Of a stretch of 64,000 bases of DNA, positions 1 to 64,000 are shown in pieces. A program made the translations under genes and the position numbers. The notes under the pieces are model-generated. The model worked only from the letters and a program-made list of their open reading frames with translations, searched no databases and had not been told where the DNA came from. How positions within the stretch are numbered: the first letter of the stretch is position 1; every line of letters begins with the position of its first letter. Origin of the DNA: Bryobacterales bacterium F-183 (GTDB taxonomy: Bacteria > Acidobacteriota > Terriglobia > Bryobacterales > Bryobacteraceae); assembly GCA_016865505.2 (NCBI GenBank), contig AP025252.1:2356001-2420000 (forward strand), in the 5' to 3' direction.

Positions 1-98
1 TATGCGGCTGCGCGACGGGTGCCTCAATGCGGTGTTTTCTTGGATACGCCCCTAAGGTCGTCTTAGCCCGACTGGAACCGGCCCATTACTTTTGACCC
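1..98. other. Window-edge intergenic sequence, no supported gene
   Basis: All three forward frames run into stops before the first gene, so at most this could hold the tail of a gene lying outside the window. I see no convincing promoter, terminator or RNA here. Confidence 0.4.
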
Positions 99-875
99 AT
101 GTCACGGGCTACGGTCATTCTTCTGCATTGGAAGTCCGAGGAAATTCCGGAACTGATCCCATACCTGGGTGATGTTGCGGTGGTTCCTTATGCGCCTGTC
201 ACTGGAGAGGGCATGAAGGGTCTGGCGACATACGCGGTGCCGGATGCGCTGGTGGTGAGTCTGGATCGTATGCCGTCGCACGGACAGGCTGTCGCGTGGC
301 ATTATCAGGCCCGGAAGGCGACGCGGCATGTGCCGGTGGTGTTTGCGGGCGGTGAGCCAGAGAAAGTAGCAAAGGCGCGCGAGGTGATGCCTCACGCGCT
401 TTTTTGTTCCTGGAAGACGGCTGCGAAGACGGTACAGAAGGCGATTGCGAATCCGCCGGTGCCTGCGGTGACAGCTCCAAAGGCTCCGGTGTCGAACCGG
501 CCGATGGCGGAGAAACTCGGGCTCAAGGCGGGGATACGGGTGGCGCTGATAGGGGCTCCGATGGCGTTGGAGCGGCTGGTGCCCGGGATGGATTTTGAGT
601 TGGATGTCGTGGAGGAGCCGGATGCCCGGACTGAGGCTGTTTGGTGGTTTGTACGGTCTGCGGAAGAGGTGGCGGACGGATTCGAATGGATCGTGCCGCG
701 GCTGGGGAAGAAGCCAAAGATCTGGGTGTTCTACCGCAAAGGAAAGAGCCTGACTTGGCAAGGGCTGAGCGAGGCCGCGGCGATGTACGGGCTCGCTCAG
801 TTCAAGATCCTGTCGCTCAACGCGGAATGGACCGGGGTCGCGCTGGGGCAGGCTCGTAAGAGTGCTGCCGGTTAG
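99..875 (+). CDS. REC-like N-terminal plus DUF3052-like C-terminal protein
   Basis: A 258-residue soluble protein. Residues 1-110 look like a degenerate response-receiver fold (ILLHW start, a conserved DALVVSLDRMPSHG segment, then VPVVFAGG), but no clear phosphoacceptor aspartate pattern is visible. After a Pro/Ala linker (about 115-135), residues 136-250 begin LGLKAGIRVALIGAP and end with an Asn-x-x-WTGVALG segment, resembling DUF3052, a family of unknown function. It is monocistronic here. Its stop shares the tetranucleotide TTAG with the convergent gene at 872-1726. Function unknown; the domain assignment is from motif memory, not a search. Confidence 0.75.
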   Translation: MSRATVILLHWKSEEIPELIPYLGDVAVVPYAPVTGEGMKGLATYAVPDALVVSLDRMPSHGQAVAWHYQARKATRHVPVVFAGGEPEKVAKAREVMPHALFCSWKTAAKTVQKAIANPPVPAVTAPKAPVSNRPMAEKLGLKAGIRVALIGAPMALERLVPGMDFELDVVEEPDARTEAVWWFVRSAEEVADGFEWIVPRLGKKPKIWVFYRKGKSLTWQGLSEAAAMYGLAQFKILSLNAEWTGVALGQARKSAAG

Positions 876-1726
876 TTGTTCTGCGTGATACGGTACTCGC
901 CGTTTTCCTGGCGGAACTTGAAGGTAGACGATTCCTTGCCGTTGGCGGTCTTCTTTTCCATTTTGACGATGGTGACCGGACCTCTGGTGACGACACTCGT
1001 GACGGTAAACCCAATTGTGCTTTTGGCCATTTCAGTCATAAAGCCGATCATCTCCTTGCCCTGACTGGAGGCGAGGTCTGCGTCAAAGTTTTTCCGCTCG
1101 TCCTCGACGATGAGGGCCCGGATGGCTTTGGGGTCGCCCTTGCTCATGACGGAGAGGACTTTGGCGGCTGCGAGAGCGGCGGGACTCTTGGCAGCGGCCG
1201 CGCCGGTGAGTTCGGAGGTGATGGGTTCCTCTCGCTCGGCCTTCAAGTCTGTGACTTTGACGTTCATTTCGAGGGCTGGGGAGTCTCCCATCTGAAGTGG
1301 GCGATTGGAGACGAAGTGGCCGGTGAGAGATCCATCCTTGTAGGAACCCTCAAAGCGGACGGCCGGGTCGCTGCCGGAGTAGGAAAACGACATGGGCATG
1401 TTGCCGGCACCGATCACGCCGCTGCTCCATTCCAGCTTGGGAAGGTCAAGACGCGCGATGACGTATGGCGTGCCGCCCTCCCGTAGACGCTTGGACAGGT
1501 CAAAGGATGAGTCGCGGCACTTGCGTGCGAGCGGTTGGCCGTCTGTCCAGAACATCGCGGAGAGCCGCATTTCTTTGTTGTTGAAGGGCGCTGGCTCTTC
1601 GTAAAGGCAGGCGGAGGTGACCGGGTAGCTCTTCCCGTTGACGGTGAGGGTTCCGCTGACGGGAGCTTGGCCGGTGGCGGCATTGGCAAGGGCCATAAGA
1701 ATGATCAGGACAAAAGTCGCTCGCAT
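872..1726 (-). CDS. Secreted hypothetical protein, tandem paralogue 1 of 3
   Basis: An exported protein of about 284 residues whose family I do not recognise. The start is taken as the ATG at 1726 because the element TGCGCTTGT lies 6 nt upstream of it, as it lies just upstream of the starts of the two neighbouring paralogues; an ATG at 1762 is also open. The N-terminus is a signal peptide (MRATFVLIILMALANA). All three paralogues share a short beta-rich segment after the signal (SGTLTVNGK type), a cysteine followed by EEP, a W-T-DG/DA-xPL segment, a middle TGAAAAxSPAALAAA helix followed by a GDP/ND-containing segment, and a C-terminus ending F-K-x-RQENGEYRIT. It probably acts in the periplasm or cell surface. 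Product of local tandem duplication. Confidence 0.8.
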   Translation of the reverse strand: MRATFVLIILMALANAATGQAPVSGTLTVNGKSYPVTSACLYEEPAPFNNKEMRLSAMFWTDGQPLARKCRDSSFDLSKRLREGGTPYVIARLDLPKLEWSSGVIGAGNMPMSFSYSGSDPAVRFEGSYKDGSLTGHFVSNRPLQMGDSPALEMNVKVTDLKAEREEPITSELTGAAAAKSPAALAAAKVLSVMSKGDPKAIRALIVEDERKNFDADLASSQGKEMIGFMTEMAKSTIGFTVTSVVTRGPVTIVKMEKKTANGKESSTFKFRQENGEYRITQNN

Positions 1727-1732
1727 AACCGA

Positions 1733-1741
1733 ACAAGCGCA
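1733..1741 (-). repeat. Conserved leader element, copy 1
   Basis: The minus strand reads TGCGCTTGT, 6 nt before the ATG at 1726. The same 9-mer precedes the other two paralogues (2667-2675 and 3571-3579). It may be a remnant of the duplicated leader or a shared translational or regulatory signal. Confidence 0.6.
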
Positions 1742-1771
1742 TTTGCGGGCGTGTTCGTACACGCCCAGCGG

Positions 1772-2656
1772 TTAACGTTTGCGGGTGATGCGGTATTCGC
1801 CATTTTCCTGGCGTAACTTGAACTTGGCTGATTGGGCGCCGCCATCGACTTTCTTTTCGAGGGTGACAAGTGTGATGCCACCTTGTGTGACGACGCTTGC
1901 TACGGGCATCTTGAGAGCATCTTCGGCCATCGAGGACATCATGGAGATCATTTGCTTGCCGTCGGGAGAGGCGAGTTGTTCGTCGAAGGTTTTGCGTTCG
2001 TCTTCGACGATCATGGCGCGTACCGCTGGCATGTCGTTCTTGCGCATGGCGGTGAGGAAGCGGATGGCGGCTTTGGCGGCGGGGCTGTTTGCTGCGGCGG
2101 CTCCGGTGAGTTGGTTGGTGAGCGGCGCCGGGCGCTCGATTTTGAGTGCCGTGACCTTGGCGTCGAGCACGACCTTGGTGGAACTGCCGATTTCGAGGGG
2201 CTTGGTGGTTTTGAAGGCGCCAGAGAGGGTGGCAGCGCCTATTGGCGCGGGCGTGGCGGCGGTGAACTGCAGGGTGTCGCTACCGGAGATGCTGAATGAC
2301 GCAACACCGTCTTTGCTGCCGAAGGTCCCGTTTTGCCAGATGAGCTTGGGCTGGTCGAGTACCGCTTCCAGGAAGATGGTGGATTTGGTTTGTGCGGCGT
2401 ACTGCAGGGTGGGGCCGTGTCCAAGGCAGCCGTTGCTTTCGAGCGGCGTGGCGTCCGTCCAGAATACGGCGGTGATTTGCATTTTTGCTTTGTCGAAGGG
2501 ATCGGGCTCTTCAAAGGCACAGGCGGAGACGATTTTGTGGGTCTTGCCGCCGACGGTTAAGGTGCCACTGATGGGAGAAGGAGTTTGGGCATACAGCGAG
2601 GCGGCAGATATCAGAGCTGCCGCCCCAAAAACGAACCAGGATACGTTTGATTTCAT
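1772..2656 (-). CDS. Secreted hypothetical protein, tandem paralogue 2 of 3
   Basis: A 294-residue exported protein, clearly paralogous to the genes on either side. It has a signal peptide of about 23 residues (ending ASLYAQ), then SGTLTVGGK, a single early Cys in SACAFEEPDPFDK, a WTDATPL segment, the LTGAAAANSPAAKAA helix with RKNDMPAVRAMIVEDERKTFD, and the C-terminal FKLRQENGEYRITRKR. The EDER-K-x-FD stretch is almost identical in paralogue 1, so that pair is the more recent duplication. There are no catalytic motifs I can name. The genes are spaced by tens of bases on one strand and could be co-transcribed. Confidence 0.8.
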   Translation of the reverse strand: MKSNVSWFVFGAAALISAASLYAQTPSPISGTLTVGGKTHKIVSACAFEEPDPFDKAKMQITAVFWTDATPLESNGCLGHGPTLQYAAQTKSTIFLEAVLDQPKLIWQNGTFGSKDGVASFSISGSDTLQFTAATPAPIGAATLSGAFKTTKPLEIGSSTKVVLDAKVTALKIERPAPLTNQLTGAAAANSPAAKAAIRFLTAMRKNDMPAVRAMIVEDERKTFDEQLASPDGKQMISMMSSMAEDALKMPVASVVTQGGITLVTLEKKVDGGAQSAKFKLRQENGEYRITRKR

Positions 2657-2666
2657 GTGTACCCAA

Positions 2667-2675
2667 ACAAGCGCA
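2667..2675 (-). repeat. Conserved leader element, copy 2
   Basis: TGCGCTTGT on the minus strand, 10 nt upstream of the ATG at 2656. It is followed by TTGGG, similar to the GTGGG and TCGG that follow the other copies. Confidence 0.6.
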
Positions 2676-2697
2676 AAGCACTCGAGAAACTAGCTGC

Positions 2698-3564
2698 TTA
2701 GTTTTGCTCGGCGATGTAGTAGTGACCCTTTTCCAGGCGGAGGGTGAAGGCTGTGTTTTCGGTGCTGGTGTCGGTCGCCTTGCGGAGCTTGACTACGGTG
2801 ACATTGCCTTTGGTGGCGACGCTGTAGATTGGCATGGCGAGGTTCGCGTTGGCCATTTGCGCCATGACGGCAAGCATTTCTTTGGCCTGGTCGCCGGCAA
2901 ACGCAGCGTCAAAAGCAGGGCGATCGGCTTCCAGGAAAAGAGAACGCATGGTGGCGACGTCGCCTTTGCTCATCGCGGTGAGATAACGTAGGGCGGCTTT
3001 TGCGGCAGGGTGTTGGGCTGCGGCGGTGCCTTTGATTTCATTGCTGAGTGGGGTGTCGGGTTCCACGGGAAGGCCGGACACGGTGATGTCGATGTCCAGG
3101 GGCGCCATCAGGCCGAGTTGGAAGGTGTGGGTGGTGTAGAAGCGGCCAGAAAGCTGGGGTTTTTGGTATCCGCCGGCAGAGGGTTTGAACTCGAGCCAGG
3201 GGTCGCCACCAGAGAAACTGAAGAACTGCGGTTGTTCGCCGTGTCCGAGGGTGCCGCCAATGAAGCGAAGGCTGGGCAGTTGTAATTCGGCGATCAAGTA
3301 AGGCGCTTGTGTGGTTTTGCGGCGTACTTCGAGTTCTGAGGCAGCGTTGCGGCTGGTGCCTTCCAGTGGCTTGCCGTCGGTCCAGAAGATTGCGAATAGA
3401 CGAACTTTTTGGGGATCGAAGTTGTCAATCTCTTCAAAAGCGCAGGCATTTGTAATGGGAATCTTTTTGCCGTCAATTGTGATGGTGCCCGTGGAGGGGC
3501 TTTGGGCAAGAGAAAGTCCGGTGGTGGCGGAGAGAAGGATGAGTGGGAGTCCAACGTTTTGCAT
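2698..3564 (-). CDS. Secreted hypothetical protein, tandem paralogue 3 of 3
   Basis: A 288-residue exported protein, the most diverged member of the tandem trio. A GTG two codons upstream (3568-3570) is possible, but the ATG at 3564 sits at the same spacing from TGCGCTTGT as in paralogue 1. Shared landmarks are the signal peptide ending LSLAQ, TGTITIDGKKI, the NACAFEE cysteine, WTDGKPLEG, the KGTAAAQHPAAKAALRYLTAMSKGD helix region (read in parts) and a C-terminus with LRLEKGHYYIA. By position it would be transcribed first. Probably periplasmic or surface; function unknown. Confidence 0.8.
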   Translation of the reverse strand: MQNVGLPLILLSATTGLSLAQSPSTGTITIDGKKIPITNACAFEEIDNFDPQKVRLFAIFWTDGKPLEGTSRNAASELEVRRKTTQAPYLIAELQLPSLRFIGGTLGHGEQPQFFSFSGGDPWLEFKPSAGGYQKPQLSGRFYTTHTFQLGLMAPLDIDITVSGLPVEPDTPLSNEIKGTAAAQHPAAKAALRYLTAMSKGDVATMRSLFLEADRPAFDAAFAGDQAKEMLAVMAQMANANLAMPIYSVATKGNVTVVKLRKATDTSTENTAFTLRLEKGHYYIAEQN

Positions 3565-3570
3565 ACCCAC

Positions 3571-3579
3571 ACAAGCGCA
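3571..3579 (-). repeat. Conserved leader element, copy 3
   Basis: TGCGCTTGT on the minus strand, 6 nt upstream of the ATG at 3564. It lies in the short divergent gap before the TPR gene that starts at 3600. Confidence 0.6.
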
Positions 3580-3599
3580 AATCCCGATAGACTGTCGCC

Positions 3600-4568
3600 A
3601 TGTTCCTGTCGGGAGTTTTTGCGTGGCTGTTGCTGTTGGTGCTGGGCCAGGATCAGCAGGCGCGTGCGTTCATTTCGCAGTTCACGGTGCATGGCGAGAT
3701 CCAGATTGAAGGGTACGGTCCGGCGAGTATGCGGGGTTTGGTGTCGTCAGGATGCAGCAGTGCGCCGGTGTACACGGATGCGAAGGGGCGGTTTGCGCTG
3801 ACGGGAACCATCAGTAATCAGGGCGGTGCGACGTGTACGGTGACGCTGCATGTGCCGGGGTGCGAATCGCGCGAGATCCAGTTGACGAGGCCGGCGGGCG
3901 GGGTCGGACTGGGTACGGTGGTGCTGAAGCCGCTGCGTGGGGCGGCGGCGGGGAAGGCTGGGGGTACGATCAGTTACCTGTCGCTGCTGGCCCCGCCGGA
4001 GGTACAGAAGCTGCGCGCGGAGGCTCGTAAGGAGGCGGAGAAGAAGAATGCGAAGGGTGCGAGGGGGAAACTGGAAAAGGCTGTCGCACAGTATGAGCGG
4101 GATCCGGAGGCATGGTACGAGTTGGGGCTTGCGCGCAAGGAGCTAGGCGATGAGGGCGAGGCTCTGGCTGCGTTCCGCAAGGCCGTGGAGCTGGATAAGC
4201 AGTTTGCACTGCCGTGGGTACAGATCCAGTTGCTGGCGATGCGCCACGAGAAGTGGGATGAGGTGATCGAGGCGGGCGATAAGGCGTTGGCGCTGAATCC
4301 GACGGGGTTGGCGGAGGCCTGGTTGTACCAATCGATGGCGCAGTTGAAGAAGGGCGTTCCGAACGAGGCGGAGAAGTCCGCACGGGCAGCGATTGAAGCG
4401 GCTGGCAAGGCAGGGCTGCCGAAGGCGCATCATCTGTTGGGGATCGCGCTAGGGGTGCAGGGGCGGAACGCGGAGGCGGTGGCGGAGATGCGGCGGTATC
4501 TGGAGTTGGCTCCGAAGGCTCCGGATGCGGCTCTGGTGGAGAGCCACATCCAGAAGCTAACGCCTTAG
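3600..4568 (+). CDS. Secreted TPR protein with carboxypeptidase-regulatory-like domain
   Basis: 322 residues. The N-terminus is hydrophobic and signal-like (FAWLLLLVLGQ). Residues 30-110 form a short beta domain with a VYTDAKGRFALTG turn typical of carboxypeptidase regulatory-like repeats. After a basic, Lys/Glu-rich helix (about 135-160) come at least three TPR-like units: DPEAWYELGLARKELGDEGEALAAF (read in parts), the KWDEVIEAGDKALALNP unit, and AHHLLGIALGVQGRNAEAVAEMRRYLELAP near the end. Such proteins act as periplasmic or membrane scaffolds. The gene is divergent from the paralogue trio, and its stop overlaps that of the convergent methyltransferase through TTAG. Confidence 0.8.
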   Translation: MFLSGVFAWLLLLVLGQDQQARAFISQFTVHGEIQIEGYGPASMRGLVSSGCSSAPVYTDAKGRFALTGTISNQGGATCTVTLHVPGCESREIQLTRPAGGVGLGTVVLKPLRGAAAGKAGGTISYLSLLAPPEVQKLRAEARKEAEKKNAKGARGKLEKAVAQYERDPEAWYELGLARKELGDEGEALAAFRKAVELDKQFALPWVQIQLLAMRHEKWDEVIEAGDKALALNPTGLAEAWLYQSMAQLKKGVPNEAEKSARAAIEAAGKAGLPKAHHLLGIALGVQGRNAEAVAEMRRYLELAPKAPDAALVESHIQKLTP

Positions 4569-5560
4569 GGCTTGGTGGCGATGACGATGGTTTCGGGCGA
4601 TGGCGGGGCCGGATGCGCGGTGGCGGCCGCAAAGCCTGCTTCGCGGCACATGCTGTCGAGTTCCTTGAACGTGTAGGCATCGCCGCCGGGTGTCGCGGCG
4701 AGCATGGTGAGTGCGAAGCCTGCGGATTCGGGCGGGGTGACGCGATCGTCGTTGGGGACGAATTCGAGGATCACCGCTTTGCCGCCGGGTTTGAGCGCGT
4801 CATGCGCCTTGCTAAGGAGCCGGACGTTGGCGGCGTGGTCGAAGTGGTGGAGGAAGTTGGTGAAGAGGACCGCGTCGTAGCCGGTGCCGTAGTCGATGGC
4901 GAACGCGTCGCCGGGGAGCTTGTGGTAGCGATCGGCAACGCCGAACTGGGTGGCGTGTTCGTGGGCGACGTCGAGTACGTTGGGCCAGTCCAGCGCGTGG
5001 ATGTGGGCGGCGGGATTGCGTTGGGCGATGACGATGCCGAAGAGGCCGTGGCCGGCGGCGATGTCGAGGACCTTGTTGGAGTCCGCGGCGATGAGGTCGG
5101 CGATTTTGTGGGCGGGCGGCATCATCATGGGCATCATGCCTTTGGCGAAGTCGACCCAGGCGGGGTGCGAGTCCGACACGGAGCCCTGGTCTTCGAGAGC
5201 GGTGCCACCTTTGCGAACGGCATCGGTGAGCGACTCCATGGCTTTGCGCTGGGACTCGTGCATGAGGAAAGGCACAGCCTTGCCGAGGTAGGCGGGCGAG
5301 CCTTCAACAAGGAAGACTTCGGCGTCAGGAGCCAGCGAGTAGACACCATCGGCTTTGGCGAGAAAGCCGTCGATGGTGAGGTAGTCCGCGAGGATGCGGA
5401 TGCCGCGCTCGGAAGCATGGCAGGCGTCCGCAAGGGTCGCGGCGGTGTTGAAGCCTCGGGCGATGGCTGTAAAGAGGCTGAGTTCGATGGCGGCCTTGAG
5501 GGCTTCTGCGCGCTGCATGCCGCGCAAGGTGTCGAAGATTCGGATGGGGGAAGCGTTCAC
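4565..5560 (-). CDS. Class I SAM-dependent O-methyltransferase (dimerisation plus Methyltransf_2 type)
   Basis: 331 residues. The N-terminal 90 residues form a winged-helix dimerisation domain (AEALKAAIELSLFTAI, ADYLTIDGFLAK) as in plant/bacterial small-molecule O-methyltransferases. The Rossmann domain follows with VLDIAAGHGLFGIVIA (SAM motif I), the acidic IHALDWPNVLD, an FLHHFDHA segment and KAVILEFVPNDDR. It should transfer a methyl group from SAM to a hydroxyl of a small metabolite; the substrate is not apparent. The GTG start abuts the dedA stop directly (TAA then GTG), so the two genes are translationally coupled. No catalytic His/Glu assignment was attempted. Confidence 0.8.
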   Translation of the reverse strand: MNASPIRIFDTLRGMQRAEALKAAIELSLFTAIARGFNTAATLADACHASERGIRILADYLTIDGFLAKADGVYSLAPDAEVFLVEGSPAYLGKAVPFLMHESQRKAMESLTDAVRKGGTALEDQGSVSDSHPAWVDFAKGMMPMMMPPAHKIADLIAADSNKVLDIAAGHGLFGIVIAQRNPAAHIHALDWPNVLDVAHEHATQFGVADRYHKLPGDAFAIDYGTGYDAVLFTNFLHHFDHAANVRLLSKAHDALKPGGKAVILEFVPNDDRVTPPESAGFALTMLAATPGGDAYTFKELDSMCREAGFAAATAHPAPPSPETIVIATKP

Positions 5561-6169
5561 TTAGTCGGATTCCTTGGCAAGCGGGCGGTTGCGGAACCAG
5601 CGTACCAGGAAATAGATGGCGATCAGGGCGAAGAGTACGCCGCTGACGATTGCGAGGTTGTGATGGACCTTTTCCGCCATCACCTTCCAATTGGCGCCGA
5701 CGACGTAGCCGAGGCTCAGGAAGATGGTGACCCAGAGCGCGCCACCTGTGTAGGAGTAGAGGGCGAAGGTGGGCGTCTTGCAGCCGGAGGCTCCGGCGAC
5801 GACGGCGGTGAAGTGGCGGACTCCGGCGATGTAGTAGCCGATGAAGAGGGTCCAATGGCCAATTTTGTCGAACCAACGCATCACTTTATCCCAACGTTCG
5901 GGAGTGAGGTGCATGTACTTGCCGAAGCGATGGACGACTGTTAAGCCCCATTTTCGGCCTAGTATGTAGCTGATGGTGATGCCGGTTGCGCTTCCGGCGA
6001 AGGCGGTGAGCCACGTGGCCATGGGGTCGAGGCGGCCTTCGGAGATCAGGTAGCCGCAAAAGACCATTAGCGTTTCATCGGGGATGGGGAGGCCTACGAT
6101 GCCGAGCATCAGCAGGCAGAAGAGTGCGATGTAGCCGTATGTTGTGATCCAGACGAAAACAGCTTCCAT
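5561..6169 (-). CDS. DedA-family (SNARE-associated) integral membrane protein
   Basis: The start is placed at the ATG at 6169 (MEAVFVWITTYGY), giving about 202 residues. The longer frame to 6211 would run through a terminator hairpin. Family features are visible: the early LGIVGLPIPDETLMVF segment, an FAGSATGITISYILGRKWG stretch with the Gly-rich G-x-x-x-G, a FIGYYIAGVRHFTAVVAGASG loop with the conserved Arg, and several hydrophobic segments to the C-terminus. DedA proteins are inner-membrane proteins implicated in phospholipid (polyprenyl-phosphate/PE) flipping. It lies between skp and the methyltransferase on one strand. Only about 10 nt separate the upstream hairpin from the start codon. 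Confidence 0.85.
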   Translation of the reverse strand: MEAVFVWITTYGYIALFCLLMLGIVGLPIPDETLMVFCGYLISEGRLDPMATWLTAFAGSATGITISYILGRKWGLTVVHRFGKYMHLTPERWDKVMRWFDKIGHWTLFIGYYIAGVRHFTAVVAGASGCKTPTFALYSYTGGALWVTIFLSLGYVVGANWKVMAEKVHHNLAIVSGVLFALIAIYFLVRWFRNRPLAKESD

Positions 6170-6178
6170 AAAAATAGA

Positions 6179-6216
6179 AACGGATGAGACAACCCTTTCC
6201 GATTGTCTCATCCGTT
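6179..6216 (-). terminator. Intrinsic terminator downstream of skp
   Basis: CGGATGAGACAA (6181-6192) and TTGTCTCATCCG (6203-6214) pair perfectly, and flanking AA/TT extend the stem to 14 bp around a 10-nt loop. On the minus strand the stem is followed by TTTCTATTTTTA, a U-rich tract. It lies between skp and dedA. Confidence 0.85.
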
Positions 6217-6240
6217 GGATGATGAAGAACGCTTAATGGG

Positions 6241-6831
6241 TTACTTCTTTGTTGCGGGCGCCGCGGGGGCGGGCTTGACCGGAGCAGCACCTGCCGGCTT
6301 GGCGGGAGCAGCGGGCATAGAAGCAGCGTTTTTGTCGTACATCTCGATGATCGCCTGGGTGATGTCGATGGTGTTGGAGGCGAAAAGGACCGGGGTCTGG
6401 GGGTTGCTGACGTCGAGGACGAGCACGTACTGGTTGTCGCGGGAGTACTTGTCGATGACGGCCATCATCTTCTGGCCGAGTTCGCCGAGGACCTTGTCCT
6501 GTTCCTGCTGGAGTTCGGCTTGGGCGTCTTCAAGGTCGCGATTGTAGGACTTGGTCTTGCTGTCGATGTTGCCCATCAACTCGCGCTTGCTGTTTTCCGA
6601 CATGGCGGAACCGCCGCGCTGGAGAGAATCCTTGAGGGCGTTGATGTCGGCCTGCTTCTTTTCGAGGTCCTGCTTGCGGGGGGCCATGCGGGAGTCGAGC
6701 TCTTCGGCGGCCTTCTTGCCGTCCTTGGTGTTGGCGATCGCAGCCTGGATGTTGATCACCGCGACCTTGGCTTGCGCACTGGCGGCCACGACGGTGGCGG
6801 CGGCAAGCGCGATGAGACGGACAAACTTCAT
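6241..6831 (-). CDS. skp: Skp/OmpH-family periplasmic chaperone
   Basis: The start is the ATG at 6831, preceded by AGGAG with good spacing; an ATG 7 codons upstream lacks this. The product is about 196 residues, with signal peptide MKFVRLIALAAATVVAASAQA. After cleavage it begins KVAVINIQAAIANTKDGKKA, the classic Skp/OmpH opening, followed by a long Lys/Glu/Gln coiled coil (residues 50-120) and the C-terminal beta strand VLVLDVS. The tail is an Ala/Pro/Lys-rich extension. Skp escorts unfolded outer-membrane proteins across the periplasm to BamA, whose gene is directly upstream on the same strand, a common arrangement. Confidence 0.9.
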   Translation of the reverse strand: MKFVRLIALAAATVVAASAQAKVAVINIQAAIANTKDGKKAAEELDSRMAPRKQDLEKKQADINALKDSLQRGGSAMSENSKRELMGNIDSKTKSYNRDLEDAQAELQQEQDKVLGELGQKMMAVIDKYSRDNQYVLVLDVSNPQTPVLFASNTIDITQAIIEMYDKNAASMPAAPAKPAGAAPVKPAPAAPATKK

Positions 6832-6870
6832 ATTCGAAAACTCCTGTAGCAACTCTAAAACTTTCTCTAA

Positions 6871-9800
6871 TTAGAACGTACGGCCGATCGAGAACCGGAA
6901 AGTGGACCGCCGCTCGCGGTAAGCAAACGGGAGGAAGTTCCGGACCGCTTCCGCAAACGTGATGCTGTTCGGGAAGGCCGAACGGTCTGTTGCGATGGGC
7001 GGCTGGACCACGCCGTCAAAAATCGTCGGGTTGTAAGCCCAGTATAAACGGAACGGAGCGTTGACCACAGGCATGAGGACCTGGAGTTCGACGCCGGTAG
7101 AGGATCGGATGGCCTGAGAGGCCCGTACGATGCGCGCCTGGGGCTGGAAGGCGGCTTCGGGGAAGAGGCCGTTCAGTTCGGCAATGCGCTGGTCGTTGAT
7201 CTTCAACTGGCCGGGGCGCGAGAGGCGGTTGACGCCGGCATCGAAGAAGCCTGCGAGCCAGACCGGGCCAAAGATCGGGATACGGTACTCGAAGTTGGTA
7301 ACGATCTGGGTGTCGCCGCCGGGCTGTACGAACTGGTAGGTGGGGATCGTCAGAGTGGTGTTGACGAAGCTGGTGGTGCCGTCGGCGTTGATGATCTTCT
7401 GCTGACGGGGCGAACCGTCGTTGTTGTAGACCTGTACGGCGCCGGTGGACGGGATGTACGCCATGGGCGAGAGTTCCCAGATCTGGAAGCCGCGGATGTC
7501 GTTTTCGCCACCCATGTAGTAGCGGTTAAAGGGCGGAGCGACCTTGCCGCCGTAGCCGGTGATGAAGCGGCCGAGGGCGTGCATACCGATGACGTGGCCG
7601 CGCTTGAAGCCTGCCCGGAAGTACTTGGCGTCGATCTGCGGTTCAAACGAGTTGACGGTGCCGCCGAGGGCGCTGCCGGCGAACGCGGTGGAGATGAACA
7701 AGCTGCGTCCGGCGGTGGGCGTAATGGGGTGGTTGACCGTGTTGTAGGTGTACGACGGGATGACCTGGCTGGTGCGGATGCCGCTCAACTGGTTGGGGCC
7801 GCTCAACTGCTGGAACTGCGAGAAGTTGAACAGGGCGCTGGCGGCGTCGGACAGGGTACGGATGTTCTGAATGGTGTAGCCGTAGCTGACGCCGACGCGA
7901 GCGAAGCTGCGCTTGAGCGGGTACTGCATGAAGACGGTGGCGCCGCGTCCGTTGGAGACGTAGTTGACGCGGTTGGCCGAACCGAGCTGGTCGAAGTACG
8001 GGATGAGGTTACGGCCGGAGAGGAGCGAGACTTCGCGGCCCTGGTCGTAGTTAAAGCGCTGCAAGAAGACGGTGAAGCCCACCTGGATCGGCTTGTCGAG
8101 GAAGTACGGCTCGGTGAACGAGAAGGTCACGTCGCGCATACGGTCGCCGAGCTGGGTGGAAATCGAGAGCGTTTCACCCAAGCCGAGGAAGTTGTTGGTG
8201 GCATACGAGAAGCCAATGAAGCTGCCGGCGATGCCGGAGACGCCACCGTTCATCTGTACGGAGTTCTTGCCGCGCTCCTTCACCTTCAACGTAAGGTCGA
8301 CGGTGTTGTTGCGGGTGTCGCGCTTGATGTCGACGCTTTCGTTTTCCTTGAGGACGTCGAAGTAGCCGAGCTGATTGAGACGCAGGATGGACAGTTCCCA
8401 GAAGCGGGTGTTGTACATGTCGCCTTCGTCGATCAGGAGTTCGCGGCGGATGACTTTGTCGCGCGTGGTGGTGTTGCCGCTGAAGTCGATACGGCGGACG
8501 AAGAACTGCTTGCCTTCGTCGATGGCCAGAGTGAGGTCCATCTTGCCGGTGTTGGTGTCGGGCTCGAAGGAAGGCTCGGGCACCATGTCGATGTAGCCGA
8601 ATTCGCCGTAGAGCTTGCGGAGGGATTCGAGGCCCTTTTGCAGCTTCTGGGTGGCGAAGATGTCGCCTTCGCGCATACCGAAGAGCGGGGTCATCAGGGC
8701 GTCGGGAGTCTTGAAGAGCTTGACGCCGTTGAAATTGACTTTGTTGAGCGTGTACAGCTTGCCTTCGTCGACGGTGAGGTTGAGGTCCGCGACCTTGCCC
8801 GGCTTGTACTTGGGCTTTTGAATGATGGGGAGGCGCCAGAAAGCACGGTTCTGGACGTCGCGCATGGTGACCTTGCGATCCGTCACGCGGGCTGTGAAGT
8901 AGCCCTTTTGCTGCATGGCGACGCGGATACGGTCCGAGTCCTCATCGAGCTTGGTGGAGTCAAAGCTCTTGGCGAAAAGCTCTTCGGCAAAGATGGAGTA
9001 CGGAATGCCGATGGGCTTCAAGTTCTTCATCGCACGGCGTACGGCTTTGTCGCTGAATACCTTGTTGCCTTCAATTTCGATATTGCCGACCTTCACCTTG
9101 GGGCCTTCCTGGATCTTGAATGTGACTTCCAGGGACGATGGCGGAATCTGGCGGATGTCCGGTTCGACTTTGGCGAACTGGCGGCCACGTTCGGCGAGGT
9201 ATTCGATCAGGACGTTGCGTGCGCGCTGCACCTTGTTAGGGTCGTACTGCGATTCGACCTGAAGGCCGACCTTGCGCTCTTTGTAACGGTCGAGGATTTC
9301 GGAGATGGTGAGCGACTTGTTGCCCTCGTACTTGATGGTGCGGACGATGCGGCGTTCGGTGAGCAGGAAGCGGATGATCCAGCCGGTGCGGCCGGGTTCG
9401 CGTTCGAGGGTGATGTCGTCGTAGCGGCCGGTGTTCCAGAGGACCATGAAGTCCCGGTTGAGGCTTTCGGGTTCGAACTTGTCGCCGCGCTTCGTAAAGA
9501 TGAGAGCGCGCAGGGTGTCCTGCGGTACGCGACGGGCGCCGCGGAATTCGATGGCTTCGATGACGTCTTCCACCGGGCCTTGTTGCGCGGGCGCACCGTC
9601 GACAGCGGGCTTGGGAGCCTCCAGCTGCGGTTTAGCCTGGCCGGGTACCGGTTTGGCGGGCGCAGATTCCTGTGTCAGCGGAACCGTTTCGAAGGGGTTG
9701 GCCTGCTTCTTCTGCGGTGGTGGCGCCGGGGGAGGCGTTTGCTGCTGCTGCTGTTGCTGCGGCGGCTGTTGCTGCGCGGAGACCGTGGGTACGCCAGTGA

Positions 9801-9873
9801 AAAGGAAGGTTCCGGTTAGCGCGAACAGGCAAACTTCTCTCACGGACAGGCTGCTGAGCCTGCAAAACTTCAT
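6871..9873 (-). CDS. bamA: Outer-membrane protein assembly factor BamA
   Basis: The start is set at the ATG at 9873 (MKFCRLSS), which has an AAGGAA ribosome-binding site and a proper signal peptide ending VSAQQ; the frame is open further upstream to 10026. The product is about 1000 residues, longer than the usual roughly 800. After the signal there is a Gln/Pro low-complexity stretch, then POTRA repeats (for example VGNIEIEGNKVFSDKAVRRA, YTLNKVNFNGVKLF, FFVRRIDFSGNTTTRDKVIR) up to about residue 520, then the 16-strand Omp85 barrel. The barrel includes the GGENDIRGF motif of the lid loop and a final aromatic residue (IGRTF). It catalyses insertion of beta-barrel proteins into the outer membrane. 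It is probably co-transcribed with skp. Confidence 0.95.
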   Translation of the reverse strand: MKFCRLSSLSVREVCLFALTGTFLFTGVPTVSAQQQPPQQQQQQQTPPPAPPPQKKQANPFETVPLTQESAPAKPVPGQAKPQLEAPKPAVDGAPAQQGPVEDVIEAIEFRGARRVPQDTLRALIFTKRGDKFEPESLNRDFMVLWNTGRYDDITLEREPGRTGWIIRFLLTERRIVRTIKYEGNKSLTISEILDRYKERKVGLQVESQYDPNKVQRARNVLIEYLAERGRQFAKVEPDIRQIPPSSLEVTFKIQEGPKVKVGNIEIEGNKVFSDKAVRRAMKNLKPIGIPYSIFAEELFAKSFDSTKLDEDSDRIRVAMQQKGYFTARVTDRKVTMRDVQNRAFWRLPIIQKPKYKPGKVADLNLTVDEGKLYTLNKVNFNGVKLFKTPDALMTPLFGMREGDIFATQKLQKGLESLRKLYGEFGYIDMVPEPSFEPDTNTGKMDLTLAIDEGKQFFVRRIDFSGNTTTRDKVIRRELLIDEGDMYNTRFWELSILRLNQLGYFDVLKENESVDIKRDTRNNTVDLTLKVKERGKNSVQMNGGVSGIAGSFIGFSYATNNFLGLGETLSISTQLGDRMRDVTFSFTEPYFLDKPIQVGFTVFLQRFNYDQGREVSLLSGRNLIPYFDQLGSANRVNYVSNGRGATVFMQYPLKRSFARVGVSYGYTIQNIRTLSDAASALFNFSQFQQLSGPNQLSGIRTSQVIPSYTYNTVNHPITPTAGRSLFISTAFAGSALGGTVNSFEPQIDAKYFRAGFKRGHVIGMHALGRFITGYGGKVAPPFNRYYMGGENDIRGFQIWELSPMAYIPSTGAVQVYNNDGSPRQQKIINADGTTSFVNTTLTIPTYQFVQPGGDTQIVTNFEYRIPIFGPVWLAGFFDAGVNRLSRPGQLKINDQRIAELNGLFPEAAFQPQARIVRASQAIRSSTGVELQVLMPVVNAPFRLYWAYNPTIFDGVVQPPIATDRSAFPNSITFAEAVRNFLPFAYRERRSTFRFSIGRTF
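9740..9774 (-). repeat. Gln/Pro-coding low-complexity tract in bamA
   Basis: A near-perfect GCT/GTT trinucleotide run on the plus strand encodes a poly-Gln run broken by Pro on the minus strand, just after the BamA signal peptide and before POTRA 1. It is prone to length change by slippage without a frameshift. Confidence 0.6.
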
Positions 9874-10077
9874 CAAACCACGTTCCTTTCCACTCTGCTG
9901 CGATTGCAAACGAGACTTTACCACCGGGGGGTAGGTTCCCCCAGCGGACGGCGACGGCCATACCTGCATAGGAGGATAATTTGCCCGAAGCGGGGCGTGA
10001 GACCTACGGACATCAAACTTTCTCATTCTAACTGAAGTCGATTTGGTTTTTCAGCTTCGGTCCGGATGTAGCAATCG

Positions 10078-11115
10078 GTGTTCCAGGGGGCATATGGGAT
10101 ACTGAAGTCCTTGTTTCCCGTCTTTGTCACGTTATGCGCTGTCGCCGTTTCGGCACAGTGGGAACCACTCGCCTCAGGGACGAAGGCGTCGCTGCGAGGG
10201 CTGTCGTCGCCTGGAAGAGAGGTGGCTTGGGCGTCTGGCGGATCGGGCACGGTTCTGTTGACGTTGGACGGAGGTAAGTCCTGGAAGTCCCGTGGGTTTG
10301 CGGGTACGGAAGAGCTGGACTTTCGGGATGTCGAAGGGTTCGATTGGAAGACGGCGGTGCTGATGTCCGCGGGTCCTGGGGCGAAGTCCAGGATCTACCG
10401 TACAGAAGATGGCGGCGCCAATTGGAAACTGTCGTACCAGAATACGGATACGGATGGGTTCTTTGACAGCATGGCGTTCTGGGACCGGAAGCGGGGAATC
10501 CTGGTCGGAGATCCGGTGGGCGGACGGTTCACGGTGTTGACCACGGCGGACGGCGGCAAGAGTTGGACGAGGGTTCCGGCGGCTGGATTGCCACCCGCGA
10601 ATGAGGGGGAAGGCGCGTTTGCGGCGAGCGGTACCGCGATCGCCGTATATAAAGGTGGACTGGCTTGGTTCGCGACGGGCGGTGAGAAGGGCGCGCGAGT
10701 GTTCCGGTCTAAGGACTGGGGCAGGACGTGGGAGGTCGCGCAGACGCCGGTACGGCATGATGGCGCGAGCGCGGGGATTTTCTCTGTGGCTTTTGCGGAC
10801 GCGCGGCATGGGTTTGTGGCTGGTGGGGATTACCGGAAGACCGGCGAGGCTCGGGATACGCTGGCCGTGACGTCTGATGGGGGAAAGACCTGGACGGCTG
10901 TCGCCGGGTTGGGCGGCTTCCGGTCCGCGGTGGCGTTGGTTGGGAAGAAGGATATGTGGGTGGCGACGGGTCCGGATGGGACGGATGTGTCGTACGACGG
11001 GGGACGTAGCTGGACCCCGATTCCAGGAGCGGGTTTCCATTCGATTTCCGGACGGTTTGCCAGCGGTTTTGACGGGCGGATTGCTATCCTGAAACTTCGT
11101 AACGAAAGAAACTAG
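10078..11115 (+). CDS. Secreted YCF48/BNR-repeat beta-propeller protein
   Basis: 345 residues from a GTG at 10078; a TTG 11 codons on would also give the signal peptide (FPVFVTLCAVAVSA). The body is a series of sialidase/BNR-type repeats with S/T-x-DGGxxW boxes: LTLDGGKSW, RTEDGGANW, TTADGGKSW, RSKDWGRTW, VTSDGGKTW and VSYDGGRSW. Six such boxes imply a propeller of the photosystem-II assembly factor (YCF48) type. Acidobacterial homologues are usually annotated as oxidoreductases without evidence. Exported and probably protein- or glycan-binding. It begins a plus-strand run that continues with DUF2760 and two Hsp70 genes; the gap to DUF2760 is about a dozen bases. Confidence 0.8.
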   Translation: MFQGAYGILKSLFPVFVTLCAVAVSAQWEPLASGTKASLRGLSSPGREVAWASGGSGTVLLTLDGGKSWKSRGFAGTEELDFRDVEGFDWKTAVLMSAGPGAKSRIYRTEDGGANWKLSYQNTDTDGFFDSMAFWDRKRGILVGDPVGGRFTVLTTADGGKSWTRVPAAGLPPANEGEGAFAASGTAIAVYKGGLAWFATGGEKGARVFRSKDWGRTWEVAQTPVRHDGASAGIFSVAFADARHGFVAGGDYRKTGEARDTLAVTSDGGKTWTAVAGLGGFRSAVALVGKKDMWVATGPDGTDVSYDGGRSWTPIPGAGFHSISGRFASGFDGRIAILKLRNERN

Positions 11116-11127
11116 AGGTTTTTGAAC

Positions 11128-11643
11128 TTGGCTATTGGTTCCGCCTTCCGGGCTTTCTTTGCCCTGCTGGGAGGCAATCTTCCTGAAGACATCGCGAAAG
11201 AGCACGGCTACATCAAGGCGTCGTCTGTGCCGAAGCCTGCTCCGCCCAAGCCTACGTTCACTCCCGCCGATGGGGCGGTACAGCTGCTGTCGATTTTGCA
11301 GCGCGACGCCCGGCTGGTGGACTTTCTGATGGAAGACATTTCGGCGTACGAAGACGATCAGATCGGGGCGGCGGTACGGAATGTGCACCAGCAGAGCCGC
11401 GAGGCGCTGGGGCGGTACGTGAGCCTGGGTCCGGTGATCGATGGTGTTGAGGGGGACTTTACGAAGGCTCCTTCGTCGTCGGCTGGGGACTTCAAGCTGA
11501 TCGGCAATGTTCCGGCGAGCGGCAAGGCTCCGGGCGGATTGCTGCGCCATAAGGGCTGGAAGGCCGAGAAGATCGAACTGCCGCCGCTGGCGCAGAGCCA
11601 GAACCTGAAGCTGGTGGCTCCCGCCGAACTCGAAATCGAGTAG
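11128..11643 (+). CDS. DUF2760-family protein
   Basis: The TTG at 11128 is preferred over the TTG at 11122, because GAGG at 11115-11118 then has 9-nt spacing. The product has about 171 residues, an Ala/Phe-rich N-terminus (AIGSAFRAFFALLGG), and a C-terminal domain containing LLSILQRDARLVDFLMEDI, DDQIGAAVRNVHQQ and HKGWKAEKIELPPL, which I recognise as DUF2760. Members of this family are repeatedly found beside DnaK-like genes, as here; they are presumed co-factors of those Hsp70s, but no activity is established. Twelve bases separate it from hsp70A. Confidence 0.8.
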   Translation: MAIGSAFRAFFALLGGNLPEDIAKEHGYIKASSVPKPAPPKPTFTPADGAVQLLSILQRDARLVDFLMEDISAYEDDQIGAAVRNVHQQSREALGRYVSLGPVIDGVEGDFTKAPSSSAGDFKLIGNVPASGKAPGGLLRHKGWKAEKIELPPLAQSQNLKLVAPAELEIE

Positions 11644-11655
11644 CAGAGGACTGTC

Positions 11656-13347
11656 GTGATAGGCATCGACCTCGGCACTACCAACTGCGCGCTTGCGTAT
11701 ACGGACGAAGCCGGCGCAGTACAGCTTTTTTCTATTCCACAACTGGTGAATCCGGGCGAAGAACGCGCGGAGCCGCTGCTGCCGTCCTTCTTATACCTGA
11801 CAGGACCGAATGATTTTCCAGCAGGAACGGTGACGGGTCCTGTGGCGGGCGTACTGGCGCAGAAGCGCGGGGCGGAGAATCCTGGACGGCTGATCTCGTC
11901 GGCCAAAAGCTGGTTGTCTTATGCGGGCGTGGATCGCACGGCGGCCATATTGCCGTTTGAGGCTCCGGAGGGCGTAGAGAAGAAGTCCCCGGTGGACGCG
12001 TCGGCGGCGTACCTGGCGCATCTGAAACAGGCCTGGGAGCAGTCGCGCAAAGAGCCGTTTGCGGATGTACTGATTACGGTTCCGGCATCGTTTGACGCGA
12101 CGGCTCGGGAATTGACCGAACGTGCGGCCGCGCTGGCCGGGTATCCCACACCGATTTTGCTCGAAGAGCCACAGGCGGCGTTTTATTCGTGGATCGAGCG
12201 GCATCCGGATTGGCGCGAGCATGTGGAGCCCGGCGATGTGATTCTGGTGATCGACATCGGCGGCGGTACGACGGACTTTTCGCTGATCCGGGCAAAGGAC
12301 GAGAACGGCAATCTGGTGCTCGATCGCGTGGCGGTGGGCGACCACATCCTGCTGGGCGGCGACAACATCGACTTGGCGATCGCAAGGACTGTCGAGCAGA
12401 CGTTGAAGTCGAAGCCCGACCGGGTGCAGTTTCAGTCGTTGTGGCAGCAGTGCCGTACGGCGAAAGAGAACCTGCTGAGTAACGATGCCAAGACCGAAGA
12501 GTGGCCGGTGACGTTGTTGGGCAAGGGTACGTCGCTGATTGGCGGGACGATCAAGGCGAAGGTATTGCGGTCGCAGATCGAGGGGATTTTGCTCGACGGG
12601 TTCCTGCCGTTTGTGGATAAGGACGAACGTCCGGCGCGGCGTAGCGCGGGTCTGGCGGAAGCGGGGTTGCCGTACGCCGCGGATCCGGCATTTACGCGGC
12701 ATCTGGCGGCGTTCTTGAATGGCGCGGGCGTATATCCGAATAAGGTTCTGTTCAATGGCGGGGTGCTGAAGGCTCCGGTGGTCCGGCAGCGGATCCTGGA
12801 ACAGTTGCAGCGCTGGACATCGACGCCGGTGGAAGCGCTGCAGGGCGAAGACCTGATGCATGCGGTGGCTCGCGGGGCGGCGTACTATGGCGAGGCTCGC
12901 AAGGGCAAAGGCATTCGGATTCGCGGTGGCGTACCGAAGACGTACTACATCGGGATCGAGTCGGCGATGCCTGCGGTGCCTGGGTTCCGGCCTCCGGTGA
13001 AGGCGCTGGCTGTCGCGCCGTTTGGCATGGAAGAGGGCACGAGTGTCACGCTGCCGGCGGGTCGTGAATTTTCGCTGGTGGTGGGTGAGCCGGCGGAGTT
13101 CCGGTTCTTCAATTCCGCCAAGCGCAATCACGATGCGGCGGGCGAGATGATCGACGATGTCGGCGAGGATCTGGTGCAGATGTCGCCGATTGAGGTTACG
13201 CTGAGCGGCGATAAAGGCGAGACCGTGCGCGTGACGCTGGAAACGATTGTCACCGAGACCGGGCAGTTGCAGGTGTGGTGCGTCGCCAAGGACGGACGGC
13301 GCTGGAAGCTGGAGTTCAACGTCAGGGAGAAGGTCAAACAACAGTGA
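11656..13347 (+). CDS. Hsp70-family protein A (DnaK-like ATPase)
   Basis: 563 residues from a GTG. The actin-like nucleotide-binding domain is complete: phosphate-1 GIDLGTTNCALAY at residues 3-15, phosphate-2 VIDIGGGTTDFSLI near residue 200, and the adenosine motif VLFNGGVLKAPVVRQRI near 370. The remaining roughly 170 residues form a shortened, diverged beta substrate domain, with no canonical DnaK C-terminal lid or EEVD-like tail. It differs from true DnaK in length and probably serves a specialised client. It overlaps hsp70B by GTGA, so the pair is translationally coupled. This cassette (DUF2760-Hsp70-Hsp70) recurs in bacteria but has no defined role. Confidence 0.85.
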   Translation: MIGIDLGTTNCALAYTDEAGAVQLFSIPQLVNPGEERAEPLLPSFLYLTGPNDFPAGTVTGPVAGVLAQKRGAENPGRLISSAKSWLSYAGVDRTAAILPFEAPEGVEKKSPVDASAAYLAHLKQAWEQSRKEPFADVLITVPASFDATARELTERAAALAGYPTPILLEEPQAAFYSWIERHPDWREHVEPGDVILVIDIGGGTTDFSLIRAKDENGNLVLDRVAVGDHILLGGDNIDLAIARTVEQTLKSKPDRVQFQSLWQQCRTAKENLLSNDAKTEEWPVTLLGKGTSLIGGTIKAKVLRSQIEGILLDGFLPFVDKDERPARRSAGLAEAGLPYAADPAFTRHLAAFLNGAGVYPNKVLFNGGVLKAPVVRQRILEQLQRWTSTPVEALQGEDLMHAVARGAAYYGEARKGKGIRIRGGVPKTYYIGIESAMPAVPGFRPPVKALAVAPFGMEEGTSVTLPAGREFSLVVGEPAEFRFFNSAKRNHDAAGEMIDDVGEDLVQMSPIEVTLSGDKGETVRVTLETIVTETGQLQVWCVAKDGRRWKLEFNVREKVKQQ

Positions 13348-15974
13348 AAGTCGGCATCGACCTCGGCACAACGAATTCGGCGCTTGCCTACATCGACCCG
13401 AAAGAGGCGCAGGAGGCGGACTTTCCGCCCATTCATGTGCTGGAGATCCCACAGACGGTGGCGCCAGAGACGGTGGAGTCCAGAAGGACACTGCCGTCGT
13501 TTCTGTTTTTAGGGCCGGATCAGACGTATGTGGGTGCGTTTGCGCGAGACCAAGGGGCGATTGTGCCGACTAAGTCCGTGCATTCGGCCAAAAGCTGGCT
13601 GTCGAACCCGGATGTGGATCGTACGGCGAAGATCCTGCCTTGGGATGCGCAGGAAGCGGGGCGGGTACTGTCGCCGGTGGAAGTGTCGGCCAAGGTGATT
13701 GGCCACATTGCCGAGGCATTTGAGAAGAAGTTCCAGCAGCCGTTGCGCGATCAGGAGATTGTGCTGACAGTGCCGGCGTCGTTCGATGAGGAAGCGCGCG
13801 AATTGACGGTAGCGGCGGCGAAGGAAGCGGGGATCGAGAAGTTCACCTTGCTGGAAGAACCTGCGGCGGCGTTTTATTCGTGGATCGCAAATGATCTGTC
13901 GAGGTCGCAGAAGGCGCTGTTTGACGGGCAGAATGTACTGATCTGCGACGTGGGCGGCGGTACGAGCGACTTTACCTTGATCAAGGTGAAGCGCGAGGGC
14001 GATCGTGTGGAGTTTACGCGTACGGCAGTGGGGAAGCACCTGCTGCTGGGCGGCGATAATCTCGATTTGACGTTGGCCTGGCTGGTGGAATCGAAGCTGG
14101 GCAAGACGCTGTCGATCCGGCAGAGGTCGGCGCTGCGGCGGCAGTGTGCGGCGGCGAAAGAGAAGCTGCTGGGCGATTCGAATCTGAAGACTGTCGACAT
14201 TACGGTGTTGGGTTCGGGATCGTCGGTGATTGGCGGTACGCTGCGGACCGAGATCACGCGGGAAGAGGCGCTGGAGTTGGCGCTGGACGGGTTCCTGCCG
14301 TTTTGCGAGCTCGGCGATAAGCCACAGGAAGAGAAGCGGAGTTTGTTCCGCGAGGTCGGGCTGCCGTATGTGTCGGATCCGGCGGTGACGCGGCATCTGG
14401 CGGCGTTTTTGAGTACGGCGGATGCGGCTCCGGACGCGATTCTGTTCAACGGCGGGTTCTTTATTCCGGATCTGCTGCGGGATCGCGTGGTGGACGTGAT
14501 CGAGAAGTGGTACGGCAAGCGTCCGGTGGTGTTTGAGAATCGCGACCTGGATCTGGCGGTGTCGGTGGGCGCGGCGTACTATTCGTACGCAAGGTCGACG
14601 GGGCAGGGGCTCATCGTGCGCGGCGGGCTGCCGCGGAGTTATTACCTGGGGGTCGCGTCGGCGAATCCGGACACGACGATTGAGACTCTGTGCGTGGTGC
14701 CTCGCGGGGCCGAAGAGGGCGATACGCTCGAGGTCGACAACGATGCGCTGCAGTTGGTGGCGAATAAGCCGGTGTCGTTCAAGCTGTACAGTTCGCTGAT
14801 TCGGGCGGAGGATCCGGTAGGGGCGGCGATTGCGTTTCCGGTGGCGGATTTGGAGTCCGGGGATCTGAAGTTGCATGCACCGTTGTCGGCGGTGATCCGG
14901 TTCGGGAAGCAGGGCGAGCGGTTGGTGCCGGTGAAGTTGGGCGCGAAGCTGACCGAAGTTGGCACGATTGCGATGTGGGCGGATTCGAAGGTCAGCGAGC
15001 ATCGGTGGCGGCTGGAGTTCGAACTGCGGAAGCAGGCGCAGGCGTCGGCCGTGCGTGCGGCGGCGGTGGTGTCCGATGAGGCGATGGCAGCGGCGGCGAA
15101 GCTGATCGCGGATGTGTTTGAAGGCGACGGGGCTCCGGAAGAGTTGCCAAGCAAGATGGAGCAGGCGCTGGGCTTGGGACGTAACTCATGGCCGCTCTCG
15201 GCGATCCGGAAGTTTGCGGATCAGATGCTGGAACTTGCGGCGGGCCGCAAGCGTAGCGCGGCGCATGAACTGCGGTGGCTGAATCTGTGCGGGTTCTGTT
15301 TGCGGCCGGGGTTTGGATTCCCGGGCGATGATTACCGGATTGAGCAGGCGCGGCGGGTGTACGCATCGGGGCTGACGTTTGCGAATCAGGTACAGAACGA
15401 GATCGACTGGTGGATCTTCTGCGGGCGTGTGGCCGGCGGGTTGAATCGTAACCAGCAGGTGGACATCTTCCAGCGGATTTCGCCGTTTTTGCTGCCGAAG
15501 TTCAATAAGAAGCCGCCGCGGGTGAATACGAGCCTGATGCGCGAGATGTGGCGTACGGCATCGAGTTTGGAACTGCTGCCGCAGCAGACGCGAACGCAGA
15601 TCGGCGATGCGCTGGTGGAACGGATCAAGAAGGGCGAGATGGTGGAAGTGGCGCTGTGGTGCCTGTCCCGCCTGGGTGCCCGCAAGCTGTTTTACGGGCC
15701 GATCAACCAGGTGCTGCCGGCGGGTACGGCGACGCGGTGGATTGAGGCTGTGTCGAAAGTGCCGCATTCTGCCGATGCTGTGCTGTCGATGGCACGTGTG
15801 ACGGGCGATGGTACGAGGGATCTGGCTCCGGCGGCGCTGGATACGGTGCGGCGTGCGTTTCCGGATCTGGATCTGGAAGCGGACGAGTCGTCCGATTTGC
15901 GTCACATGGCCAAGATGTTCGGCGAGGAACTGCCTGCCGGGCTCGTGCTGGCTACGGCTGTGGCTTCGGAATGA
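13344..15974 (+). CDS. Hsp70-family protein B with long C-terminal extension (DUF3731-type)
   Basis: The start is the GTG at 13344, which overlaps the hsp70A stop and gives VGIDLGTTNSALAY at the N-terminus; an upstream frame to 13275 exists but would add residues before the phosphate-1 loop. The product is 876 residues. The nucleotide-binding domain has GIDLGTTNS, CDVGGGTSDFTLIKV and ILFNGGFFIPDLLRDRV. The beta domain spans about 410-590, followed by a 280-residue helical region (KRSAAHELRWLNLCGF, NQVQNEIDWWIFCGRVAGGL in parts) matching the DUF3731 extension seen on some DnaK relatives. It is predicted cytosolic, coupled both to hsp70A and, via ATGA, to thiL. Client unknown. Confidence 0.85.
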   Translation: MKVGIDLGTTNSALAYIDPKEAQEADFPPIHVLEIPQTVAPETVESRRTLPSFLFLGPDQTYVGAFARDQGAIVPTKSVHSAKSWLSNPDVDRTAKILPWDAQEAGRVLSPVEVSAKVIGHIAEAFEKKFQQPLRDQEIVLTVPASFDEEARELTVAAAKEAGIEKFTLLEEPAAAFYSWIANDLSRSQKALFDGQNVLICDVGGGTSDFTLIKVKREGDRVEFTRTAVGKHLLLGGDNLDLTLAWLVESKLGKTLSIRQRSALRRQCAAAKEKLLGDSNLKTVDITVLGSGSSVIGGTLRTEITREEALELALDGFLPFCELGDKPQEEKRSLFREVGLPYVSDPAVTRHLAAFLSTADAAPDAILFNGGFFIPDLLRDRVVDVIEKWYGKRPVVFENRDLDLAVSVGAAYYSYARSTGQGLIVRGGLPRSYYLGVASANPDTTIETLCVVPRGAEEGDTLEVDNDALQLVANKPVSFKLYSSLIRAEDPVGAAIAFPVADLESGDLKLHAPLSAVIRFGKQGERLVPVKLGAKLTEVGTIAMWADSKVSEHRWRLEFELRKQAQASAVRAAAVVSDEAMAAAAKLIADVFEGDGAPEELPSKMEQALGLGRNSWPLSAIRKFADQMLELAAGRKRSAAHELRWLNLCGFCLRPGFGFPGDDYRIEQARRVYASGLTFANQVQNEIDWWIFCGRVAGGLNRNQQVDIFQRISPFLLPKFNKKPPRVNTSLMREMWRTASSLELLPQQTRTQIGDALVERIKKGEMVEVALWCLSRLGARKLFYGPINQVLPAGTATRWIEAVSKVPHSADAVLSMARVTGDGTRDLAPAALDTVRRAFPDLDLEADESSDLRHMAKMFGEELPAGLVLATAVASE

Positions 15975-16825
15975 ACGAAGGGCAGATCATCGACTGGATC
16001 CGGAAGCATGCGGGTCCGCCGACGCGGGAACTGGTGCTGGGGATCGGCGACGACTGCGCGATTTATCGTCCACGCAAGGGCGAGGATCAGGTCTTCACGA
16101 CGGACTTTCTGATCGAGGATGTCCACTTCACGCGGGAGATCTTTCCGCCGGAGGCGGCGGGGCATAAAGCGCTGGCGCGGAGCTTGAGCGACTTGGCGGC
16201 GATGGGCGGGGAGCCTCGCTTCTGTTTGTTGTCGTTGGCGATGCCGCCGATGCTCGATCCCAAATGGCTGGAAGGCTTTTTACGCGGGTTTTTGAAGCTG
16301 GCGAAGAAGTACGGAATCGTGCTGGCGGGCGGAGATCTGTCGCGGGCACCGAAGATCGTGTGCGACGTCATGGCGTGTGGCGGTGTGCCGGAAGGCAAGG
16401 CTCTGCGTCGCGACGGGGCGCGGCCGGGGGACGTGATTTACGTGTCCGGGCGATTGGGTAAGCCTTGGCAGACACATCAGAAGCCGGTGCCTCGGCTGGA
16501 GTTCGGGAAGCTGCTGCGGGGTCGAGCAACGGCGGCGATGGACTTGAGCGACGGGATTTCGATGGACCTGAACCGGTTGTGCAAGGCATCCGGGGTAGCG
16601 GCGTCGCTGGAGAAGATCCCGCTGGTGAAGGGTACTTCGCTCGAGCAGGCGCTGCATGGCGGTGAGGACTATGAACTGGTGTTCACGATGCCGGCGCGGT
16701 TGAAACCGCCGAAGGGTAGCCTGCGGGTCGGAGTGATCGAGGCGGGAGACCCCGGGTTGATCAATTTTGAGGAAACCGCGCTGGAACCTCTGGGGCATGA
16801 CCACTTTCGAGCGGACGGCCTGTAG
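15971..16825 (+). CDS. thiL: Thiamine-monophosphate kinase
   Basis: 284 residues, starting in an ATGA overlap with hsp70B. ThiL phosphorylates thiamine monophosphate to the diphosphate cofactor. Visible motifs are GIGDDCAIYRP near residue 25 (Mg/ATP Asp pair), TTDFLIEDVHF, the helix AGHKALARSLSDLAAMGGEPR, GGDLSRAP, the AMDLSDGISMDLNRL segment near 195 and a GEDYELVFTM motif near 235. The length is a little below the usual 310-330 residues because the loop after VYVSGRLG is short. Its position at the end of a chaperone operon is not an obvious functional link; co-transcription may be incidental. Confidence 0.92.
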   Translation: MNEGQIIDWIRKHAGPPTRELVLGIGDDCAIYRPRKGEDQVFTTDFLIEDVHFTREIFPPEAAGHKALARSLSDLAAMGGEPRFCLLSLAMPPMLDPKWLEGFLRGFLKLAKKYGIVLAGGDLSRAPKIVCDVMACGGVPEGKALRRDGARPGDVIYVSGRLGKPWQTHQKPVPRLEFGKLLRGRATAAMDLSDGISMDLNRLCKASGVAASLEKIPLVKGTSLEQALHGGEDYELVFTMPARLKPPKGSLRVGVIEAGDPGLINFEETALEPLGHDHFRADGL

Positions 16826-16901
16826 TACAGAATTGCAGCAGAATCATTAACGATCCCTATCCGGCCTGACGATAATCCCTTTGTGAGCCCGGGGGGGAGC
16901 G

Positions 16902-17579
16902 ATGGAATTTTTCAATCTCATACGAAGTCATCCGCTGAACGGGATCGCTTTATTGGTTTCGCTTGCGGTTACCGGATGGTGTCTCTTTATGGTGGGCCGG
17001 GTGCAGACACGGACAGATCGAATGCTGACGGGTCTGATTGGTTTCACCGCTGCCTTTCATAGCCTGCGTTTGCTGGCTGGTTCGGGGTTCTTCTTACAAA
17101 CGTCGCGTCCGGCATTGGACGATATCTTCAACATCTTCTTCACGGTGATCGCGCCCGCGGTGCTTTGGTATCTGAAGAACGTGAGTAGCCAGTACCTGGC
17201 GATGCGCTTTGCTATCCGGCTAGCCGAAGGGGATGCTTCCGCGCAATTGTTCCATGGGAAGGCTTTCCGGAAGGCGGCCATGGCAGATCCAGCGAATCCC
17301 CTGTTTGATGCGATGCCGATGGCGATGTTTGCGGTGGGGCTAGACGGGCATGTGAGTTTTTGGAATCGCGCGGCGGAGACGATGCTCGGTTGGAGCCGCG
17401 ACGAGGTTCTGGGGCAAAAGCTTCCGAACATGGTTTTGGAGCCGCAACCGGATGGGAATATGGGCTGCATCCGGCTGATGCGGAAGAACGGCGAACCTGT
17501 GCAATCGGAGTTCCGGTCTGTACCGATTCGCGACGCGAAAGGCTCTGTTAACGGCATCCTTACGATCGTGCAGGCTTAG
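16902..17579 (+). CDS. Membrane protein with PAS sensor domain
   Basis: 225 residues with a G-rich ribosome-binding site (GGGGGGGAGCG) before ATG. Residues 14-115 contain three hydrophobic segments (IALLVSLAVTGWCLFMVG; MLTGLIGFTAAF; IFFTVIAPAVLWYL). Residues 130-225 are a PAS domain: LFDAMPMAMFAVGLDGHVSFWNRAAETMLGWSRDEVLGQ and a typical last strand NGILTIVQA (read in parts). There is no kinase, GGDEF or HTH output domain, so it must signal to a partner or bind a ligand. It has about 75 bp of upstream sequence. The neighbouring genes give no partner. Confidence 0.75.
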   Translation: MEFFNLIRSHPLNGIALLVSLAVTGWCLFMVGRVQTRTDRMLTGLIGFTAAFHSLRLLAGSGFFLQTSRPALDDIFNIFFTVIAPAVLWYLKNVSSQYLAMRFAIRLAEGDASAQLFHGKAFRKAAMADPANPLFDAMPMAMFAVGLDGHVSFWNRAAETMLGWSRDEVLGQKLPNMVLEPQPDGNMGCIRLMRKNGEPVQSEFRSVPIRDAKGSVNGILTIVQA

Positions 17580-17601
17580 GTGGCCATGTTAGCCTAAGCG
17601 T

Positions 17602-18561
17602 TTGCGTATCCTGATTTCCGGAGCTGCCGGCTTCATTGGTTCCCACATGTGCGACCGCCTGTTGGCGGAGGGTCATGAGGTGGTTGGGCTCGACAATTTT
17701 CAAACCGGCCAGAGCCGTAATATTGCACACTTAGCCACGGAATCGAAGTTCCAGTTTGAGGAATGCGACGTCACTGGGTCGATCCCTGATTTTGGCAAGT
17801 TCGACGCGGTGCTGCACTATGCGTCGCTCGCCAGTCCGCGGGACTATTTGGCGTTTCCGCTGGAGACTTTGGAGACGGGGTCCACGGCGACTCGCAATAT
17901 GCTGGCGATCGCGCATGCCAACGATGCCCGCTTTCTGATTACGTCGACGTCGGAGTGCTACGGCGATCCCTTGGAGCATCCGCAGACGGAGACGTACTGG
18001 GGCAATGTGAATCCGGTGGGTCCACGTTCCTGCTACGACGAAAGCAAGCGGTACGCTGAGGCGCTGACCATGGCCTGGCATCGTGTGAAGGGCGTTCGGA
18101 CGAACATCGCGCGCATCTTCAATACGTACGGACCTCGCATGGCGCTGAACGATGGCCGTGTGGTTCCTGCGTTTCTCGATCAGGCCCTGCGTGGCGAGCC
18201 GTTGACGGTGTTTGGCGATGGCAAACAGACGCGTAGCTTCTGCTATGTCCGCGATCTGGTGGACGGATTGTACCGGCTGATGTTGTCGGACGAGCGGTAT
18301 CCGGTGAACCTCGGGAATCCGACGGAGTTGACCATGCTGGAGTTTGCCGAGCGGATCCAGCGGTTGACGGGTACGAAGTCCCAGATCGTGCATAAGCCAC
18401 TGCCGGAAGACGATCCGAAGCGGCGGCGTCCGGACATTACCAAAGCCAAGCAAGTACTGGGCTGGGAGCCGAAGGTCCCGCTGGAAGATGGTCTGCGGGA
18501 GACTGTCGCCTACTTCCAAACGGTGATTAGCGCCGAGGCTGCGAGCACCAGCGCGAGCTAG
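17602..18561 (+). CDS. UDP-glucuronate decarboxylase-like SDR epimerase
   Basis: 319 residues from a TTG start. It is an extended SDR with the NAD motif G7-A-A-G10-F-I-G13, STSECYGDP, the catalytic Y145-x-x-x-K149 in [11 protein letters not shown], and [13 protein letters not shown]. The segments [33 protein letters not shown] and a late KRRRPDI are characteristic of UDP-xylose synthase (UXS), which oxidises and decarboxylates UDP-glucuronate to UDP-xylose. A related dTDP- or UDP-sugar dehydratase cannot be excluded. It would feed polysaccharide or LPS synthesis, though no glycosyltransferase is adjacent. It is 22 bp downstream of the PAS gene. Confidence 0.85.
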
Positions 18562-18600
18562 GTCCGCAGGCTGCCGCCGTATCATGGGTGTAGTAAGCCC

Positions 18601-20406
18601 ATGTTTCGACGTATTCTTCTTGTTTTTCTCCCCATCCTTGCCCTGGCGCAGGCTCCGGCTGCTAAGAAGCCGCCAACGGTGCAGGAAGCGCAACAGTTTA
18701 TCGAGCGGGCGAATGATCGCCTGCTCGAACTGATGATCGACTTCTCTCTCGCCGATTGGACTCGGGCCACCAACATCACTGACGATACTGAGCGCATGGC
18801 GGCCAAGCTCAATGACCGCCTGATGTCGGCCAACGCGCAGATGGCCAAAGAGGCCGCGCGCTTCAACGGGCTGAAGTTGCCTGCCGAAACGGCGCGGCAG
18901 ATGAAGCTGTTGAAGCTGTCGCTGACGGCTGCGCCTCCGGCGGATAAGAAGTCCTCGGCAGAGTTGGCTCGGTTGCTTGCCGAGATGGAAGGCATTTACG
19001 GCAAGGGCAAGTACTGTCCTGAAGATGGGAAGCCTTGCCAGGATCTCGGCGATTTGTCGCGGATCATCGCACGGTCGCGCAATCCCAAGGAATTGGAAGC
19101 GGCGTGGAAGGGCTGGCACGCGATCTCGAAGCCGATTCGCGAGCACTATGTGCGGTTCGTGCAGTTGTCGAATCAAGGTGCGAAGGAGTTGGGGTTCGAG
19201 GATACGGGTGCGATGTGGCGGTCCAAGTACGATATGTCGCCCGAAGCTTATGCCAAGGAAGTAGACCGGCTTTGGGAGCAGGTGAAGCCGCTGTACATGA
19301 GCCTGCATACGTATGTGCGGTGGAAGTTGCGGGAGAAGTACGGCGATGCGGTGGTGCCGGCGAAGGGTCCGATACCGGCGCATTTGTTGGGCAATATGTG
19401 GGCCCAGGAGTGGGGCGCGCTGTACCCGGAGTTGGCACCGAAGAATGCGGATCCGGGGTACGACCTGACGAAGATCCTGAATGCGCGCAAGGTGGATGCG
19501 AAGCAGATGGTGCGGTACGGCGAGCAGTTCTTTAGCTCGCTGGGGTTTGATCCGCTGCCGCCGACCTTCTGGACGCGGTCACAGTTCTTGAAGCCTCGGG
19601 ATCGCGAAGTGGTTTGTCATGCGTCGGCGTGGGACATCGACTTTAGCGAAGACATCCGCATCAAGATGTGCATCGAGATCAACGATGAAGACTTCACGAC
19701 GGTCCATCATGAGTTGGGGCACAACTACTATCAGCGCGAGTACAAGAACCTACCGTTCTTGTATCGCGATTCAGCGAATGACGGTTTCCATGAGGCAATT
19801 GGGGATACGGTGGCGTTGAGTGTGACGCCGGAGTACCTGGTGAAGATCGGACTGCTGGATAAGGCTCCGCCGCAGGATAAGGATATTGGTCTGCTGTTGA
19901 AGCGGGCGCTGGATAAGGTCGCGTTTTTGCCGTTTGGGTTGCTCGTGGATAAGTGGCGGTGGCAGGTGTTTTCGGGCGCGGTTCCGCCGGCGAAGTACAA
20001 CGAGGCATGGTGGAGTTTGCGGAAGCAGTATCAGGGTGTCGCTCCGCCGGTGGCTCGGACGGAGGAGGATTTTGATCCGGGTGCGAAGTACCACGTGCCG
20101 GGGAATACGCCGTACAGCCGGTACTTTTTGGCGGCGATTCTGCAGTTCCAGATGCATCGCGGGTTGTCGCAGATTGCGGTGTGTACGGACGCGCTGCATC
20201 GCTGCTCGATTTACGAGAATAAGGCTGCCGGGGCGAAGCTGAAGCAGATGCTGGCAATGGGCGCGTCGAAGCCTTGGCCCGAGGCTTTGGCTGTTGTGAC
20301 GAATGGTCAGAAGCAGATGGATGCGACGGCGATTGTCGATTATTTTGCGCCGCTGAAGAAGTGGCTGGACGAGCAGAATCAGGGTAAGCCTACCGGTTGG
20401 GAGTAG
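18601..20406 (+). CDS. M2-family peptidyl-dipeptidase (ACE-like)
   Basis: 601 residues with signal peptide MFRRILLVFLPILALAQA, so periplasmic. The zinc site is H370-E-L-G-H374 in VHHELGHNYYQ, and the third ligand is the Glu of NDGFHEAIGDTVALS downstream. The N-terminal helical region ATNITDDTERMAAKLND and the late AILQFQMHRGLSQIA segment match angiotensin-converting-enzyme homologues (family M2), which remove C-terminal dipeptides. The length fits a single-domain bacterial ACE. Such genes are common in acidobacteria. Likely role: peptide scavenging. It is followed after 11 bp by a frameshifted gene. Confidence 0.93.
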   Translation: MFRRILLVFLPILALAQAPAAKKPPTVQEAQQFIERANDRLLELMIDFSLADWTRATNITDDTERMAAKLNDRLMSANAQMAKEAARFNGLKLPAETARQMKLLKLSLTAAPPADKKSSAELARLLAEMEGIYGKGKYCPEDGKPCQDLGDLSRIIARSRNPKELEAAWKGWHAISKPIREHYVRFVQLSNQGAKELGFEDTGAMWRSKYDMSPEAYAKEVDRLWEQVKPLYMSLHTYVRWKLREKYGDAVVPAKGPIPAHLLGNMWAQEWGALYPELAPKNADPGYDLTKILNARKVDAKQMVRYGEQFFSSLGFDPLPPTFWTRSQFLKPRDREVVCHASAWDIDFSEDIRIKMCIEINDEDFTTVHHELGHNYYQREYKNLPFLYRDSANDGFHEAIGDTVALSVTPEYLVKIGLLDKAPPQDKDIGLLLKRALDKVAFLPFGLLVDKWRWQVFSGAVPPAKYNEAWWSLRKQYQGVAPPVARTEEDFDPGAKYHVPGNTPYSRYFLAAILQFQMHRGLSQIAVCTDALHRCSIYENKAAGAKLKQMLAMGASKPWPEALAVVTNGQKQMDATAIVDYFAPLKKWLDEQNQGKPTGWE

Positions 20407-20417
20407 CGACGGGCTCG

Positions 20418-20944
20418 ATGGTGGCTGCTTGGGTGCTTGCGGCGTTGTACCTGGCGCAGGTAAGCGGCGTTGTGGCGGATGAAGCGGGACGTCCGCTTGA
20501 GAAGGCGTTCAGCGACTATATACGTCCACAGCCGTTTCGCGAGACGGGCGCCGACGGAATGTTTGAGTTGCGTTGCGATTGCCGCAAAAGGCCGCGTTGC
20601 TTCGCAAGGCTGTCGTGGATACCGGTGATGATTCTTGGGAGAAGACGTACCACGTGAAAGGTGTCAAGCCGCGGATCGTGCAAGGCGGCGGTGCTATGTG
20701 GGGTATCAGCACGATGCGGAATGAGGACGCCGCGGCGGCAACGGTTGTAGAGGATGCGACGTATTGGGGCGATCGGGGATCTGGCCGGTTTCCTGTCCAC
20801 GTGTCACGCTGGACCACCGCAGATGGAAGGCATCACCGCGTCGTTGGAATATTCGGCGGTGGGTTTTCGTATCGGGGCGCATTGGACAAGGAACTTCCAG
20901 TGCTCGATGCGTTGATGGATGACGTATGTCTGCAACTGCCGTGA
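20418..20944 (+). pseudogene. Frameshifted carboxypeptidase-regulatory-like secreted protein
   Basis: Two overlapping frames together encode one protein related to the downstream gene. Frame 1 from the ATG at 20418 gives a signal peptide (MVAAWVLAALYLAQ) and SGVVADEAGRPLEKA up to GMFELR. Frame 2 continues LPQKAALLRKAV and carries the conserved domain YEDATYxxG-like (VVEDATYWGDRGSG) to the stop at 20944. The frames rejoin exactly if one copy of a tandem TTGCG at 20568-20577 is removed. Either the gene is inactivated, or the 5-bp repeat acts as a switch. Homologous landmarks in the next gene are EDATYRVGR, SRWQSADRR and GIHYRG. Confidence 0.75.
20568..20577. repeat. 5-bp tandem duplication causing a frameshift
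   Basis: TTGCG-TTGCG. Deleting one unit gives GAG TTG CGA TTG CCG, fusing the two halves of the coding sequence. Confidence 0.75.
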
Positions 20945-22200
20945 TGCTTTGCCTGGTTGCGATCGTTGCCGCTGCGGAATCTCGTGTGGTTCGCGGAGTG
21001 GTGGTGGACGGGGCTGGCCATGCTGTGGATGGAGCGCGGGTGTTCCAATCGTCCGATTTGACGCGGGTGATTGGGGTTGCGTCCGCGGAAGGGGCCTTTG
21101 CTGTCACTGCCGATTCGCCTGTGCTTGTTGTGCGCAGGGCGGGGTACCGTAGCGCCATCTTGCGGATCGCGGAGGCTGAGGGTGATGTTCGGCTTGTCCT
21201 TCGCGGGTTGCCGAACTATGGTGCTTTTGCAGAATGTTCCTGGGCCGCCGATGGTGGGACGGAGACCACCGTTACGTTCCGATTGCCTGGCGGTGAATCG
21301 CCGGGGCTGGAGCGGGGCGAGGTGACGGGATTGTCGCCTCATGAGGAACTGTACGAGGACGCGACGTACCGGGTGGGGCGATTGGATGTTGTTGCATCAC
21401 GGTGGCAGAGTGCGGATCGCCGAGTTGTGGGACGGCAATTGGTGGTGGCAGGGATGGGCGGCATTCACTATCGTGGTGTGTCGCTGCTCGGTGCGTGGCG
21501 AGCGGATGCCGGGATGGATGGCGTCTGCCTTGACGCTGGAAAGTTGAAGCAGAAGACGTTTGCAGTAACGGTACGCGATGAGGAAGGTGCGCCGGTTGCG
21601 GATGCGACGGCGGGTCATACCGGCTTCCGTCCGGAAGTGAAGAGCCAGACTGACGGGAAGATTCGCGCGAGGCTGTGGGGGCCGGTGGCGGTGATTCGCA
21701 AGCCGGGGTATGAGAGCGCGGTGTGGAACGGGTCCGTCGATACGGTTACGCTGCGACGATTGCCGAACGGCGGTGGAATGCCGAAGTGCGCGGCGAACGC
21801 TAGATACGTGGGCGGCGCGCGGGTTCGGATTCGCTTGCCGCGCGACATGGCTGAGAACCCGTTGGTGGTGGATGTCGATCATGAGCGCCGGTATTACGTG
21901 GTTCGCGGTCGCGATGAGGAATCGATACAACACGGCAACGGCCCGATGTGGAGCTTGGGCGATGGACCCGGCGACCGTGAGGTGTGGGATACGACTGCGT
22001 TTCAAGAACGGGTGTACAGCGACAACGGCTGGCCGATCTTCGACTATCGCGGTCGTGATGCTCAAGGCAAATACTTCCGTAAGATTGACACCTTCAGTGA
22101 AAGCGTGAGTTACCGGACAAGCGATGCGGGAGTAGCCGCTCTGTTCGACCGCGTGCTGGACTCGGCCTGCGATGCCGGTGGTGGCCGACGCGTACACTAA
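20944..22200 (+). CDS. Secreted protein with two carboxypeptidase-regulatory-like/unknown domain units
   Basis: The start is set at the ATG at 20944, which overlaps the previous stop as TGATG and begins a good signal peptide (MLCLVAIVAAAE); an ATG at 20926 is also open. The product is about 418 residues. Unit 1 has RGVVVDGAGHAVDGARV (regulatory-like beta sandwich), then EDATYRVGRLDVVASRWQ, and ends near GVCLDAGK. Unit 2 starts AVTVRDEEGAPVADATA and includes GPMWSLGDGPGDREVWD and IFDYRGRDAQGKYFR. The unit structure repeats that of the broken upstream gene, so the locus grew by tandem duplication. Presumably periplasmic; function unknown. Confidence 0.7.
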   Translation: MLCLVAIVAAAESRVVRGVVVDGAGHAVDGARVFQSSDLTRVIGVASAEGAFAVTADSPVLVVRRAGYRSAILRIAEAEGDVRLVLRGLPNYGAFAECSWAADGGTETTVTFRLPGGESPGLERGEVTGLSPHEELYEDATYRVGRLDVVASRWQSADRRVVGRQLVVAGMGGIHYRGVSLLGAWRADAGMDGVCLDAGKLKQKTFAVTVRDEEGAPVADATAGHTGFRPEVKSQTDGKIRARLWGPVAVIRKPGYESAVWNGSVDTVTLRRLPNGGGMPKCAANARYVGGARVRIRLPRDMAENPLVVDVDHERRYYVVRGRDEESIQHGNGPMWSLGDGPGDREVWDTTAFQERVYSDNGWPIFDYRGRDAQGKYFRKIDTFSESVSYRTSDAGVAALFDRVLDSACDAGGGRRVH

Positions 22201-22218
22201 CATGGAAGCAGTCCACAC

Positions 22219-22935
22219 GTGTCCGTCAAGAAAAAGCAATCCCTGGCGCAGCTTGCCTATGACCGTATTCGCGAACGCATCCTAAAGGGCGAGTATCCGC
22301 CGGGGTCTGCGTTGTCGCGGCGGAAGCTTGCGGAAGAGTTGGGGATGAGTCTGCTGCCGGTGTCAGAGGCGTTGCAGAGGTTGGATGGCGCGGGGTTGAT
22401 TGAGAGCCGGCCTCGGGCGGGGACTCGGGTGCGGATTCCTCCGAAGCGGGAAGTGCTGGAACGGTACATGCTGCGTGAGGCTTTGGAGAGCCAGGCGGCG
22501 CGGTTGTTTGCTGTGAATGCTACGGCCAAGGAACGCGATGAGCTTCGGCGGGCTGGGGAGCAGCTAGACAAGCTCTATCAGATTTGCGATGAGGGCGATA
22601 ACGATCCCGAGTTCTTGTACTCGGTTCGGCTGAAGCATGTGCGGTTTCATTTGCGGATTGCCGAAGGCGGGCAGTGCAGCATTCTGCAGGCGGCGATTGA
22701 GCGTGAGCAGGACATGCTGTACAACTGGCTGAGCGATCGTGTGGCGCAGATACGGCCGTTGCCTCCGCGGTTTCATAGTGTGTTGGCGGAGGCGGTGTCC
22801 GGTAATGATGCGCTGGCGGCGGATGAGGCCGCTCGCCAGCACATACGGTATGCGCAAACGCAGTTGGTTGAGGTGATCGAGCTTCCTTCGAGCGACCGTT
22901 GGCGCCGCAATAAGAAGGACGATCAGGCCGATTAG
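22219..22935 (+). CDS. GntR-family transcriptional regulator (FadR/FCD type)
   Basis: 238 residues from a GTG. The N-terminal winged helix is clear: LAYDRIRERILKGEYPPGSAL, RRKLAEELGMSLLPVSEALQRLDGAGLIESRPRAGTRV (read in parts). The C-terminal all-helical FCD domain (about 85-220) includes LREALESQAARLFA, a possible metal-ligand HVRFHLRIAE segment and RFHSVLAEAVSGND. It is a ligand-responsive regulator, usually of carbon or amino-acid metabolism. No target operon is obvious, since upstream genes are secreted proteins and clpA is convergent. The stop overlaps that of clpA through TTAG. Confidence 0.85.
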   Translation: MSVKKKQSLAQLAYDRIRERILKGEYPPGSALSRRKLAEELGMSLLPVSEALQRLDGAGLIESRPRAGTRVRIPPKREVLERYMLREALESQAARLFAVNATAKERDELRRAGEQLDKLYQICDEGDNDPEFLYSVRLKHVRFHLRIAEGGQCSILQAAIEREQDMLYNWLSDRVAQIRPLPPRFHSVLAEAVSGNDALAADEAARQHIRYAQTQLVEVIELPSSDRWRRNKKDDQAD

Positions 22936-25160
22936 GCCGCGTAGCGGATGATGATGGCGTCGTTTTCGATGTCCACCGTCGCCGTGCCACCTTCCGAGAG
23001 CTTTCCGAAGAGGAGTTCGTCCGCCAGGGCATCTTTGAGTTCCGACTGTACGAGGCGGCCGATGGAGCGGGCCCCGAACTGGGGGCTGTAGCCTTTGCGT
23101 GCGAGCCAGGTGCGGGCTTCGGACGTCAGTTCGATGGTGACGTTCTGTTCCTTCACCTTGGCGCGGATCTCGTCCACGAACTTGTCGACGATCTTTTCTA
23201 CCACTTCGTTGGGCAAGGGCTGGAACTTGACGATCATGTCCAGTCGGTTGCGGAACTCGGGGCGGAAGGAACGTTCGACGGCGCTCATGTCCTGCTTGGC
23301 GCTGCGTTCGTGATAGCCGATGCCTTTGCCGGTTAAGCCTTCGGAGCCGGCGTTTGAGGTCATGATGAGGATCACGTTGCGGAAGTCTGCTTTGCGGCCG
23401 CTGGTGTCCGTTAACGAAGCGTTGTCCATCACCTGCAGCAGGATGTTGAAAAGGTCCGGGTGGGCCTTTTCGATCTCGTCGAGCAAGAGTACGGCGTGGG
23501 GATGGCGGATGATGGCGTCGGTGAGCAGGCCGCCCTGCTCGAAGCCGACGTAGCCGGGGGGCGCGCCGATTAAGCGTGCGACGGCGTGCTTTTCCATGTA
23601 CTCGCTCATGTCGAAGCGCAGCATTTCGATGCCGAGGGTCTTGGCGAGTTGCTTGCAGAGTTCGGTTTTGCCAACGCCGGTGGGGCCGACGAAGAGGAAG
23701 CTGCCGACGGGCTTTTGGTCCTGGCTCAGGCCCGCGCGGGAACGGCGGATCGATTTGGAGATCGCGGCGATGGCGGCTTCCTGGCCGAAGACGACGGTTT
23801 TGAGTTCGGGTTCGAGGTTGCGGAGACGGTCCTTGTCGGAGGTCGAGACGGTCTTTTCCGGGATCTTCGCGATCTTGGCGACGATGGCTTCCACCATCAG
23901 CGCGTCGACTTGCTTGTCGCCACGGAGGCCGACGACGGCACCGGCTTCGTCGATGACGTCGATGGCTTTGTCGGGCAGGAGGCGCTCGTTGATGTACTTG
24001 CCGGAGAGTTCGGCGGCCGTTTTGAGGGCTTCTGGCGTGTACTTGACGCCGTGATGGTCCTCAAAGCGCGACTGCAGCCCTTCCAGGATCTTGATGGTGT
24101 CGGCGACGGAGGGTTCGAGTACTTCGATCTTGAGGAAGCGACGGGCGAGGGCGCGGTCCTTTTGGAAGTACTGCTTGTATTCTTCGAAAGTGGTGGAGCC
24201 GACGCAGCGGATCTTGCCTCCGGTGAGGATCGGCTTGAGGATGTTGGCCGCGTCAAGATTGCCGCCGGAGGTGGCGCCGGCGCCCACGATGGTGTGGATC
24301 TCGTCGAGGAAGAGTACGGCGCCCTTAATGCCTTCAAGCGCCTGGATGATGCCTTTAAGACGCTGTTCGAAGTCGCCACGGTAGCGCGTGCCGGCGATGA
24401 GGGAGCCCATCTCCAGCGAGAAGATGTGGAGGTGCTTCAAGCGCTCGGGGACCTTGCCGTCGACGATGCGCTGGGCGATGCCTTCGACGAGGTGGGTTTT
24501 GCCGACGCCCTGGTCACCGACGAAGAGCGGGTTGTTCTTGTTGCGGCGTGCGAGGACCTGGATGGCGCGTTCGATTTCGGTTTCGCGACCGATCAAGGGG
24601 TCGACGCGGCCTTCGCGGGCCTTCTGGTTGAGGTCCTGGGTGTACTGCTTGAGCAGTTGCTGGGGCGATTGCTGAGGACCGTCCTCCGAGTCGCCGCCGC
24701 CCAGCGGATTGCCGGTGGTCGGCTCTTCGGTGGCGCGGGCATCGTGCGAGATGTGTTCGAGGACCTTGAGCCGAGTGATGCCTTGCTCGTTCAGGAAGAA
24801 GGCGGCGTGGCTGTCGGTTTCGTTGAGGATCGACGCCAGAAGGTCGCCGACGGTGAGCTTGCTGGCGCTCGAAAACTCGATGTGGACAATGGCGTTTTCC
24901 ACCGCGCGCTGGAAGGCGACGGTGTGCGACGGCTCATACCGCCGGCGCGGCGGCACGGTGTCGAGCTTGTCGTGGAAGAAGCGTTCGAGCTTCTCTTTGA
25001 GAGCGCCAATCTGGGCCCCTAGAGCGCCCAGAAGCTTGGCCCCATCCTCTGTTTCGATGATCGCGAACAACAGGTGTTCGAGACATACGTACTCGTGACG
25101 GCGCTCCTTGGCGGATTCCGTCGCGCGCTCGATCGACCGCTCTGCGGCTTTGTCAAACAT
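22932..25160 (-). CDS. clpA: ATP-dependent Clp protease ATP-binding subunit ClpA
   Basis: 742 residues, the usual ClpA length. Residues 1-140 hold the double Clp_N domain (RRHEYVCLEHLLFAI). AAA1 has Walker A GDQGVGKT at 215-222, Walker B VLFLDEIHTIVGAG and the pore residues nearby. AAA2 has GPTGVGKTE near 480 and LLLDEIEKAHPD, and the D2-small domain follows. No ClpB-type middle coiled coil is present. A GIGYHE-like ClpP loop (TGKGIGYHERS) is visible around residue 605, supporting ClpP partnership. It unfolds substrates delivered by ClpS (gene directly upstream on the same strand) into ClpP. Confidence 0.95.
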   Translation of the reverse strand: MFDKAAERSIERATESAKERRHEYVCLEHLLFAIIETEDGAKLLGALGAQIGALKEKLERFFHDKLDTVPPRRRYEPSHTVAFQRAVENAIVHIEFSSASKLTVGDLLASILNETDSHAAFFLNEQGITRLKVLEHISHDARATEEPTTGNPLGGGDSEDGPQQSPQQLLKQYTQDLNQKAREGRVDPLIGRETEIERAIQVLARRNKNNPLFVGDQGVGKTHLVEGIAQRIVDGKVPERLKHLHIFSLEMGSLIAGTRYRGDFEQRLKGIIQALEGIKGAVLFLDEIHTIVGAGATSGGNLDAANILKPILTGGKIRCVGSTTFEEYKQYFQKDRALARRFLKIEVLEPSVADTIKILEGLQSRFEDHHGVKYTPEALKTAAELSGKYINERLLPDKAIDVIDEAGAVVGLRGDKQVDALMVEAIVAKIAKIPEKTVSTSDKDRLRNLEPELKTVVFGQEAAIAAISKSIRRSRAGLSQDQKPVGSFLFVGPTGVGKTELCKQLAKTLGIEMLRFDMSEYMEKHAVARLIGAPPGYVGFEQGGLLTDAIIRHPHAVLLLDEIEKAHPDLFNILLQVMDNASLTDTSGRKADFRNVILIMTSNAGSEGLTGKGIGYHERSAKQDMSAVERSFRPEFRNRLDMIVKFQPLPNEVVEKIVDKFVDEIRAKVKEQNVTIELTSEARTWLARKGYSPQFGARSIGRLVQSELKDALADELLFGKLSEGGTATVDIENDAIIIRYAA

Positions 25161-25222
25161 AGAATTTTACCGTCGCGCCTAAAGCGCGAGGATGTGACCT
25201 CACCACTTAGATGAACGTACAG

Positions 25223-25531
25223 CTACGCAGGTTCCATTACACACTGCAATGGAAAACCTTGCTTTCGCGCCATGTGCGTGACGGTGGCTAACTTGGTTTC
25301 GGCAACCTCACGCGTATAGGTTCCGGCTATCCCTCGTCCTGCTTTGTGGACCGAGAGCATGATGGCGTACGCTTCTGACGAGCTTTTGTTGAAAACGCCC
25401 TCGAGCACGAGGACCACGAATTCCATGGAAGTGTAGTGATCGTTCAAGAGGATCACTTTGTACATTGGCGGTTCGCGGAACTCGGTTACGCTCTTTGTCC
25501 GCTCCAGCTCTTTCGTTCCAGACTTCGGCAT
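25223..25531 (-). CDS. clpS: ATP-dependent Clp protease adaptor ClpS
   Basis: The start is set at the ATG at 25531 (MPKSGTKELERT), preceded by GGAG; a longer frame to 25603 would overlap the padR operator. 102 residues. The ClpS core is intact: MYKVILLNDHYTSMEFVVLVL (N-degron pocket Asn-Asp and Met), a VHKAGRGIAGTYTREVAE segment (the His-x-x-Gly pattern), and ATVTHMARKQGFPLQCVMEP. ClpS delivers N-end-rule substrates to ClpA and blocks other substrates. It sits 62 bp upstream of clpA on the same strand and is probably co-transcribed. Confidence 0.93.
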   Translation of the reverse strand: MPKSGTKELERTKSVTEFREPPMYKVILLNDHYTSMEFVVLVLEGVFNKSSSEAYAIMLSVHKAGRGIAGTYTREVAETKLATVTHMARKQGFPLQCVMEPA

Positions 25532-25568
25532 CCTACTCCTTCCATGATATTCGTGGCGTCTACCCCTT

Positions 25569-25598
25569 GATAATCTACAAGAGCTGTTGTAGATTATC
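25569..25598. promoter_or_regulatory. Perfect palindrome, probable PadR operator
   Basis: GATAATCTACAA (25569-25580), a 6-nt spacer GAGCTG, and TTGTAGATTATC (25587-25598) form a perfect 12-bp inverted repeat. It lies 5 nt upstream of the padR ATG and within the divergent padR/clpS control region. PadR proteins typically autoregulate through such AT-rich dyads. Confidence 0.8.
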
Positions 25599-25603
25599 GA
25601 CAT

Positions 25604-25933
25604 ATGTCCCGTCCGACGGATTTGGTGCAGGGCACCCTGGATTTGTTGATCCTGCGGATCATCGCTTTAGAACCCTCGCATGGGTGGGCGATTGCCCAGC
25701 GGATCAAGCAGATGTCGAATGAGGTTCTGCAGGTACAGCAGGGGTCGCTGTATCCGGCGCTGCACCGGTTGGAGCAGAACGGTTGGATTGAGGCGGAGTG
25801 GAAAGACTCAGAGACGAACAGGCGGGCGAAGTACTACACGTTGACGGATGCGGGGCGGACGCGGTTGGCGGAGGAGATCGCGCAGTGGGACCGGTTGTCG
25901 GGTGCGATCAATATGGTGGTCCGTGAAGCGTAA
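25604..25933 (+). CDS. PadR-family transcriptional regulator
   Basis: 109 residues. The winged-helix motif is typical: LVQGTLDLLILRIIALEPSHGWAIAQRI (in parts), VQQGSLYPALHRLEQNGWIEAEWK, and AKYYTLTDAGRTRLAEE. The C-terminal dimerisation helix is short, as in the small PadR subfamily linked with ADOP permeases. It directly follows a perfect palindrome that probably is its operator, and no Shine-Dalgarno is visible between dyad and ATG, suggesting a very short leader. Its 3' end overlaps the ADOP permease by 11 bp, so it is expected to repress itself and that permease. Confidence 0.9.
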   Translation: MSRPTDLVQGTLDLLILRIIALEPSHGWAIAQRIKQMSNEVLQVQQGSLYPALHRLEQNGWIEAEWKDSETNRRAKYYTLTDAGRTRLAEEIAQWDRLSGAINMVVREA

Positions 25934-28604
25934 CCGGTGGTGGGATGTGTTGCGGCTGCGATGGCGGTCGCTGGTTGGGCGCGATGCGGTGGAGGCGTCC
26001 ATGGACGAGGAGATGCGGTTCCACCTGGAGCAGTTGATCGCGGAGAAGGGTCGTGAGGCGGCGCTGCGGGAGTTTGGGAATGTCGCGCTGCTGCAGGAGC
26101 AGTGCCGGGACGAGCGGCGTACGCAATGGGTTGAGAATTTCTGGCAGGACCTGCGGTTTGGACTTCGGGGGCTGCGGCGGAATCCGATGTTTGCGGCGAC
26201 GGGTGTACTGTCGCTGGCGTTGGGGATTGGCGGGTCCGCGGCGGTGTTCCTGATTCTGGATTCTGTGGTGCTGCGGCCGCTGCCTGGGGTGGCGGCGCCG
26301 GACCGGCTGTACGCTGTGGATGCGCGGGCCAAGGGTACGGATGTGGGGATGCCGTTTGGGGACTTCATGGAGATCCGGAAGGCAGCCGGTGCGAGCCTTG
26401 AGAACTCGTATTATGCGTCGCCCCGGTATCGGGTACGGCTGACGACGGGAGGTCGGCGGATCGATCATGTGGGAGCGTCCGAGGTGACGCATGAGTTCTT
26501 TTCGGTGTTGGGTGTGCGGTTCGCGCTGGGGCGGCCGTTTGAAGCGGCGGAGGATCTGACGCCGGAGTCCGCGGAGAAGTCCGGGTCGGTGGCGGTGATC
26601 AGCCATGGGCTTTGGATGCGGGAGTTCGGCGGCGATCCGAAGGTGCTGGGAAAGACCGTGATCGTGAATCAGGCGCCGTGCCGCATTGTGGGTGTCGCGG
26701 CGGCGGGCTTTGCTGGAGATACAGTTGGCGAGGCGGTGGACGTATGGATTCCGCTGCGGCCTTTCCGTACAGCAGAGACGCTGAGCTTGAATCAAGGCGG
26801 ATACTACGGGCGGGCGATGGCGCGGTTACGGGATGGGGCGACGGTGGCGCAGGCTGTTGGGGAGTTGACGGCGGCGTACCAGCAACTGCAATCCACGCGT
26901 CCTCCGATGCAGTTTTACTTCCGCGAAGAGAATACGCCGGGGTGGGGTCCGCTGGTGGTGAGGGGGAAGGATTACTACGTGCATCTGGACCCGGCTCGCG
27001 GAGGGTTTGACGTGTTGCGGTCGCGATTTTCGGAGACGCTGTATCTGATGCTTGGCGCGACCTTGCTGGTGTTCCTGATTGGCTGCGCGAATGTCGCGAA
27101 TCTGCTGCTGTCGCGCGGGGTGGCGCGGAGCCAGGAGGTGAGCGTACGGCGAGCGCTGGGGGCGAGTCCTTGGCGGTTGGCGTCCCAGGTGGTGACGGAG
27201 GCGCTGCTGCTGGCGGGGATCGCGGCGTTGACCGGCTTGGCGCTGGCGCGTTGGGGTAGCGTGCTGCTGGTGCGGCTGGTGTCGCGCGATGGCGGTGTGG
27301 ATACGGGGCTGATTGACTGGCGTGTGGCGCTGTTTCTGTTGGGGCTGACGGTGACGGCAGTGCTGATCTTCGCGTCGATTCCGGCGTGGCGGCAGTCCCG
27401 GGGGAGTGAACTGAATGTACGGAATGCAGGGGCGAGAGCGGGGCAGCAGCGTACGAACCGGCTGCTGATTGCGACGCAGATCGCGCTGTCGGTGATTCTG
27501 CTTTCCGCGGCCACGTTGCTGGCTCAGACCATACGCAATCTGCGCATGCAGGACTTCGGGTTCGATCCGGCTGGAGTGGTGGCGGTGGACTTCTCGATCA
27601 ACTCGCGGGATAAGTCTCCAGCGAATGCGCAGAGTGCGGCGGAGCGATTGTTGGCGGCTGCGGAGGGGATGCCGGGAGTTCGTAGCGCGGCGCTGTCGGC
27701 ATCCGGGTTCTTTAGCGGGTACGACGTGTTTCAGACGCTGGATCTGCCAGGGCCGAAGAGCAAGGAGCCGTCTGTGGGTACGCGAGTGGATTTTGTGTCG
27801 CCGGGGTACTTCGAGACGATGGGGATCCAGTTGCTGGCGGGGCGGTTGTTTGGCAAGGGTCGCGATGACGGTACGGCGGTGGTGGTGAATGAGGCGTTTG
27901 TACGGAAGTTTGTGAGGGGGGACCAGCAGCCGCTTGGGTTCACGTTTGGATTGAGCTTGCGGAAGGAGAAGTACCGGGTGGTTGGCGTGGTGCGGAACTC
28001 ACGGTATCGCAACGCGAAGATCGATTACGAGCCGTCGTTGTTTGTGCACTATGCCGAGTCGTCACGGGAGCTGCGGAGGCTAGAGATCCGGGCCGCGAAT
28101 CCGGGGGCGGTGATGCCGGTGGTACGCGAGGTGTTGCTGGAGGCGGAGCCGGATGCGGTGATCGAGTCGATTGGAGAGATGCGGGCGGGGATCGATCAGT
28201 CTTTCCACCGGGAGTTGGCATTGGCGAGGCTTGCCGGGGCGTTTTCTGTGTTTGCACTGGTTCTGTCGGCGATTGGGATCTATGGGCTGATGAGTTATGC
28301 GATTGCCCGGCGGGTACATGAGTTTGGGGTACGGATGGCGCTGGGGGCGAGGCCGGGGCAGGTGTTCGGGCTGGTGCTGCGGGATACGGCGCAGGTGGCG
28401 GTGTTGGGGTTAGCGCTGGGGATTCCAGGGGCTTGGTTCGCGTGCCGGTTCCTGGAGGGGTATCTGTTTGGGGTGCATCCTGGGGAGCCGACGGCGTATG
28501 CGGCGTCAGCTTTTGTGATCGTGCTGGCGGCGGTAGCGGCGGCGTGGTTCCCGGCGCGGCGGGCGGCGAAGGTGGATCCTTCGATGGCGTTGCGGGCGGA
28601 ATGA
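25923..28604 (+). CDS. ADOP-type ABC transporter permease (two MacB-PCD/FtsX units)
   Basis: The start is the GTG at 25923, overlapping padR; 893 residues. After a basic N-terminus with a DEEMRFHLEQLIAEKGREAAL (read in parts) ADOP N-terminal helix, there is the first transmembrane segment (FAATGVLSLALGIGGSAAVF), a periplasmic MacB-like core, a FtsX block of three helices around 385-520 (with LLLSRGVARSQEVSVRRALGAS in parts), a second periplasmic core and a final FtsX block (YGLMSYAIARRVHEFGVRMALGA in parts). No ATPase subunit is encoded beside it, consistent with acidobacterial duplicated orphan permeases. Probably mechanotransmission or export of peptides or macrolide-like compounds; substrate unknown. 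Confidence 0.9.
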   Translation: MKRNRWWDVLRLRWRSLVGRDAVEASMDEEMRFHLEQLIAEKGREAALREFGNVALLQEQCRDERRTQWVENFWQDLRFGLRGLRRNPMFAATGVLSLALGIGGSAAVFLILDSVVLRPLPGVAAPDRLYAVDARAKGTDVGMPFGDFMEIRKAAGASLENSYYASPRYRVRLTTGGRRIDHVGASEVTHEFFSVLGVRFALGRPFEAAEDLTPESAEKSGSVAVISHGLWMREFGGDPKVLGKTVIVNQAPCRIVGVAAAGFAGDTVGEAVDVWIPLRPFRTAETLSLNQGGYYGRAMARLRDGATVAQAVGELTAAYQQLQSTRPPMQFYFREENTPGWGPLVVRGKDYYVHLDPARGGFDVLRSRFSETLYLMLGATLLVFLIGCANVANLLLSRGVARSQEVSVRRALGASPWRLASQVVTEALLLAGIAALTGLALARWGSVLLVRLVSRDGGVDTGLIDWRVALFLLGLTVTAVLIFASIPAWRQSRGSELNVRNAGARAGQQRTNRLLIATQIALSVILLSAATLLAQTIRNLRMQDFGFDPAGVVAVDFSINSRDKSPANAQSAAERLLAAAEGMPGVRSAALSASGFFSGYDVFQTLDLPGPKSKEPSVGTRVDFVSPGYFETMGIQLLAGRLFGKGRDDGTAVVVNEAFVRKFVRGDQQPLGFTFGLSLRKEKYRVVGVVRNSRYRNAKIDYEPSLFVHYAESSRELRRLEIRAANPGAVMPVVREVLLEAEPDAVIESIGEMRAGIDQSFHRELALARLAGAFSVFALVLSAIGIYGLMSYAIARRVHEFGVRMALGARPGQVFGLVLRDTAQVAVLGLALGIPGAWFACRFLEGYLFGVHPGEPTAYAASAFVIVLAAVAAAWFPARRAAKVDPSMALRAE

Positions 28605-28626
28605 AGACGGTATTATCGAGGTAGTT

Positions 28627-29226
28627 ATGGCTGTTTTGTTGCCCAGCTTGCCGGCGTCGAGTGCGGAAGAGGTTTTGCCGCATAAGACTTGGACGCGCGA
28701 GGAGTTGTTGCTCATTGAGACTACGGGTGTGTTTGAAGGCACGCACTATGAGCTCATTGACGGGGAGTTGATTGACAAGATGGGGAAGAAGCGTCCGCAT
28801 TCCATCGCCGGACGGGCGACAGTTTACGCCCTGGAAGAAGCATTCGGCCGTAACTATGTGGAGCAGGAAAGCTCCATTGACGTCGCGCCCCAGGATAATC
28901 CTCGCAACGAGCCTGAGCCTGATGTCGTGGTGCTTCGTCAGCTTTCCGGGGAAATAAGGAGCAATCCCGCACCGAGCGATATCGCTTTGGTTGTGGAGGT
29001 GTCCGATACCACGCTACGCCAGGATCTGACGACTAAGGCCCGGCTGTACGCGCGGGCGGGGATCGCCGATTATTGGGTGCTTGATATTCAGCATCGTCTT
29101 CTCCATGTCCTTCGGCAGCCGGCCGGAGACATGTATCTCCAGCACCTGCAACTGCGCGACGATGAGTCCGTCTCCCCCTTGGAGCGGCCGGATTCGCTGA
29201 TTCGTGTGAGCAGCCTTCTCGGATAG
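28627..29226 (+). CDS. Uma2-family (DUF820) putative endonuclease
   Basis: 199 residues. The PD-(D/E)xK-like core of Uma2 is visible: YELIDGELIDKMG, HSIAGRATVYALE, NEPEPDVVVLR (the PD), ALVVEVSDTTLRQDLTTKARLYARAGIADYWVLD (E-x-S then K, read in parts). These proteins are mostly known from cyanobacteria and other transposon-rich genomes; their biological role is not established. It begins 22 bp after the ADOP permease, but no functional relation is evident. The TTG, GTG and ATG options collapse to the ATG at 28627. Confidence 0.85.
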   Translation: MAVLLPSLPASSAEEVLPHKTWTREELLLIETTGVFEGTHYELIDGELIDKMGKKRPHSIAGRATVYALEEAFGRNYVEQESSIDVAPQDNPRNEPEPDVVVLRQLSGEIRSNPAPSDIALVVEVSDTTLRQDLTTKARLYARAGIADYWVLDIQHRLLHVLRQPAGDMYLQHLQLRDDESVSPLERPDSLIRVSSLLG

Positions 29227-29242
29227 CGCATACTAAAAAGCT

Positions 29243-30136
29243 GTGAAACCGTTCCTGATTGGGATCGCGGGGCGCAGCGGTGCGGGCAAGAGTGAGATCG
29301 CACGGCAGTTGGCGTCCTGGCTCCCCGGCAATCCTTCTGTTGTTTCTCTGGACTCCTATTACTTTGCGATGGACGATGTGCCGCTTGAAGAGCGCGGCAA
29401 GCGGAACTTTGACCATCCGGGATCGCTTGATTGGGACCTTATTGCCGAGCATGTGGCGGCGTTGGCCCGCGGGGAACGGATCGAAGAGCCCATCTATATC
29501 TTTGCGACGCATACGCGGTCTCGCGAGACGAAGCCGATTCCTCCGGCGAAGTACATCATCCTCGAAGGGCTGTTTGCGCTGCATGATGAGCGGGTGCGGC
29601 AGCATTTGGGCGCGAAGATCTTCATTGAGACTCCGGATGGCGTCTGTTACGAGCGGCGTAAAGAGCGCGATGTGATCGAGCGCGGGCGTACGGTGCCGGA
29701 TATCGAGCGGCAGTACGCGGAGACGGTACGTCCGATGGCGGAGCAGTACGTTGTGCCGTCGTCGCAGCATGCCGATTTGGTGTTGCGTGGCGACATTCCG
29801 CTGGCCGAGACGATCGCGATCGTCAAAGCGTTTTTGCAGCCTCCAGCATTTTTGCGAGTAGCTCCCGTGCTGCGCGTGCCGGACGTGGCGGCGACGGTGG
29901 CGTACTACGCGGGTACGCTGGGGTTCTTGAAGATCGCGCCGGATACGGTTTTGCGGGATAGCGTCGAGATCCGGTTCGAGATGGGCAACGATGTGCCGGC
30001 GCATTTGCGCTTGGCGGTGACCGAGATCGAGAAACTGCATCGCGAAATGATGGGGTCCGAATGCAAGATCGGGACCAAGGAGTTTTCCATGCAGGATTGC
30101 AATGGCGCGACGCTGACTTTTGTGGCCTCAGCCTAA
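29243..30136 (+). CDS. Uridine kinase-like P-loop domain fused to glyoxalase/VOC-fold domain
   Basis: 297 residues from a GTG. Residues 1-200 match the uridine kinase/phosphoribulokinase group: P-loop G10-R-S-G-A-G-K-S17, LDSYYFAMDDVPLEERG, NFDHPGSLDWDLI, EGLFALHD and ERRKERDVIERGR. Residues 205-297 switch to a vicinal-oxygen-chelate (glyoxalase/bleomycin-resistance) fold: APVLRVPDVAATVAYYAGTLGF, then IEKLHREM and QDCNGATLTFV near the C-terminus. The VOC half lacks an obvious full metal-ligand set. The frame is continuous, so this is a real in-frame fusion unless two genes merged recently. I infer nucleoside phosphorylation for the first half; the second is unassigned. Confidence 0.75.
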   Translation: MKPFLIGIAGRSGAGKSEIARQLASWLPGNPSVVSLDSYYFAMDDVPLEERGKRNFDHPGSLDWDLIAEHVAALARGERIEEPIYIFATHTRSRETKPIPPAKYIILEGLFALHDERVRQHLGAKIFIETPDGVCYERRKERDVIERGRTVPDIERQYAETVRPMAEQYVVPSSQHADLVLRGDIPLAETIAIVKAFLQPPAFLRVAPVLRVPDVAATVAYYAGTLGFLKIAPDTVLRDSVEIRFEMGNDVPAHLRLAVTEIEKLHREMMGSECKIGTKEFSMQDCNGATLTFVASA

Positions 30137-31030
30137 CAGCGTGTAGGCGAACCAGAAGAAGCCTACGGCAGCGAGGATCATGCTTAGGGGCTTTGACGGC
30201 AGGTACCGCAGGAGTGCCGCGGGGGCGAGCCAGATCAGGTTCGCGACGAAGAGTCCGGCGGTGAATGCCGGGCGCGAATCCTGGTTGAAGAAACGAAAGA
30301 GCAGTCCGTGGAAGATACCGAGGGTAGCGACCACAAGCCAGCGCTGTCCCGCGTCGGGTACGAGGAGTTTTTCGACGGCGAGGTATGTGATGCTGAGGGC
30401 GGCGGCTGCTTCGAGGAATCGCAGGGATAGCCGCAGGGTTGGCGCGATGTTTAGCGCGAGTTCCACGCCGATGAGGATCGCGGCGAGGGTGAGGAACTGG
30501 CGCCGGTCCTTGGCGGTGATGGCAATGGCGAAGAGGAATAACGCGGTGGTAACGCCTGTGATGCCGACGCGGAGCCCTTCGAACGAGGCCTTCAGGAATT
30601 TTTCCGTGGCGGTGGGTTCGCGGAAGGTGAGGCGAGTTCGCGTGACGGTGAGGTCGAAGTAAGCCTGCTCGGTTTTGCCCGCAGCGTTGGTGGCGCGCAG
30701 GATATGGATGTGGCTGGCGACGGTAGCGCTGGCGAGGCGGCATTCGACGTCGAACTCGGCGGCGTCTTGCGGGAAGAGATACTTGGCGTCGCAACGGAAG
30801 AAGCCTTCCTCCTGGCGGCAGGATTGTTCGATGCGGCGGGCGTCGCCGAAGCGGAAGCTGTTGAGGATTGTCGCTTCGGGGTTCTGAATGTCCGAGACTT
30901 CGGACCAGGGCACGCCGAAGCGGAAGGTAGCGGTGGCGCCGGTGACCTTCAATTCTCCTTCACTCATGCTGACCACGTGGGCTTGGGCCAGCGCCGAGGC
31001 GCAAAGCAACAGAGCGAAGAGACGAATCAC
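30128..31030 (-). CDS. HupE/UreJ-like membrane protein with N-terminal exported domain
   Basis: 300 residues from a GTG that overlaps the AI-2E gene stop (GTGA). A signal peptide (IRLFALLLCASALAQAH) is followed by a periplasmic beta domain of about 120 residues, then about six membrane helices from residue 155 on (ITGVTTALFLFAIAI, FLTLAAILIGVELALNI, AALSITYLAVEKLL, WLVVATLGIFHGLLF, LFVANLIWLAPAAL, MILAAVGFFWFAYTLLG). This organisation matches the HupE/UreJ_2 group, some of which transport nickel or cobalt, but the His-rich metal motifs of true HupE are weak here. Its 3' end overlaps the convergent kinase-VOC gene by 9 bp. Confidence 0.7.
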   Translation of the reverse strand: MIRLFALLLCASALAQAHVVSMSEGELKVTGATATFRFGVPWSEVSDIQNPEATILNSFRFGDARRIEQSCRQEEGFFRCDAKYLFPQDAAEFDVECRLASATVASHIHILRATNAAGKTEQAYFDLTVTRTRLTFREPTATEKFLKASFEGLRVGITGVTTALFLFAIAITAKDRRQFLTLAAILIGVELALNIAPTLRLSLRFLEAAAALSITYLAVEKLLVPDAGQRWLVVATLGIFHGLLFRFFNQDSRPAFTAGLFVANLIWLAPAALLRYLPSKPLSMILAAVGFFWFAYTLLG

Positions 31031-32079
31031 AATTCTGCCTGCACTTGGCGGCGCTTCTGGACTTCGAAGTAGATGATGCGGAGCGCGGCGATCAAGGGTA
31101 CGGAGAAGAACATGCCGGGGATGCCGGCGATCTTCTCGCCTGCGAGTACTCCGAACAAGACCAGCAACGGGTGCAGTTCCACGCCTTGACCCATGAGGTA
31201 CGGCTGCAGGACGTAGTCCTGAAACAGGCGGAACACGATCAAGAAGACCAGGATCGCGAGGATGTGCTGGTAGCCCGAGGCACCGGCGACGATTAGGATG
31301 GTGACCGACGCGATCAAGGGTCCAACGACGGGGATGAACTCGAGGGCGGCAGAGAGCGCGCCGAGCAGGATGGCGTAGGGTACCGAGGTGATCTCAAAGT
31401 ACAGCGTGTAGATGATGAGGGTGCTCATCACGAGGCCCAGTAGGGCTCGGATGTAGTTGCCGAGCAACTGGTGCATGCCATCGAAGATGGTGTCCAGGAA
31501 GTCCCGCTGTTGTTCTGTAGCGGCGAGGCTGAGGAGACCGTGGCGGATTTCCTTGCCGTCCTTAAGGATGAAGAAGGCCAGGATGGGGATGAGTACGGCA
31601 GTGAGAATGTTGCCGGCTTGCGAGAGTACGGTGGTGAGGAAGGCGGTGATCAGCGGTAGCGCGCCTTGTTCGAGGTGTTTCAACTGCTCGCGGGCGGCGG
31701 TAGTGATTTTGACGCGCATCGGGGCGAGCCATTCCGGAATGGGGAGGTTCGCCAGAGGGTCGCCACGTTCGATGTATTCGGGGAGGCGTGAAGCGAGGGC
31801 TGTCGCTTCTTCGGCGACCTTGGTGCCGATGAGGATGAAGCCTGCGGTGAGGATGCCGACCATCAGGAAGTACACAACGGCAAGCGAGGCGATGCGGGCG
31901 CGGTCCTCGTGAAAGAAGCGGGTAAAGAAGTCGACGGCGGGGGCCAGCAGGTAGGCGAAGAAGACGGCAAGGAGTAGTACGACGATGGGGCCTCGGGCCT
32001 CGTAGGCGAGGTAGATGGCGAGCAACACGAGGAAGGCTGTCCAGGTGGATTTTGCCGCTTTTGCGTCGAGTCCGAGCAT
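31027..32079 (-). CDS. AI-2E family transporter (PF01594-type permease)
   Basis: 350 residues with seven or eight hydrophobic segments, including TWTAFLVLLAIYLAYEA, PIVVLLLAVFFAYLLAP and VYFLMVGILTAGFILIG near the N-terminus. The C-terminal signature is ALLGLVMSTLIIYTLYF, then ALLGALSAALEFIPVVGPLIAS and the hydrophobic hairpin HPLLVLFGVLAGEKIAGIPGMFFSVPLIAA (read in parts), characteristic of the family. Members export or take up small signals or act as Na+/H+ antiporters; AI-2 transport should not be assumed. Start ATG at 32079; it is divergent from the carboxylase with only 23 bp between the start codons. Confidence 0.88.
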   Translation of the reverse strand: MLGLDAKAAKSTWTAFLVLLAIYLAYEARGPIVVLLLAVFFAYLLAPAVDFFTRFFHEDRARIASLAVVYFLMVGILTAGFILIGTKVAEEATALASRLPEYIERGDPLANLPIPEWLAPMRVKITTAAREQLKHLEQGALPLITAFLTTVLSQAGNILTAVLIPILAFFILKDGKEIRHGLLSLAATEQQRDFLDTIFDGMHQLLGNYIRALLGLVMSTLIIYTLYFEITSVPYAILLGALSAALEFIPVVGPLIASVTILIVAGASGYQHILAILVFLIVFRLFQDYVLQPYLMGQGVELHPLLVLFGVLAGEKIAGIPGMFFSVPLIAALRIIYFEVQKRRQVQAEL

Positions 32080-32102
32080 GAACTTCCGATTATAGTTTGA
32101 AT

Positions 32103-33659
32103 ATGCCCTCCGTCATGCGCAGCCTGGTGGCCTCATTACAGGAACTGGAAGACCGGATTAAGCTCGGTGGCGGAGCAGCGAAGATTGAGAAGCAGCACAA
32201 AGACCGTAAGCTGACCGCTCGTGAACGTGTGGCCGGGCTGATGGATCGTGGGTCGCCTTTTTTCGAGATCGGGTTGCTGATCGCGTACGACCGGTACGAC
32301 GGGCAGGCTCCGGCGGCGGGGGTCGTGACGGGGGTGGGGCGGATCGAGGGCCGGTACGCGGTGGTTGTCGCGAATGACGCCACGGTGAAGGCCGGCGCGT
32401 GGTGGCCGGAGACGATCCACAAGATCCTGCGTGCGCAAGAGGTGGCGATGAAGAACCGGCTGCCGATTGTGTACCTGGTGGATTCGGCGGGGGTAAACCT
32501 GCCGTATCAGGATGGAATCTTCCCTGGGCAGTACGGCGCGGCTCGCATTTTTTACTACAACTCGCTGATGCGGCGGAAACTGCGAATCCCGCAGATTTCC
32601 GCGGTGATGGGACCTTGCATTGCGGGTGGAGCGTACCTGCCGGCGTTGAGCGACTGCATCATCATGGTTCGCGGTACGAGCTTTATGGGGCTGGGTGGGC
32701 CGAACCTGGTGAAGGGCGCTGTGGGTCAGGTGACGGATGCAGAGACGCTGGGCGGCGCGTCCATGCATACGCGAGTGAGCGGTGTGGCGCACTATACGGC
32801 GGAGGACGATGCGGATTGCCTGGAACTGATCCGCCGTAAGTTTCGGGAAATGCCGCCGGTTGCCGGGCACGGGTACGGCGCGGGTACGCCACCGGCGAAG
32901 CCTGCCGAGGGGTTGTACGATTTGCTGCCGGAAGATCACCGGCAGCCGTACGACGTGGAAGAGGTGATCGCGCGGCTGTTCGATGGCGGCGAGCCGATTC
33001 TGGAGTTTCAGCCTGAGCATGCGCCGGAAATGCTGTGCGCGAATGCGAGGCTGAACGGACGTCCGGTGGGGATTATCGCGAACCGGCGGGGATTTTTGCG
33101 CACGACGAGCGGGCCACGGATCGGCGGGATTATCTATACGGAGTCTGCACGGAAGGTGGCGTACTTTGTGGAGAACGCGGAGCGGCAACGGCTGCCGATC
33201 GTGTACTTGCAGGATGTGTCGGGCTTTATGGTGGGGGTAGAGTCAGAAAGTTCGGGGATTATTCGTGCGGGAGCCGAAATGGTAGAGACGATGGCTTGTG
33301 CGACGGTGCCGAAGGTGGTGCTGGTGCTGAACCACGCGAGCGGGGCGGGGTACTACGCGATGTCCGGGCAGGGGTTCGATCCGAACTTTACATTCAGCTG
33401 GCCGACCGCGCGGATCGGGGTGATGGAAGGCGATTCGGCCGTCATGGCGGTGCATGGGCCGGAAGTGGAGAAGTACAAGAAGGCTGGCGAGGCAGTGCCG
33501 GCAGAGTTGCAGGCGCGGATCGACAAGACTCGTGCAGACTATGAACGATGGCTGGACGCGAAGTTCGCCGCGGCGCGGGGTCATTGCGACGCGATTATCG
33601 ATCCGCTGCAAACCCGAATGCTGCTCAGTCTGGCGATTGAGGCGAGTTCGGCAAGGTAG
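32103..33659 (+). CDS. Acyl-CoA carboxylase carboxyltransferase (beta) subunit
   Basis: The ATG at 32103 (MPSVMRSL) is chosen over a TTG at 32097; 518 residues. Both crotonase-like halves are present. The N half has RKLTARERVAGLMDRGSPFFEIG, VANDATVKAGAWWPETIHKILRAQEVA and GPCIAGGAYLPALSD (all read in parts, with the oxyanion GxxxxG). The C half has LNGRPVGIIANRRGFL, PIVYLQDVSGFMVG and NHASGAGYYAMSG. It resembles methylcrotonyl- or geranyl-CoA carboxylase beta subunits more than PccB. A biotin carboxylase/carrier alpha subunit is needed but is not adjacent. A TATAGT hexamer about 10 nt upstream may be the -10 box. Confidence 0.9.
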   Translation: MPSVMRSLVASLQELEDRIKLGGGAAKIEKQHKDRKLTARERVAGLMDRGSPFFEIGLLIAYDRYDGQAPAAGVVTGVGRIEGRYAVVVANDATVKAGAWWPETIHKILRAQEVAMKNRLPIVYLVDSAGVNLPYQDGIFPGQYGAARIFYYNSLMRRKLRIPQISAVMGPCIAGGAYLPALSDCIIMVRGTSFMGLGGPNLVKGAVGQVTDAETLGGASMHTRVSGVAHYTAEDDADCLELIRRKFREMPPVAGHGYGAGTPPAKPAEGLYDLLPEDHRQPYDVEEVIARLFDGGEPILEFQPEHAPEMLCANARLNGRPVGIIANRRGFLRTTSGPRIGGIIYTESARKVAYFVENAERQRLPIVYLQDVSGFMVGVESESSGIIRAGAEMVETMACATVPKVVLVLNHASGAGYYAMSGQGFDPNFTFSWPTARIGVMEGDSAVMAVHGPEVEKYKKAGEAVPAELQARIDKTRADYERWLDAKFAAARGHCDAIIDPLQTRMLLSLAIEASSAR

Positions 33660-33707
33660 GGTAAAACCCTAGCTCTAGAGAAGGGTGGAAAAGACGATAA
33701 TAGAAGT

Positions 33708-33980
33708 GTGGCAAGAGGAAGGGCAGTTGTGTTTGGGGAAGGGGCGCCCGGTTTGCGGTTCCACGAACTGGTGGACCTCGAACTGGAAGGCCGCCTGACA
33801 GCCGCTGAAGCCGCTGAGTTGGCCCAACTTCGCCGGTGGATCGACCAGGAATCCAAAGAGCGCGTACAGGCCATGCGCGAAGAGTTTGCCCGCCAGGATC
33901 AGATGTTTGCTGATGCCGTTTCCGCTCACCAGAAGTCGCGGTCAGGCATAGCTGCCAAGACCGCTTCCAACCGCAAATAA
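33708..33980 (+). CDS. Small hypothetical protein
   Basis: 90 residues from a GTG start; no family recognised. The middle is helical and acidic (RFHELVDLELEGRLTAAEAAELAQLRRWI, read in parts), the pattern seen in short leucine-rich DNA-associated or antitoxin-like proteins. The C-terminus is basic (SGIAAKTASNRK). It is followed by an HNH endonuclease gene 25 bp downstream in the same direction, which invites a two-gene unit. The codon pattern is similar to that of its neighbours. Confidence 0.55.
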   Translation: MARGRAVVFGEGAPGLRFHELVDLELEGRLTAAEAAELAQLRRWIDQESKERVQAMREEFARQDQMFADAVSAHQKSRSGIAAKTASNRK

Positions 33981-34005
33981 CAATTCGCATTTAGCATAGA
34001 GCTAA

Positions 34006-34599
34006 GTGGCGAAAATCAAAAGAAAACAGAAGCCGCCCGCTGGAATTACAGATTGCCGCCGGTTCAAAAAGTACCTGCGTTTGGACTTTGACCGGCACTG
34101 CGCATACTGCCATCAGGCGGAAGACCTCCACCTGACCCACCACTACTTTGGCGTAGAGCACTTCAAGCCTCGGTCGAAGTTTCCAAAGCTGATTGCGCAG
34201 TACAACAATTTGTTTTACTGCTGCAATCGCTGCAACAGCATCAAGGGTGAGTTCTGGCCGTCGCGGGGGGACATCGCGGCGGGGCGGCGTTTGCTCGATC
34301 CCTGCCGGGACGATTACACCGAACATCTGGGCGTGAATCCGGAAACGGGGACGATTGTGCCCAAAACGGACGCTGGGAAGTTCTTTGCCGGGCACTTGTA
34401 TCTGGATCGCGAGGAACTGGTGGTGTGGAGGGCGCGCAAGGCGCCGCTGCTCGAACGGGTTCGGACGCTGGAGGAGTTGCTGCGGCAGTTGGAGGCCGAT
34501 GCGGTGACGCCCGCGGACGTAAAGGTAGTGGAAACGCTACAGGATACGTTGGACGAATTTGAAGCTGCACTGGCCGATTACGGCGATTTCTGGGTGTAG
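34006..34599 (+). CDS. HNH endonuclease
   Basis: 197 residues from a GTG. The zinc-bound HNH core is well formed: C32-A-Y-C35, then YFGVEHFKPRSKFP (E51-H52 metal/catalytic), NNLFYCCNRCNSIKG with C73 and C76 and the Asn-x-x-K-G end. Residues 110-197 have a HLYLD strand and a long charged helix. A DNA nicking or cleaving enzyme of the stand-alone HNH type, found in mobile elements and restriction systems; no methyltransferase is beside it. A 90-residue gene lies just upstream. Its membership in a defence or TA unit is only an inference. Confidence 0.8.
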   Translation: MAKIKRKQKPPAGITDCRRFKKYLRLDFDRHCAYCHQAEDLHLTHHYFGVEHFKPRSKFPKLIAQYNNLFYCCNRCNSIKGEFWPSRGDIAAGRRLLDPCRDDYTEHLGVNPETGTIVPKTDAGKFFAGHLYLDREELVVWRARKAPLLERVRTLEELLRQLEADAVTPADVKVVETLQDTLDEFEAALADYGDFWV

Positions 34600-34660
34600 C
34601 GTTAACGTCCGACAACATCCTTCCGGTGGTGCTCAGGTTGGGGAGCTTTCGTTACAGGCT

Positions 34661-34690
34661 TTGAAACAGGGCTAGCCGCTTTGGTATCGT
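34661..34690 (+). promoter_or_regulatory. Candidate sigma-70 promoter for the pyrophosphatase gene
   Basis: TTGAAA (34661-34666), an 18-nt spacer and TATCGT (34685-34690) in the 171-bp gap before hppA. It is plausible by spacing, but the -10 box is imperfect. Confidence 0.35.
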
Positions 34691-34770
34691 ATGAGGCGGC
34701 CCTGCTGTAAGAGTTACAAGAAGTTACGAACGAAAAAGGGTCTCTGTCCGTTACCTGGAGGTTCTACCGA

Positions 34771-37221
34771 ATGCATCGTCTTTTCCGCGTCGAAGGCGAG
34801 ACTGGCCTCGCGCCCGTCCGGCGCGTGTTGTTGCTGCTGCTTTGCTCACTGGTGTTGTCGCCGGCTGCGTTGTTCGCTCAGGAGGCTCACCGTGGGGGTG
34901 GGGAAGCGAACCTCAAGCTGCCCGATCTGAACATGGCGACATTTCTTGGGGATGTCGGCGGGCGTACGTTGTTGATGGCCGGCTTGGGAGTGGGTGCTCT
35001 CGGCCTGATTTTCGGCTTCATAATCTTTCAACAGTTGCGGAACATGCCCGTGCATCAGTCGATGCTCGAGGTTTCCGAACTCATCTACGAAACCTGCAAG
35101 ACGTATCTAGAGACTCAGGGCAAGTTCCTGATGATTCTCGAGGTGTTCATCGGGGCAATCATCGTTTTTTACTTCGGGTTCCTGCAGCATTTTGAGATGT
35201 TCAAGGTGCTGGTGATCCTGTTCTTCAGCCTGGTGGGCATTGCGGGCAGTTACGGGGTCGCGTGGTTCGGCATCCGCGTGAATACGTTTGCCAACTCGCG
35301 TACGGCGTTTGCGTCGCTGCGGGGCAATCCTTTTCCTTGCTATGCGATTCCGCTGAAGGCGGGCATGAGCATCGGCATGATGCTGATTTCGGTGGAACTG
35401 CTGCTGATGCTAGCGATTATGCTGTTTATCCCGGGTGACTATGCCGGCCCTTGCTTTATCGGGTTTGCGATCGGTGAATCGCTGGGTGCGGCGGCGCTGC
35501 GCGTGGCTGGCGGTATCTTCACCAAGATCGCCGACATCGGCGCGGACTTGATGAAGATCGTGTTCAAGATCAAGGAAGACGACGCCCGTAACCCTGGCGT
35601 TATTGCCGATTGTACGGGCGACAATGCGGGCGACTCGGTTGGACCTTCGGCCGACGGTTTTGAAACCTACGGCGTGACTGGCGTGGCGCTGATTTCGTTC
35701 ATCCTGCTGGCGGTGAAAGAACCCGTGGTCCAGGTGCAACTGCTGGTGTGGATCTTTACGATGCGCGTGATGATGGTGGTGGCTTCGGGTGTTTCGTACT
35801 TCATCAACGAAGCGATGGCGAAGGCCAAGTACGGCTCGGCGACCAAGATGAATTATGAAGCGCCGCTGACGTCTCTGGTGATGATTACGTCGGCTGTGTC
35901 GATCGTGCTGACCTACATCGTGTCGAACCTCATGATTCCGACGTTGGGCGATGGATCGTTGTGGTGGAAGCTTTCGACCGTGATCACGTGCGGTACGATC
36001 GCCGGCGCGTTGATTCCGGAGATGGTGAAGATCTTTACGTCCACCGAATCGGCGCACGTGCGCGAAGTTGTCACGTCGTCGCGCGAAGGTGGCGCGTCGC
36101 TCAACATCCTGTCGGGCCTCGTGGCCGGTAACTTCTCAGCGTACTGGCTGGGCATGGCGATCCTGGGTTTGATGGCCGTCGGCTTTTGGGTGAGCACGAT
36201 GGGCATGGCCGCTTTGATGACCGCGCCTGCTGTGTTTGCGTTTGGTCTTGTGGCGTTCGGGTTCCTCGGCATGGGTCCGGTGACGATTGCGGTGGACTCG
36301 TACGGTCCGGTGACGGACAACGCGCAGTCCGTTTATGAGCTGTCGACGATCGAGCAGATTCCGGGTATCGAAGGGGAGATCAAGAAGCAGTTTGGGTTTG
36401 ATCCGAAGTTCGAGATCGCGAAGGAAAATCTGGAAGAGAACGACGGCGCGGGCAATACATTCAAGGCTACTGCCAAGCCGGTGCTGATCGGTACCGCCGT
36501 GGTGGGCGCGACGACGATGATCTTCTCGATTATTGTGGGTCTGACCAACGGGCTGACGGCGAATGTCGACAAGCTGTCGATTCTGCATCCGCCGTTCCTG
36601 CTAGGGCTAATTGCGGGTGGCGCGGTGATCTACTGGTTCACGGGTGCGTCGACGCAGGCGGTGACCACGGGTGCGTATCGCGCGGTGGAGTTCATCAAGG
36701 CGAACATCAAGCTGGAAGGTACGACGAAGGCGTCGGTTGCCGATTCGAAGCGCGTGGTTGAGATCTGTACACAGTATGCACAGAAGGGTATGTTCAATAT
36801 CTTTCTGACGGTGTTCTTCTCGACCCTGGCCTTTGCGTTTGTGGAGCCGTTCTTCTTTATCGGGTACCTGATTTCGATCGCGCTGTTTGGCCTGTATCAG
36901 GCGATCTTTATGGCGAACGCCGGTGGCGCTTGGGATAACGCCAAGAAGATCGTGGAAACGGAACTGAAGGCCAAGGGTACGCCGCTGCATGACGCGACGG
37001 TGGTGGGCGATACCGTAGGCGATCCGTTCAAGGATACGTCGTCGGTGGCGCTGAACCCGATCATCAAGTTCACGACGCTGTTCGGGCTTTTGGCGGTGGA
37101 ACTCGCGGTGTCCCTGGACATCTCGAATCCGGGCTTGAACTCGATTCTGGCGACGGTGTTCTTCCTGATCTCGATGTACTTCGTGTACCGATCGTTCTAC
37201 GGTATGCGGATCGAAAAGTAA
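34771..37221 (+). CDS. hppA: Membrane-bound ion-translocating pyrophosphatase (divergent type)
   Basis: 816 residues: an N-terminal signal-like hydrophobic segment (about 20-36), then roughly 16 transmembrane segments. Catalytic motifs are present in altered form: KEDDARNP near residue 268, followed by ADCTGDNAGDSVGPSADGFETYG, where canonical pumps have DNVGDNVGD; and, after SYGPVTDNAQSVYEL, a GNTFKA near residue 560. The Lys of GNTFKA, in place of the Ala of K+-dependent enzymes, suggests K+ independence. The C-terminal segment GDTVGDPFKDTSSVALNPIIK is well conserved. It couples PPi hydrolysis to H+ (possibly Na+) export and saves energy in starvation. It has a plausible promoter upstream and is followed immediately by a convergent methyltransferase. 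Confidence 0.93.
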   Translation: MHRLFRVEGETGLAPVRRVLLLLLCSLVLSPAALFAQEAHRGGGEANLKLPDLNMATFLGDVGGRTLLMAGLGVGALGLIFGFIIFQQLRNMPVHQSMLEVSELIYETCKTYLETQGKFLMILEVFIGAIIVFYFGFLQHFEMFKVLVILFFSLVGIAGSYGVAWFGIRVNTFANSRTAFASLRGNPFPCYAIPLKAGMSIGMMLISVELLLMLAIMLFIPGDYAGPCFIGFAIGESLGAAALRVAGGIFTKIADIGADLMKIVFKIKEDDARNPGVIADCTGDNAGDSVGPSADGFETYGVTGVALISFILLAVKEPVVQVQLLVWIFTMRVMMVVASGVSYFINEAMAKAKYGSATKMNYEAPLTSLVMITSAVSIVLTYIVSNLMIPTLGDGSLWWKLSTVITCGTIAGALIPEMVKIFTSTESAHVREVVTSSREGGASLNILSGLVAGNFSAYWLGMAILGLMAVGFWVSTMGMAALMTAPAVFAFGLVAFGFLGMGPVTIAVDSYGPVTDNAQSVYELSTIEQIPGIEGEIKKQFGFDPKFEIAKENLEENDGAGNTFKATAKPVLIGTAVVGATTMIFSIIVGLTNGLTANVDKLSILHPPFLLGLIAGGAVIYWFTGASTQAVTTGAYRAVEFIKANIKLEGTTKASVADSKRVVEICTQYAQKGMFNIFLTVFFSTLAFAFVEPFFFIGYLISIALFGLYQAIFMANAGGAWDNAKKIVETELKAKGTPLHDATVVGDTVGDPFKDTSSVALNPIIKFTTLFGLLAVELAVSLDISNPGLNSILATVFFLISMYFVYRSFYGMRIEK

Positions 37222-37222
37222 G

Positions 37223-37747
37223 TTAGCTTCTTCGGGCGACGAGTTCCGCGATGCTTCTTGCAGGCGGAGCGGGACTCGTTTCCTGATAATGTTCGATTTC
37301 CCATCCTTCCTCCGCGAAGATCCTTCGCAATTCCCCGGGTTCCAACAAATATGCAGGGTTCATCGGCTTAACGCCGTCGCGCGTGTCTACGAGCGGGATG
37401 GCGATGGCTACGCGTGTGCCTGTGAGGCGGCGGAGCAGTTGACGGTCGAGGTACAGAGTGATGACTGTGAGGTCCCAGGGGCCGGGTGGAAGCGGGTCCT
37501 GCGTGAGGTCCAGCTGCATGACTTGGATCGCGGGATGGGCTTGCGCTGCGAGGGCGAGGCCGTTCGGCGAGGAGTCCACAGCGGTGACCTGCCAGCTGCG
37601 CGAGGCGAAGAGGGCGCTATGCCGACCGGCACCGCAGGCAAGGTCCAGCAGACGGCCTGGAGGCAGACGCTGTGCGAGGTCCACAAGGAAGGGCATCGGC
37701 GGCGGCGAGGCGTAGGCAGGATCGGCGAAACGCTCGTCCCAGGTCAT
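37223..37747 (-). CDS. Small class I SAM-dependent methyltransferase
   Basis: The start is the ATG at 37747 (MTWDERF), giving 174 residues. The same frame is open far upstream, but that region is the antisense of the S41 gene. SAM motif I is LLDLACGAGRHSALFA, the acidic end of strand 2 is VTAVDSSPNGLAL, and the motif II/III regions are LDLTQDPLPPGPWDLTVI and EPGELRRIF. The compact size and WDERF opening match TehB-like or thiopurine-type methyltransferases. Substrate unknown. The start codon lies just 19 nt from the divergent S41 start, and the stop is 1 bp from the hppA stop. Confidence 0.8.
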   Translation of the reverse strand: MTWDERFADPAYASPPPMPFLVDLAQRLPPGRLLDLACGAGRHSALFASRSWQVTAVDSSPNGLALAAQAHPAIQVMQLDLTQDPLPPGPWDLTVITLYLDRQLLRRLTGTRVAIAIPLVDTRDGVKPMNPAYLLEPGELRRIFAEEGWEIEHYQETSPAPPARSIAELVARRS

Positions 37748-37766
37748 GCATCCAGTATCCTGAAAT

Positions 37767-39023
37767 TTGATTTCCCCAATTCTGATCAGCCTATTGTTTG
37801 TGAGCGCCGAGATGTCGCCGGGCGAGCGGCAGGTGCAATTGGAATCGTTTGAGCATGTTTGGAAGACGATTCGCGACAAACACTGGGAAGCGAAGCCGGG
37901 CGGCCTGGATTGGCAAAAGGTCCACGATGAGCTGCGTCCCAAGGCGGAGCAGGCTAAGACCGCCGATGAGATGACCGCCATCATGTCGGACATGCTGGCG
38001 CGCCTGAAGCAATCGCACTTTAAGGTCATCTCTGCGTCCGCGTACAAAGACATGGATATGGAGGCGAGTTGGGGGTCCGGCGATGCGGGGTTTGACGCTC
38101 GGGTGCTGGGGGATGCGGCGTATGTCGTGCGCGTAGATCCCAATGTCCCGGTGAGCCTGGGCTGGAAGATTCGCAAGATCCGGAATCGCGATTTGGATAC
38201 GGCGATTCGTGCAGTGGACAGCGTGTACAAGGGGACGAATTACCGCGATCTGCGCATGACGTCGATGCTGCAATCGCGATTGACGGGCATCCCTGGTAGC
38301 GGCATGACAGTGGAGTTCGAGGATGGCAACGGGCAGACGGTGATCAAGACGATTCTGCTGAAGCAGCCTCGCGGGAAGCCTGCTGCGTTTGGCAATCTGC
38401 CTCCGGTGCCGGTGTTTGTGGAGACCAGCAAGGTCGGCAACACGGGGTACATCCGCTTCAACATGTTTTTGGATCCGATGCGGCTGATTTCGACGATCGG
38501 CGGGTTTGCCACGGGCGAATGCGCGACTTGCGACGGCATGGTGATTGATGTTCGCGGCAATCCAGGCGGCATCGGCATCATGGCTACGGCGGTAGCGGGC
38601 TGGTTCATCGATAAGGCCAACCTGAAGCTGGGTACGATGCATATGCGCGATTCGACGTTGAACTTTGTAGTCAATCCGCGACCGAAGACATTTGCGGGTC
38701 CTGTGGCGGTGTTGATTGATGGCGCGTCGGCTTCTACGTCGGAGATCTTTGCGGGCGGCATGCAGGACCTGAAGCGTGCACGGCTGTTCGGTACGAGGTC
38801 GGCTGCGGCAGCGTTGCCGTCGATTGTGGAAGTGCTGCCGAACGGCAACGGGTTCCAGTATGCGGTGGCCAATTACATTTCGTCGGGCGGCAAGACGCTG
38901 GAGGCAAATGGTGTGGTGCCCGATGAAGAGGTTCGCCTGACGCCTGCGGGTCTGCTGACCGGTAAAGATGCGGTGCTTGATGCGGCGCTGTCCTGGATTG
39001 GGAAACAGAAGGGAAAGAAATGA
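37767..39023 (+). CDS. S41-family serine peptidase (CtpA/Tsp-like)
   Basis: 418 residues from a TTG; an in-frame stop lies upstream, so this is the first possible start. A short signal (ISPILISLLFVSA) precedes an N-terminal helical bundle (FEHVWKTIRDKHWE), a PDZ-like segment (LGWKIRKIRNRDLDTAIR) and the S41 core: VGNTGYIRFNMF, DGMVIDVRGNPGG, VAVLIDGASASTSEIFAGGMQ with the nucleophile Ser around 321-325, and LFGTRSAAAALPS. In the last segment the Lys of the CtpA dyad is not obvious, so it could use a tricorn-type relay or be inactive. Periplasmic. It overlaps the downstream gene by ATGA. Confidence 0.82.
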   Translation: MISPILISLLFVSAEMSPGERQVQLESFEHVWKTIRDKHWEAKPGGLDWQKVHDELRPKAEQAKTADEMTAIMSDMLARLKQSHFKVISASAYKDMDMEASWGSGDAGFDARVLGDAAYVVRVDPNVPVSLGWKIRKIRNRDLDTAIRAVDSVYKGTNYRDLRMTSMLQSRLTGIPGSGMTVEFEDGNGQTVIKTILLKQPRGKPAAFGNLPPVPVFVETSKVGNTGYIRFNMFLDPMRLISTIGGFATGECATCDGMVIDVRGNPGGIGIMATAVAGWFIDKANLKLGTMHMRDSTLNFVVNPRPKTFAGPVAVLIDGASASTSEIFAGGMQDLKRARLFGTRSAAAALPSIVEVLPNGNGFQYAVANYISSGGKTLEANGVVPDEEVRLTPAGLLTGKDAVLDAALSWIGKQKGKK

Positions 39024-39766
39024 AGACTTTATTTGTAGCGGCAGCGATGTCGGTGGTTGCCTTTGGTCAAGCAGCGGCGTTGCCGACGGGCGAGAGTCTT
39101 TTTGACAAGTACGTTGAGGTGACGGGCGGCAAGGCGGCGTACGCCAAGCGGACGTCCGAGGTGACCAAAGGTACGATTCAAATGCCTGCGGCTGGTGTGA
39201 GCGGGACCTTGGAAATCTATTGGGCTGCGCCGAATGTACGTGTGGCGCTGATGGATGTGCAGGGCGTTGGCAAAGTGGAAGAGGGTACCAATGGCGTGGA
39301 AGCTTGGGAAGTCTCCGCCGTGATGGGGCCCAAGCTGAAGGACGGCAAAGAGAAGGCGCAGGCGATTCGCGAGGCGCTGTTCAATATGCCGATTTACTGG
39401 CGCAAGCTGTATTCGAAGGCGCAGACCACGGGGGTTGAGACGGTGGAAGGCATCGAGTGCTATCGCGTGGTAGCGACGCCGACGGATGGCAGCAAAGTGG
39501 AAACCTTCTGGTTCGACAAAACGACGGGATACAACGTGAAGGTGTCGCGCACGGTGCTGGCGATGGGTAGCGAGATTCCGGCGGAGATCGTGATGAAGGA
39601 CTATCAGAAGTCCGGCTTTGTGATCCAGCCGATGACGATGATCCAGCGAGTGGGCGGGCAAGAAGTGATCCTGAAGCTGACTACGGTGACCGCTAACGCA
39701 CCGATTCCTAAGACGCGGTTCGCGCCTCCGCCAGACATTCAGCAGTTGATGAAAAAGGCCGCCTAG
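39020..39766 (+). CDS. Exported LolA-like/outer-membrane lipoprotein-sorting-type protein
   Basis: 248 residues with signal peptide MKTLFVAAAMSVVAFGQA. The mature part (LFDKYVEVTGGKAAYAKRTSEVTKGTI, read in parts) and the later GYNVKVSRTV and KTRFAPPPDIQQL segments resemble the curved beta-sheet LolA/DUF620 group common in acidobacteria, where it often follows peptidase genes. It is coupled to the S41 gene by ATGA, so the two are likely to work together in the periplasm. The stop is shared with the convergent DUF3179 gene through CTAG inside a hairpin. Confidence 0.7.
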   Translation: MKTLFVAAAMSVVAFGQAAALPTGESLFDKYVEVTGGKAAYAKRTSEVTKGTIQMPAAGVSGTLEIYWAAPNVRVALMDVQGVGKVEEGTNGVEAWEVSAVMGPKLKDGKEKAQAIREALFNMPIYWRKLYSKAQTTGVETVEGIECYRVVATPTDGSKVETFWFDKTTGYNVKVSRTVLAMGSEIPAEIVMKDYQKSGFVIQPMTMIQRVGGQEVILKLTTVTANAPIPKTRFAPPPDIQQLMKKAA

Positions 39767-39774
39767 CGGCCTTT
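39754..39774. terminator. Bidirectional hairpin across overlapping stop codons
   Basis: AAAGGCCGC (39754-39762), loop CTA, GCGGCCTTT (39766-39774). On the minus strand the GC stem runs into TTTTT, a good intrinsic terminator for the DUF3179 gene; in the plus direction only three T follow. Both stop codons lie in the loop and stem. Confidence 0.7.
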
Positions 39775-40947
39775 GGGAAGGCTGTAAACAGTGGTTTGCG
39801 GATTGTAGTGCTTCCAGTCAAACCAGTAATCTTTGAGCATCGGCACCGGCTCCAGGCAGGTGCCTTTTGCTTTTCCTTCTACTGCGCAGCCCTTGAAGTT
39901 CCACTCGCTGCCTGAGGCTGCGTCCATCATCAGAACGCCGCCTGCTTTGGGCGGGTCCAGGCGGTAGAAGTCGGCGCCTGCCGAGTTGCGGAAGGCACGG
40001 ACGGAGGTCCCGTCGCTGCCGACCAGGAGCAGCACGGACTCTGAGCCGATGCGGTCCTGCACGAGCTTTTGCGAGAGCACCTGTTGATACGGGTACGCGC
40101 GGGCGGCCCCAAAAGCGCGGATGCCGAGCATGAGATCGCGGTCGGCGATGCCTTTTTCTGCGGCGCTCTTGACGACGGGTTGCTTGGCCATGCGTACGTC
40201 CCAGTTCTTGGGGGCGTAGTTTTTCTCGAATTCGGCCACGTCCTTTAGGGCGGTGCCCTGCGGTTCTTCGGCGCGCCAAGTGGCCAGTGTCAACTCGTCG
40301 GAGTGGATGAGTTGGAGTTGCTTGCCTTTAAGCGGACCTGAGATGGCGAGGCCGCTGATCTGCTGCCAGAAGCTGCCGGTCTGTTCGTCGCGCATGAGGA
40401 AGTTCTGGTTGTTGATGCCTGCAAGACGGAACGTGAGAGTGAGGCCATCGACCTCGCGGGACCACACCAGACCGGTGTGACAGAGCGTTCAATACGTCGC
40501 CACAACGGCGCGGCTATCCAGCGTGTCGTTGAGTATGTGATGGTACGCCATGCTGCGTACGGGGTACGCGCGTGCGGTGTTGCCGATGCGGATGGCAAGT
40601 ACTTTCTCGTCGCCGTCAAGCTTGAGGTCGCTGGCTGCGATGAATTGCGGTTGATCCACCGGGTGGAACATCAGTTCGAAAACGTTGATGTAGGAGACTG
40701 CGGCGAACGCGCATACCGCGAAGGCGGCGAGCCCGCGGAGGATGCGCTGTTTGCGCGAGGTGGAGCGCCATAAGGTGAAGATCGCAAGGGCGGCGCAGAG
40801 CGCGGTGATCCAGGGACGAATTTGGAGTACGGTGAGGGCGAGGGCGAGTTCGCTGGGGCCCTGTTCGCGGAAGGGCCGGATGACGTACATCGGGTAGGCG
40901 GCGCAGAAGGCGGCGGCCAGGAAGCTGAGGGCGAGAATCCAGCGCAT
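39763..40947 (-). CDS. DUF3179-family membrane protein with in-frame TGA at conserved Cys (selenoprotein candidate)
   Basis: Read through one TGA, the frame encodes 394 residues from the ATG at 40947. Residues 1-95 contain several hydrophobic helices (WILALSFLAAAFCAAY; ITALCAALAIFTLW; AAFAVCAFAAVSYINVF). The DUF3179 domain follows: VLAIRIGNTARAYPVRSMAYHHILNDTL, then VVATY-(TGA)-TLCHTGLVWSREVDG, GSFWQQISGLAISGPLKGKQL, and a second YP repeat GAARAYPYQQVL (read in parts). Family members have TYC-x-x-C-x-T/S-G here, so the TGA (40489-40491, codon 153) stands exactly where the first conserved Cys belongs, giving U-T-L-C. Both sides are in the same frame with no other lesion, and a SECIS-like hairpin follows. 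The alternative is a pseudogene made by one point mutation. Confidence 0.7.
40463..40479 (-). promoter_or_regulatory. Candidate bacterial SECIS-like stem-loop
   Basis: On the minus strand CACACC-GGUCU-GGUGUG forms a perfect 6-bp stem (wobble pairs extend it by two) closed by the pentaloop GGUCU, 15 nt after the TGA at 40489-40491. The E. coli fdhF SECIS also presents GGUCU in its apical loop, at about 18 nt. The spacing here is at the short edge of what is usual. Confidence 0.5.
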
Positions 40948-40996
40948 TTGTGAGAGGATACGCAAGTGGGCGGGGCGGGGCAATAGTAGAAAACGA

Positions 40997-41167
40997 TCAG
41001 TGCGTTAGCGGGCTCTGGTCCGGTGATGTCAGATCCCGATACAGGTCGAGCAGATGCTCCTTGAGGTCGTCGAGCGATTCCCCCTGTGTCATGTAGTCCG
41101 GGAACTCTTCGAAGTACCCCAGCCACATGCCAGCATCCTGCCAGTAAACGTATTTGGCTGTGCTCAC
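40997..41167 (-). CDS. Orphan HicB-like antitoxin-type small protein
   Basis: A 56-residue frame from a GTG at 41167. It opens with a beta strand KYVYWQDAGMWLGYFEEFPDY and a MTQGESLDDLKEHLLDLYRDL helix, the ribonuclease-H-like mini-fold of HicB/DUF1902 proteins (strand, strand, GES-x-DDL helix). No C-terminal DNA-binding domain is present. A HicA toxin would be expected next to it, but no 60-80-codon frame fits on either side, so it appears orphaned. It lies between the divergent sugar-isomerase gene and the DUF3179 gene. Confidence 0.65.
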   Translation of the reverse strand: MSTAKYVYWQDAGMWLGYFEEFPDYMTQGESLDDLKEHLLDLYRDLTSPDQSPLTH

Positions 41168-41254
41168 ACCATGATTCTACCGTCGCTGTTTTCGGGTTGC
41201 TGGTCCATGCCCTTGCGTCAGTTGTGCAAACTGCGATAGCTTCGGGAGCGAACC

Positions 41255-42217
41255 ATGTCCAAACGGAGTTCCATCGGATCCTGGGCCTACACGATTGGCC
41301 CCTACGCGTCGAACCCTATCGCGTTCGATACTGTACTTTCCACGCTGAAGACGCTTGGCTTTGATGGCGTCGAACTGGGTGCGTTTCCGCCGCATCCAAA
41401 CCCCGGTAATCCCGGCGGTCCGGATGAGGGCTGGGGTGGTGCGCTGCCCGGCAAGAGTGAACGCGCGGAACTGGTGGCCAAGATGGCCTCGCATGGGCTA
41501 GCGTTTTCCGGGATCGCCGCCAATCTGTGGGGTGAGAAGCTGATCAATACCGACGATCAATCGAAGTACATCGCGGAGTTTAAGCGGAATTCGGACTTTG
41601 CCAAGGATGTGGGCATTGGCGGTGTGCGCGTGGATACGGTGCAGCCGCCGACCATTCATCGCGATGTGGACTACAACACGGCACTGGATCGCGTGGTGAA
41701 GACCTGGCAGGTATGCGCCGACTATGCGGCGGACAACGGTCAATACGTGACCTGGGAGTTTGAGCCTGGCTTTGCGTTCAACAAGCCATCTGACATCGTC
41801 CGCATCCATGATGCGGTGAATCGCGCGAACTTTGGCCTGCTGTACGACACGTGCCATGGCCAGATGGTGGGCGTGGTGGGGGCGCGTCAGGAAGGTGAGA
41901 GGGAGGTGTTCGGCAATCAGGTGGAGCTGATTCGCCTGCTTTCCGGACGCATCAATCACATCCATCTGATCGATTCCGACAACACGTGTCACAAAGACGC
42001 CAATGGCGATGACGAGACCAGCGCGCATCCGCCGTTTGGCTTGGGTGTGCTGGACTTTGATGTCTTGATCCCTGAGATTTTGAAGGCGGGTAGCGCGGTG
42101 AAGCACGACTGGTGGACGATCGACCTGTGCTTCTATCCCGACGCTTGGGCCGCGACGGAAACCTGCAAGAAGGCGCTGGACGGGTATATCGCGAAGTACG
42201 GCGGAGGCAGCAACTAG
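41255..42217 (+). CDS. Sugar-phosphate isomerase/epimerase-like TIM-barrel protein
   Basis: 320 residues. A xylose-isomerase-like (AP-endonuclease 2) TIM barrel: the N-terminal SIGSWAYTIGPY, TLKTLGFDGVELGAFPPH, HGLAFSGIAANLW, VGIGGVRVDTVQPP, YVTWEFEPGFAFNKPSD (metal-binding Glu), NFGLLYDTCHGQM (Asp/His), and INHIHLIDSDNTCH. Metal-dependent isomerisation or epimerisation of a sugar or inositol derivative is the family activity. It ends one base before the ATG of a Gfo/Idh/MocA dehydrogenase, a frequent pair in inositol or uncommon-sugar catabolism. Confidence 0.85.
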   Translation: MSKRSSIGSWAYTIGPYASNPIAFDTVLSTLKTLGFDGVELGAFPPHPNPGNPGGPDEGWGGALPGKSERAELVAKMASHGLAFSGIAANLWGEKLINTDDQSKYIAEFKRNSDFAKDVGIGGVRVDTVQPPTIHRDVDYNTALDRVVKTWQVCADYAADNGQYVTWEFEPGFAFNKPSDIVRIHDAVNRANFGLLYDTCHGQMVGVVGARQEGEREVFGNQVELIRLLSGRINHIHLIDSDNTCHKDANGDDETSAHPPFGLGVLDFDVLIPEILKAGSAVKHDWWTIDLCFYPDAWAATETCKKALDGYIAKYGGGSN

Positions 42218-43381
42218 ATGAAGCCTCTTCGCGTTGCCATGATCGGGTACGGCTTTATGGGCCGTGCTCACTCGAATGCGTACAAGCGGTTGACGGACTT
42301 CTTTGCGGTACAGCATAAGCCGGTGCTGCAGGTTGCCTGCGCGCGCAATGCCGACAGAGCGAAGGCGTTTGCCGATAACTGGGGGTACACGCGCGTCGAG
42401 ACCGATTGGAAGAAGGCGGTGACCGCGGATGACGTGGACTTGGTGGACATCTGTACACCGAACGATACGCATCAGGAGATCGCGATTGCTGCGGCGGAAG
42501 CCGGCAAAATGATTGTGTGCGAGAAGCCGCTGGCGCGTACGGTAGCTGAGGCGCAGCCGATGGTGGATGCCGTCGAAAAAGCCGGTGTGCCGAATATGGT
42601 CTGGTTCAACTACCGTCGCGTGCCGGCCATTACGCTTGCCAAGCAGTTGATCGATGAAGGTCGCATCGGGCGGGCGTTCCACTTCCGGTCGAACTTTCTG
42701 CAGGATTGGACCATTTCTCCCGATGTCCCGCAAGGTGGCGCGGGGTTGTGGCGTTTGGATGCGGCGGCCGCCGGGTCCGGCGTGACGGGCGATCTGTTGG
42801 CTCACAACATCGATACTGCAATGTGGCTCAACGGGCCGATTACGCGCGTTGTCGCTAAGACGGAAACGTTCGTGAAAGAGCGCATGCATAGTCTTACTGG
42901 CAAAGTGGAAAAGGTCGGCATCGATGATGCGTGTGCGTTCCTTTGCGAGTTCGCCAACGGGTCGCTGGGGGTGTTTGAGTCGACGCGATATGCGCGCGGG
43001 CACAAGGCGCTGAAGACGCTGGAACTGAACGGGTCTGAAGGTAGCTTGAGCTTCAATCTCGAAGAGATGGAGTATCTGGACTTCTTCGAGTACACGCAGA
43101 AGGAGAACGGTGCGTCGACGCCTTCGCATCTGCGTGGCTGGCGGCGGATTCATGTCACCAATGGCGAGCATCCTTACATGGATAAGTACTGGGTGCCGGG
43201 TTTGGTGATCGGGTATGAGCACTCGTTCCTGAACGCGCTTGCTGATTTTGTGGCCGGCGTCGAGGCAGGCAAGCCGGTGCAACCAGACTTCCGGTCGGCA
43301 TTGCAGACGCAGAAGGTGTGTGAGGCTGTGCTGCAGTCTGCGGCCACGGGAGCGTGGGTGGAGACGGGCGCTACGGCTTAG
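42218..43381 (+). CDS. Gfo/Idh/MocA-family sugar dehydrogenase
   Basis: 387 residues. The N-terminal Rossmann domain opens [18 protein letters not shown], with [19 protein letters not shown] and the conserved E-K-P in [13 protein letters not shown]. The C-terminal alpha/beta domain has [38 protein letters not shown] (catalytic Asp/His region) and [13 protein letters not shown](P)-dependent oxidation or reduction of a cyclic polyol is the family reaction; the substrate is unknown. It forms an operon with the TIM-barrel protein (stop TAG next to ATG). The 3' end overlaps the convergent sigma-factor gene by 11 bp. Confidence 0.9.
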
Positions 43382-44540
43382 AGCGATCTGAATCGGGCAT
43401 CGGTGGAGGCTGTTGATACTCCACCGATTGCCCGGAATGCAGGGTTGCGAACGGCTCCAGCAAGAGTCGGACGTACGCTTCTCCGCTGTTCGCGAGGATG
43501 CCTCCAGTGGCGGCGCGTACGCCTCCGAGGCGCATTTGAAATGCGGCGCGATATCGAGGCTCGTCGTATGCCGCGAACGTCGCCCTTGTTCCCGGAAGTA
43601 GCCGCTTGACCAGATCCTCGATTTCCTGCTGAACTTCTTGCAGTCCTTCCGCCTCCCACGTCAGATCCAATGTTTCCGATAGCACCGGCTGGCCTTTTGT
43701 GCCACTTTGCAGGGCTTCAAAGACCGACTTTGCCGCGTCCTCTTCTACCAGCAGCAGAGAGCGGCAGCGACGGTGTTTGACTCGGGTAAGCAGGGTCAGC
43801 ACCGCAGCCACGACTTCTTCCGCCGGATCGCCCGGCGCCGCTTCTGGGGATCGCGCAGCCGACTGGATCAACTGCTGCAGCGCTGCGGGCAGTGGGGCCA
43901 TCGTTTTGCGGAGCATGTCGAGTAGCGCGGGTTTATATGGGCGTGCCGCGAAGATTTCGCGCATGGATTGTTCCATCTCGCCCGCAGCGATCATTCGCTT
44001 GAGCCTTTCGATGTCGGCTGTCGGATGCATGGTCGTTCTCCTTTGTAGATTTACGTCCAATACGGATCGCAGTCGTGTGCGCCCTTCATGGAGCCTGCGG
44101 CGGAATGTCGCGTTCGGCACTTCCAGGAAGATAGCGGCGTCCTTCTGGCTGTAGCCTTCGATGTAGTGCAGCGCGACCGCTTCGCGAAGATGTTCCGGCA
44201 GTTGGGCCATCGCTTCTGCGGCAAGCGCCGCCATTTCCTTGCGTTGCAGCGATTGCTCGGCGTTCATCATCTCTGGGACGGGCGCATGCCGTGGCGCGCG
44301 AGGAACTCGTGCTGTTCGGACAACAATCGTCCGAAGCCAGCCGGGGAAGCGCGCCGGGTCGTCCAGCGATTTGATTGACGAGATGGCGGTCCAGAAACCC
44401 TCTGCTGCTACGTCCTCCGCGGCCGCCCAGTTGCCGGTTACAGCGAATGCGCTGGCGCGCGCGAACCGCCAGTACCGTGCGAAAAGCTCCCCGGCAGCCT
44501 CGCGGTCGCCCGATTGTAGCCGGACGATGAGTTCCGTCAT
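43371..44540 (-). CDS. ECF sigma factor fused in frame to a C-terminal protein of unknown function
   Basis: 389 residues from the ATG at 44540. Residues 1-170 are a complete ECF sigma factor: region 2 with [32 protein letters not shown] and [17 protein letters not shown], and region 4 with [44 protein letters not shown] (all read in parts). Residues 171-389 follow without a stop and begin at an internal ATG with its own strong Shine-Dalgarno. This part has [35 protein letters not shown] and a late [17 protein letters not shown]; it is not an anti-sigma factor I recognise. A second product of 219 residues (43371-44030) is likely. Target regulon unknown. Confidence 0.75.
44030..44044 (-). promoter_or_regulatory. 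Strong internal Shine-Dalgarno and ATG inside the sigma gene
   Basis: The minus strand reads AAAGGAG, a 7-nt spacer AACGACC, then ATG at 44030. The sequence is better than that of most genes in the window and lies where an ordinary ECF sigma factor would end, so it probably starts a separate protein in the same frame. Confidence 0.65.
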
Positions 44541-44598
44541 GGTTCGATGATAAGTGGCAGTTCGTCCGTAAATTGTTCGCGGAAAGTTAGACTGAGGG

Positions 44599-45504
44599 AT
44601 GCCCGTTCGCTTCTGCCTCGCTTTCTTTGCGACTTTTGTCGCCCTTGCCCAACCTGAAACCGCGATCGAGACCGGTACCTTGCCTCGCCAATGGCGGGTC
44701 AGCGGGCCCGACTGTGCGGAGGTTCCGGAATGGCAGGTGCATGCGTACAACGCCAATCTGTACATTCTGCGCGAGAGCGGTTGCACGAATTACGAGAAGC
44801 CATTTCTGTACCTGTTCTTTGGGCAGGATCGCGCGCTGTTGCAGGATACCGGGGCGGGGGACACGGACGTCGATCGCGTGGTGGCGAAGTTGATTGCCGA
44901 CTGGTCGAAGAAGAATGGACGTACGACGCCGCTGCCGTTACTAGTGGTGCATTCGCATTCGCATGGTGATCATACGGCGGGCGATGCCAAGCTGGCGAAG
45001 TTGCCCAATGTGACGGTAGTCCCGGCCAAGACGGAGGCCATTGAGAAGGAACTGGGTGCTGCGGTGGGAACTTGGCCCGAGTGGTCCTCGGCGATTGACC
45101 TTGGTGGGGGCCGAGTGATCGACGCATTGCCGATTCCCGGGCATGATGTGGCGAGCCTGGCGCTGTATGACCGCAAGACCGGGCTGCTATTGACTGGCGA
45201 TACTGTATACCCTGGGCGCTTGTACGTGCGCGATTTTCCTGCGTTTGTGAAGAGCATCCAGCGGCTTTGTGAGTTTACGAAGTCGCGACCAGTGGCGCAT
45301 GTGTTGGGTACGCACATCGAGCAGAGCCGGACGCCGTATGTCGACTACAAGGTCCGCACGGTTTATCAGCCGGATGAGGCGGTGCTGGAGTTGTCGCGTG
45401 GCGATTTGCTGGAACTGCAAGAGGCATTGGTGGCGATGGGGGATACGCCGAAGCGCTTGGCTTTACCGAAGTTCACGATTACGCCGCTTGTCCGGATGCG
45501 CTGA
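44599..45504 (+). CDS. Exported metallo-beta-lactamase-fold hydrolase
   Basis: 301 residues with a signal peptide (MPVRFCLAFFATFVALAQ). The MBL-fold zinc motif H118-S-H-S-H-G-D-H125 is intact, followed by the Asp/His segments GHDVASLALY and LLLTGDTVYPGRLYV (zinc-bridging Asp) and HVLGTHIEQS. Strands YILRESGCTNY and LYLFFGQDRALLQDTG open the domain. Hydrolysis of an ester, lactone or lactam in the periplasm is inferred; it is not a known beta-lactamase subclass. It is divergent from the sigma gene and 44 bp ahead of an alpha/beta hydrolase. Confidence 0.85.
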   Translation: MPVRFCLAFFATFVALAQPETAIETGTLPRQWRVSGPDCAEVPEWQVHAYNANLYILRESGCTNYEKPFLYLFFGQDRALLQDTGAGDTDVDRVVAKLIADWSKKNGRTTPLPLLVVHSHSHGDHTAGDAKLAKLPNVTVVPAKTEAIEKELGAAVGTWPEWSSAIDLGGGRVIDALPIPGHDVASLALYDRKTGLLLTGDTVYPGRLYVRDFPAFVKSIQRLCEFTKSRPVAHVLGTHIEQSRTPYVDYKVRTVYQPDEAVLELSRGDLLELQEALVAMGDTPKRLALPKFTITPLVRMR

Positions 45505-45548
45505 AACAAGGGCGTGCGGAGGGCGCTCTAAATGGCGGGTGTCTCACT

Positions 45549-46421
45549 ATGCCATTTCAAAAAACGTCTGACGGAAGCAAGCTGTACTATCGCGATTGGG
45601 GCGCTGGGGCGCCGATTGTTTTGATCCACGGTTGGCCGCTGAGTGGCGATATGTGGGACAGGCAGGCGGAGTACCTGGCGTCGCATGGGTGCCGCGTGAT
45701 TACATATGATCGGCGAGGATTTGGACGGTCGGATCAGTCATGGTCCGGTTACGACTACGATACGTTCGCGGCGGATCTGCATGCGCTGATGGAAGGCTTG
45801 GATCTGCGTGATGCCTTTCTGGCTGGGTTTTCGATGGGCGGCGGCGAGGTTGCGCGCTATCTTGCGACGTACGGATCGGCACGTGTGTCAAAGGCCGCTT
45901 TGATCTCCGCTGTGACGCCATTTCTGATGCAGACTGCAGACAATCCGGACGGGATTCCGCGCGAAGAGTTTGCCAAGATTGAGGCGGGGATCCGCCAGGA
46001 TCGCGCGGCGTTTATGAAGGACTTTGCGCAGAAGTTTTACGGACGTTCGCTGATGAATCGAACGGTGTCCGATGCAGTGCTCGAGTGGAACCAGGTTGTG
46101 GTGATGCAAGCGTCGTTGCGGTCGACGTTGGGTGCTGCTGCGGCGTGGTCGTCTACGGACTTCCGCCAGGACTTGCGGACGATTGAAGTACCAACTCTTG
46201 TCGTACACGGCACGAGCGACCAAACGGTGCCGATCGACAAGTCCGCCACGCGCGCTATTCAGCTTTTGCGGCAACCTTCGTACATTGAATACGAAGATGA
46301 ACCACATGGGTTGTTCTTCACCGCAGCGGATCGGCTGAATCAGGATTTGCTGGAGTTTTCCCGGTCTGGCGTAGTGAAACACCGGACGCAAGATGAGCCT
46401 GTGCCCACGGTTTTGTTTTAG
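45549..46421 (+). CDS. Alpha/beta hydrolase (non-heme haloperoxidase-like)
   Basis: 290 residues. The nucleophile elbow is G93-F-S95-M-G-G, the oxyanion region is VLIHGWPLSGDMWDRQ, and the YDRRGFGRSDQ segment is typical of the haloperoxidase/esterase group. The acid is in VVHGTSDQTVPIDKS, and the catalytic His is in EDEPHGLFF near the end. The C-terminus is longer than usual by about 15 residues. Cofactor-free haloperoxidase annotation mostly reflects esterase or perhydrolase activity. No signal peptide. A 28-bp AT-rich hairpin spans its stop codon. Confidence 0.88.
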   Translation: MPFQKTSDGSKLYYRDWGAGAPIVLIHGWPLSGDMWDRQAEYLASHGCRVITYDRRGFGRSDQSWSGYDYDTFAADLHALMEGLDLRDAFLAGFSMGGGEVARYLATYGSARVSKAALISAVTPFLMQTADNPDGIPREEFAKIEAGIRQDRAAFMKDFAQKFYGRSLMNRTVSDAVLEWNQVVVMQASLRSTLGAAAAWSSTDFRQDLRTIEVPTLVVHGTSDQTVPIDKSATRAIQLLRQPSYIEYEDEPHGLFFTAADRLNQDLLEFSRSGVVKHRTQDEPVPTVLF

Positions 46422-46437
46422 TACACCAAAACAAAAC
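46410..46437. repeat. AT-rich inverted repeat over a stop codon
   Basis: GTTTTGTTTT (46410-46419), 8-nt loop, AAAACAAAAC (46428-46437): a perfect 10-bp dyad enclosing the TAG of the hydrolase gene. It could be an mRNA 3'-end structure or a protein-binding site; it lacks a GC stem plus T-run. Confidence 0.6.
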
Positions 46438-46701
46438 TGGCGGCGTTTGTAAAAGTTCGTCGTAATTGGCACTTTCTTTGTCCAAGCGCGAAACGAAAGC
46501 CGGAGTAAAGGGTTCAGTATAGACATGTATACCGATCCTGGCTCCGGTCTTTTCTTTTTCCAGGTACTCGCAGTAGCCTGCTCCACAATTCTGTATCGAA
46601 CCCGGCATACGATAGCGGGATGGTTTCGTAATACGTCTGCAGAAGCATCGCCCGTCAGGGGCAATCGGAAGAATCGCGGATAGCGAAGGACGCGCCGAAG
46701 A
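46438..46701. other. Gap without a supported gene
   Basis: Between the alpha/beta hydrolase and the methyltransferase. A 96-codon minus-strand frame crosses it but runs into the hydrolase gene and shows no family features or ribosome-binding site. Complementary segments GCCGGAG and CTCCGGT could fold across about 45 nt. I see no RNA gene I can name. Confidence 0.4.
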
Positions 46702-48081
46702 GTGCGATCATTCCGCGATCCCGATGGGTTCGTGGTGGAGCAGGACGGGCGGATTCTCCGTTGTGTGTACCCCCACGCCGCATCAGGACTCAAAGACTTT
46801 CTAGAATCCAGCGTTCATGCTGCACTCACCAGTGAGCACGCGGTTCCGGCCACGTGGATCCCTGGTGATTCCGGCTTGAACGAAACAGCGTCGCTGGTGG
46901 TTGAGCACGAGCGAGTCGCATTTCCGAACTATCCGTTTGAATGGTCACCCGCGATGCTGCGCGCCGCGGGGTTGTTCACGTTGGAGGTGGCGGAGACTGC
47001 ACTTGGCGGAGGATACGACCTGAAGGACGCCTCGACGGGCAATGTAATGTTCAGCGGCGGGAAGCCACTGTTCCTGGACTTGCTTTCGTTCCAGCCGCTG
47101 TCGCTCGATCCAGTGTGGCGGCCGTATGCGCAGTTCGCCAGTGGGTTCGTGTACCCGTTGCTAGCCGCGAAGTACAGCGGTGCCAGTGTGCCGGGTGTCT
47201 TTCTGCAGCATCGCGATGGCTTGGATACGGATGCGATCTGGCGGATGCTGCCGTTGCATCGTACGCTGACATCGCGCGCTGCATTTGTGATGGTGCTGCT
47301 GGCGAAGCTGTTTTCCATTAAGCCTCGCGAGGGCGACCGGTATCTGGCTACACCACAAGCACGCGATTCCGACGAGGTGAAGTTTCTACGACGAAGGACC
47401 TTCCGCTCTTTGCGGCGGGCTGTCGAGTCCATCGACTTTTCCACGCAGGTGAGTTCGGCATCGTCGTACGAAGGGTTCGACGATTCATACGCCCCGGGGG
47501 AGTTTACACAGAAACAGGCAGTGATCGATCGTGTTCTGCGCGAGGTGCAGCCCGAGAGATTGTTGGATATTGGCTGCAATACGGGGAACTTCAGCATCCT
47601 TGCGGCGAATGCCGGGGTGAGGGAAGTGGTGGCTATTGATCGCGATGCGGAGTGCGTCAATCACGTGTACAGGCGCGGTCATGCAGCGATTCTGCCCTTG
47701 CAGGTGGATCTTGCGAGGCCGACGCCGGCTACTGGTTGGGAGAACAGCGAAACGTCGCCGTTCCTGAAGCGAGCGTTGGACCGTAAGTTCGATGCTGTGC
47801 TGGCTTTGGCCGTACTGCATCATCTTTTGGTGACCGAACGCGTGCCGCTGGATGCGTTGCTGGACCTGCTGGCGGACCTGACGACGAAGTTGCTGGTGAT
47901 CGAGTACGTTGATCCAACAGATGTGCAGTTTCGCCGGATCGCACGGGGTCGCGATAGTTTGCATGCGGACCTGAACGTACAGATGTTCGAACAGCAGTTG
48001 ACCAAGAGCAACCGGTTCCGCATCGCGCGCAAGTTTGGTGTGAGTGCGACGCGTACCGTGTATGTCTGCCTGAAACCATGA
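46702..48081 (+). CDS. SAM-dependent methyltransferase with N-terminal kinase-like domain
   Basis: 459 residues from a GTG. The N-terminal half (about 1-200) includes GYDLKDASTGNVMFSGGKPLFLDLLSFQPL (in parts), which resembles the catalytic loop and metal Asp of aminoglycoside-kinase-like folds (D-x-x-x-x-N then L-D). The C-terminal half is a class I methyltransferase: QPERLLDIGCNTGNFSILAA, EVVAIDRDAEC, and a FDAVLALAVLHHLLVTERVP segment. The combination resembles NoeA-like nodulation or LPS-modifying proteins, but the resemblance is from memory. It is coupled by ATGA to the downstream membrane sulfatase, so a cell-surface modification pathway is likely. Confidence 0.75.
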   Translation: MRSFRDPDGFVVEQDGRILRCVYPHAASGLKDFLESSVHAALTSEHAVPATWIPGDSGLNETASLVVEHERVAFPNYPFEWSPAMLRAAGLFTLEVAETALGGGYDLKDASTGNVMFSGGKPLFLDLLSFQPLSLDPVWRPYAQFASGFVYPLLAAKYSGASVPGVFLQHRDGLDTDAIWRMLPLHRTLTSRAAFVMVLLAKLFSIKPREGDRYLATPQARDSDEVKFLRRRTFRSLRRAVESIDFSTQVSSASSYEGFDDSYAPGEFTQKQAVIDRVLREVQPERLLDIGCNTGNFSILAANAGVREVVAIDRDAECVNHVYRRGHAAILPLQVDLARPTPATGWENSETSPFLKRALDRKFDAVLALAVLHHLLVTERVPLDALLDLLADLTTKLLVIEYVDPTDVQFRRIARGRDSLHADLNVQMFEQQLTKSNRFRIARKFGVSATRTVYVCLKP

Positions 48082-49547
48082 TGCGGCGTCTTGGGGTCGC
48101 GCTGGCGTTCTCTACGCTCTGCTTTATTAATACCTGGGTTGAATTGGCGCAGGGACGTGCCGCGTACTTTGCGCGCCATGATCCTGTGCAGGCGGTGGTG
48201 CTGCCGGTGTTGTGTTGGCAGGTGGTGATCGCACTGGTGGTACTCTTTCTGCCGCGGGTCGCGTTGGTGGTACTGAGTGTCGTGCCTTTGGGTTTTACGT
48301 CGTTGGCATTGCTTCGCTTGTTGCCTTTTGCAGCTGGATCTATCGTGTTACGGCCGTGGTTCTGGCTTGCGGCGCTGGTGGTGGGTGCAATAGGGGCGTG
48401 GGTCGCGTGGAAGCAGCGGAAGCGCCTGCCTGATGTCCGCGAGGTCTATCTGTACTCGTTGCCGGTGCTTTTATTGATTGTCATTCAGGCCGGTTGGCAG
48501 CAGTTTCCAAGTGCGCAGTATCGGGATCGGCCGAATGTCGCGCAGCCGGGCAAGTTGGTTCGTCAGGAGGGGCTACGCGTGGTCTGGATCATCTTTGACG
48601 AGATGAGCCAGGAGGCCGCCTTTGAAAGACGTCCGGCAGGGCTTTTGTTGCCGAATCTTGACCGGCTTCGCGAGCGTGGGTTTACCGCGACGAATGTGTT
48701 GCCGCCTGCGCCGAATACTTTGGAGTCCTTGCCGTCGTTGATGACGGGTAAGGTAGTGGCGAAGTCTGTACCAAAAGGTCCGCGAGAACTGGAGTTGTAC
48801 TTTGCTGACGGTACACGGGCCAACTGGAGTGAGGTACAGACGGTGCTGGATCGTGTGCCAGTGCGATCCGGATTGGCGGGATGGTTCCACCCATACTGTC
48901 GTGTGTTGCCGGCGGAGTCGACGTCGGAATGCGAGTGGATGGCAGGGGCCCTGCTAACGGGGATTGAGGAGCCTCACCTGTTGGCGGGGTCCATGATGTC
49001 GGCGATGGGTGAGCGCTTCTGGTATCAGATACGTGCCTTTCCGTTGTTGGGTCGCGTGCCCGGGTTGTCGGCTTTAACGGCAGCCAACGAGGAGAAGCAA
49101 AGGCGTCTGCAATGGCTTGTGAACCGAAGTTTGCGAATGGCGGCTGATCCCGGTTTGGGGCTGGTGTTGCTTCATTATCCGGTGCCTCATCCGCCGGGAG
49201 GGTACATCGCGAATCTGAAGCGGGCGGACGACATCCTGGGTGCGTTGGTGCATGCGGTGGAGCGTGCTGGTTTGGATGGGCGTACGGCGTACGTGGTGAG
49301 TTCGGATCACGGTTGGCGTCCCGAGATTTGGAGTCGTACAGCGGATTGGAGTGCGGAGGAGGAGAAGTTGGCGCGGGTGATCGCCAAGGAGCGGATACCG
49401 TTTGTTGTGCACTTGCCTGAAGAGAACGCAGCGCGATACGAGGGCGAGTGGAATAGCGTGGGTACGGCAGGGTTGGTGCTGCGACTGATCGGGGGGAAGG
49501 TCGCGAATGTTGGGGATTTGGTAGCGGAATTTGCGGGTGGTTCTTGA
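48078..49547 (+). CDS. Membrane sulfatase/alkaline-phosphatase-superfamily protein
   Basis: 489 residues. Residues 1-155 contain four or five membrane helices (VVLPVLCWQVVIALVVLFLP, VALVVLSVVPLGFTSLALL, WFWLAALVVGAIGAWVAW, YLYSLPVLLLIVI). The periplasmic hydrolase domain follows: RVVWIIFDEMSQEA (metal Asp), LPSLMTGKVV, YPVPHPPGGYI and AYVVSSDHGWRPEIWS (second metal site), matching the fold used by phosphoethanolamine or phosphoglycerol transferases and sulfatases. A Thr/Ser nucleophile is not obvious after the first motif (NTLESLPSLMTG is the likely region). It overlaps the methyltransferase by ATGA; a surface-polymer role is inferred. It is the last host gene before tRNA-Gly. Confidence 0.78.
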   Translation: MMRRLGVALAFSTLCFINTWVELAQGRAAYFARHDPVQAVVLPVLCWQVVIALVVLFLPRVALVVLSVVPLGFTSLALLRLLPFAAGSIVLRPWFWLAALVVGAIGAWVAWKQRKRLPDVREVYLYSLPVLLLIVIQAGWQQFPSAQYRDRPNVAQPGKLVRQEGLRVVWIIFDEMSQEAAFERRPAGLLLPNLDRLRERGFTATNVLPPAPNTLESLPSLMTGKVVAKSVPKGPRELELYFADGTRANWSEVQTVLDRVPVRSGLAGWFHPYCRVLPAESTSECEWMAGALLTGIEEPHLLAGSMMSAMGERFWYQIRAFPLLGRVPGLSALTAANEEKQRRLQWLVNRSLRMAADPGLGLVLLHYPVPHPPGGYIANLKRADDILGALVHAVERAGLDGRTAYVVSSDHGWRPEIWSRTADWSAEEEKLARVIAKERIPFVVHLPEENAARYEGEWNSVGTAGLVLRLIGGKVANVGDLVAEFAGGS

Positions 49548-49584
49548 TATAGTAGTGGAGTAACGCTGAGTCCTTTCCTACTGA

Positions 49585-49659
49585 GCGGGAGTAATTCAGC
49601 GGTAGAATGTCAGCTTCCCAAGCTGAACGTCGCCGGTTCGATCCCGGTCTCCCGCTCCA
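49585..49659 (+). tRNA. tRNA-Gly (anticodon CCC)
   Basis: Acceptor GCGGGAG (49585-49591) pairs with CTCCCGC (49649-49655). The anticodon stem TCAGC/GCTGA encloses the loop TTCCCAA, giving anticodon CCC. The T loop GGTTCGATCC is canonical, the discriminator is T, and CCA is encoded. It decodes GGG. The adjoining integrase makes its 3' end the likely attachment site of the island. Confidence 0.95.
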
Positions 49660-49722
49660 TAAAATCATCAACTTAGCGTCTGCTGTTTTCCGGTCCTGCT
49701 CCAAAATGCTCCAAAACTAGCC

Positions 49723-50811
49723 CTACATGACTGGAAGGGCTGATTCCAGAGCGTCTACCGCTACTTTCCGCCGTTGAACGGAAGCCTTCGTGTAAACGTT
49801 CTGATTGACATCGACGGTGTGGCCGAGCTGGTCGGCTACAAGTTTCGGGTCGTCGTGGATCTCGTTCATCAACGTCGAATGCGTTCTTCGCATCGCGTGA
49901 AAATCCACCCAGGGAAGACCCGCTGCTTCTAGCGCTGGCCCGATCTTCCAGCGCCAAACGCTGTCACGGCCAAGAGGCGTCTCGCCGGTTTCTGAGGGAA
50001 ACACCCAAGCGTCGGGGCTTGAGTCAATCGAGACCTGCTTCCAGGCTTCAATCTCCGCGATAAGGCCAGCAGACAGCGCTGCCTTTCGAACGGAGTTTGA
50101 AGTTTTTGGCGAGTCGATCTCCCCGCGGTAGAGGCGCTGCTTAACATGGACGTGGGTCTGGCCGATGTGGCCCCACTTCAGGGCCAGAATCTCACCGGGT
50201 CGAAGCCCAGCAAGAATTGCGAACTTCAGGATGAGCCGTTCGCGTTGCTCAACTGCAAAAAAGCATTTCTGCACCTCCTCTAGGGTCATGGCAGTGTGTT
50301 CTGGCCGCTTGGCTTCGCGTGGAATGAAGAGCAGTTCTGCTGGGTTCCTTGAGAGGTAGCCCTCAGAGACGGCCATCCTAAGGACCTGCCGAAGATCCCA
50401 CCTAAGATGGGCAACGACGCTATAGGAGAGGCCACTTTGAGCTTTCTCGTCGAGAAACGTTTGAAGCTCATCTCTGCTTAGGCTCCCTAGGCTTCGTTCC
50501 CCAAAGGCTGCTTCAAGGTGCACTCGAAGCCGGTCCTCATTGGTTGTGGCCGTAGAGCGTTTCCACTTCCGTTTGTAGAAGGGGAGGTAGATTGCGTTTA
50601 CGAACTCGATCCACTTCTTCTGAGGTGACGGAGAGTCAGAGCGGCTGTTGATCGGAGCAAGGATTGCGTCCAGCTCTTTTCGTGCATCGGCCTTAGCTAC
50701 GCTAGATGCCGAGCCAAGTGTCCGCTTTTTCCTTCTCCCGTTTTCCCACCACTGGGCGATCCACTTGCCTTCGACCTTCTTTAGACTTCCTTTCTGATAT
50801 CGCTTTCGCAT
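49723..50811 (-). CDS. Tyrosine recombinase/integrase
   Basis: The start is the ATG at 50811 (MRKRYQKGSL), with AAGGAA upstream, giving 362 residues; a longer frame to 50892 would overlap the excisionase gene. The N-terminal AP2/Arm-type segment (KVEGKWIAQWWENG) binds arm sites, the core-binding SAM-like domain is at about 65-150, and the catalytic domain holds R204 (AGLRPGEI), H305-x-x-R308 (FHAMRRTHS), H331 (QLGHTVDV) and the nucleophile Y340 (NQNVYTK). All expected residues are present, so it should be active in integrating the island at tRNA-Gly. Its 3' end lies 63 bp from the tRNA. Confidence 0.93.
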   Translation of the reverse strand: MRKRYQKGSLKKVEGKWIAQWWENGRRKKRTLGSASSVAKADARKELDAILAPINSRSDSPSPQKKWIEFVNAIYLPFYKRKWKRSTATTNEDRLRVHLEAAFGERSLGSLSRDELQTFLDEKAQSGLSYSVVAHLRWDLRQVLRMAVSEGYLSRNPAELLFIPREAKRPEHTAMTLEEVQKCFFAVEQRERLILKFAILAGLRPGEILALKWGHIGQTHVHVKQRLYRGEIDSPKTSNSVRKAALSAGLIAEIEAWKQVSIDSSPDAWVFPSETGETPLGRDSVWRWKIGPALEAAGLPWVDFHAMRRTHSTLMNEIHDDPKLVADQLGHTVDVNQNVYTKASVQRRKVAVDALESALPVM

Positions 50812-50824
50812 GTCGGAATTCCTT

Positions 50825-51082
50825 TCATGCGTCTGCGGTGTCGAGCGTTGGCGATGATCGGATCGTAGCAGTTTTGGCTTCGCTTTCATCAAGCCATTGA
50901 ACGAGGGCCGACCGCCTTACGAGGCTTCGACGGCCAAGGCGAATCGAGGGAAGGGGAGCTACGCCGGAAACGCGGCCTGAGATCAAGTTATGTACGTGGG
51001 CTTTTGAGCAGCGAAGCGATTTCGCTACTTCGCTTGCCGTCATGATCTCGGACAGAACTGATGTCATCGGTTGAATGCCCAT
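50825..51082 (-). CDS. Excisionase/AlpA-like helix-turn-helix protein
   Basis: 85 residues. The HTH segment TASEVAKSLRCSKAHVHNLISGRVSGVAPLPSIRLGRRSLVRRSALVQWLDE (read in parts) has the winged MerR/excisionase form with the GRR wing turn. Directly upstream of the integrase on the same strand and 13 bp from its chosen start, it probably controls directionality of recombination (Xis) or integrase expression. The start ATG at 51082 is followed by a second Met at residue 6, which is also possible. Confidence 0.85.
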   Translation of the reverse strand: MGIQPMTSVLSEIMTASEVAKSLRCSKAHVHNLISGRVSGVAPLPSIRLGRRSLVRRSALVQWLDESEAKTATIRSSPTLDTADA

Positions 51083-51223
51083 CGCTTTCCCCTTGAACTT
51101 GAGGACGAAAATATAAGCGGGCGAGGCTCAACGACGATGGAGGAAATGTAAGTAAGAGTGAGGGGAAGTTCGTGCGAGGAAGGAGGTGCTTGCCTCTTCC
51201 TCGCGACGAATCACCTTTTGGGG

Positions 51224-51712
51224 CTAGACCCTATAGTGGTAGCGCCCTGTCTGTTTAACCGATTTCAGCTCGCGAGCATGGTCCATCAGGCGCTGCTTAA
51301 AGTTCGCTTCGAGGTCTTCGCGAACGTCAAGAAGCTGCTTCCACATTTCTTCCGGATACCAATCGGACGCCTCGATGTTCCAGAGGAGATCAAGCGGCCA
51401 GGAGTCCGAGCGAAAGAAGCCAAAAACGAAGTAGAGGTACTCTTCAGGGGGTACGCACTGTTCGAAGGTAAACGGCGTGCTGGAATCGCTCCGGAGGTAG
51501 CGCTCGTACTCGCAAACCGCCCGGATGATTGTCATGTCGCCTTTGCAGGGGCCGCGTAGAACTTCTTCCCACTTCTCTTCCGGAACGCCTTCCTGTCCGA
51601 CTGGTTTGGTTGCGTCCCAAAGAAGAGTTTCCGCGAGGCTGCGAACTAGCTCAGTCCGCTCGACGATGCGACGGGCTCTGTATGGTTGTTGAGTTGCGTG
51701 TTTGTGATTCAT
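51224..51712 (-). CDS. Hypothetical island protein
   Basis: 162 residues; no family recognised. It is acidic and aromatic-rich in the centre (EEYLYFVFGFFRSDSWPLDLLWNIEASDWYPEE, read in parts) and helical at both ends. The N-terminus (MNHKHATQQPYRARR) is basic. There is no membrane segment, signal peptide or nuclease motif. It lies downstream of the kinase gene on the same strand, behind a structured intergenic hairpin. Confidence 0.6.
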   Translation of the reverse strand: MNHKHATQQPYRARRIVERTELVRSLAETLLWDATKPVGQEGVPEEKWEEVLRGPCKGDMTIIRAVCEYERYLRSDSSTPFTFEQCVPPEEYLYFVFGFFRSDSWPLDLLWNIEASDWYPEEMWKQLLDVREDLEANFKQRLMDHARELKSVKQTGRYHYRV

Positions 51713-51759
51713 GAGGATCTACAGAAGCCGACCTAGCTTCAAAGATCCCCATGCAAAAC

Positions 51760-51816
51760 CTTGTCTTGCTCACCCTTACTTCGCTGGCGATTCCCAGCAA
51801 AGTTGGTGAAGACAAG
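51760..51816 (-). terminator. Structured hairpin between kinase and hypothetical genes
   Basis: CTTGTCTT (51760-51767) pairs with AAGACAAG (51809-51816), CACC with GGTG inside, and an inner GCTGG/CCAGC hairpin (51783-51798). On the minus strand it is followed by GTTTTGC. It may end transcription after the kinase gene. Confidence 0.5.
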
Positions 51817-51892
51817 CTGACCCATTTATGAACTGAAAGAGCATACGGGCTTTATGCGCTGCCGAACTAAAGGCGTGACCAAAGGTCACCGG

Positions 51893-53974
51893 CTAGCGAG
51901 TCGCAATGATTTTTCCGGTGGCGAACTCAGCAAAGAACTGTTTGTCCTGGCGCTTGCCGATGAAGTACTTTCCGTCTCTGGAGACCTCTACGACGCCGTA
52001 CTCGGAGAACTGCTCGGGGCCAAGAGACACACTCTCAGGAAATGAGAGAACCGACATGTTGGACAGCAGGAGCATCTTCTCGGTGCGATTGTTGTAAAGC
52101 TCGTCGATTGACTTGTACTGATCAGGGATTTTACATTTCTCGCCTGGAATCGCGAACTGGATCCTAGTGCCATCCATGGAACATACGCCGCCTTCGTAGT
52201 ATGTGTTTAACTTCACCCCAAAGTCCGAGATGTTCTTAGTAGAAATAAGTTTTCCTTGCTCGGATAGCACCAGGTAGGTCTGGCGGTCCTTAAAGCAGCC
52301 TTCGGGTGATGGGGCTGTACTGAAGCGTTTGGTAACCCTGTCGAAGTGCAGCAAGGTGCATTCTTCAAGAATGTAAGCCAGCGATTCAGACGAGAGTGTG
52401 CCCTGACTTCCGCTAGGCGGCTCGGGCGACACTTTCATCTCGAATTGGTCAAGAAGCTTACCTTTCTGTTCGTCCAGCATGTAGACCGTACGAAAGTCTG
52501 TATACTCCCCGAAGTGATTCTGTCGTTGAAAGTGATCAACAACCAGCCGCAAGTCGGCAAGGCGGCTCAACCTCTGGCGAGGTCGGTACTTGCCCTTTAG
52601 CGTTATCTCCTTGGCAAATCTTGTCGGCAAGGCTGAGTGAATATCAGCTCGAGGTGATTCATAGGTCCTCCCCGCTAGCGTGAAGGTCGGAGGTCCGAGC
52701 GGCGTTACCTGCTCGGTTTCCGGTGGCGTCTTTGATGTTGGTGGGCTACTTGTCTCCGTTGGTTTACCGATGGCGCTTAGAACGCTCTTCGGAGGTGCCT
52801 CATTGGGGCGCTTCTCCGGCGGCGGCAGGCGAGTAGCCTCCGCTGCCTTTTCCTTCCCTCCTGGACTCGGCTGGCTTCCATGGCCCCAAAGGATGTCCCA
52901 CTTCCAAGCCACTACTGCGAATAATGAGGCTGTGACAAAAAGCAGGAGTAGGGTGCTCTTTGCGCGTGGCGCTGGCAGAAAGCGGCGTATTGAGGGAGCC
53001 TTGGCGGCGAGCGTCCGTGAGATTCGCTGTAGGGACGTAGCAAGCGCCTCTGCTGATTCGTGCCTTGCCTGTGGACGAAAGCTCCGGGCCTTTCCAATTT
53101 CTGCTCGAAGCACGCTAGCCGCTGCATTACCTTCGTCGTTGAACTCGTCGCAGTCCGAAAGGAGTTCTTCAAAGAGGATGCCGAGGCTATAAATATCGCT
53201 CTGCGGAGTGGCCCTACTGCCCTTTACGATCTCCGGGGCGACGTAGACCGGCGTGCCGCCAACGATAGATGACTGCGTCATTGGCTCTGTCGAACTGGCA
53301 AGGCCAAAGTCAAGAACGGTGACGTGCCCAGTCGGTGACACCAGAATGTTTCCAGGCTTTAGGTCCTTGTGGCAGACCTTGTTTAGGTGGGCGAAGTGAA
53401 TTGCCTGACAGATCGTCTCACAAACGGCGAGGCGCTCCCGCAAGCCGAGTTGTCGGTTTGAAAAAAACTCATCAACATGGATGCCATCGACGTACTCCAT
53501 CACGAAGTACGGCCGGCCCTCGAACGTTCCGTCATCGAGGATCTTAATGATGTTCGGATGATGGAGTGAGGCTAAATGCTGTTCCTCAGCTCGAAACCGG
53601 GCTAGGAATGTCTCGGCACCTTCGCCCTCGGGAAGCCGGTGGATGAGCTTAAGCGCTCGAGGGCCCGAGAATCGCTCTCCTTCAAAACGAACTTTGTAGA
53701 CCGACCCCATGCCCCCATCTCCGAGGTAGCCGAGAACAATGTGACGGCCAATCTTTTCTGGAAGAGGTGAGGGGAGGGTAAGCGGAAGAGGGAGGTCGCT
53801 GTCGTGCCGCTGCGCTGCTGCGTACTCAAGAAGGTGGGCAGCCATCGTCTCATCCCCTTTGCAGAGGACTAACGCTCGACTTCTTAGGGCTTGCTGATCT
53901 CCGCGCCGAGAGGCCTCGTCTTCCGCGAGAATCTGGAAAAGCGAGTCGATTCGCTTCAGTTGGTCTTTATCCAA
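51893..53974 (-). CDS. Transmembrane serine/threonine protein kinase
   Basis: 693 residues from a TTG (an in-frame stop precedes it). A roughly 75-residue acidic helical N-terminus precedes the kinase domain: G-loop GDGGMG 85-90, VAIK-type Lys109 (RALK), H202-K-D204-LKPGN catalytic loop, D222-F-G and APE 246-248. The usual HRD Arg is replaced by Lys. One membrane helix lies at 340-358, followed by a Pro/Thr-rich linker and a 250-residue exterior part with repeated strands (TYLVLSEQGKLIST, VVEVSRDGKYFIGKRQDKQF) suggesting a propeller-like sensor. It is divergent from the ECF sigma gene, an acidobacterial and planctomycete pairing. Likely role: sensing at the surface and phosphorylating the sigma factor or its partner. 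Confidence 0.88.
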   Translation of the reverse strand: MDKDQLKRIDSLFQILAEDEASRRGDQQALRSRALVLCKGDETMAAHLLEYAAAQRHDSDLPLPLTLPSPLPEKIGRHIVLGYLGDGGMGSVYKVRFEGERFSGPRALKLIHRLPEGEGAETFLARFRAEEQHLASLHHPNIIKILDDGTFEGRPYFVMEYVDGIHVDEFFSNRQLGLRERLAVCETICQAIHFAHLNKVCHKDLKPGNILVSPTGHVTVLDFGLASSTEPMTQSSIVGGTPVYVAPEIVKGSRATPQSDIYSLGILFEELLSDCDEFNDEGNAAASVLRAEIGKARSFRPQARHESAEALATSLQRISRTLAAKAPSIRRFLPAPRAKSTLLLLFVTASLFAVVAWKWDILWGHGSQPSPGGKEKAAEATRLPPPEKRPNEAPPKSVLSAIGKPTETSSPPTSKTPPETEQVTPLGPPTFTLAGRTYESPRADIHSALPTRFAKEITLKGKYRPRQRLSRLADLRLVVDHFQRQNHFGEYTDFRTVYMLDEQKGKLLDQFEMKVSPEPPSGSQGTLSSESLAYILEECTLLHFDRVTKRFSTAPSPEGCFKDRQTYLVLSEQGKLISTKNISDFGVKLNTYYEGGVCSMDGTRIQFAIPGEKCKIPDQYKSIDELYNNRTEKMLLLSNMSVLSFPESVSLGPEQFSEYGVVEVSRDGKYFIGKRQDKQFFAEFATGKIIATR

Positions 53975-54131
53975 ACGCGATCACCCCCAAGACTATTCAA
54001 CGCTTTCCGAAGTGTGCCGCAGTTGCATTCTTCCTAAGCGCGTTCGTGTAGGCAGCACACGGACGGTTAGAATATTTTTTCACGAACTGAGCCCCACGTT
54101 CTTGGGGAGCGTATACGGTTAGAGGAGAAAA

Positions 54132-54689
54132 ATGTCGCCACTGAATTTGACCGAGCTTCTACGCCGTTGGCGCGGGACCAGGCGAGTGCGGAATAAAGAG
54201 GCTGCGAACGAACTTTTCGAAATCATCTACAAGGACCTTGTCAGCATCGCCTCGCATATGCCCAGAACTCAGGACCTTGACGCCCAAGACGTGGTCCACA
54301 AGCTTTTCTTGAAGTGGCAGGGTGACGCAGCGCTGAAGGATTGGAACTCTAGGAAGGAATTCTTCAGCTTCGCACGGACGGCGATGAAGCGCTTGTGCAT
54401 TGACGAGTACCGAAAAAAGCGCCGTGTAAGAACGCATCTTCCCTTTGATGAAGCCTTGAACCAGGCCGCCTCGAGCCTCACCGTAGTCAACATCGACGAA
54501 TTGCTCGGCGAAATCGGCAAGACGAATGCCGTCTACGAGGAGGTGCTGACGCTTAAGATCTTTTCTAAATCGAATGACGAAGAGATTGCCAAGATGCTTG
54601 ACGTCAGCGAGGCGACATCGAAGCGCTACTACGCAGCGGCAAAGGTCAGCTTCTCCAAACTACTCCAAAAGAATTCTTCGTTAACCTGA
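54132..54689 (+). CDS. ECF-type sigma factor
   Basis: 185 residues with a good GGAGAAA site before the ATG. Region 2 is NELFEIIYKDLVSIASHM, LDAQDVVHKLFLKWQ and SRKEFFSFARTAMKRLCIDEYRKKRR (parts); region 4 ends with SKSNDEEIAKMLDVSEATSKRYYAAAKVSFSKLL (parts). It matches the sigma-70 ECF subfamily coupled to Ser/Thr kinases in acidobacteria. It is divergently transcribed from the kinase gene, with 157 bp between start codons containing two copies of a CGGTTAGA motif. It probably directs the following membrane protein, TPR and repeat genes. Confidence 0.88.
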   Translation: MSPLNLTELLRRWRGTRRVRNKEAANELFEIIYKDLVSIASHMPRTQDLDAQDVVHKLFLKWQGDAALKDWNSRKEFFSFARTAMKRLCIDEYRKKRRVRTHLPFDEALNQAASSLTVVNIDELLGEIGKTNAVYEEVLTLKIFSKSNDEEIAKMLDVSEATSKRYYAAAKVSFSKLLQKNSSLT

Positions 54690-54786
54690 GCCTCGTTGGC
54701 GTCCCCCGTCGTTGTCGATTGATGAAGCGCAAGCATTCCAAGCAAAGGGAAGATGCGCTGAACCTGCAAACAACGAGGAGAACTTC

Positions 54787-55377
54787 ATGTTCAAGAGCTG
54801 GACGATGGGAAAGACGATCTGGGCTGCCGCAGTCGCTGGCCTACTGGCCGCGACCTTCCAGGTCGTCAACACGGGCACCCAAGGCATTATGTGGGAAGGC
54901 CCAAACGTAAAAAACAACGAGATGATGGCGAAGGCCCAAATCGTTACGGCCGAAGCAGAGAAGATCAAGGCAGCCGCCTTGATCGCGACAGCAGAAGCGG
55001 ACAAGGTCAAGGCGCAGGCCGAGATCGAGAAAGCGAAGGCGGAACAGCTAAAGGGCCGGGCGGAGCTGCAAAAGTCCGACGCCGATCAAAAGGTAGCTGA
55101 CGCGTACGAGAAGCAAGTCGCCATCGAGACGTACGGCACGGAGCAGACAAACAAGTACATCATCCAACCAATGGAGGAGCTAGTCGCCATCAACAGTCGA
55201 ATCGCGGAGCTGCAAGAGAAGGTCGATAACGCCTCGTCAGCCGCCGACAAGGCGTGGTGGCAAGGGCATGTCGACTTCCACGAAAAAAAGAAACGGCGGA
55301 TGATGTCCACAGCCTCAAGAACTACGGGCGACGTAGTCGGACTCTTCATGGGCGGCTTGCTGGGGGGGCAAAAGTGA
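54787..55377 (+). CDS. Membrane-anchored coiled-coil protein
   Basis: The start is the ATG at 54787 (MFKSWTMGKTIW), preceded by GAGGAGAA; 196 residues. One N-terminal membrane or signal segment (TIWAAAVAGLLAATFQVV) is followed by a long Ala/Lys/Glu coiled coil with an approximate hepta/undeca repeat (IKAAALIATAEADKVKAQAEIEKAKAEQLKGRAELQ, read in parts), a stalk near 110-150 and a basic C-terminus with a short GLFMGGLLGG tail. It resembles band-7 or phage-tail-like scaffolds only in composition; family unknown. It is followed by a TPR protein overlapping by GTGA. Confidence 0.65.
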   Translation: MFKSWTMGKTIWAAAVAGLLAATFQVVNTGTQGIMWEGPNVKNNEMMAKAQIVTAEAEKIKAAALIATAEADKVKAQAEIEKAKAEQLKGRAELQKSDADQKVADAYEKQVAIETYGTEQTNKYIIQPMEELVAINSRIAELQEKVDNASSAADKAWWQGHVDFHEKKKRRMMSTASRTTGDVVGLFMGGLLGGQK

Positions 55378-56570
55378 GAAAGTATCTGCACCTTGCGTGG
55401 GTGCTGGGGTCGCTTTATGCGGCCCCGGCGTCAACATTAACCGCCTATGAGGAATTTGACGAAGCTCTCCGGCAGGGAAGCAGAGAACTGGCCGAGGCAA
55501 TCGCGAGAAGGGAGAGTAAGATCAATCCCGATAAGGCCGAGACGCTCGTCATGACCGGTCGACTCTACATGCTGAACGGCGAAAAGTTTAAGCAGGATAC
55601 GAGCCGGGAGGGGTCTATTGGGGCGTGGTTGCTTCCAGAGGTACCAATCGAACAGGAGGCTCTTCGGGCCTATACGAAGGCCATCGAGATTGATCCCTCA
55701 AACGCTCCAGCATACATCTACCGGAGTGGCCTACTAGGAAATCTAGGACATTGTGCACGCGGAATTGAAGATGCGAAAAAAGGTCTCGGATTGACCACCT
55801 CGGTACGCGAGAAGTCGTTGGCACACTACCAACGCGGGTATAACCTAATGCGCTGTGACTTCTATGAGACTGCGTTGGCCGATTTCAACGAATCGATCCA
55901 GTTCGATCCAACGCCCGGCCGCGCCTACTATGGATTGGCACGTACGTACCTTTTGATCGATAAGCCAAAAGACGCACTTACCGCAATCGAGGAAGCACTC
56001 AAGCGAAAGCAAACACCGAGTGCGGCTCGTACCTATCAGGCCGACGCTTTATTGAGGCTCGGTCGGGTCGATGACGCCGCCCGCGCGATACGTCAGGCCG
56101 TTGATGACATGCCAAAGTATGCTTACGCGTACGAAGTGTGGGCGATGATCAACCTAAAACAAGAACGCCTTGAACTTGCCGTGGCACACGCCCAGCAAGC
56201 TATTCGGCTTCGTCCTAATTCACCGTTGCCCTACAGGTTAAAAGCCGAGGCGTTAGATAAGATGGGTGCCACGCATGAAGCTACAAGAGTCCTGCTGGCC
56301 GCGCCAATAAAGGACGTAGTCGCGGAGGGAAAAGCACGTCCTAAACCGCCCGGATACGACGCGCCTAGATACTATAAGTGCTCGAATTCGAGCGACAAGC
56401 TCTACATCCTCGGCGATCCGATAGAACCAGACTATTCTTGCATTACGAAGTCGTTGGAGGCTATGACTCAACCGCAACCTCCTCCAGTAGTGAAACGTAC
56501 TCATCCGAAATCTGTTCAGCGCGTTATAGACCGAATTGAGAAGGGGCGATCGCCAATCCAAAAGAGGTAA
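55374..56570 (+). CDS. Secreted TPR-repeat protein
   Basis: 398 residues from a GTG that overlaps the coiled-coil gene (GTGA). The signal peptide is RKYLHLAWVLGSLYAAPA. TPR-like helices run through residues 80-300: ALRAYTKAIEIDPSNAPAYIYRSGLLGNLGHCARGIEDAKKGL (in parts), ALADFNESIQFDPTPGRAYYGLARTYLLIDKPKDALTAIEEALK, and AVAHAQQAIRLRPNSPLPYRLKAEALDKMGATHEA. The C-terminal roughly 90 residues are Pro/Lys-rich with a YKCSNSSDK motif. The CHARG-type Cys may form disulfides. Predicted periplasmic scaffold, possibly working with the membrane coiled-coil protein. Function unknown. Confidence 0.8.
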   Translation: MRKYLHLAWVLGSLYAAPASTLTAYEEFDEALRQGSRELAEAIARRESKINPDKAETLVMTGRLYMLNGEKFKQDTSREGSIGAWLLPEVPIEQEALRAYTKAIEIDPSNAPAYIYRSGLLGNLGHCARGIEDAKKGLGLTTSVREKSLAHYQRGYNLMRCDFYETALADFNESIQFDPTPGRAYYGLARTYLLIDKPKDALTAIEEALKRKQTPSAARTYQADALLRLGRVDDAARAIRQAVDDMPKYAYAYEVWAMINLKQERLELAVAHAQQAIRLRPNSPLPYRLKAEALDKMGATHEATRVLLAAPIKDVVAEGKARPKPPGYDAPRYYKCSNSSDKLYILGDPIEPDYSCITKSLEAMTQPQPPPVVKRTHPKSVQRVIDRIEKGRSPIQKR

Positions 56571-56726
56571 TTCGGTCCGAAACGACGTCCATCGCAACCT
56601 ACGCTCTTTCGTCCTTTCAAGGACAAACCCTTTGGCATCAGCCAACCGGCTTCAGAACTACACGTTTAATCGTGCGGTTCCTAATCCGGTTAGGCCAATG
56701 GCGGCTTAACTTTTTTATAGGAACGT

Positions 56727-57311
56727 ATGAGAAAGAAAAGTACAAACAAAGGGAAGACTACCGCTGTGAAGCGAGCCTCAATCTCGCTTACTAGCACGCA
56801 GAGTAAGAAAACGCAACGCCAAAATGGTATTTCAGACTATTCCAAGCATCTTTTGGAGTATCTAAACGGAGAGTTTGCATTAACGGATTACTGGAATGTC
56901 TTTCGGTTTCATGAACTGAATCGTCTTCCAGGATCCGAAAATAGCGCTCTTCGAAAAAGCGAGCACCAGCGTGGCATATCAGAGTATACCGACATGCTGT
57001 CGGCTTATCTGAATGGAGTTACGGTCCCACGGCCTCATTGGAAGCTATTCCAAGTCCAGGGCTTTCCAGGAACTCCAGGCGTCAAACACAAGGCTAACCG
57101 TAAGCATCACTCGTCTCAGGCGGTTACTGCAATTGCAAGAAGGCCCTCGAAAGCTGAAATGCAGCCAGTAGCATACAAACGCACTCAGGCGTCTAGTCTA
57201 ACGGCTAAGCAAAGGGCATTTCGAAAGGCGGCGGCGGGATTGTTGGGACTATGTATCATCTCCACATCCAGCGTCATCATCTATTCGAGCCTGTGTAAAT
57301 TATTGCCTTAG
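56727..57311 (+). CDS. Repeat-containing protein with C-terminal membrane anchor
   Basis: 194 residues; a basic Lys/Thr-rich N-terminus (KKSTNKGKTTAVKRASIS), then two copies of a roughly 38-residue motif: GISDYSKHLLEYLNGE (about 35-50) and GISEYTDMLSAYLNG (about 85-100), each followed by an aromatic-rich tail (YWNVFRFHEL / HWKLFQVQGF). A C-terminal hydrophobic segment (AAAGLLGLCIISTSSVIIYSSLC) makes it tail-anchored. I know no family. It lies between the TPR gene and two back-to-back terminators, so it ends the kinase/sigma-associated block. Confidence 0.65.
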   Translation: MRKKSTNKGKTTAVKRASISLTSTQSKKTQRQNGISDYSKHLLEYLNGEFALTDYWNVFRFHELNRLPGSENSALRKSEHQRGISEYTDMLSAYLNGVTVPRPHWKLFQVQGFPGTPGVKHKANRKHHSSQAVTAIARRPSKAEMQPVAYKRTQASSLTAKQRAFRKAAAGLLGLCIISTSSVIIYSSLCKLLP

Positions 57312-57340
57312 GCAGTAGTAGGTAGTCAGTTTTTCGGTGT

Positions 57341-57370
57341 TGCCGAAACCCGTTACAACTTCGGTTTTTT
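57341..57370 (+). terminator. Intrinsic terminator, first of two
   Basis: CCGAAA (57342-57347) and TTTCGG (57359-57364) with an 11-nt loop, followed by TTTTTT. Confidence 0.6.
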
Positions 57371-57395
57371 GAGACCCTTCGGGGTCTCTTTTTTT
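57371..57395 (+). terminator. Intrinsic terminator with UUCG tetraloop
   Basis: GAGACCC-TTCG-GGGTCTC followed by seven T: a textbook 7-bp stem capped by the extra-stable UUCG loop. It immediately follows another terminator, so transcription of the preceding block should be fully insulated. The next gene starts just 13 nt later and must use its own promoter within this region, or read-through. Confidence 0.9.
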
Positions 57396-57408
57396 AAGGT
57401 GTGTACGC

Positions 57409-58032
57409 ATGAATCGCGAAAACCACTTCGCCCTCAGCGAGGACGATCTAGACGTGCTTAAAACACTGTCCTTAAAGGTTAGAGTGCTTACCGCAGCACA
57501 GCTCCAGCGAACCTGGCCGGGAACGACAGGTTGTAGGGCCAGAAGGCTTGAGGCCGCAGGCCTACTTCAATCGACAAAGCTTCTCGTCCATCCTGAACTT
57601 CCACTTGATCGCCCAGTGGTTCGTTGGTGGCCTGGACAGGCGTATCCGGATTTCGGAGCGTGTTCCCACCGACTAAGAAGTCGTTGGTCTAAGGCTGGAG
57701 TGAGCACGACCTGCTTCATCGCATCTAAGCGTTCTGCGCGAATGTGTGGTGGCCATGGAGGTCGGTTTCCTCGGGAGTCTGAAGAGACCCATGACGTGCA
57801 CCTAGCTGCCGTCTATCTCCGCTACAGAGCTGAGGCCCCGGAGCTTGCAGCTAGGTGGATTCACGAGGAGGAGTTTAAAGAACGTCGGAGAAACCGGTCC
57901 GGGAAGGTCCCGGATGCCGTGCTTGGCATGGACGGAAAGATCGTCGAGTTCGGCGGCGCTTACAAGAAAAAGAAACTTCAGGGATTTCACGAATACTGCC
58001 AGGCCCTGGGCCGGGAGTACGAGGTGTGGTGA
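57409..58032 (+). CDS. Winged-helix/Replic-Relax-like mobile-element protein, first copy
   Basis: 207 residues. Residues 10-60 resemble a winged helix (DLDVLKTLSLKVRVLTAAQLQRTW, ARRLEAAGLLQS). The C-terminal part VPDAVLGMDGKIVEFGGAYKKKKLQGFHEYC (about 160-195) has a PD...E-x-G...K spacing like a PD-(D/E)xK nuclease core. This plan is seen in the replication-relaxation family of mobile elements. It overlaps the next gene by TGATG. Relation to DNA mobilisation is inferred from position upstream of the coupling ATPase; there is no tyrosine relaxase motif. Confidence 0.55.
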   Translation: MNRENHFALSEDDLDVLKTLSLKVRVLTAAQLQRTWPGTTGCRARRLEAAGLLQSTKLLVHPELPLDRPVVRWWPGQAYPDFGACSHRLRSRWSKAGVSTTCFIASKRSARMCGGHGGRFPRESEETHDVHLAAVYLRYRAEAPELAARWIHEEEFKERRRNRSGKVPDAVLGMDGKIVEFGGAYKKKKLQGFHEYCQALGREYEVW

Positions 58033-58727
58033 TGATCGAACGAGATGATGCCATCTTAAAGCATCTTGGAAAGTACGGCGTGTCCTTGCGGCATGTCATC
58101 GAAAAGCGCTTCTTCGACGGCGCAACCTGTGATCACGTCCTCAATCGCCTTATCCGGGAGAATCGCGTTGTCGCCGAAGTCGGCATTCCAGGCGGCCTGT
58201 CGTACTACCACCTCTCGCTATCCGAGGCACGCGGAAGGGGAGTACCGGAGCATCGGGCTAGGCCAAAGCGTGGTGCCGCTCTACGAGAAGCCCTTCAAGT
58301 TCTACAGTTCTGCTGTCTCTCGAAGAAGAAGAGGAATCGACTTGAGCGGAGGGACATCGGGAAGAACTTTGGAAATGGCAAAGGCAGCGGTAAGCCTCAC
58401 TGTGCGGAGGTCGATGGGGATCGCTCCATCATCTATCGAGTATATGCTCCTGGCCCTAACTCCAAAGATGACTACCTGCTGAAAACGTTACGCATCGACC
58501 TAGAAGTTGCTGCGAGGGTACCGGAGCTTCAGGAGTGGATTGAGAACGGCGCGTTTGGCTTTGCCGTACTCGTAGAGACTCCCGAGCGTAAAGCCAGGCT
58601 CTTAAGGCTGATCGCCAAGCACGGCCCACGGCGTGTGCCTATTGTGATTGAAGTTGTAGCCGGTCTTTCAACGCTAGCCAGCACAATTCGTATCGAAAAA
58701 GGAGACGAACATCATGCATCGAGATAG
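58032..58727 (+). CDS. Winged-helix/Replic-Relax-like mobile-element protein, second copy
   Basis: The ATG at 58032 overlaps the previous stop; 231 residues. The N-terminus is again a winged helix (DDAILKHLGKYGVSLRHVIEKRFF, HVLNRLIRENRVVAEVG), and the middle has a PKRGAALREALQVLQFCCLS segment typical of replication-relaxation proteins. The C-terminal domain has the strands FAVLVETPERKARL and RVPIVIEVVAG and no clear nuclease residues. It is therefore related to the gene just upstream but diverged. Its 3' end overlaps the coupling-protein gene by 14 bp, making three genes one translational unit. Confidence 0.55.
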   Translation: MIERDDAILKHLGKYGVSLRHVIEKRFFDGATCDHVLNRLIRENRVVAEVGIPGGLSYYHLSLSEARGRGVPEHRARPKRGAALREALQVLQFCCLSKKKRNRLERRDIGKNFGNGKGSGKPHCAEVDGDRSIIYRVYAPGPNSKDDYLLKTLRIDLEVAARVPELQEWIENGAFGFAVLVETPERKARLLRLIAKHGPRRVPIVIEVVAGLSTLASTIRIEKGDEHHASR

Positions 58728-61086
58728 GCGAAGAATCCTTCGGACCCCGGTCGAACTGTTTCCCGAATCTGCTACTGAGGTCAACATCGAGCGGCTGCCG
58801 GAGCGGTCCAGCTTGGACCGAATGGAACTGAACTATCGTGAGTTGAACGACTCTCTGAGTCCTCCCGAACTGGCCTACAGTTGGACGGGCTTGTTCTTGC
58901 CTTTTGGAGTTTCCTACCTCTGGCTCTTGATTCGGTTTCCGGCCACTATGACGTTTATCCGCATCGAGGCTGCGGCAGTGGATGGGTTAACGATTGTGCT
59001 CTTTGGGGTGCTGATCAGCGCCGGATTGTGTTTTTTCATAACGTTTGTATTTCTCGTTTCGAAGGCGGTAAGAGTTGTATGGCTTTGCTTATCGGCTATC
59101 GGGGTGGTTGGGCTCCTAGGCTCGGCTTTCGATGTTCTGCTTCCGGCGTCTTTTGGCTGTGGACTTGTCGCAGTCTTTGCTGTGCGGGTACTCCGTCAGA
59201 AGGTGGTTCAGTTCCATGAGGGCTGGTTGCTTGCAGATCAGCGGGTCGACAAGGAAATGAGGCGTCAGTGCCTTGCGCTCCTCAACCGAGGCGACATTGG
59301 CTGGAGTAGGCCGCGATTTCAGCGCTTGGCATTTGATTTCATGAGATTCCTCCGTTACCAGGCAGTCTCTTCAGGTGCTGCTGGCGTGTGGTCTCCCTCG
59401 TTAACGGCATTAGAGCGCCTCAGTTACGTCGCTTTCGTTGGAGCGGCGATTCTTGCGACGACGACATTTGCATTTTCGGCAGCTGAGCGATCTGGGTTCT
59501 TCTCGGGGCTTGGTGCGCTTGTACCCTCTGGCGGCTTTCTTCTCTCCTCGTGGTTCTGGATTGCCGGTAAGTTAGAGGCCTTGGACGAGGCCTTTAAAAT
59601 GCTCCTCAAGGACGACGACAGGACCTCCTGGCAACAGTCAGTTGACCGGCTCATTGCATCCGAGCATGTGGCGCGTGACCCAATAACGGGGGCGGCAATT
59701 AGAGAGGCAGACCACTTCTTCGTAGGTATAGAGCCTTGGCAACGCTTTCCGGTTCTTCTTCACAAGCTGCTGCTCTACGAGCACACAAGCATTTTGGGGC
59801 GAAGTGGTTCCGGTAAGACGAGCATGGGCATGATGCAAATCTTGATCCAGGCTATCCGTTTCAGGAACGACAATCGGGACGGAGATCACGGAAAGATGCC
59901 GATCGTGATTATCGACCTTAAGGGGGATGAGGTGATGTTCCAGACCGCGAAAGCGGAGGCAGAAGCGCGTGGGCAGAAGTTTCGATTCTTCACGCTCGAA
60001 AAAGGAAAACCGAGCCACTATTTCAATCCCTTTACCGGTTTTGACGGCAAGAATAGAAGCGTACCCCAGCTGGTTCAGCTGATCTTAGATTCTCTAGGCC
60101 TTAACCACGGTGTAGGCTATGGACGATCCTATTTCTCGCACAGGAGTCGATTCTTTCTTTCGGAAGCTCTGAAGGAAGCAAAAGGCGTTACCACCTTTAA
60201 GGAGTTGTACAAGATCCTTCAAGACATGTACCGGGATCGGAAGGCAGATTTTCGAGACGCGTTTGAGCTGCTCTCCGTGATCGAGCTTCTTACGCACTAC
60301 AAGCAACTGGTCACTACGAAGGCCATGGATGCCGACGCTGACGCAGATACGATTCAGATGGACCGAGTACTAGAAGAGCGGGAAGTAGTCTACTTTTGGC
60401 TGCCGAGTGCTCTGGAGTCGGTCAGCGTAAGAGAGGTTGCAAAGCTCGTTCTGCTGAACCTTCGAACGGCATCCCAGAATCGCCGTGATGAGGAAAAGCC
60501 GCTGCGTAGGATGTTCCTGTTTATCGATGAATGCCAGAAGCTAGCCGGTGAAAACTTTCAGGAGGTTCTTCAGCAGGCAAGGAGTGCGGGCATCTCCGTT
60601 GTCCTTGCCAATCAGTCGCTAAGCGACCTGCGGACTCCAGATGTCGATCTGCGTCCAGTTGTAAGGACGAACACGCGGGTTAAGATGTTCTTCTCCGTGG
60701 CGGAACCAGAGGAGATGCGTATGCTATCGGACTTCTCGGGGGAGGAAATTAGAGCGTCGGAATTTGACGAGACGGAGCAGGTGCGGCCTCGCCTCTCCGC
60801 GATGGAGCTTCTGGCAATAAGCGATCACCCGAAACGTCTCTTATTGCACGTAAACGGCGGAAGCGGATATACGCAGTTTGGAGGCGTGCCGATTCCAGTC
60901 GAAACCGATTGGCCGATCTCAAAGACACTCGCTGACCTAAGATTGACGATGCCGTGGCCTACTCTCTCCGCGCCATCAGGCAAGACTGTGGCCATCAGTT
61001 TGGAAGACCCGCAGGACGTCGATTTGAAACGGCGTAAGGCTCCGGCTCGCTTTCAAGCCCAGATCGACCTCCTTTCTCAAGAGTGA
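58714..61086 (+). CDS. VirD4/TraG-like type IV coupling ATPase
   Basis: 790 residues. The N-terminal 340 residues carry transmembrane helices (TGLFLPFGVSYLWLLI; GLTIVLFGVLISAGLCFFITFVFL; WLCLSAIGVVGLLG; VLLPASFGCGLVAVFAV; AFVGAAILATTTFAF). The motor domain has Walker A G362-R-S-G-S-G-K-T369 and Walker B FLFIDE (601-606), followed by AGISVVLANQSLSDLR and RTNTRVKMFF, which match conjugative coupling proteins. It is larger than typical TraD, with a long membrane part. It would pump DNA into a secretion channel or act as a DNA translocase; no pore genes are visible in the window. Confidence 0.85.
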   Translation: MHRDRRRILRTPVELFPESATEVNIERLPERSSLDRMELNYRELNDSLSPPELAYSWTGLFLPFGVSYLWLLIRFPATMTFIRIEAAAVDGLTIVLFGVLISAGLCFFITFVFLVSKAVRVVWLCLSAIGVVGLLGSAFDVLLPASFGCGLVAVFAVRVLRQKVVQFHEGWLLADQRVDKEMRRQCLALLNRGDIGWSRPRFQRLAFDFMRFLRYQAVSSGAAGVWSPSLTALERLSYVAFVGAAILATTTFAFSAAERSGFFSGLGALVPSGGFLLSSWFWIAGKLEALDEAFKMLLKDDDRTSWQQSVDRLIASEHVARDPITGAAIREADHFFVGIEPWQRFPVLLHKLLLYEHTSILGRSGSGKTSMGMMQILIQAIRFRNDNRDGDHGKMPIVIIDLKGDEVMFQTAKAEAEARGQKFRFFTLEKGKPSHYFNPFTGFDGKNRSVPQLVQLILDSLGLNHGVGYGRSYFSHRSRFFLSEALKEAKGVTTFKELYKILQDMYRDRKADFRDAFELLSVIELLTHYKQLVTTKAMDADADADTIQMDRVLEEREVVYFWLPSALESVSVREVAKLVLLNLRTASQNRRDEEKPLRRMFLFIDECQKLAGENFQEVLQQARSAGISVVLANQSLSDLRTPDVDLRPVVRTNTRVKMFFSVAEPEEMRMLSDFSGEEIRASEFDETEQVRPRLSAMELLAISDHPKRLLLHVNGGSGYTQFGGVPIPVETDWPISKTLADLRLTMPWPTLSAPSGKTVAISLEDPQDVDLKRRKAPARFQAQIDLLSQE

Positions 61087-61097
61087 GGTATCTAACC

Positions 61098-61160
61098 ATG
61101 GCGGTTGACGTTCGCCGCGTACAGATGTCGAGCTATCAAAAACTATTTGCCGAGCCGTAG
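61098..61160 (+). other. 20-residue ORF behind the coupling protein gene
   Basis: ATG with GAGG 9 nt upstream starts 12 bp after the ATPase stop and ends at a TAG inside the convergent TPR gene. It may be the start of a truncated mobilisation gene or noise; the product (MAVDVRRVQ...) has no known features. Confidence 0.25.
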
Positions 61161-62378
61161 CTCATGCACATCGATAGTCAGGCTGCCGACCCGTTTCAAC
61201 GCGTAGAGCCTTGAGACAACATCAGCAATTTGCTTTGATTCTTCCCTGCGGCTTAGCTTCTTGAGCACTTGTGCATGGACCTGAAGAACGTCTAACCATA
61301 CAAGCGGCACTGTGTTGCCATACTCCAGAATCTTCGTTGAGCGGCTGCTGAAGGCGAGAGCGCGCCCTGGCTCGTTTGCCTTCAGTTGCAGCTTTGTCAG
61401 GTCGAGGAGAGCGAGAGCGGAATCCGCGGATAGTTCGCCTAGCTCACGATCGCTTATGGTAAGACTACGAAGGAAGACAGCCTCAGCTTTCGCAGGTCGT
61501 TTCTGTTCGACGTAGAGCGTTCCGAGGACATACAATCCGCGCGCCAAGGCTGTCTGATGCCCGTGCTCTTCGGCAATTCGAGTAATTTCTGCAAGTTCTC
61601 GCTCAGCCTCATTCCGCTTGTGTTCGAGCACGGACACTCGAGCGATGTCGACTCGTAGGGAGAGCAGTTGAGGATCGCTTTCAGGGAACCGCGCTTGCAT
61701 AGATTCCAGGACGGCCCTCCAATGGACCGCCGCGGTTCGTAGGTCAGAGGTTTCGTATGCGATTCTCGCGAGTTGATTCTGGACGCCTTCGAAGAACGCG
61801 GCCTGGTCTGAGCTAGTCGGCTCCGTAAGCTTCTCTGCATTTCGCGCCGCGCTTCGAGCGGAGCCGTAGTTTCCCGAGCTGCGTTCAAGTTCGGAAAGAA
61901 CAATCCACGTTTGGGCGCGATTTCTTCGATTCTGAGTTTGCTTGGCAAGCTGAAGGGCCTTTCGGCTGAGATCCTTCGCCGCTGGCGTCTGGCCGGTTTC
62001 AAGATACAGCGCAACTAGGAGGTTCACGATCGGTAACGCCACGTCCGGGTCCTGGTGTCCGGCACTCTCCAGAAGTGGAATTGCACTCTTTAGCAACTGG
62101 ATCGCTTCGTCTCGTTGACCCAGCTTCTGCCGCTCGATGGCCATGCTGTGTAGCGCAAGGGCTCGCTGAAGTGACGGCGGAGTAGGCTCTTGATTTTGGT
62201 ACACCGCCTGGTTGCCAAAGCTGTTTCTCTGAACCGCACCGGTTGGAAATGCAGACTCTGGATCGGTCGGGCTATTCGCTAGCAGGCCTGGGATTAGGGC
62301 GGTACAAGCGCATTCAGCAGGTGCATAGGTCGGATGTTCATGCGTATCTCCGTCTTTGCAAAAGATCGTAACACGCAC
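61143..62378 (-). CDS. TPR-rich protein (soluble, island)
   Basis: 411 residues from a GTG. Residues 75-370 form eight or so TPR-like helix pairs (LHSMAIERQKLGQRDEAIQLLKSAIPLLESAG, read in parts, is the first; ALARGLYVLGTLYVEQKRPAKAEAVFLRSL a later one). The N-terminal 70 residues are low complexity with three close cysteines (AECACTALIPG). No signal peptide is clear. It is convergent to the coupling-ATPase operon and divergent from an XRE-like regulator, with start codons only about 45 bp apart, so both may share a control region. Scaffold or regulator function inferred. Confidence 0.75.
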   Translation of the reverse strand: MRVTIFCKDGDTHEHPTYAPAECACTALIPGLLANSPTDPESAFPTGAVQRNSFGNQAVYQNQEPTPPSLQRALALHSMAIERQKLGQRDEAIQLLKSAIPLLESAGHQDPDVALPIVNLLVALYLETGQTPAAKDLSRKALQLAKQTQNRRNRAQTWIVLSELERSSGNYGSARSAARNAEKLTEPTSSDQAAFFEGVQNQLARIAYETSDLRTAAVHWRAVLESMQARFPESDPQLLSLRVDIARVSVLEHKRNEAERELAEITRIAEEHGHQTALARGLYVLGTLYVEQKRPAKAEAVFLRSLTISDRELGELSADSALALLDLTKLQLKANEPGRALAFSSRSTKILEYGNTVPLVWLDVLQVHAQVLKKLSRREESKQIADVVSRLYALKRVGSLTIDVHELRLGK

Positions 62379-62422
62379 TTTTGCTCGTGGTGTGTTTGCT
62401 CGTGTCGGCAGACTGTAAAGAG

Positions 62423-62686
62423 GTGGGTGCGACTAGAGAACTTCCCGAAGCTTATTCGAAGTTCTTTCGAGCCCTTGGCCACCGGGTTCGTTCGCTTCGA
62501 ACCGAGCGAGGGCATAGCCAGGAAGACATGATTTCTTATGGCTTTAGCGTTCGGCACTGGCAGATGGTAGAGGCTGGCCGACCATGTACCGTGTTTACGC
62601 TACTTAGGATCTGCGATGCGTTCGGCGTATCGCTTGAGGACTTGGTGCGGGACATTGCTCACGCGCCTAAACAACGCAAGCCGTAG
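62423..62686 (+). CDS. XRE-family helix-turn-helix regulator
   Basis: The start is uncertain: the GTG at 62423 gives 87 residues beginning GATRELPEAYSKFF, and a TTG at 62381 would place the start almost against the divergent TPR gene. The HTH is clear: FRALGHRVRSLRTERGHSQEDMISYGFSVRHWQMVEAGRPCTVFTLLRICDAFGVSLEDLV (read in parts), with the recognition helix SVRHWQMVEAG. It probably controls the divergent TPR gene or itself. It sits 61 bp from the convergent AbiEii gene. Confidence 0.8.
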   Translation: MGATRELPEAYSKFFRALGHRVRSLRTERGHSQEDMISYGFSVRHWQMVEAGRPCTVFTLLRICDAFGVSLEDLVRDIAHAPKQRKP

Positions 62687-62747
62687 GCAGTGGAGTGGGG
62701 CTGAAGGTGCCGCGCAAGATGGCGGTCGTCATGGGCGGATCTAATCT

Positions 62748-63749
62748 CTAGCGCGTTAGCGCGTTTACTTCTGCTTCTAAATCTCGAAGCGTTGTAAGCA
62801 CTGCACTGAACTCTACCGATCGCCCAAAAAACATCACCTGCATGTCTTCGTAGTCGCGCTCAAGGGCTGATAATTGGGCCGGGGTTGCGGGTAGGAGCTT
62901 GAACGAGCCGGGCACGGCCAAGTCGTATCTGGCCCAGGCCGAGGGGTAAAACTGCATCTTGAACTTCACCACGGCATCTAGGAGCGGCAGTTGGCTGAGG
63001 GCCGCATTTCGTACGGGACTTGTTGCAAGCCGGTAGAGATCATAGAAGTGGCGCGAGTGGCGCTGCGGCATTGCTTCGTCTCGATGGGCCTCCTGGTGAA
63101 GGATTGTGGCTTTCTCCCAAAAGGTTCGCTCGGCGGCAACGGTAAGCACAGAGCACGCGGGATTGGTAAAGAGGTGCGGAAGATGGACGGCGGCATACGG
63201 CTGGATCATCTGGGGAGCCGACGGGGTCCATGCACCTAAAGGCCCAATTTCCAGTCGAACTTCCGGTCGAATGTAGCGCTCCGCAAACGACGCCGGGTAG
63301 TAGACGTCGACCACATGCGGATCGCTTTCCTTGACCTCAGCGGTAAGCCCGGTTTTAGATTGACGGAACAGATCGTTCAATTCCGGAAGCAGCTTTTCGG
63401 CGATGAAGGAAGCGGCCATACGGTTTGCTTCTTTGTTGAACTTGTCTTGCTGGGTCTTGCTGGTTTTGCCCTGAAGGGGAGCTGATCCCATAATGCCGAG
63501 TAACTGCCAGTCCAGAATCAGGTCGATGTCTTCGGAAAAGCGCTCAATCAAGCCGTAGGCCTTGGATAGGGACGTACCTCCTTTGAAGACCAGGTGCTCG
63601 CGGATGGACAAGCGAGTGAAGAGTACGTTCAGAACATAGCAGACCCAGAAATCCTTCTCGGCGATGACCGGGCGGACTGCCATCAGTTCGGCAACTTCGG
63701 CAAAAATATCCTTCCGATCCTGCAAGCTGAGTTGGGCGACTTTATCCAT
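62748..63749 (-). CDS. abiEii: AbiEii-type nucleotidyltransferase toxin
   Basis: 333 residues. The minimal nucleotidyltransferase fold of AbiEii is intact: F-K56-G-G-T-S60 and SEDIDL (72-77), which are the metal-binding D-x-D and GS motifs, plus a downstream WEKATILHQEAHR segment (about 215-225). It belongs to the type IV AbiE phage-defence/toxin-antitoxin family, whose toxin transfers nucleotides to tRNA or other RNA acceptors. It is coupled (8-bp overlap, ATGGATAA) to the upstream partner at 63742, exactly the operon order of AbiEi-AbiEii. The length fits the family. Confidence 0.9.
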   Translation of the reverse strand: MDKVAQLSLQDRKDIFAEVAELMAVRPVIAEKDFWVCYVLNVLFTRLSIREHLVFKGGTSLSKAYGLIERFSEDIDLILDWQLLGIMGSAPLQGKTSKTQQDKFNKEANRMAASFIAEKLLPELNDLFRQSKTGLTAEVKESDPHVVDVYYPASFAERYIRPEVRLEIGPLGAWTPSAPQMIQPYAAVHLPHLFTNPACSVLTVAAERTFWEKATILHQEAHRDEAMPQRHSRHFYDLYRLATSPVRNAALSQLPLLDAVVKFKMQFYPSAWARYDLAVPGSFKLLPATPAQLSALERDYEDMQVMFFGRSVEFSAVLTTLRDLEAEVNALTR

Positions 63750-64000
63750 TCTTTGGTTGTTCTGCGATCTCCTGAATGACTGCGTACACCCAACCCGTTG
63801 CCGTCTTTGTGTCCAGAAGCAGCTTTCGTCTAAGCGTTGAGTCGAACTGATTGCGGATGTGCGTAACTACGTCTGACGTTATGCGATCTTCACCGAGGGA
63901 CTTCAATGCCTGGACAACGATGCGGCTCTGCGGAAGCTTGAAGACTGCCTCTTTAAGGGCGGTTTTCTCAAAGGAAAGTGTTCGATTGCCAAGCGAGTAC
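63742..64000 (-). CDS. AbiEi-like/DUF6088 antitoxin, C-terminal part (cut by window end)
   Basis: The visible 85 codons encode YSLGNRTLSFEKTALKEAVF, LPQSRIVVQALKSLGEDRI, TSDVVTHIRNQFDSTLRRKLL and WVYAVIQEIAEQPKNG (in parts), which correspond to the helical C-terminal domain of DUF6088/AbiEi antitoxins. The N-terminal winged-helix DNA-binding part lies outside the window. It would repress the operon and neutralise the toxin encoded next to it. Confidence 0.75.
   Translation of the reverse strand, partial: YSLGNRTLSFEKTALKEAVFKLPQSRIVVQALKSLGEDRITSDVVTHIRNQFDSTLRRKLLLDTKTATGWVYAVIQEIAEQPKNG

Follow-up and report, generated by a model that had tools for sequence, protein, structure and literature searches.

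Comparative evidence for a DUF3179-family selenoprotein gene with a SECIS-type hairpin in Bryobacterales bacterium F-183

The gene at positions 39763–40947 of the 64,000-nucleotide stretch of Bryobacterales bacterium F-183 DNA that we analysed (hereafter 'the window') is, with a probability that we put at roughly 0.96 on the basis of sequence comparison, a bacterial gene that truly encodes a selenoprotein of the DUF3179 family. It had been put forward as a selenoprotein candidate from the letters of the window (the original prediction), and this reading is now supported by the presence of the selenocysteine (Sec) machinery in the same genome, by the recurrence of TGA at one and the same position among relatives and by a hairpin that is conserved at synonymous sites. 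The original prediction had also named the outcomes that would speak against it – a genome lacking the machinery, further lesions in the gene of close relatives, or an isolated recent change from Cys to TGA with no conserved hairpin – and we looked for each of these and encountered none.

The gene starts with the ATG at 40947, ends with the TAG at 39765–39763 and has 394 codons, including one UGA as the predicted Sec153. While its location had been given correctly, the strand had been left out: the whole gene lies on the (–) strand, and the same register on the (+) strand contains five stops. The single in-frame TGA (40489–40491, (–) strand), on both sides of which the frame had been reported as open, is confirmed by a frame that runs through 394 residues to the TAG. 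As judged by translation, the motif around the TGA reads VATY-U-TLCHTGLVW, which places U153, the first position of U-T-L-C, exactly where it had been proposed to lie, at the first Cys of the DUF3179 motif TY-C-x-x-C-H-T-G; the in-frame UGA thus stands where homologues hold a conserved Cys, as is expected of a selenoprotein. Cys156, which is encoded at 40480–40482 ((–) strand) and completes the U-x-x-C pair, is invariant in 63 aligned sequences. Membership of the family rests on a match to PF11376 (DUF3179) over residues 97–385 (E=5.5e-61, 207 bits as compared to a gathering cut-off of 27), and this gene alone accounts for the DUF3179 matches in its 6.28-Mb genome.

A search of that genome for the Sec machinery, as had been advised, returned selA (455.9 bits, cut-off 267.9), selB (387.1 bits, cut-off 242.25), selD (373.8 bits, cut-off 125) and tRNA-Sec, that is, selC (74.9 bits), all above their cut-offs. 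The gathering score of 47 for the tRNA-Sec model is also passed by a tRNA-Leu of the same genome, at 47.5 bits, and the tRNA-Sec is called as tRNA-SeC with the anticodon tca by ARAGORN as well. SelA, SelB, SelD and a tRNA-Sec(UCA) are therefore all encoded, as a selenoprotein would require. The window itself holds a weak selD-family match at 15950–16459 (+), which at 70.5 bits is below the cut-off and probably belongs to an ATP-binding enzyme of a related type; selD proper is found in another part of the genome.

The same TGA recurs in relatives. DUF3179 was found in 31 of the 61 related genomes searched, with 12 TGA copies (our own included) that share one column and each carry the hairpin, and with one copy (L046, genome G015) that has TGC and no GGTCT loop. 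The copy from the same genus, which is 75% identical (L047), shares both TGA and hairpin and contains no further stop ahead of its TAG, and so the check for extra lesions in close relatives revealed none there. A scan of named genomes yielded 158 loci encoding a relative; the best 80 of the 158, mostly titled Bryobacterales, Acidobacteriaceae, Terriglobia or Acidobacteria, comprised 68 TGA and 12 Cys forms, a TGA share that is not that of the family since the loci were ranked by likeness to our own protein. After removal of nine duplicates from 92 parsed rows we were left with 83 orthologues, 71 with TGA at the column of codon 153 and 12 with TGC; two copies, L044 and L122, lie outside this parsed set, and L122, which we read separately, is a Cys form. 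The copy L044 (genome G010), with an in-frame TAA, was kept out of the TGA forms: it belongs to another DUF3179 subfamily and has TGC at the motif, with the TAA not at the Cys. With its single in-frame TAA, this gene, located within 1500–2355 of L044, is possibly a pseudogene or the product of an assembly error. Finally, DUF3179 is present in 133 of the 396 genomes of a phylum-wide sample, where 52 of the 150 matches listed contain internal stops, in every case TGA and never TAA or TAG. We could resolve 45 of these 52 listed rows (the remainder being our own copy and six others), and all 45 carry TGA at the motif column; in two of them another TGA, probably the terminal stop, follows 236–239 codons later. 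The row set of resolved phylum and related copies does not contain L052. The comparison of homologues that had been suggested thus finds many other members with TGA at the same column, and the recurrence of column and hairpin in relatives is not what an isolated recent mutation would leave behind.

The predicted SECIS hairpin occupies 40462–40480 on the (–) strand and consists of a 7-bp stem (TCACACC/GGTGTGG) and the loop GGTCT (40473–40469). Both loop and stem had been noted before; the distance of 15 nt given then is that from the TGA to the loop, and the 7-bp stem begins 8 nt past the TGA. In the de-duplicated set the loop GGTCT is found in 71 of 71 TGA and 0 of 12 TGC orthologues, and the TGA forms have seven stem pairs in 66 cases, six in 1 and five in 4. 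The Gly codon of the loop is GGT in all 71 TGA genes – which, the orthologues being related, are not 71 independent events – in none of the 12 TGC forms, and in 12% of the other Gly codons of the same genes. Since TGA column and loop are present together in 71 of the 83 orthologues, with GGT in 71 of 71 as compared to 12% elsewhere, their occurrence is far above chance. Among the 71 TGA genes we ranked 92 codon columns that are conserved and degenerate by their synonymous variation: the lowest seven comprise five hairpin codons and the two codons that flank the TGA, and the relative synonymous entropy averages 0.074 over the hairpin as compared to 0.894 in 84 other columns. The flanking codons, TAT (40492–40494) before and ACG (40486–40488) after the TGA on the (–) strand, are identical in 97% of these 71 genes, a constraint that nearly equals that on the hairpin and that perhaps reflects an effect of UGA context. 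Furthermore, in two orthologues that are close relatives of each other (L088 and L100) the closing C-G pair is exchanged for G-C and the stem is kept.

In the TGA copies outside our own clade (28 resolved, mostly with U-P-L motifs) the hairpin is located 5 nt further downstream, in what we refer to as register B, register A being that of our own clade. In 27 distinct sequences of these other-subfamily hairpins, 96.8% of the cells are paired as compared to 80.0% in shuffles, 23 cells are changed on both sides as compared to 4.2, such changes affect 5 of the 7 pairs, and the covariation of 0.463 drops to at most 0.132 when the hairpin is slid. Two TGA orthologues of our own clade, L114 and L121, have five pairs in register A and seven in register B, with the loop GGTCT in both; their best stem lies 5 nt downstream of that of their clade-mates and is formed by a different stem within the same coding stretch. 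When all subfamilies are taken together, six or more pairs are formed in one register or the other by 113 of the 116 TGA copies, the exceptions being L078, L084 and L195. Collectively, the comparisons show that the UGA forms preserve the predicted hairpin, both through constraint on synonymous sites and through compensatory changes; a SECIS-type hairpin shortly past the UGA that selection maintains is a further feature expected of a selenoprotein gene. Searched with Rfam, the whole window gave no SECIS match and only a tRNA elsewhere reached its gathering score, and the 301 bases around the TGA gave two chance-level matches, neither of them a SECIS.

How the UGA forms are distributed with respect to the machinery was followed in the phylum sample, where selA at E≤1e-60 is present in 252 of 396 genomes. 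Among the genomes listed with a TGA copy, 43 of 46 have selA (Fisher p=1.2e-6, a descriptive value as the genomes are related). The three that have a TGA copy and no selA (G106, G140 and G376), together with G031 from the 61 related genomes, have a tRNA-Sec at 68.0–71.2 bits; G031 has a TGA copy and a tRNA-Sec, no selA over the cut-off, and an assembly that is 10% contaminated. That selA is also found in 68 of the 87 genomes without a listed TGA row is expected, since Cys subfamilies coexist with the Sec trait. One family, f8, has a DUF3179 match in 13 genomes of the sample. In ten of these the copy is free of internal stops (with TGC read directly in four: G154, G231, G190 and G388), and these ten are without selA; their best matches to the tRNA-Sec model score 45.0–51.3 bits, with G190, at 51.3 bits, above the gathering score of 47. 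The sole f8 genome among those listed with TGA, G144, has selA and a tRNA-Sec of 72.3 bits. Left out of this ten-to-one comparison were G269, which has selA and whose rows fell outside the matches listed, and G411, which has no selA and whose match has an E of 4.9e-4. A Cys copy is not always paired with loss of the machinery, since G015, which belongs to a family other than f8, carries a Cys copy (L046), a Sec copy (L054) and selA.

The direction of change between Sec and Cys was read from a tree of 168 domains (115 with U and 53 with C) that was built by a quick maximum-likelihood method and rooted at its midpoint, with 61 of its 163 inner branches below 80 in support; the tree is without L044 and L196 and includes L053 on a very long branch. 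It contains at least six changes of state between Sec and Cys. In a clade of 104 rows with HTG-type genes, all Cys forms fall into one nested group of 16 with an SH-aLRT of 100, and for this reason the Cys forms of this clade most likely arose by a Sec-to-Cys change. Outside the HTG clade, the tree places the 28 TGA copies in several groups. The Cys copy of G015, L046, groups with the Cys clade from other genomes.

Several alternatives to Sec insertion have to be weighed against these results. TGA and TGC are one nucleotide apart and Cys forms do exist, and a recent TGC-to-TGA mutation or a base-calling error could thus be imagined to truncate the gene. This is almost certainly not what happened here, the one TAA on record, that of L044, being in another subfamily and away from the motif: the TGA column is shared by 71 of 83 orthologues and by all 45 resolved copies of the phylum sample, each of the 52 internal stops among the 150 matches listed is TGA, the frame past the TGA is conserved, and the comparative data refute truncation by error unless a whole clade is erroneous. 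The UGA could instead be read by near-cognate suppression, or in a reassigned code as Trp or Cys, and to the amino acid itself the comparative data are blind. We consider this highly improbable, as TGA terminates the same gene in L041, L042, L043, L048 and L049, which argues against global reassignment there, as a tRNA-Sec(UCA) is present alongside SelA, SelB and SelD, and as the listed UGA genomes have either selA (43 of 46) or a tRNA-Sec (the other three), with the ten stop-free f8 genomes lacking selA.

The hairpin, in turn, may be a mere by-product of the codons for HTGLVW, with some other element directing Sec insertion. At least six pairs are found in 13 of 54 Cys copies, all of them in register A and none in register B (the same-protein pairs L193/L109 and L202/L096 were both kept in the counts of 116 and 54, and L053 is included among the 54 although its motif is unclear). 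As the HTGLVW peptide itself aids the register-A stem, it is the tests of synonymous sites and of covariation that carry the SECIS argument, and these make a by-product very unlikely: GGT is universal in the loops of the TGA genes as compared to 12% in the background and is seen in no Cys form of the 12, the stem of L088 and L100 is kept by a double change, L114 and L121 trade register-A pairs for a full register-B stem under the same loop, and the hairpin of the other subfamilies covaries. We therefore retain UGA-directed Sec insertion at a selected hairpin as the preferred reading.

An AlphaFold2 model of the protein (mean pLDDT 96.1) has three N-terminal helices followed by two similar beta domains. 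The helices (residues 2–22, 31–59 and 65–85; 40693–40947, (–) strand) are read as a putative membrane anchor on account of their hydrophobicity. The loop that joins helices 2 and 3 (residues ~61–71) is basic, which by the positive-inside rule suggests that the duplicated beta domain is periplasmic, or in any case outside the cytoplasm. The first beta domain (residues ~122–222; 40282–40584, (–) strand) holds U153 and the second (residues ~279–382; 39802–40113, (–) strand) holds C354 and C364. Compared by VIA-align, which takes a second look at Foldseek's own candidates and at Z below 8 may, as the tool warns, reflect merely a common arrangement, the whole model is matched by Rieske domains at residues 122–221 and ~279–381 with a best Z of 7.8 (for instance 3gce, Z 7.1, residues 122–221, and 7sze, Z 7.1, residues 279–380); one of the 50 rows listed, a nuclear-pore chain, aligns with the helices. 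With domain 1 on its own, Z is as high as 8.8, with 29 chains at Z ≥8, and the 50 rows listed for it are Rieske, NirD-like or oxygenase/arsenite-oxidase chains, the last two of which we take to hold Rieske domains too. Foldseek itself gave no match at E≤0.001 for the whole model or for domain 1, its best match to domain 1 being 3c0d, titled putative nitrite reductase small subunit (E=0.035, probability 1.00). Searched by sequence, solved structures gave two weak matches with one protein as the query (E 0.13 and 0.54) and none with a profile, and NCBIfam returned 0 families.

Could the DUF3179 domain then be a metal-binding or electron-transfer domain of Rieske-like ancestry, with Sec or Cys as a ligand, rather than a thiol or selenol oxidoreductase? 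The superposition of both halves on Rieske domains points that way, and so does the variation at the second Cys, which is replaced by A, V or D in 16 of the 28 UGA copies resolved in other subfamilies; this weakens a simple U-x-x-C redox pair and means that the pair is not essential to the DUF3179 family. Copies of the UxxA, UxxV, UxxD or UxxT type, with no partner Cys, are L143, L145, L154, L156, L160, L164, L165, L168, L170–L172 and L194–L200. The Rieske cluster motif is C-x-H ... C-x-x-H, and CTH is present in the matched Rieske chains. Against the metal-binding alternative stands the absence of any C-x-H from the 394-residue protein, even with Sec read as Cys. By alignment offset, moreover, U153 lies close to residues 28–32 of BphA3, about a dozen before Rieske box I (C43/H45), a match inferred at residue level since the structural aligner gives ranges only, and a profile comparison of DUF3179 with Rieske (hhalign) finds no link, with a probability of 0.6%. 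A candidate mimic of the cluster motif, Y135-x-H137 ... U153-x-x-C156, was dropped given this offset and the hhalign result. The absent motif, the absent profile match and the Sec site elsewhere in the fold by offset lead us to call both halves Rieske-like in their predicted fold and the protein not a Rieske protein; a ligand role for Sec we regard as unlikely, though it is a serious competitor. Most likely, as far as the model allows us to judge, the biochemical role is that of a membrane-anchored selenol redox protein.

If what is established for Sec in bacteria applies here, SelB carrying Sec-tRNA(Sec) would bind the hairpin and decode the UGA as Sec, and the product would be a 394-residue protein with U153-x-x-C156, anchored in the cytoplasmic membrane by its three N-terminal helices if the model is right. 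The selenol may then serve as the nucleophile or the electron-transferring group of an extracytoplasmic redox reaction, which is the least certain step, with C156 as the likely resolving partner of U153 in our own clade. Put together, DUF3179 might be an ancient family of membrane-anchored extracytoplasmic selenoenzymes with two Rieske-like domains that lack the cluster motif, in which Sec is ancestral in our own clade, the SECIS hops between registers 5 nt apart with the coding sequence in place, and one lineage has reverted to Cys, for the most part in genomes that no longer have the Sec machinery. We offer this composite picture tentatively and consider it rather less likely than not.

The gene's surroundings offer no operon clue and no functional hint: of 55 stretches with full flanks, the window among them, no more than 11 share any one cluster of neighbours, and the window is absent from each of the 14 largest. 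A tRNA gene at 49585–49656 (+), followed close by at 49723–50892 (–) by an integrase-like ORF, may mark an integrated element.

The suggestion that selenoproteins of the DUF3179 family might be new did not hold. Two reviews table a DUF3179 domain-containing protein (PF11376, UxxC/T) as a prokaryotic selenoprotein family (PMC9312934, PMC13188914), and each refers to Zhang & Gladyshev 2007 (Olavius symbiont) for it; this is not a new kind of selenoprotein, and the family, already listed as selenium-containing, is little studied. The string 'acidobacteri' occurs 0 times in the texts of these two reviews. For one Acidobacteriota genome, a 2025 tool paper gives a count of three known selenoproteins and does not mention DUF3179 (PMC12013277), a 2006 survey counts three selenoprotein families in Acidobacteria (PMC1794560), and a table of Idiomarina proteins has a single entry for DUF3179, assigned to the cytoplasmic membrane (PMC9230427). 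In the portions of the literature covered by our search on DUF3179/PF11376 and on selenoproteins and SECIS of Acidobacteriota, we found no earlier report of DUF3179 selenoproteins in this phylum. To this the present analysis adds their distribution across Acidobacteriota, a single nested reversion from Sec to Cys, the occurrence of the SECIS hairpin in either of two registers, and a predicted fold of two tandem Rieske-like domains that lack the Rieske motif. In many genomes of this phylum the gene will be truncated by gene finders for which UGA is a stop, and a widespread selenium-dependent protein is thereby hidden. The Sec forms, the nested Cys reversion, the variants without a partner Cys and the two registers make up a natural series in which the benefit of Sec and the movement of SECIS elements can be tested, and the predicted fold with its Sec site is a starting point toward the function of DUF3179.

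As compared to the listed DUF3179 selenoproteins, the protein described here belongs to the same Pfam family, and its Sec likewise takes the position of the first Cys in the x-x-C/T motif; the set differs in its spread over Acidobacteriota, in its UxxA, UxxV and UxxD variants and in its two SECIS registers. With Rieske [2Fe-2S] domains and NirD it shares the predicted fold of both halves, but DUF3179 is without C-x-H, has its Sec site elsewhere in the fold by offset and has no profile similarity to them. Finally, the resemblance of the loop to that of the E. coli fdhF SECIS, pointed out in the original prediction, is real: in the stretch used for comparison, which is 100% identical in fdhF, a small hairpin just past the UGA carries the same GGTCT loop. 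The stem letters differ, however, a different peptide constrains the sequence, and the loop begins 18 nt past the UGA in fdhF as compared to 15 nt here, that is, 3 nt closer.
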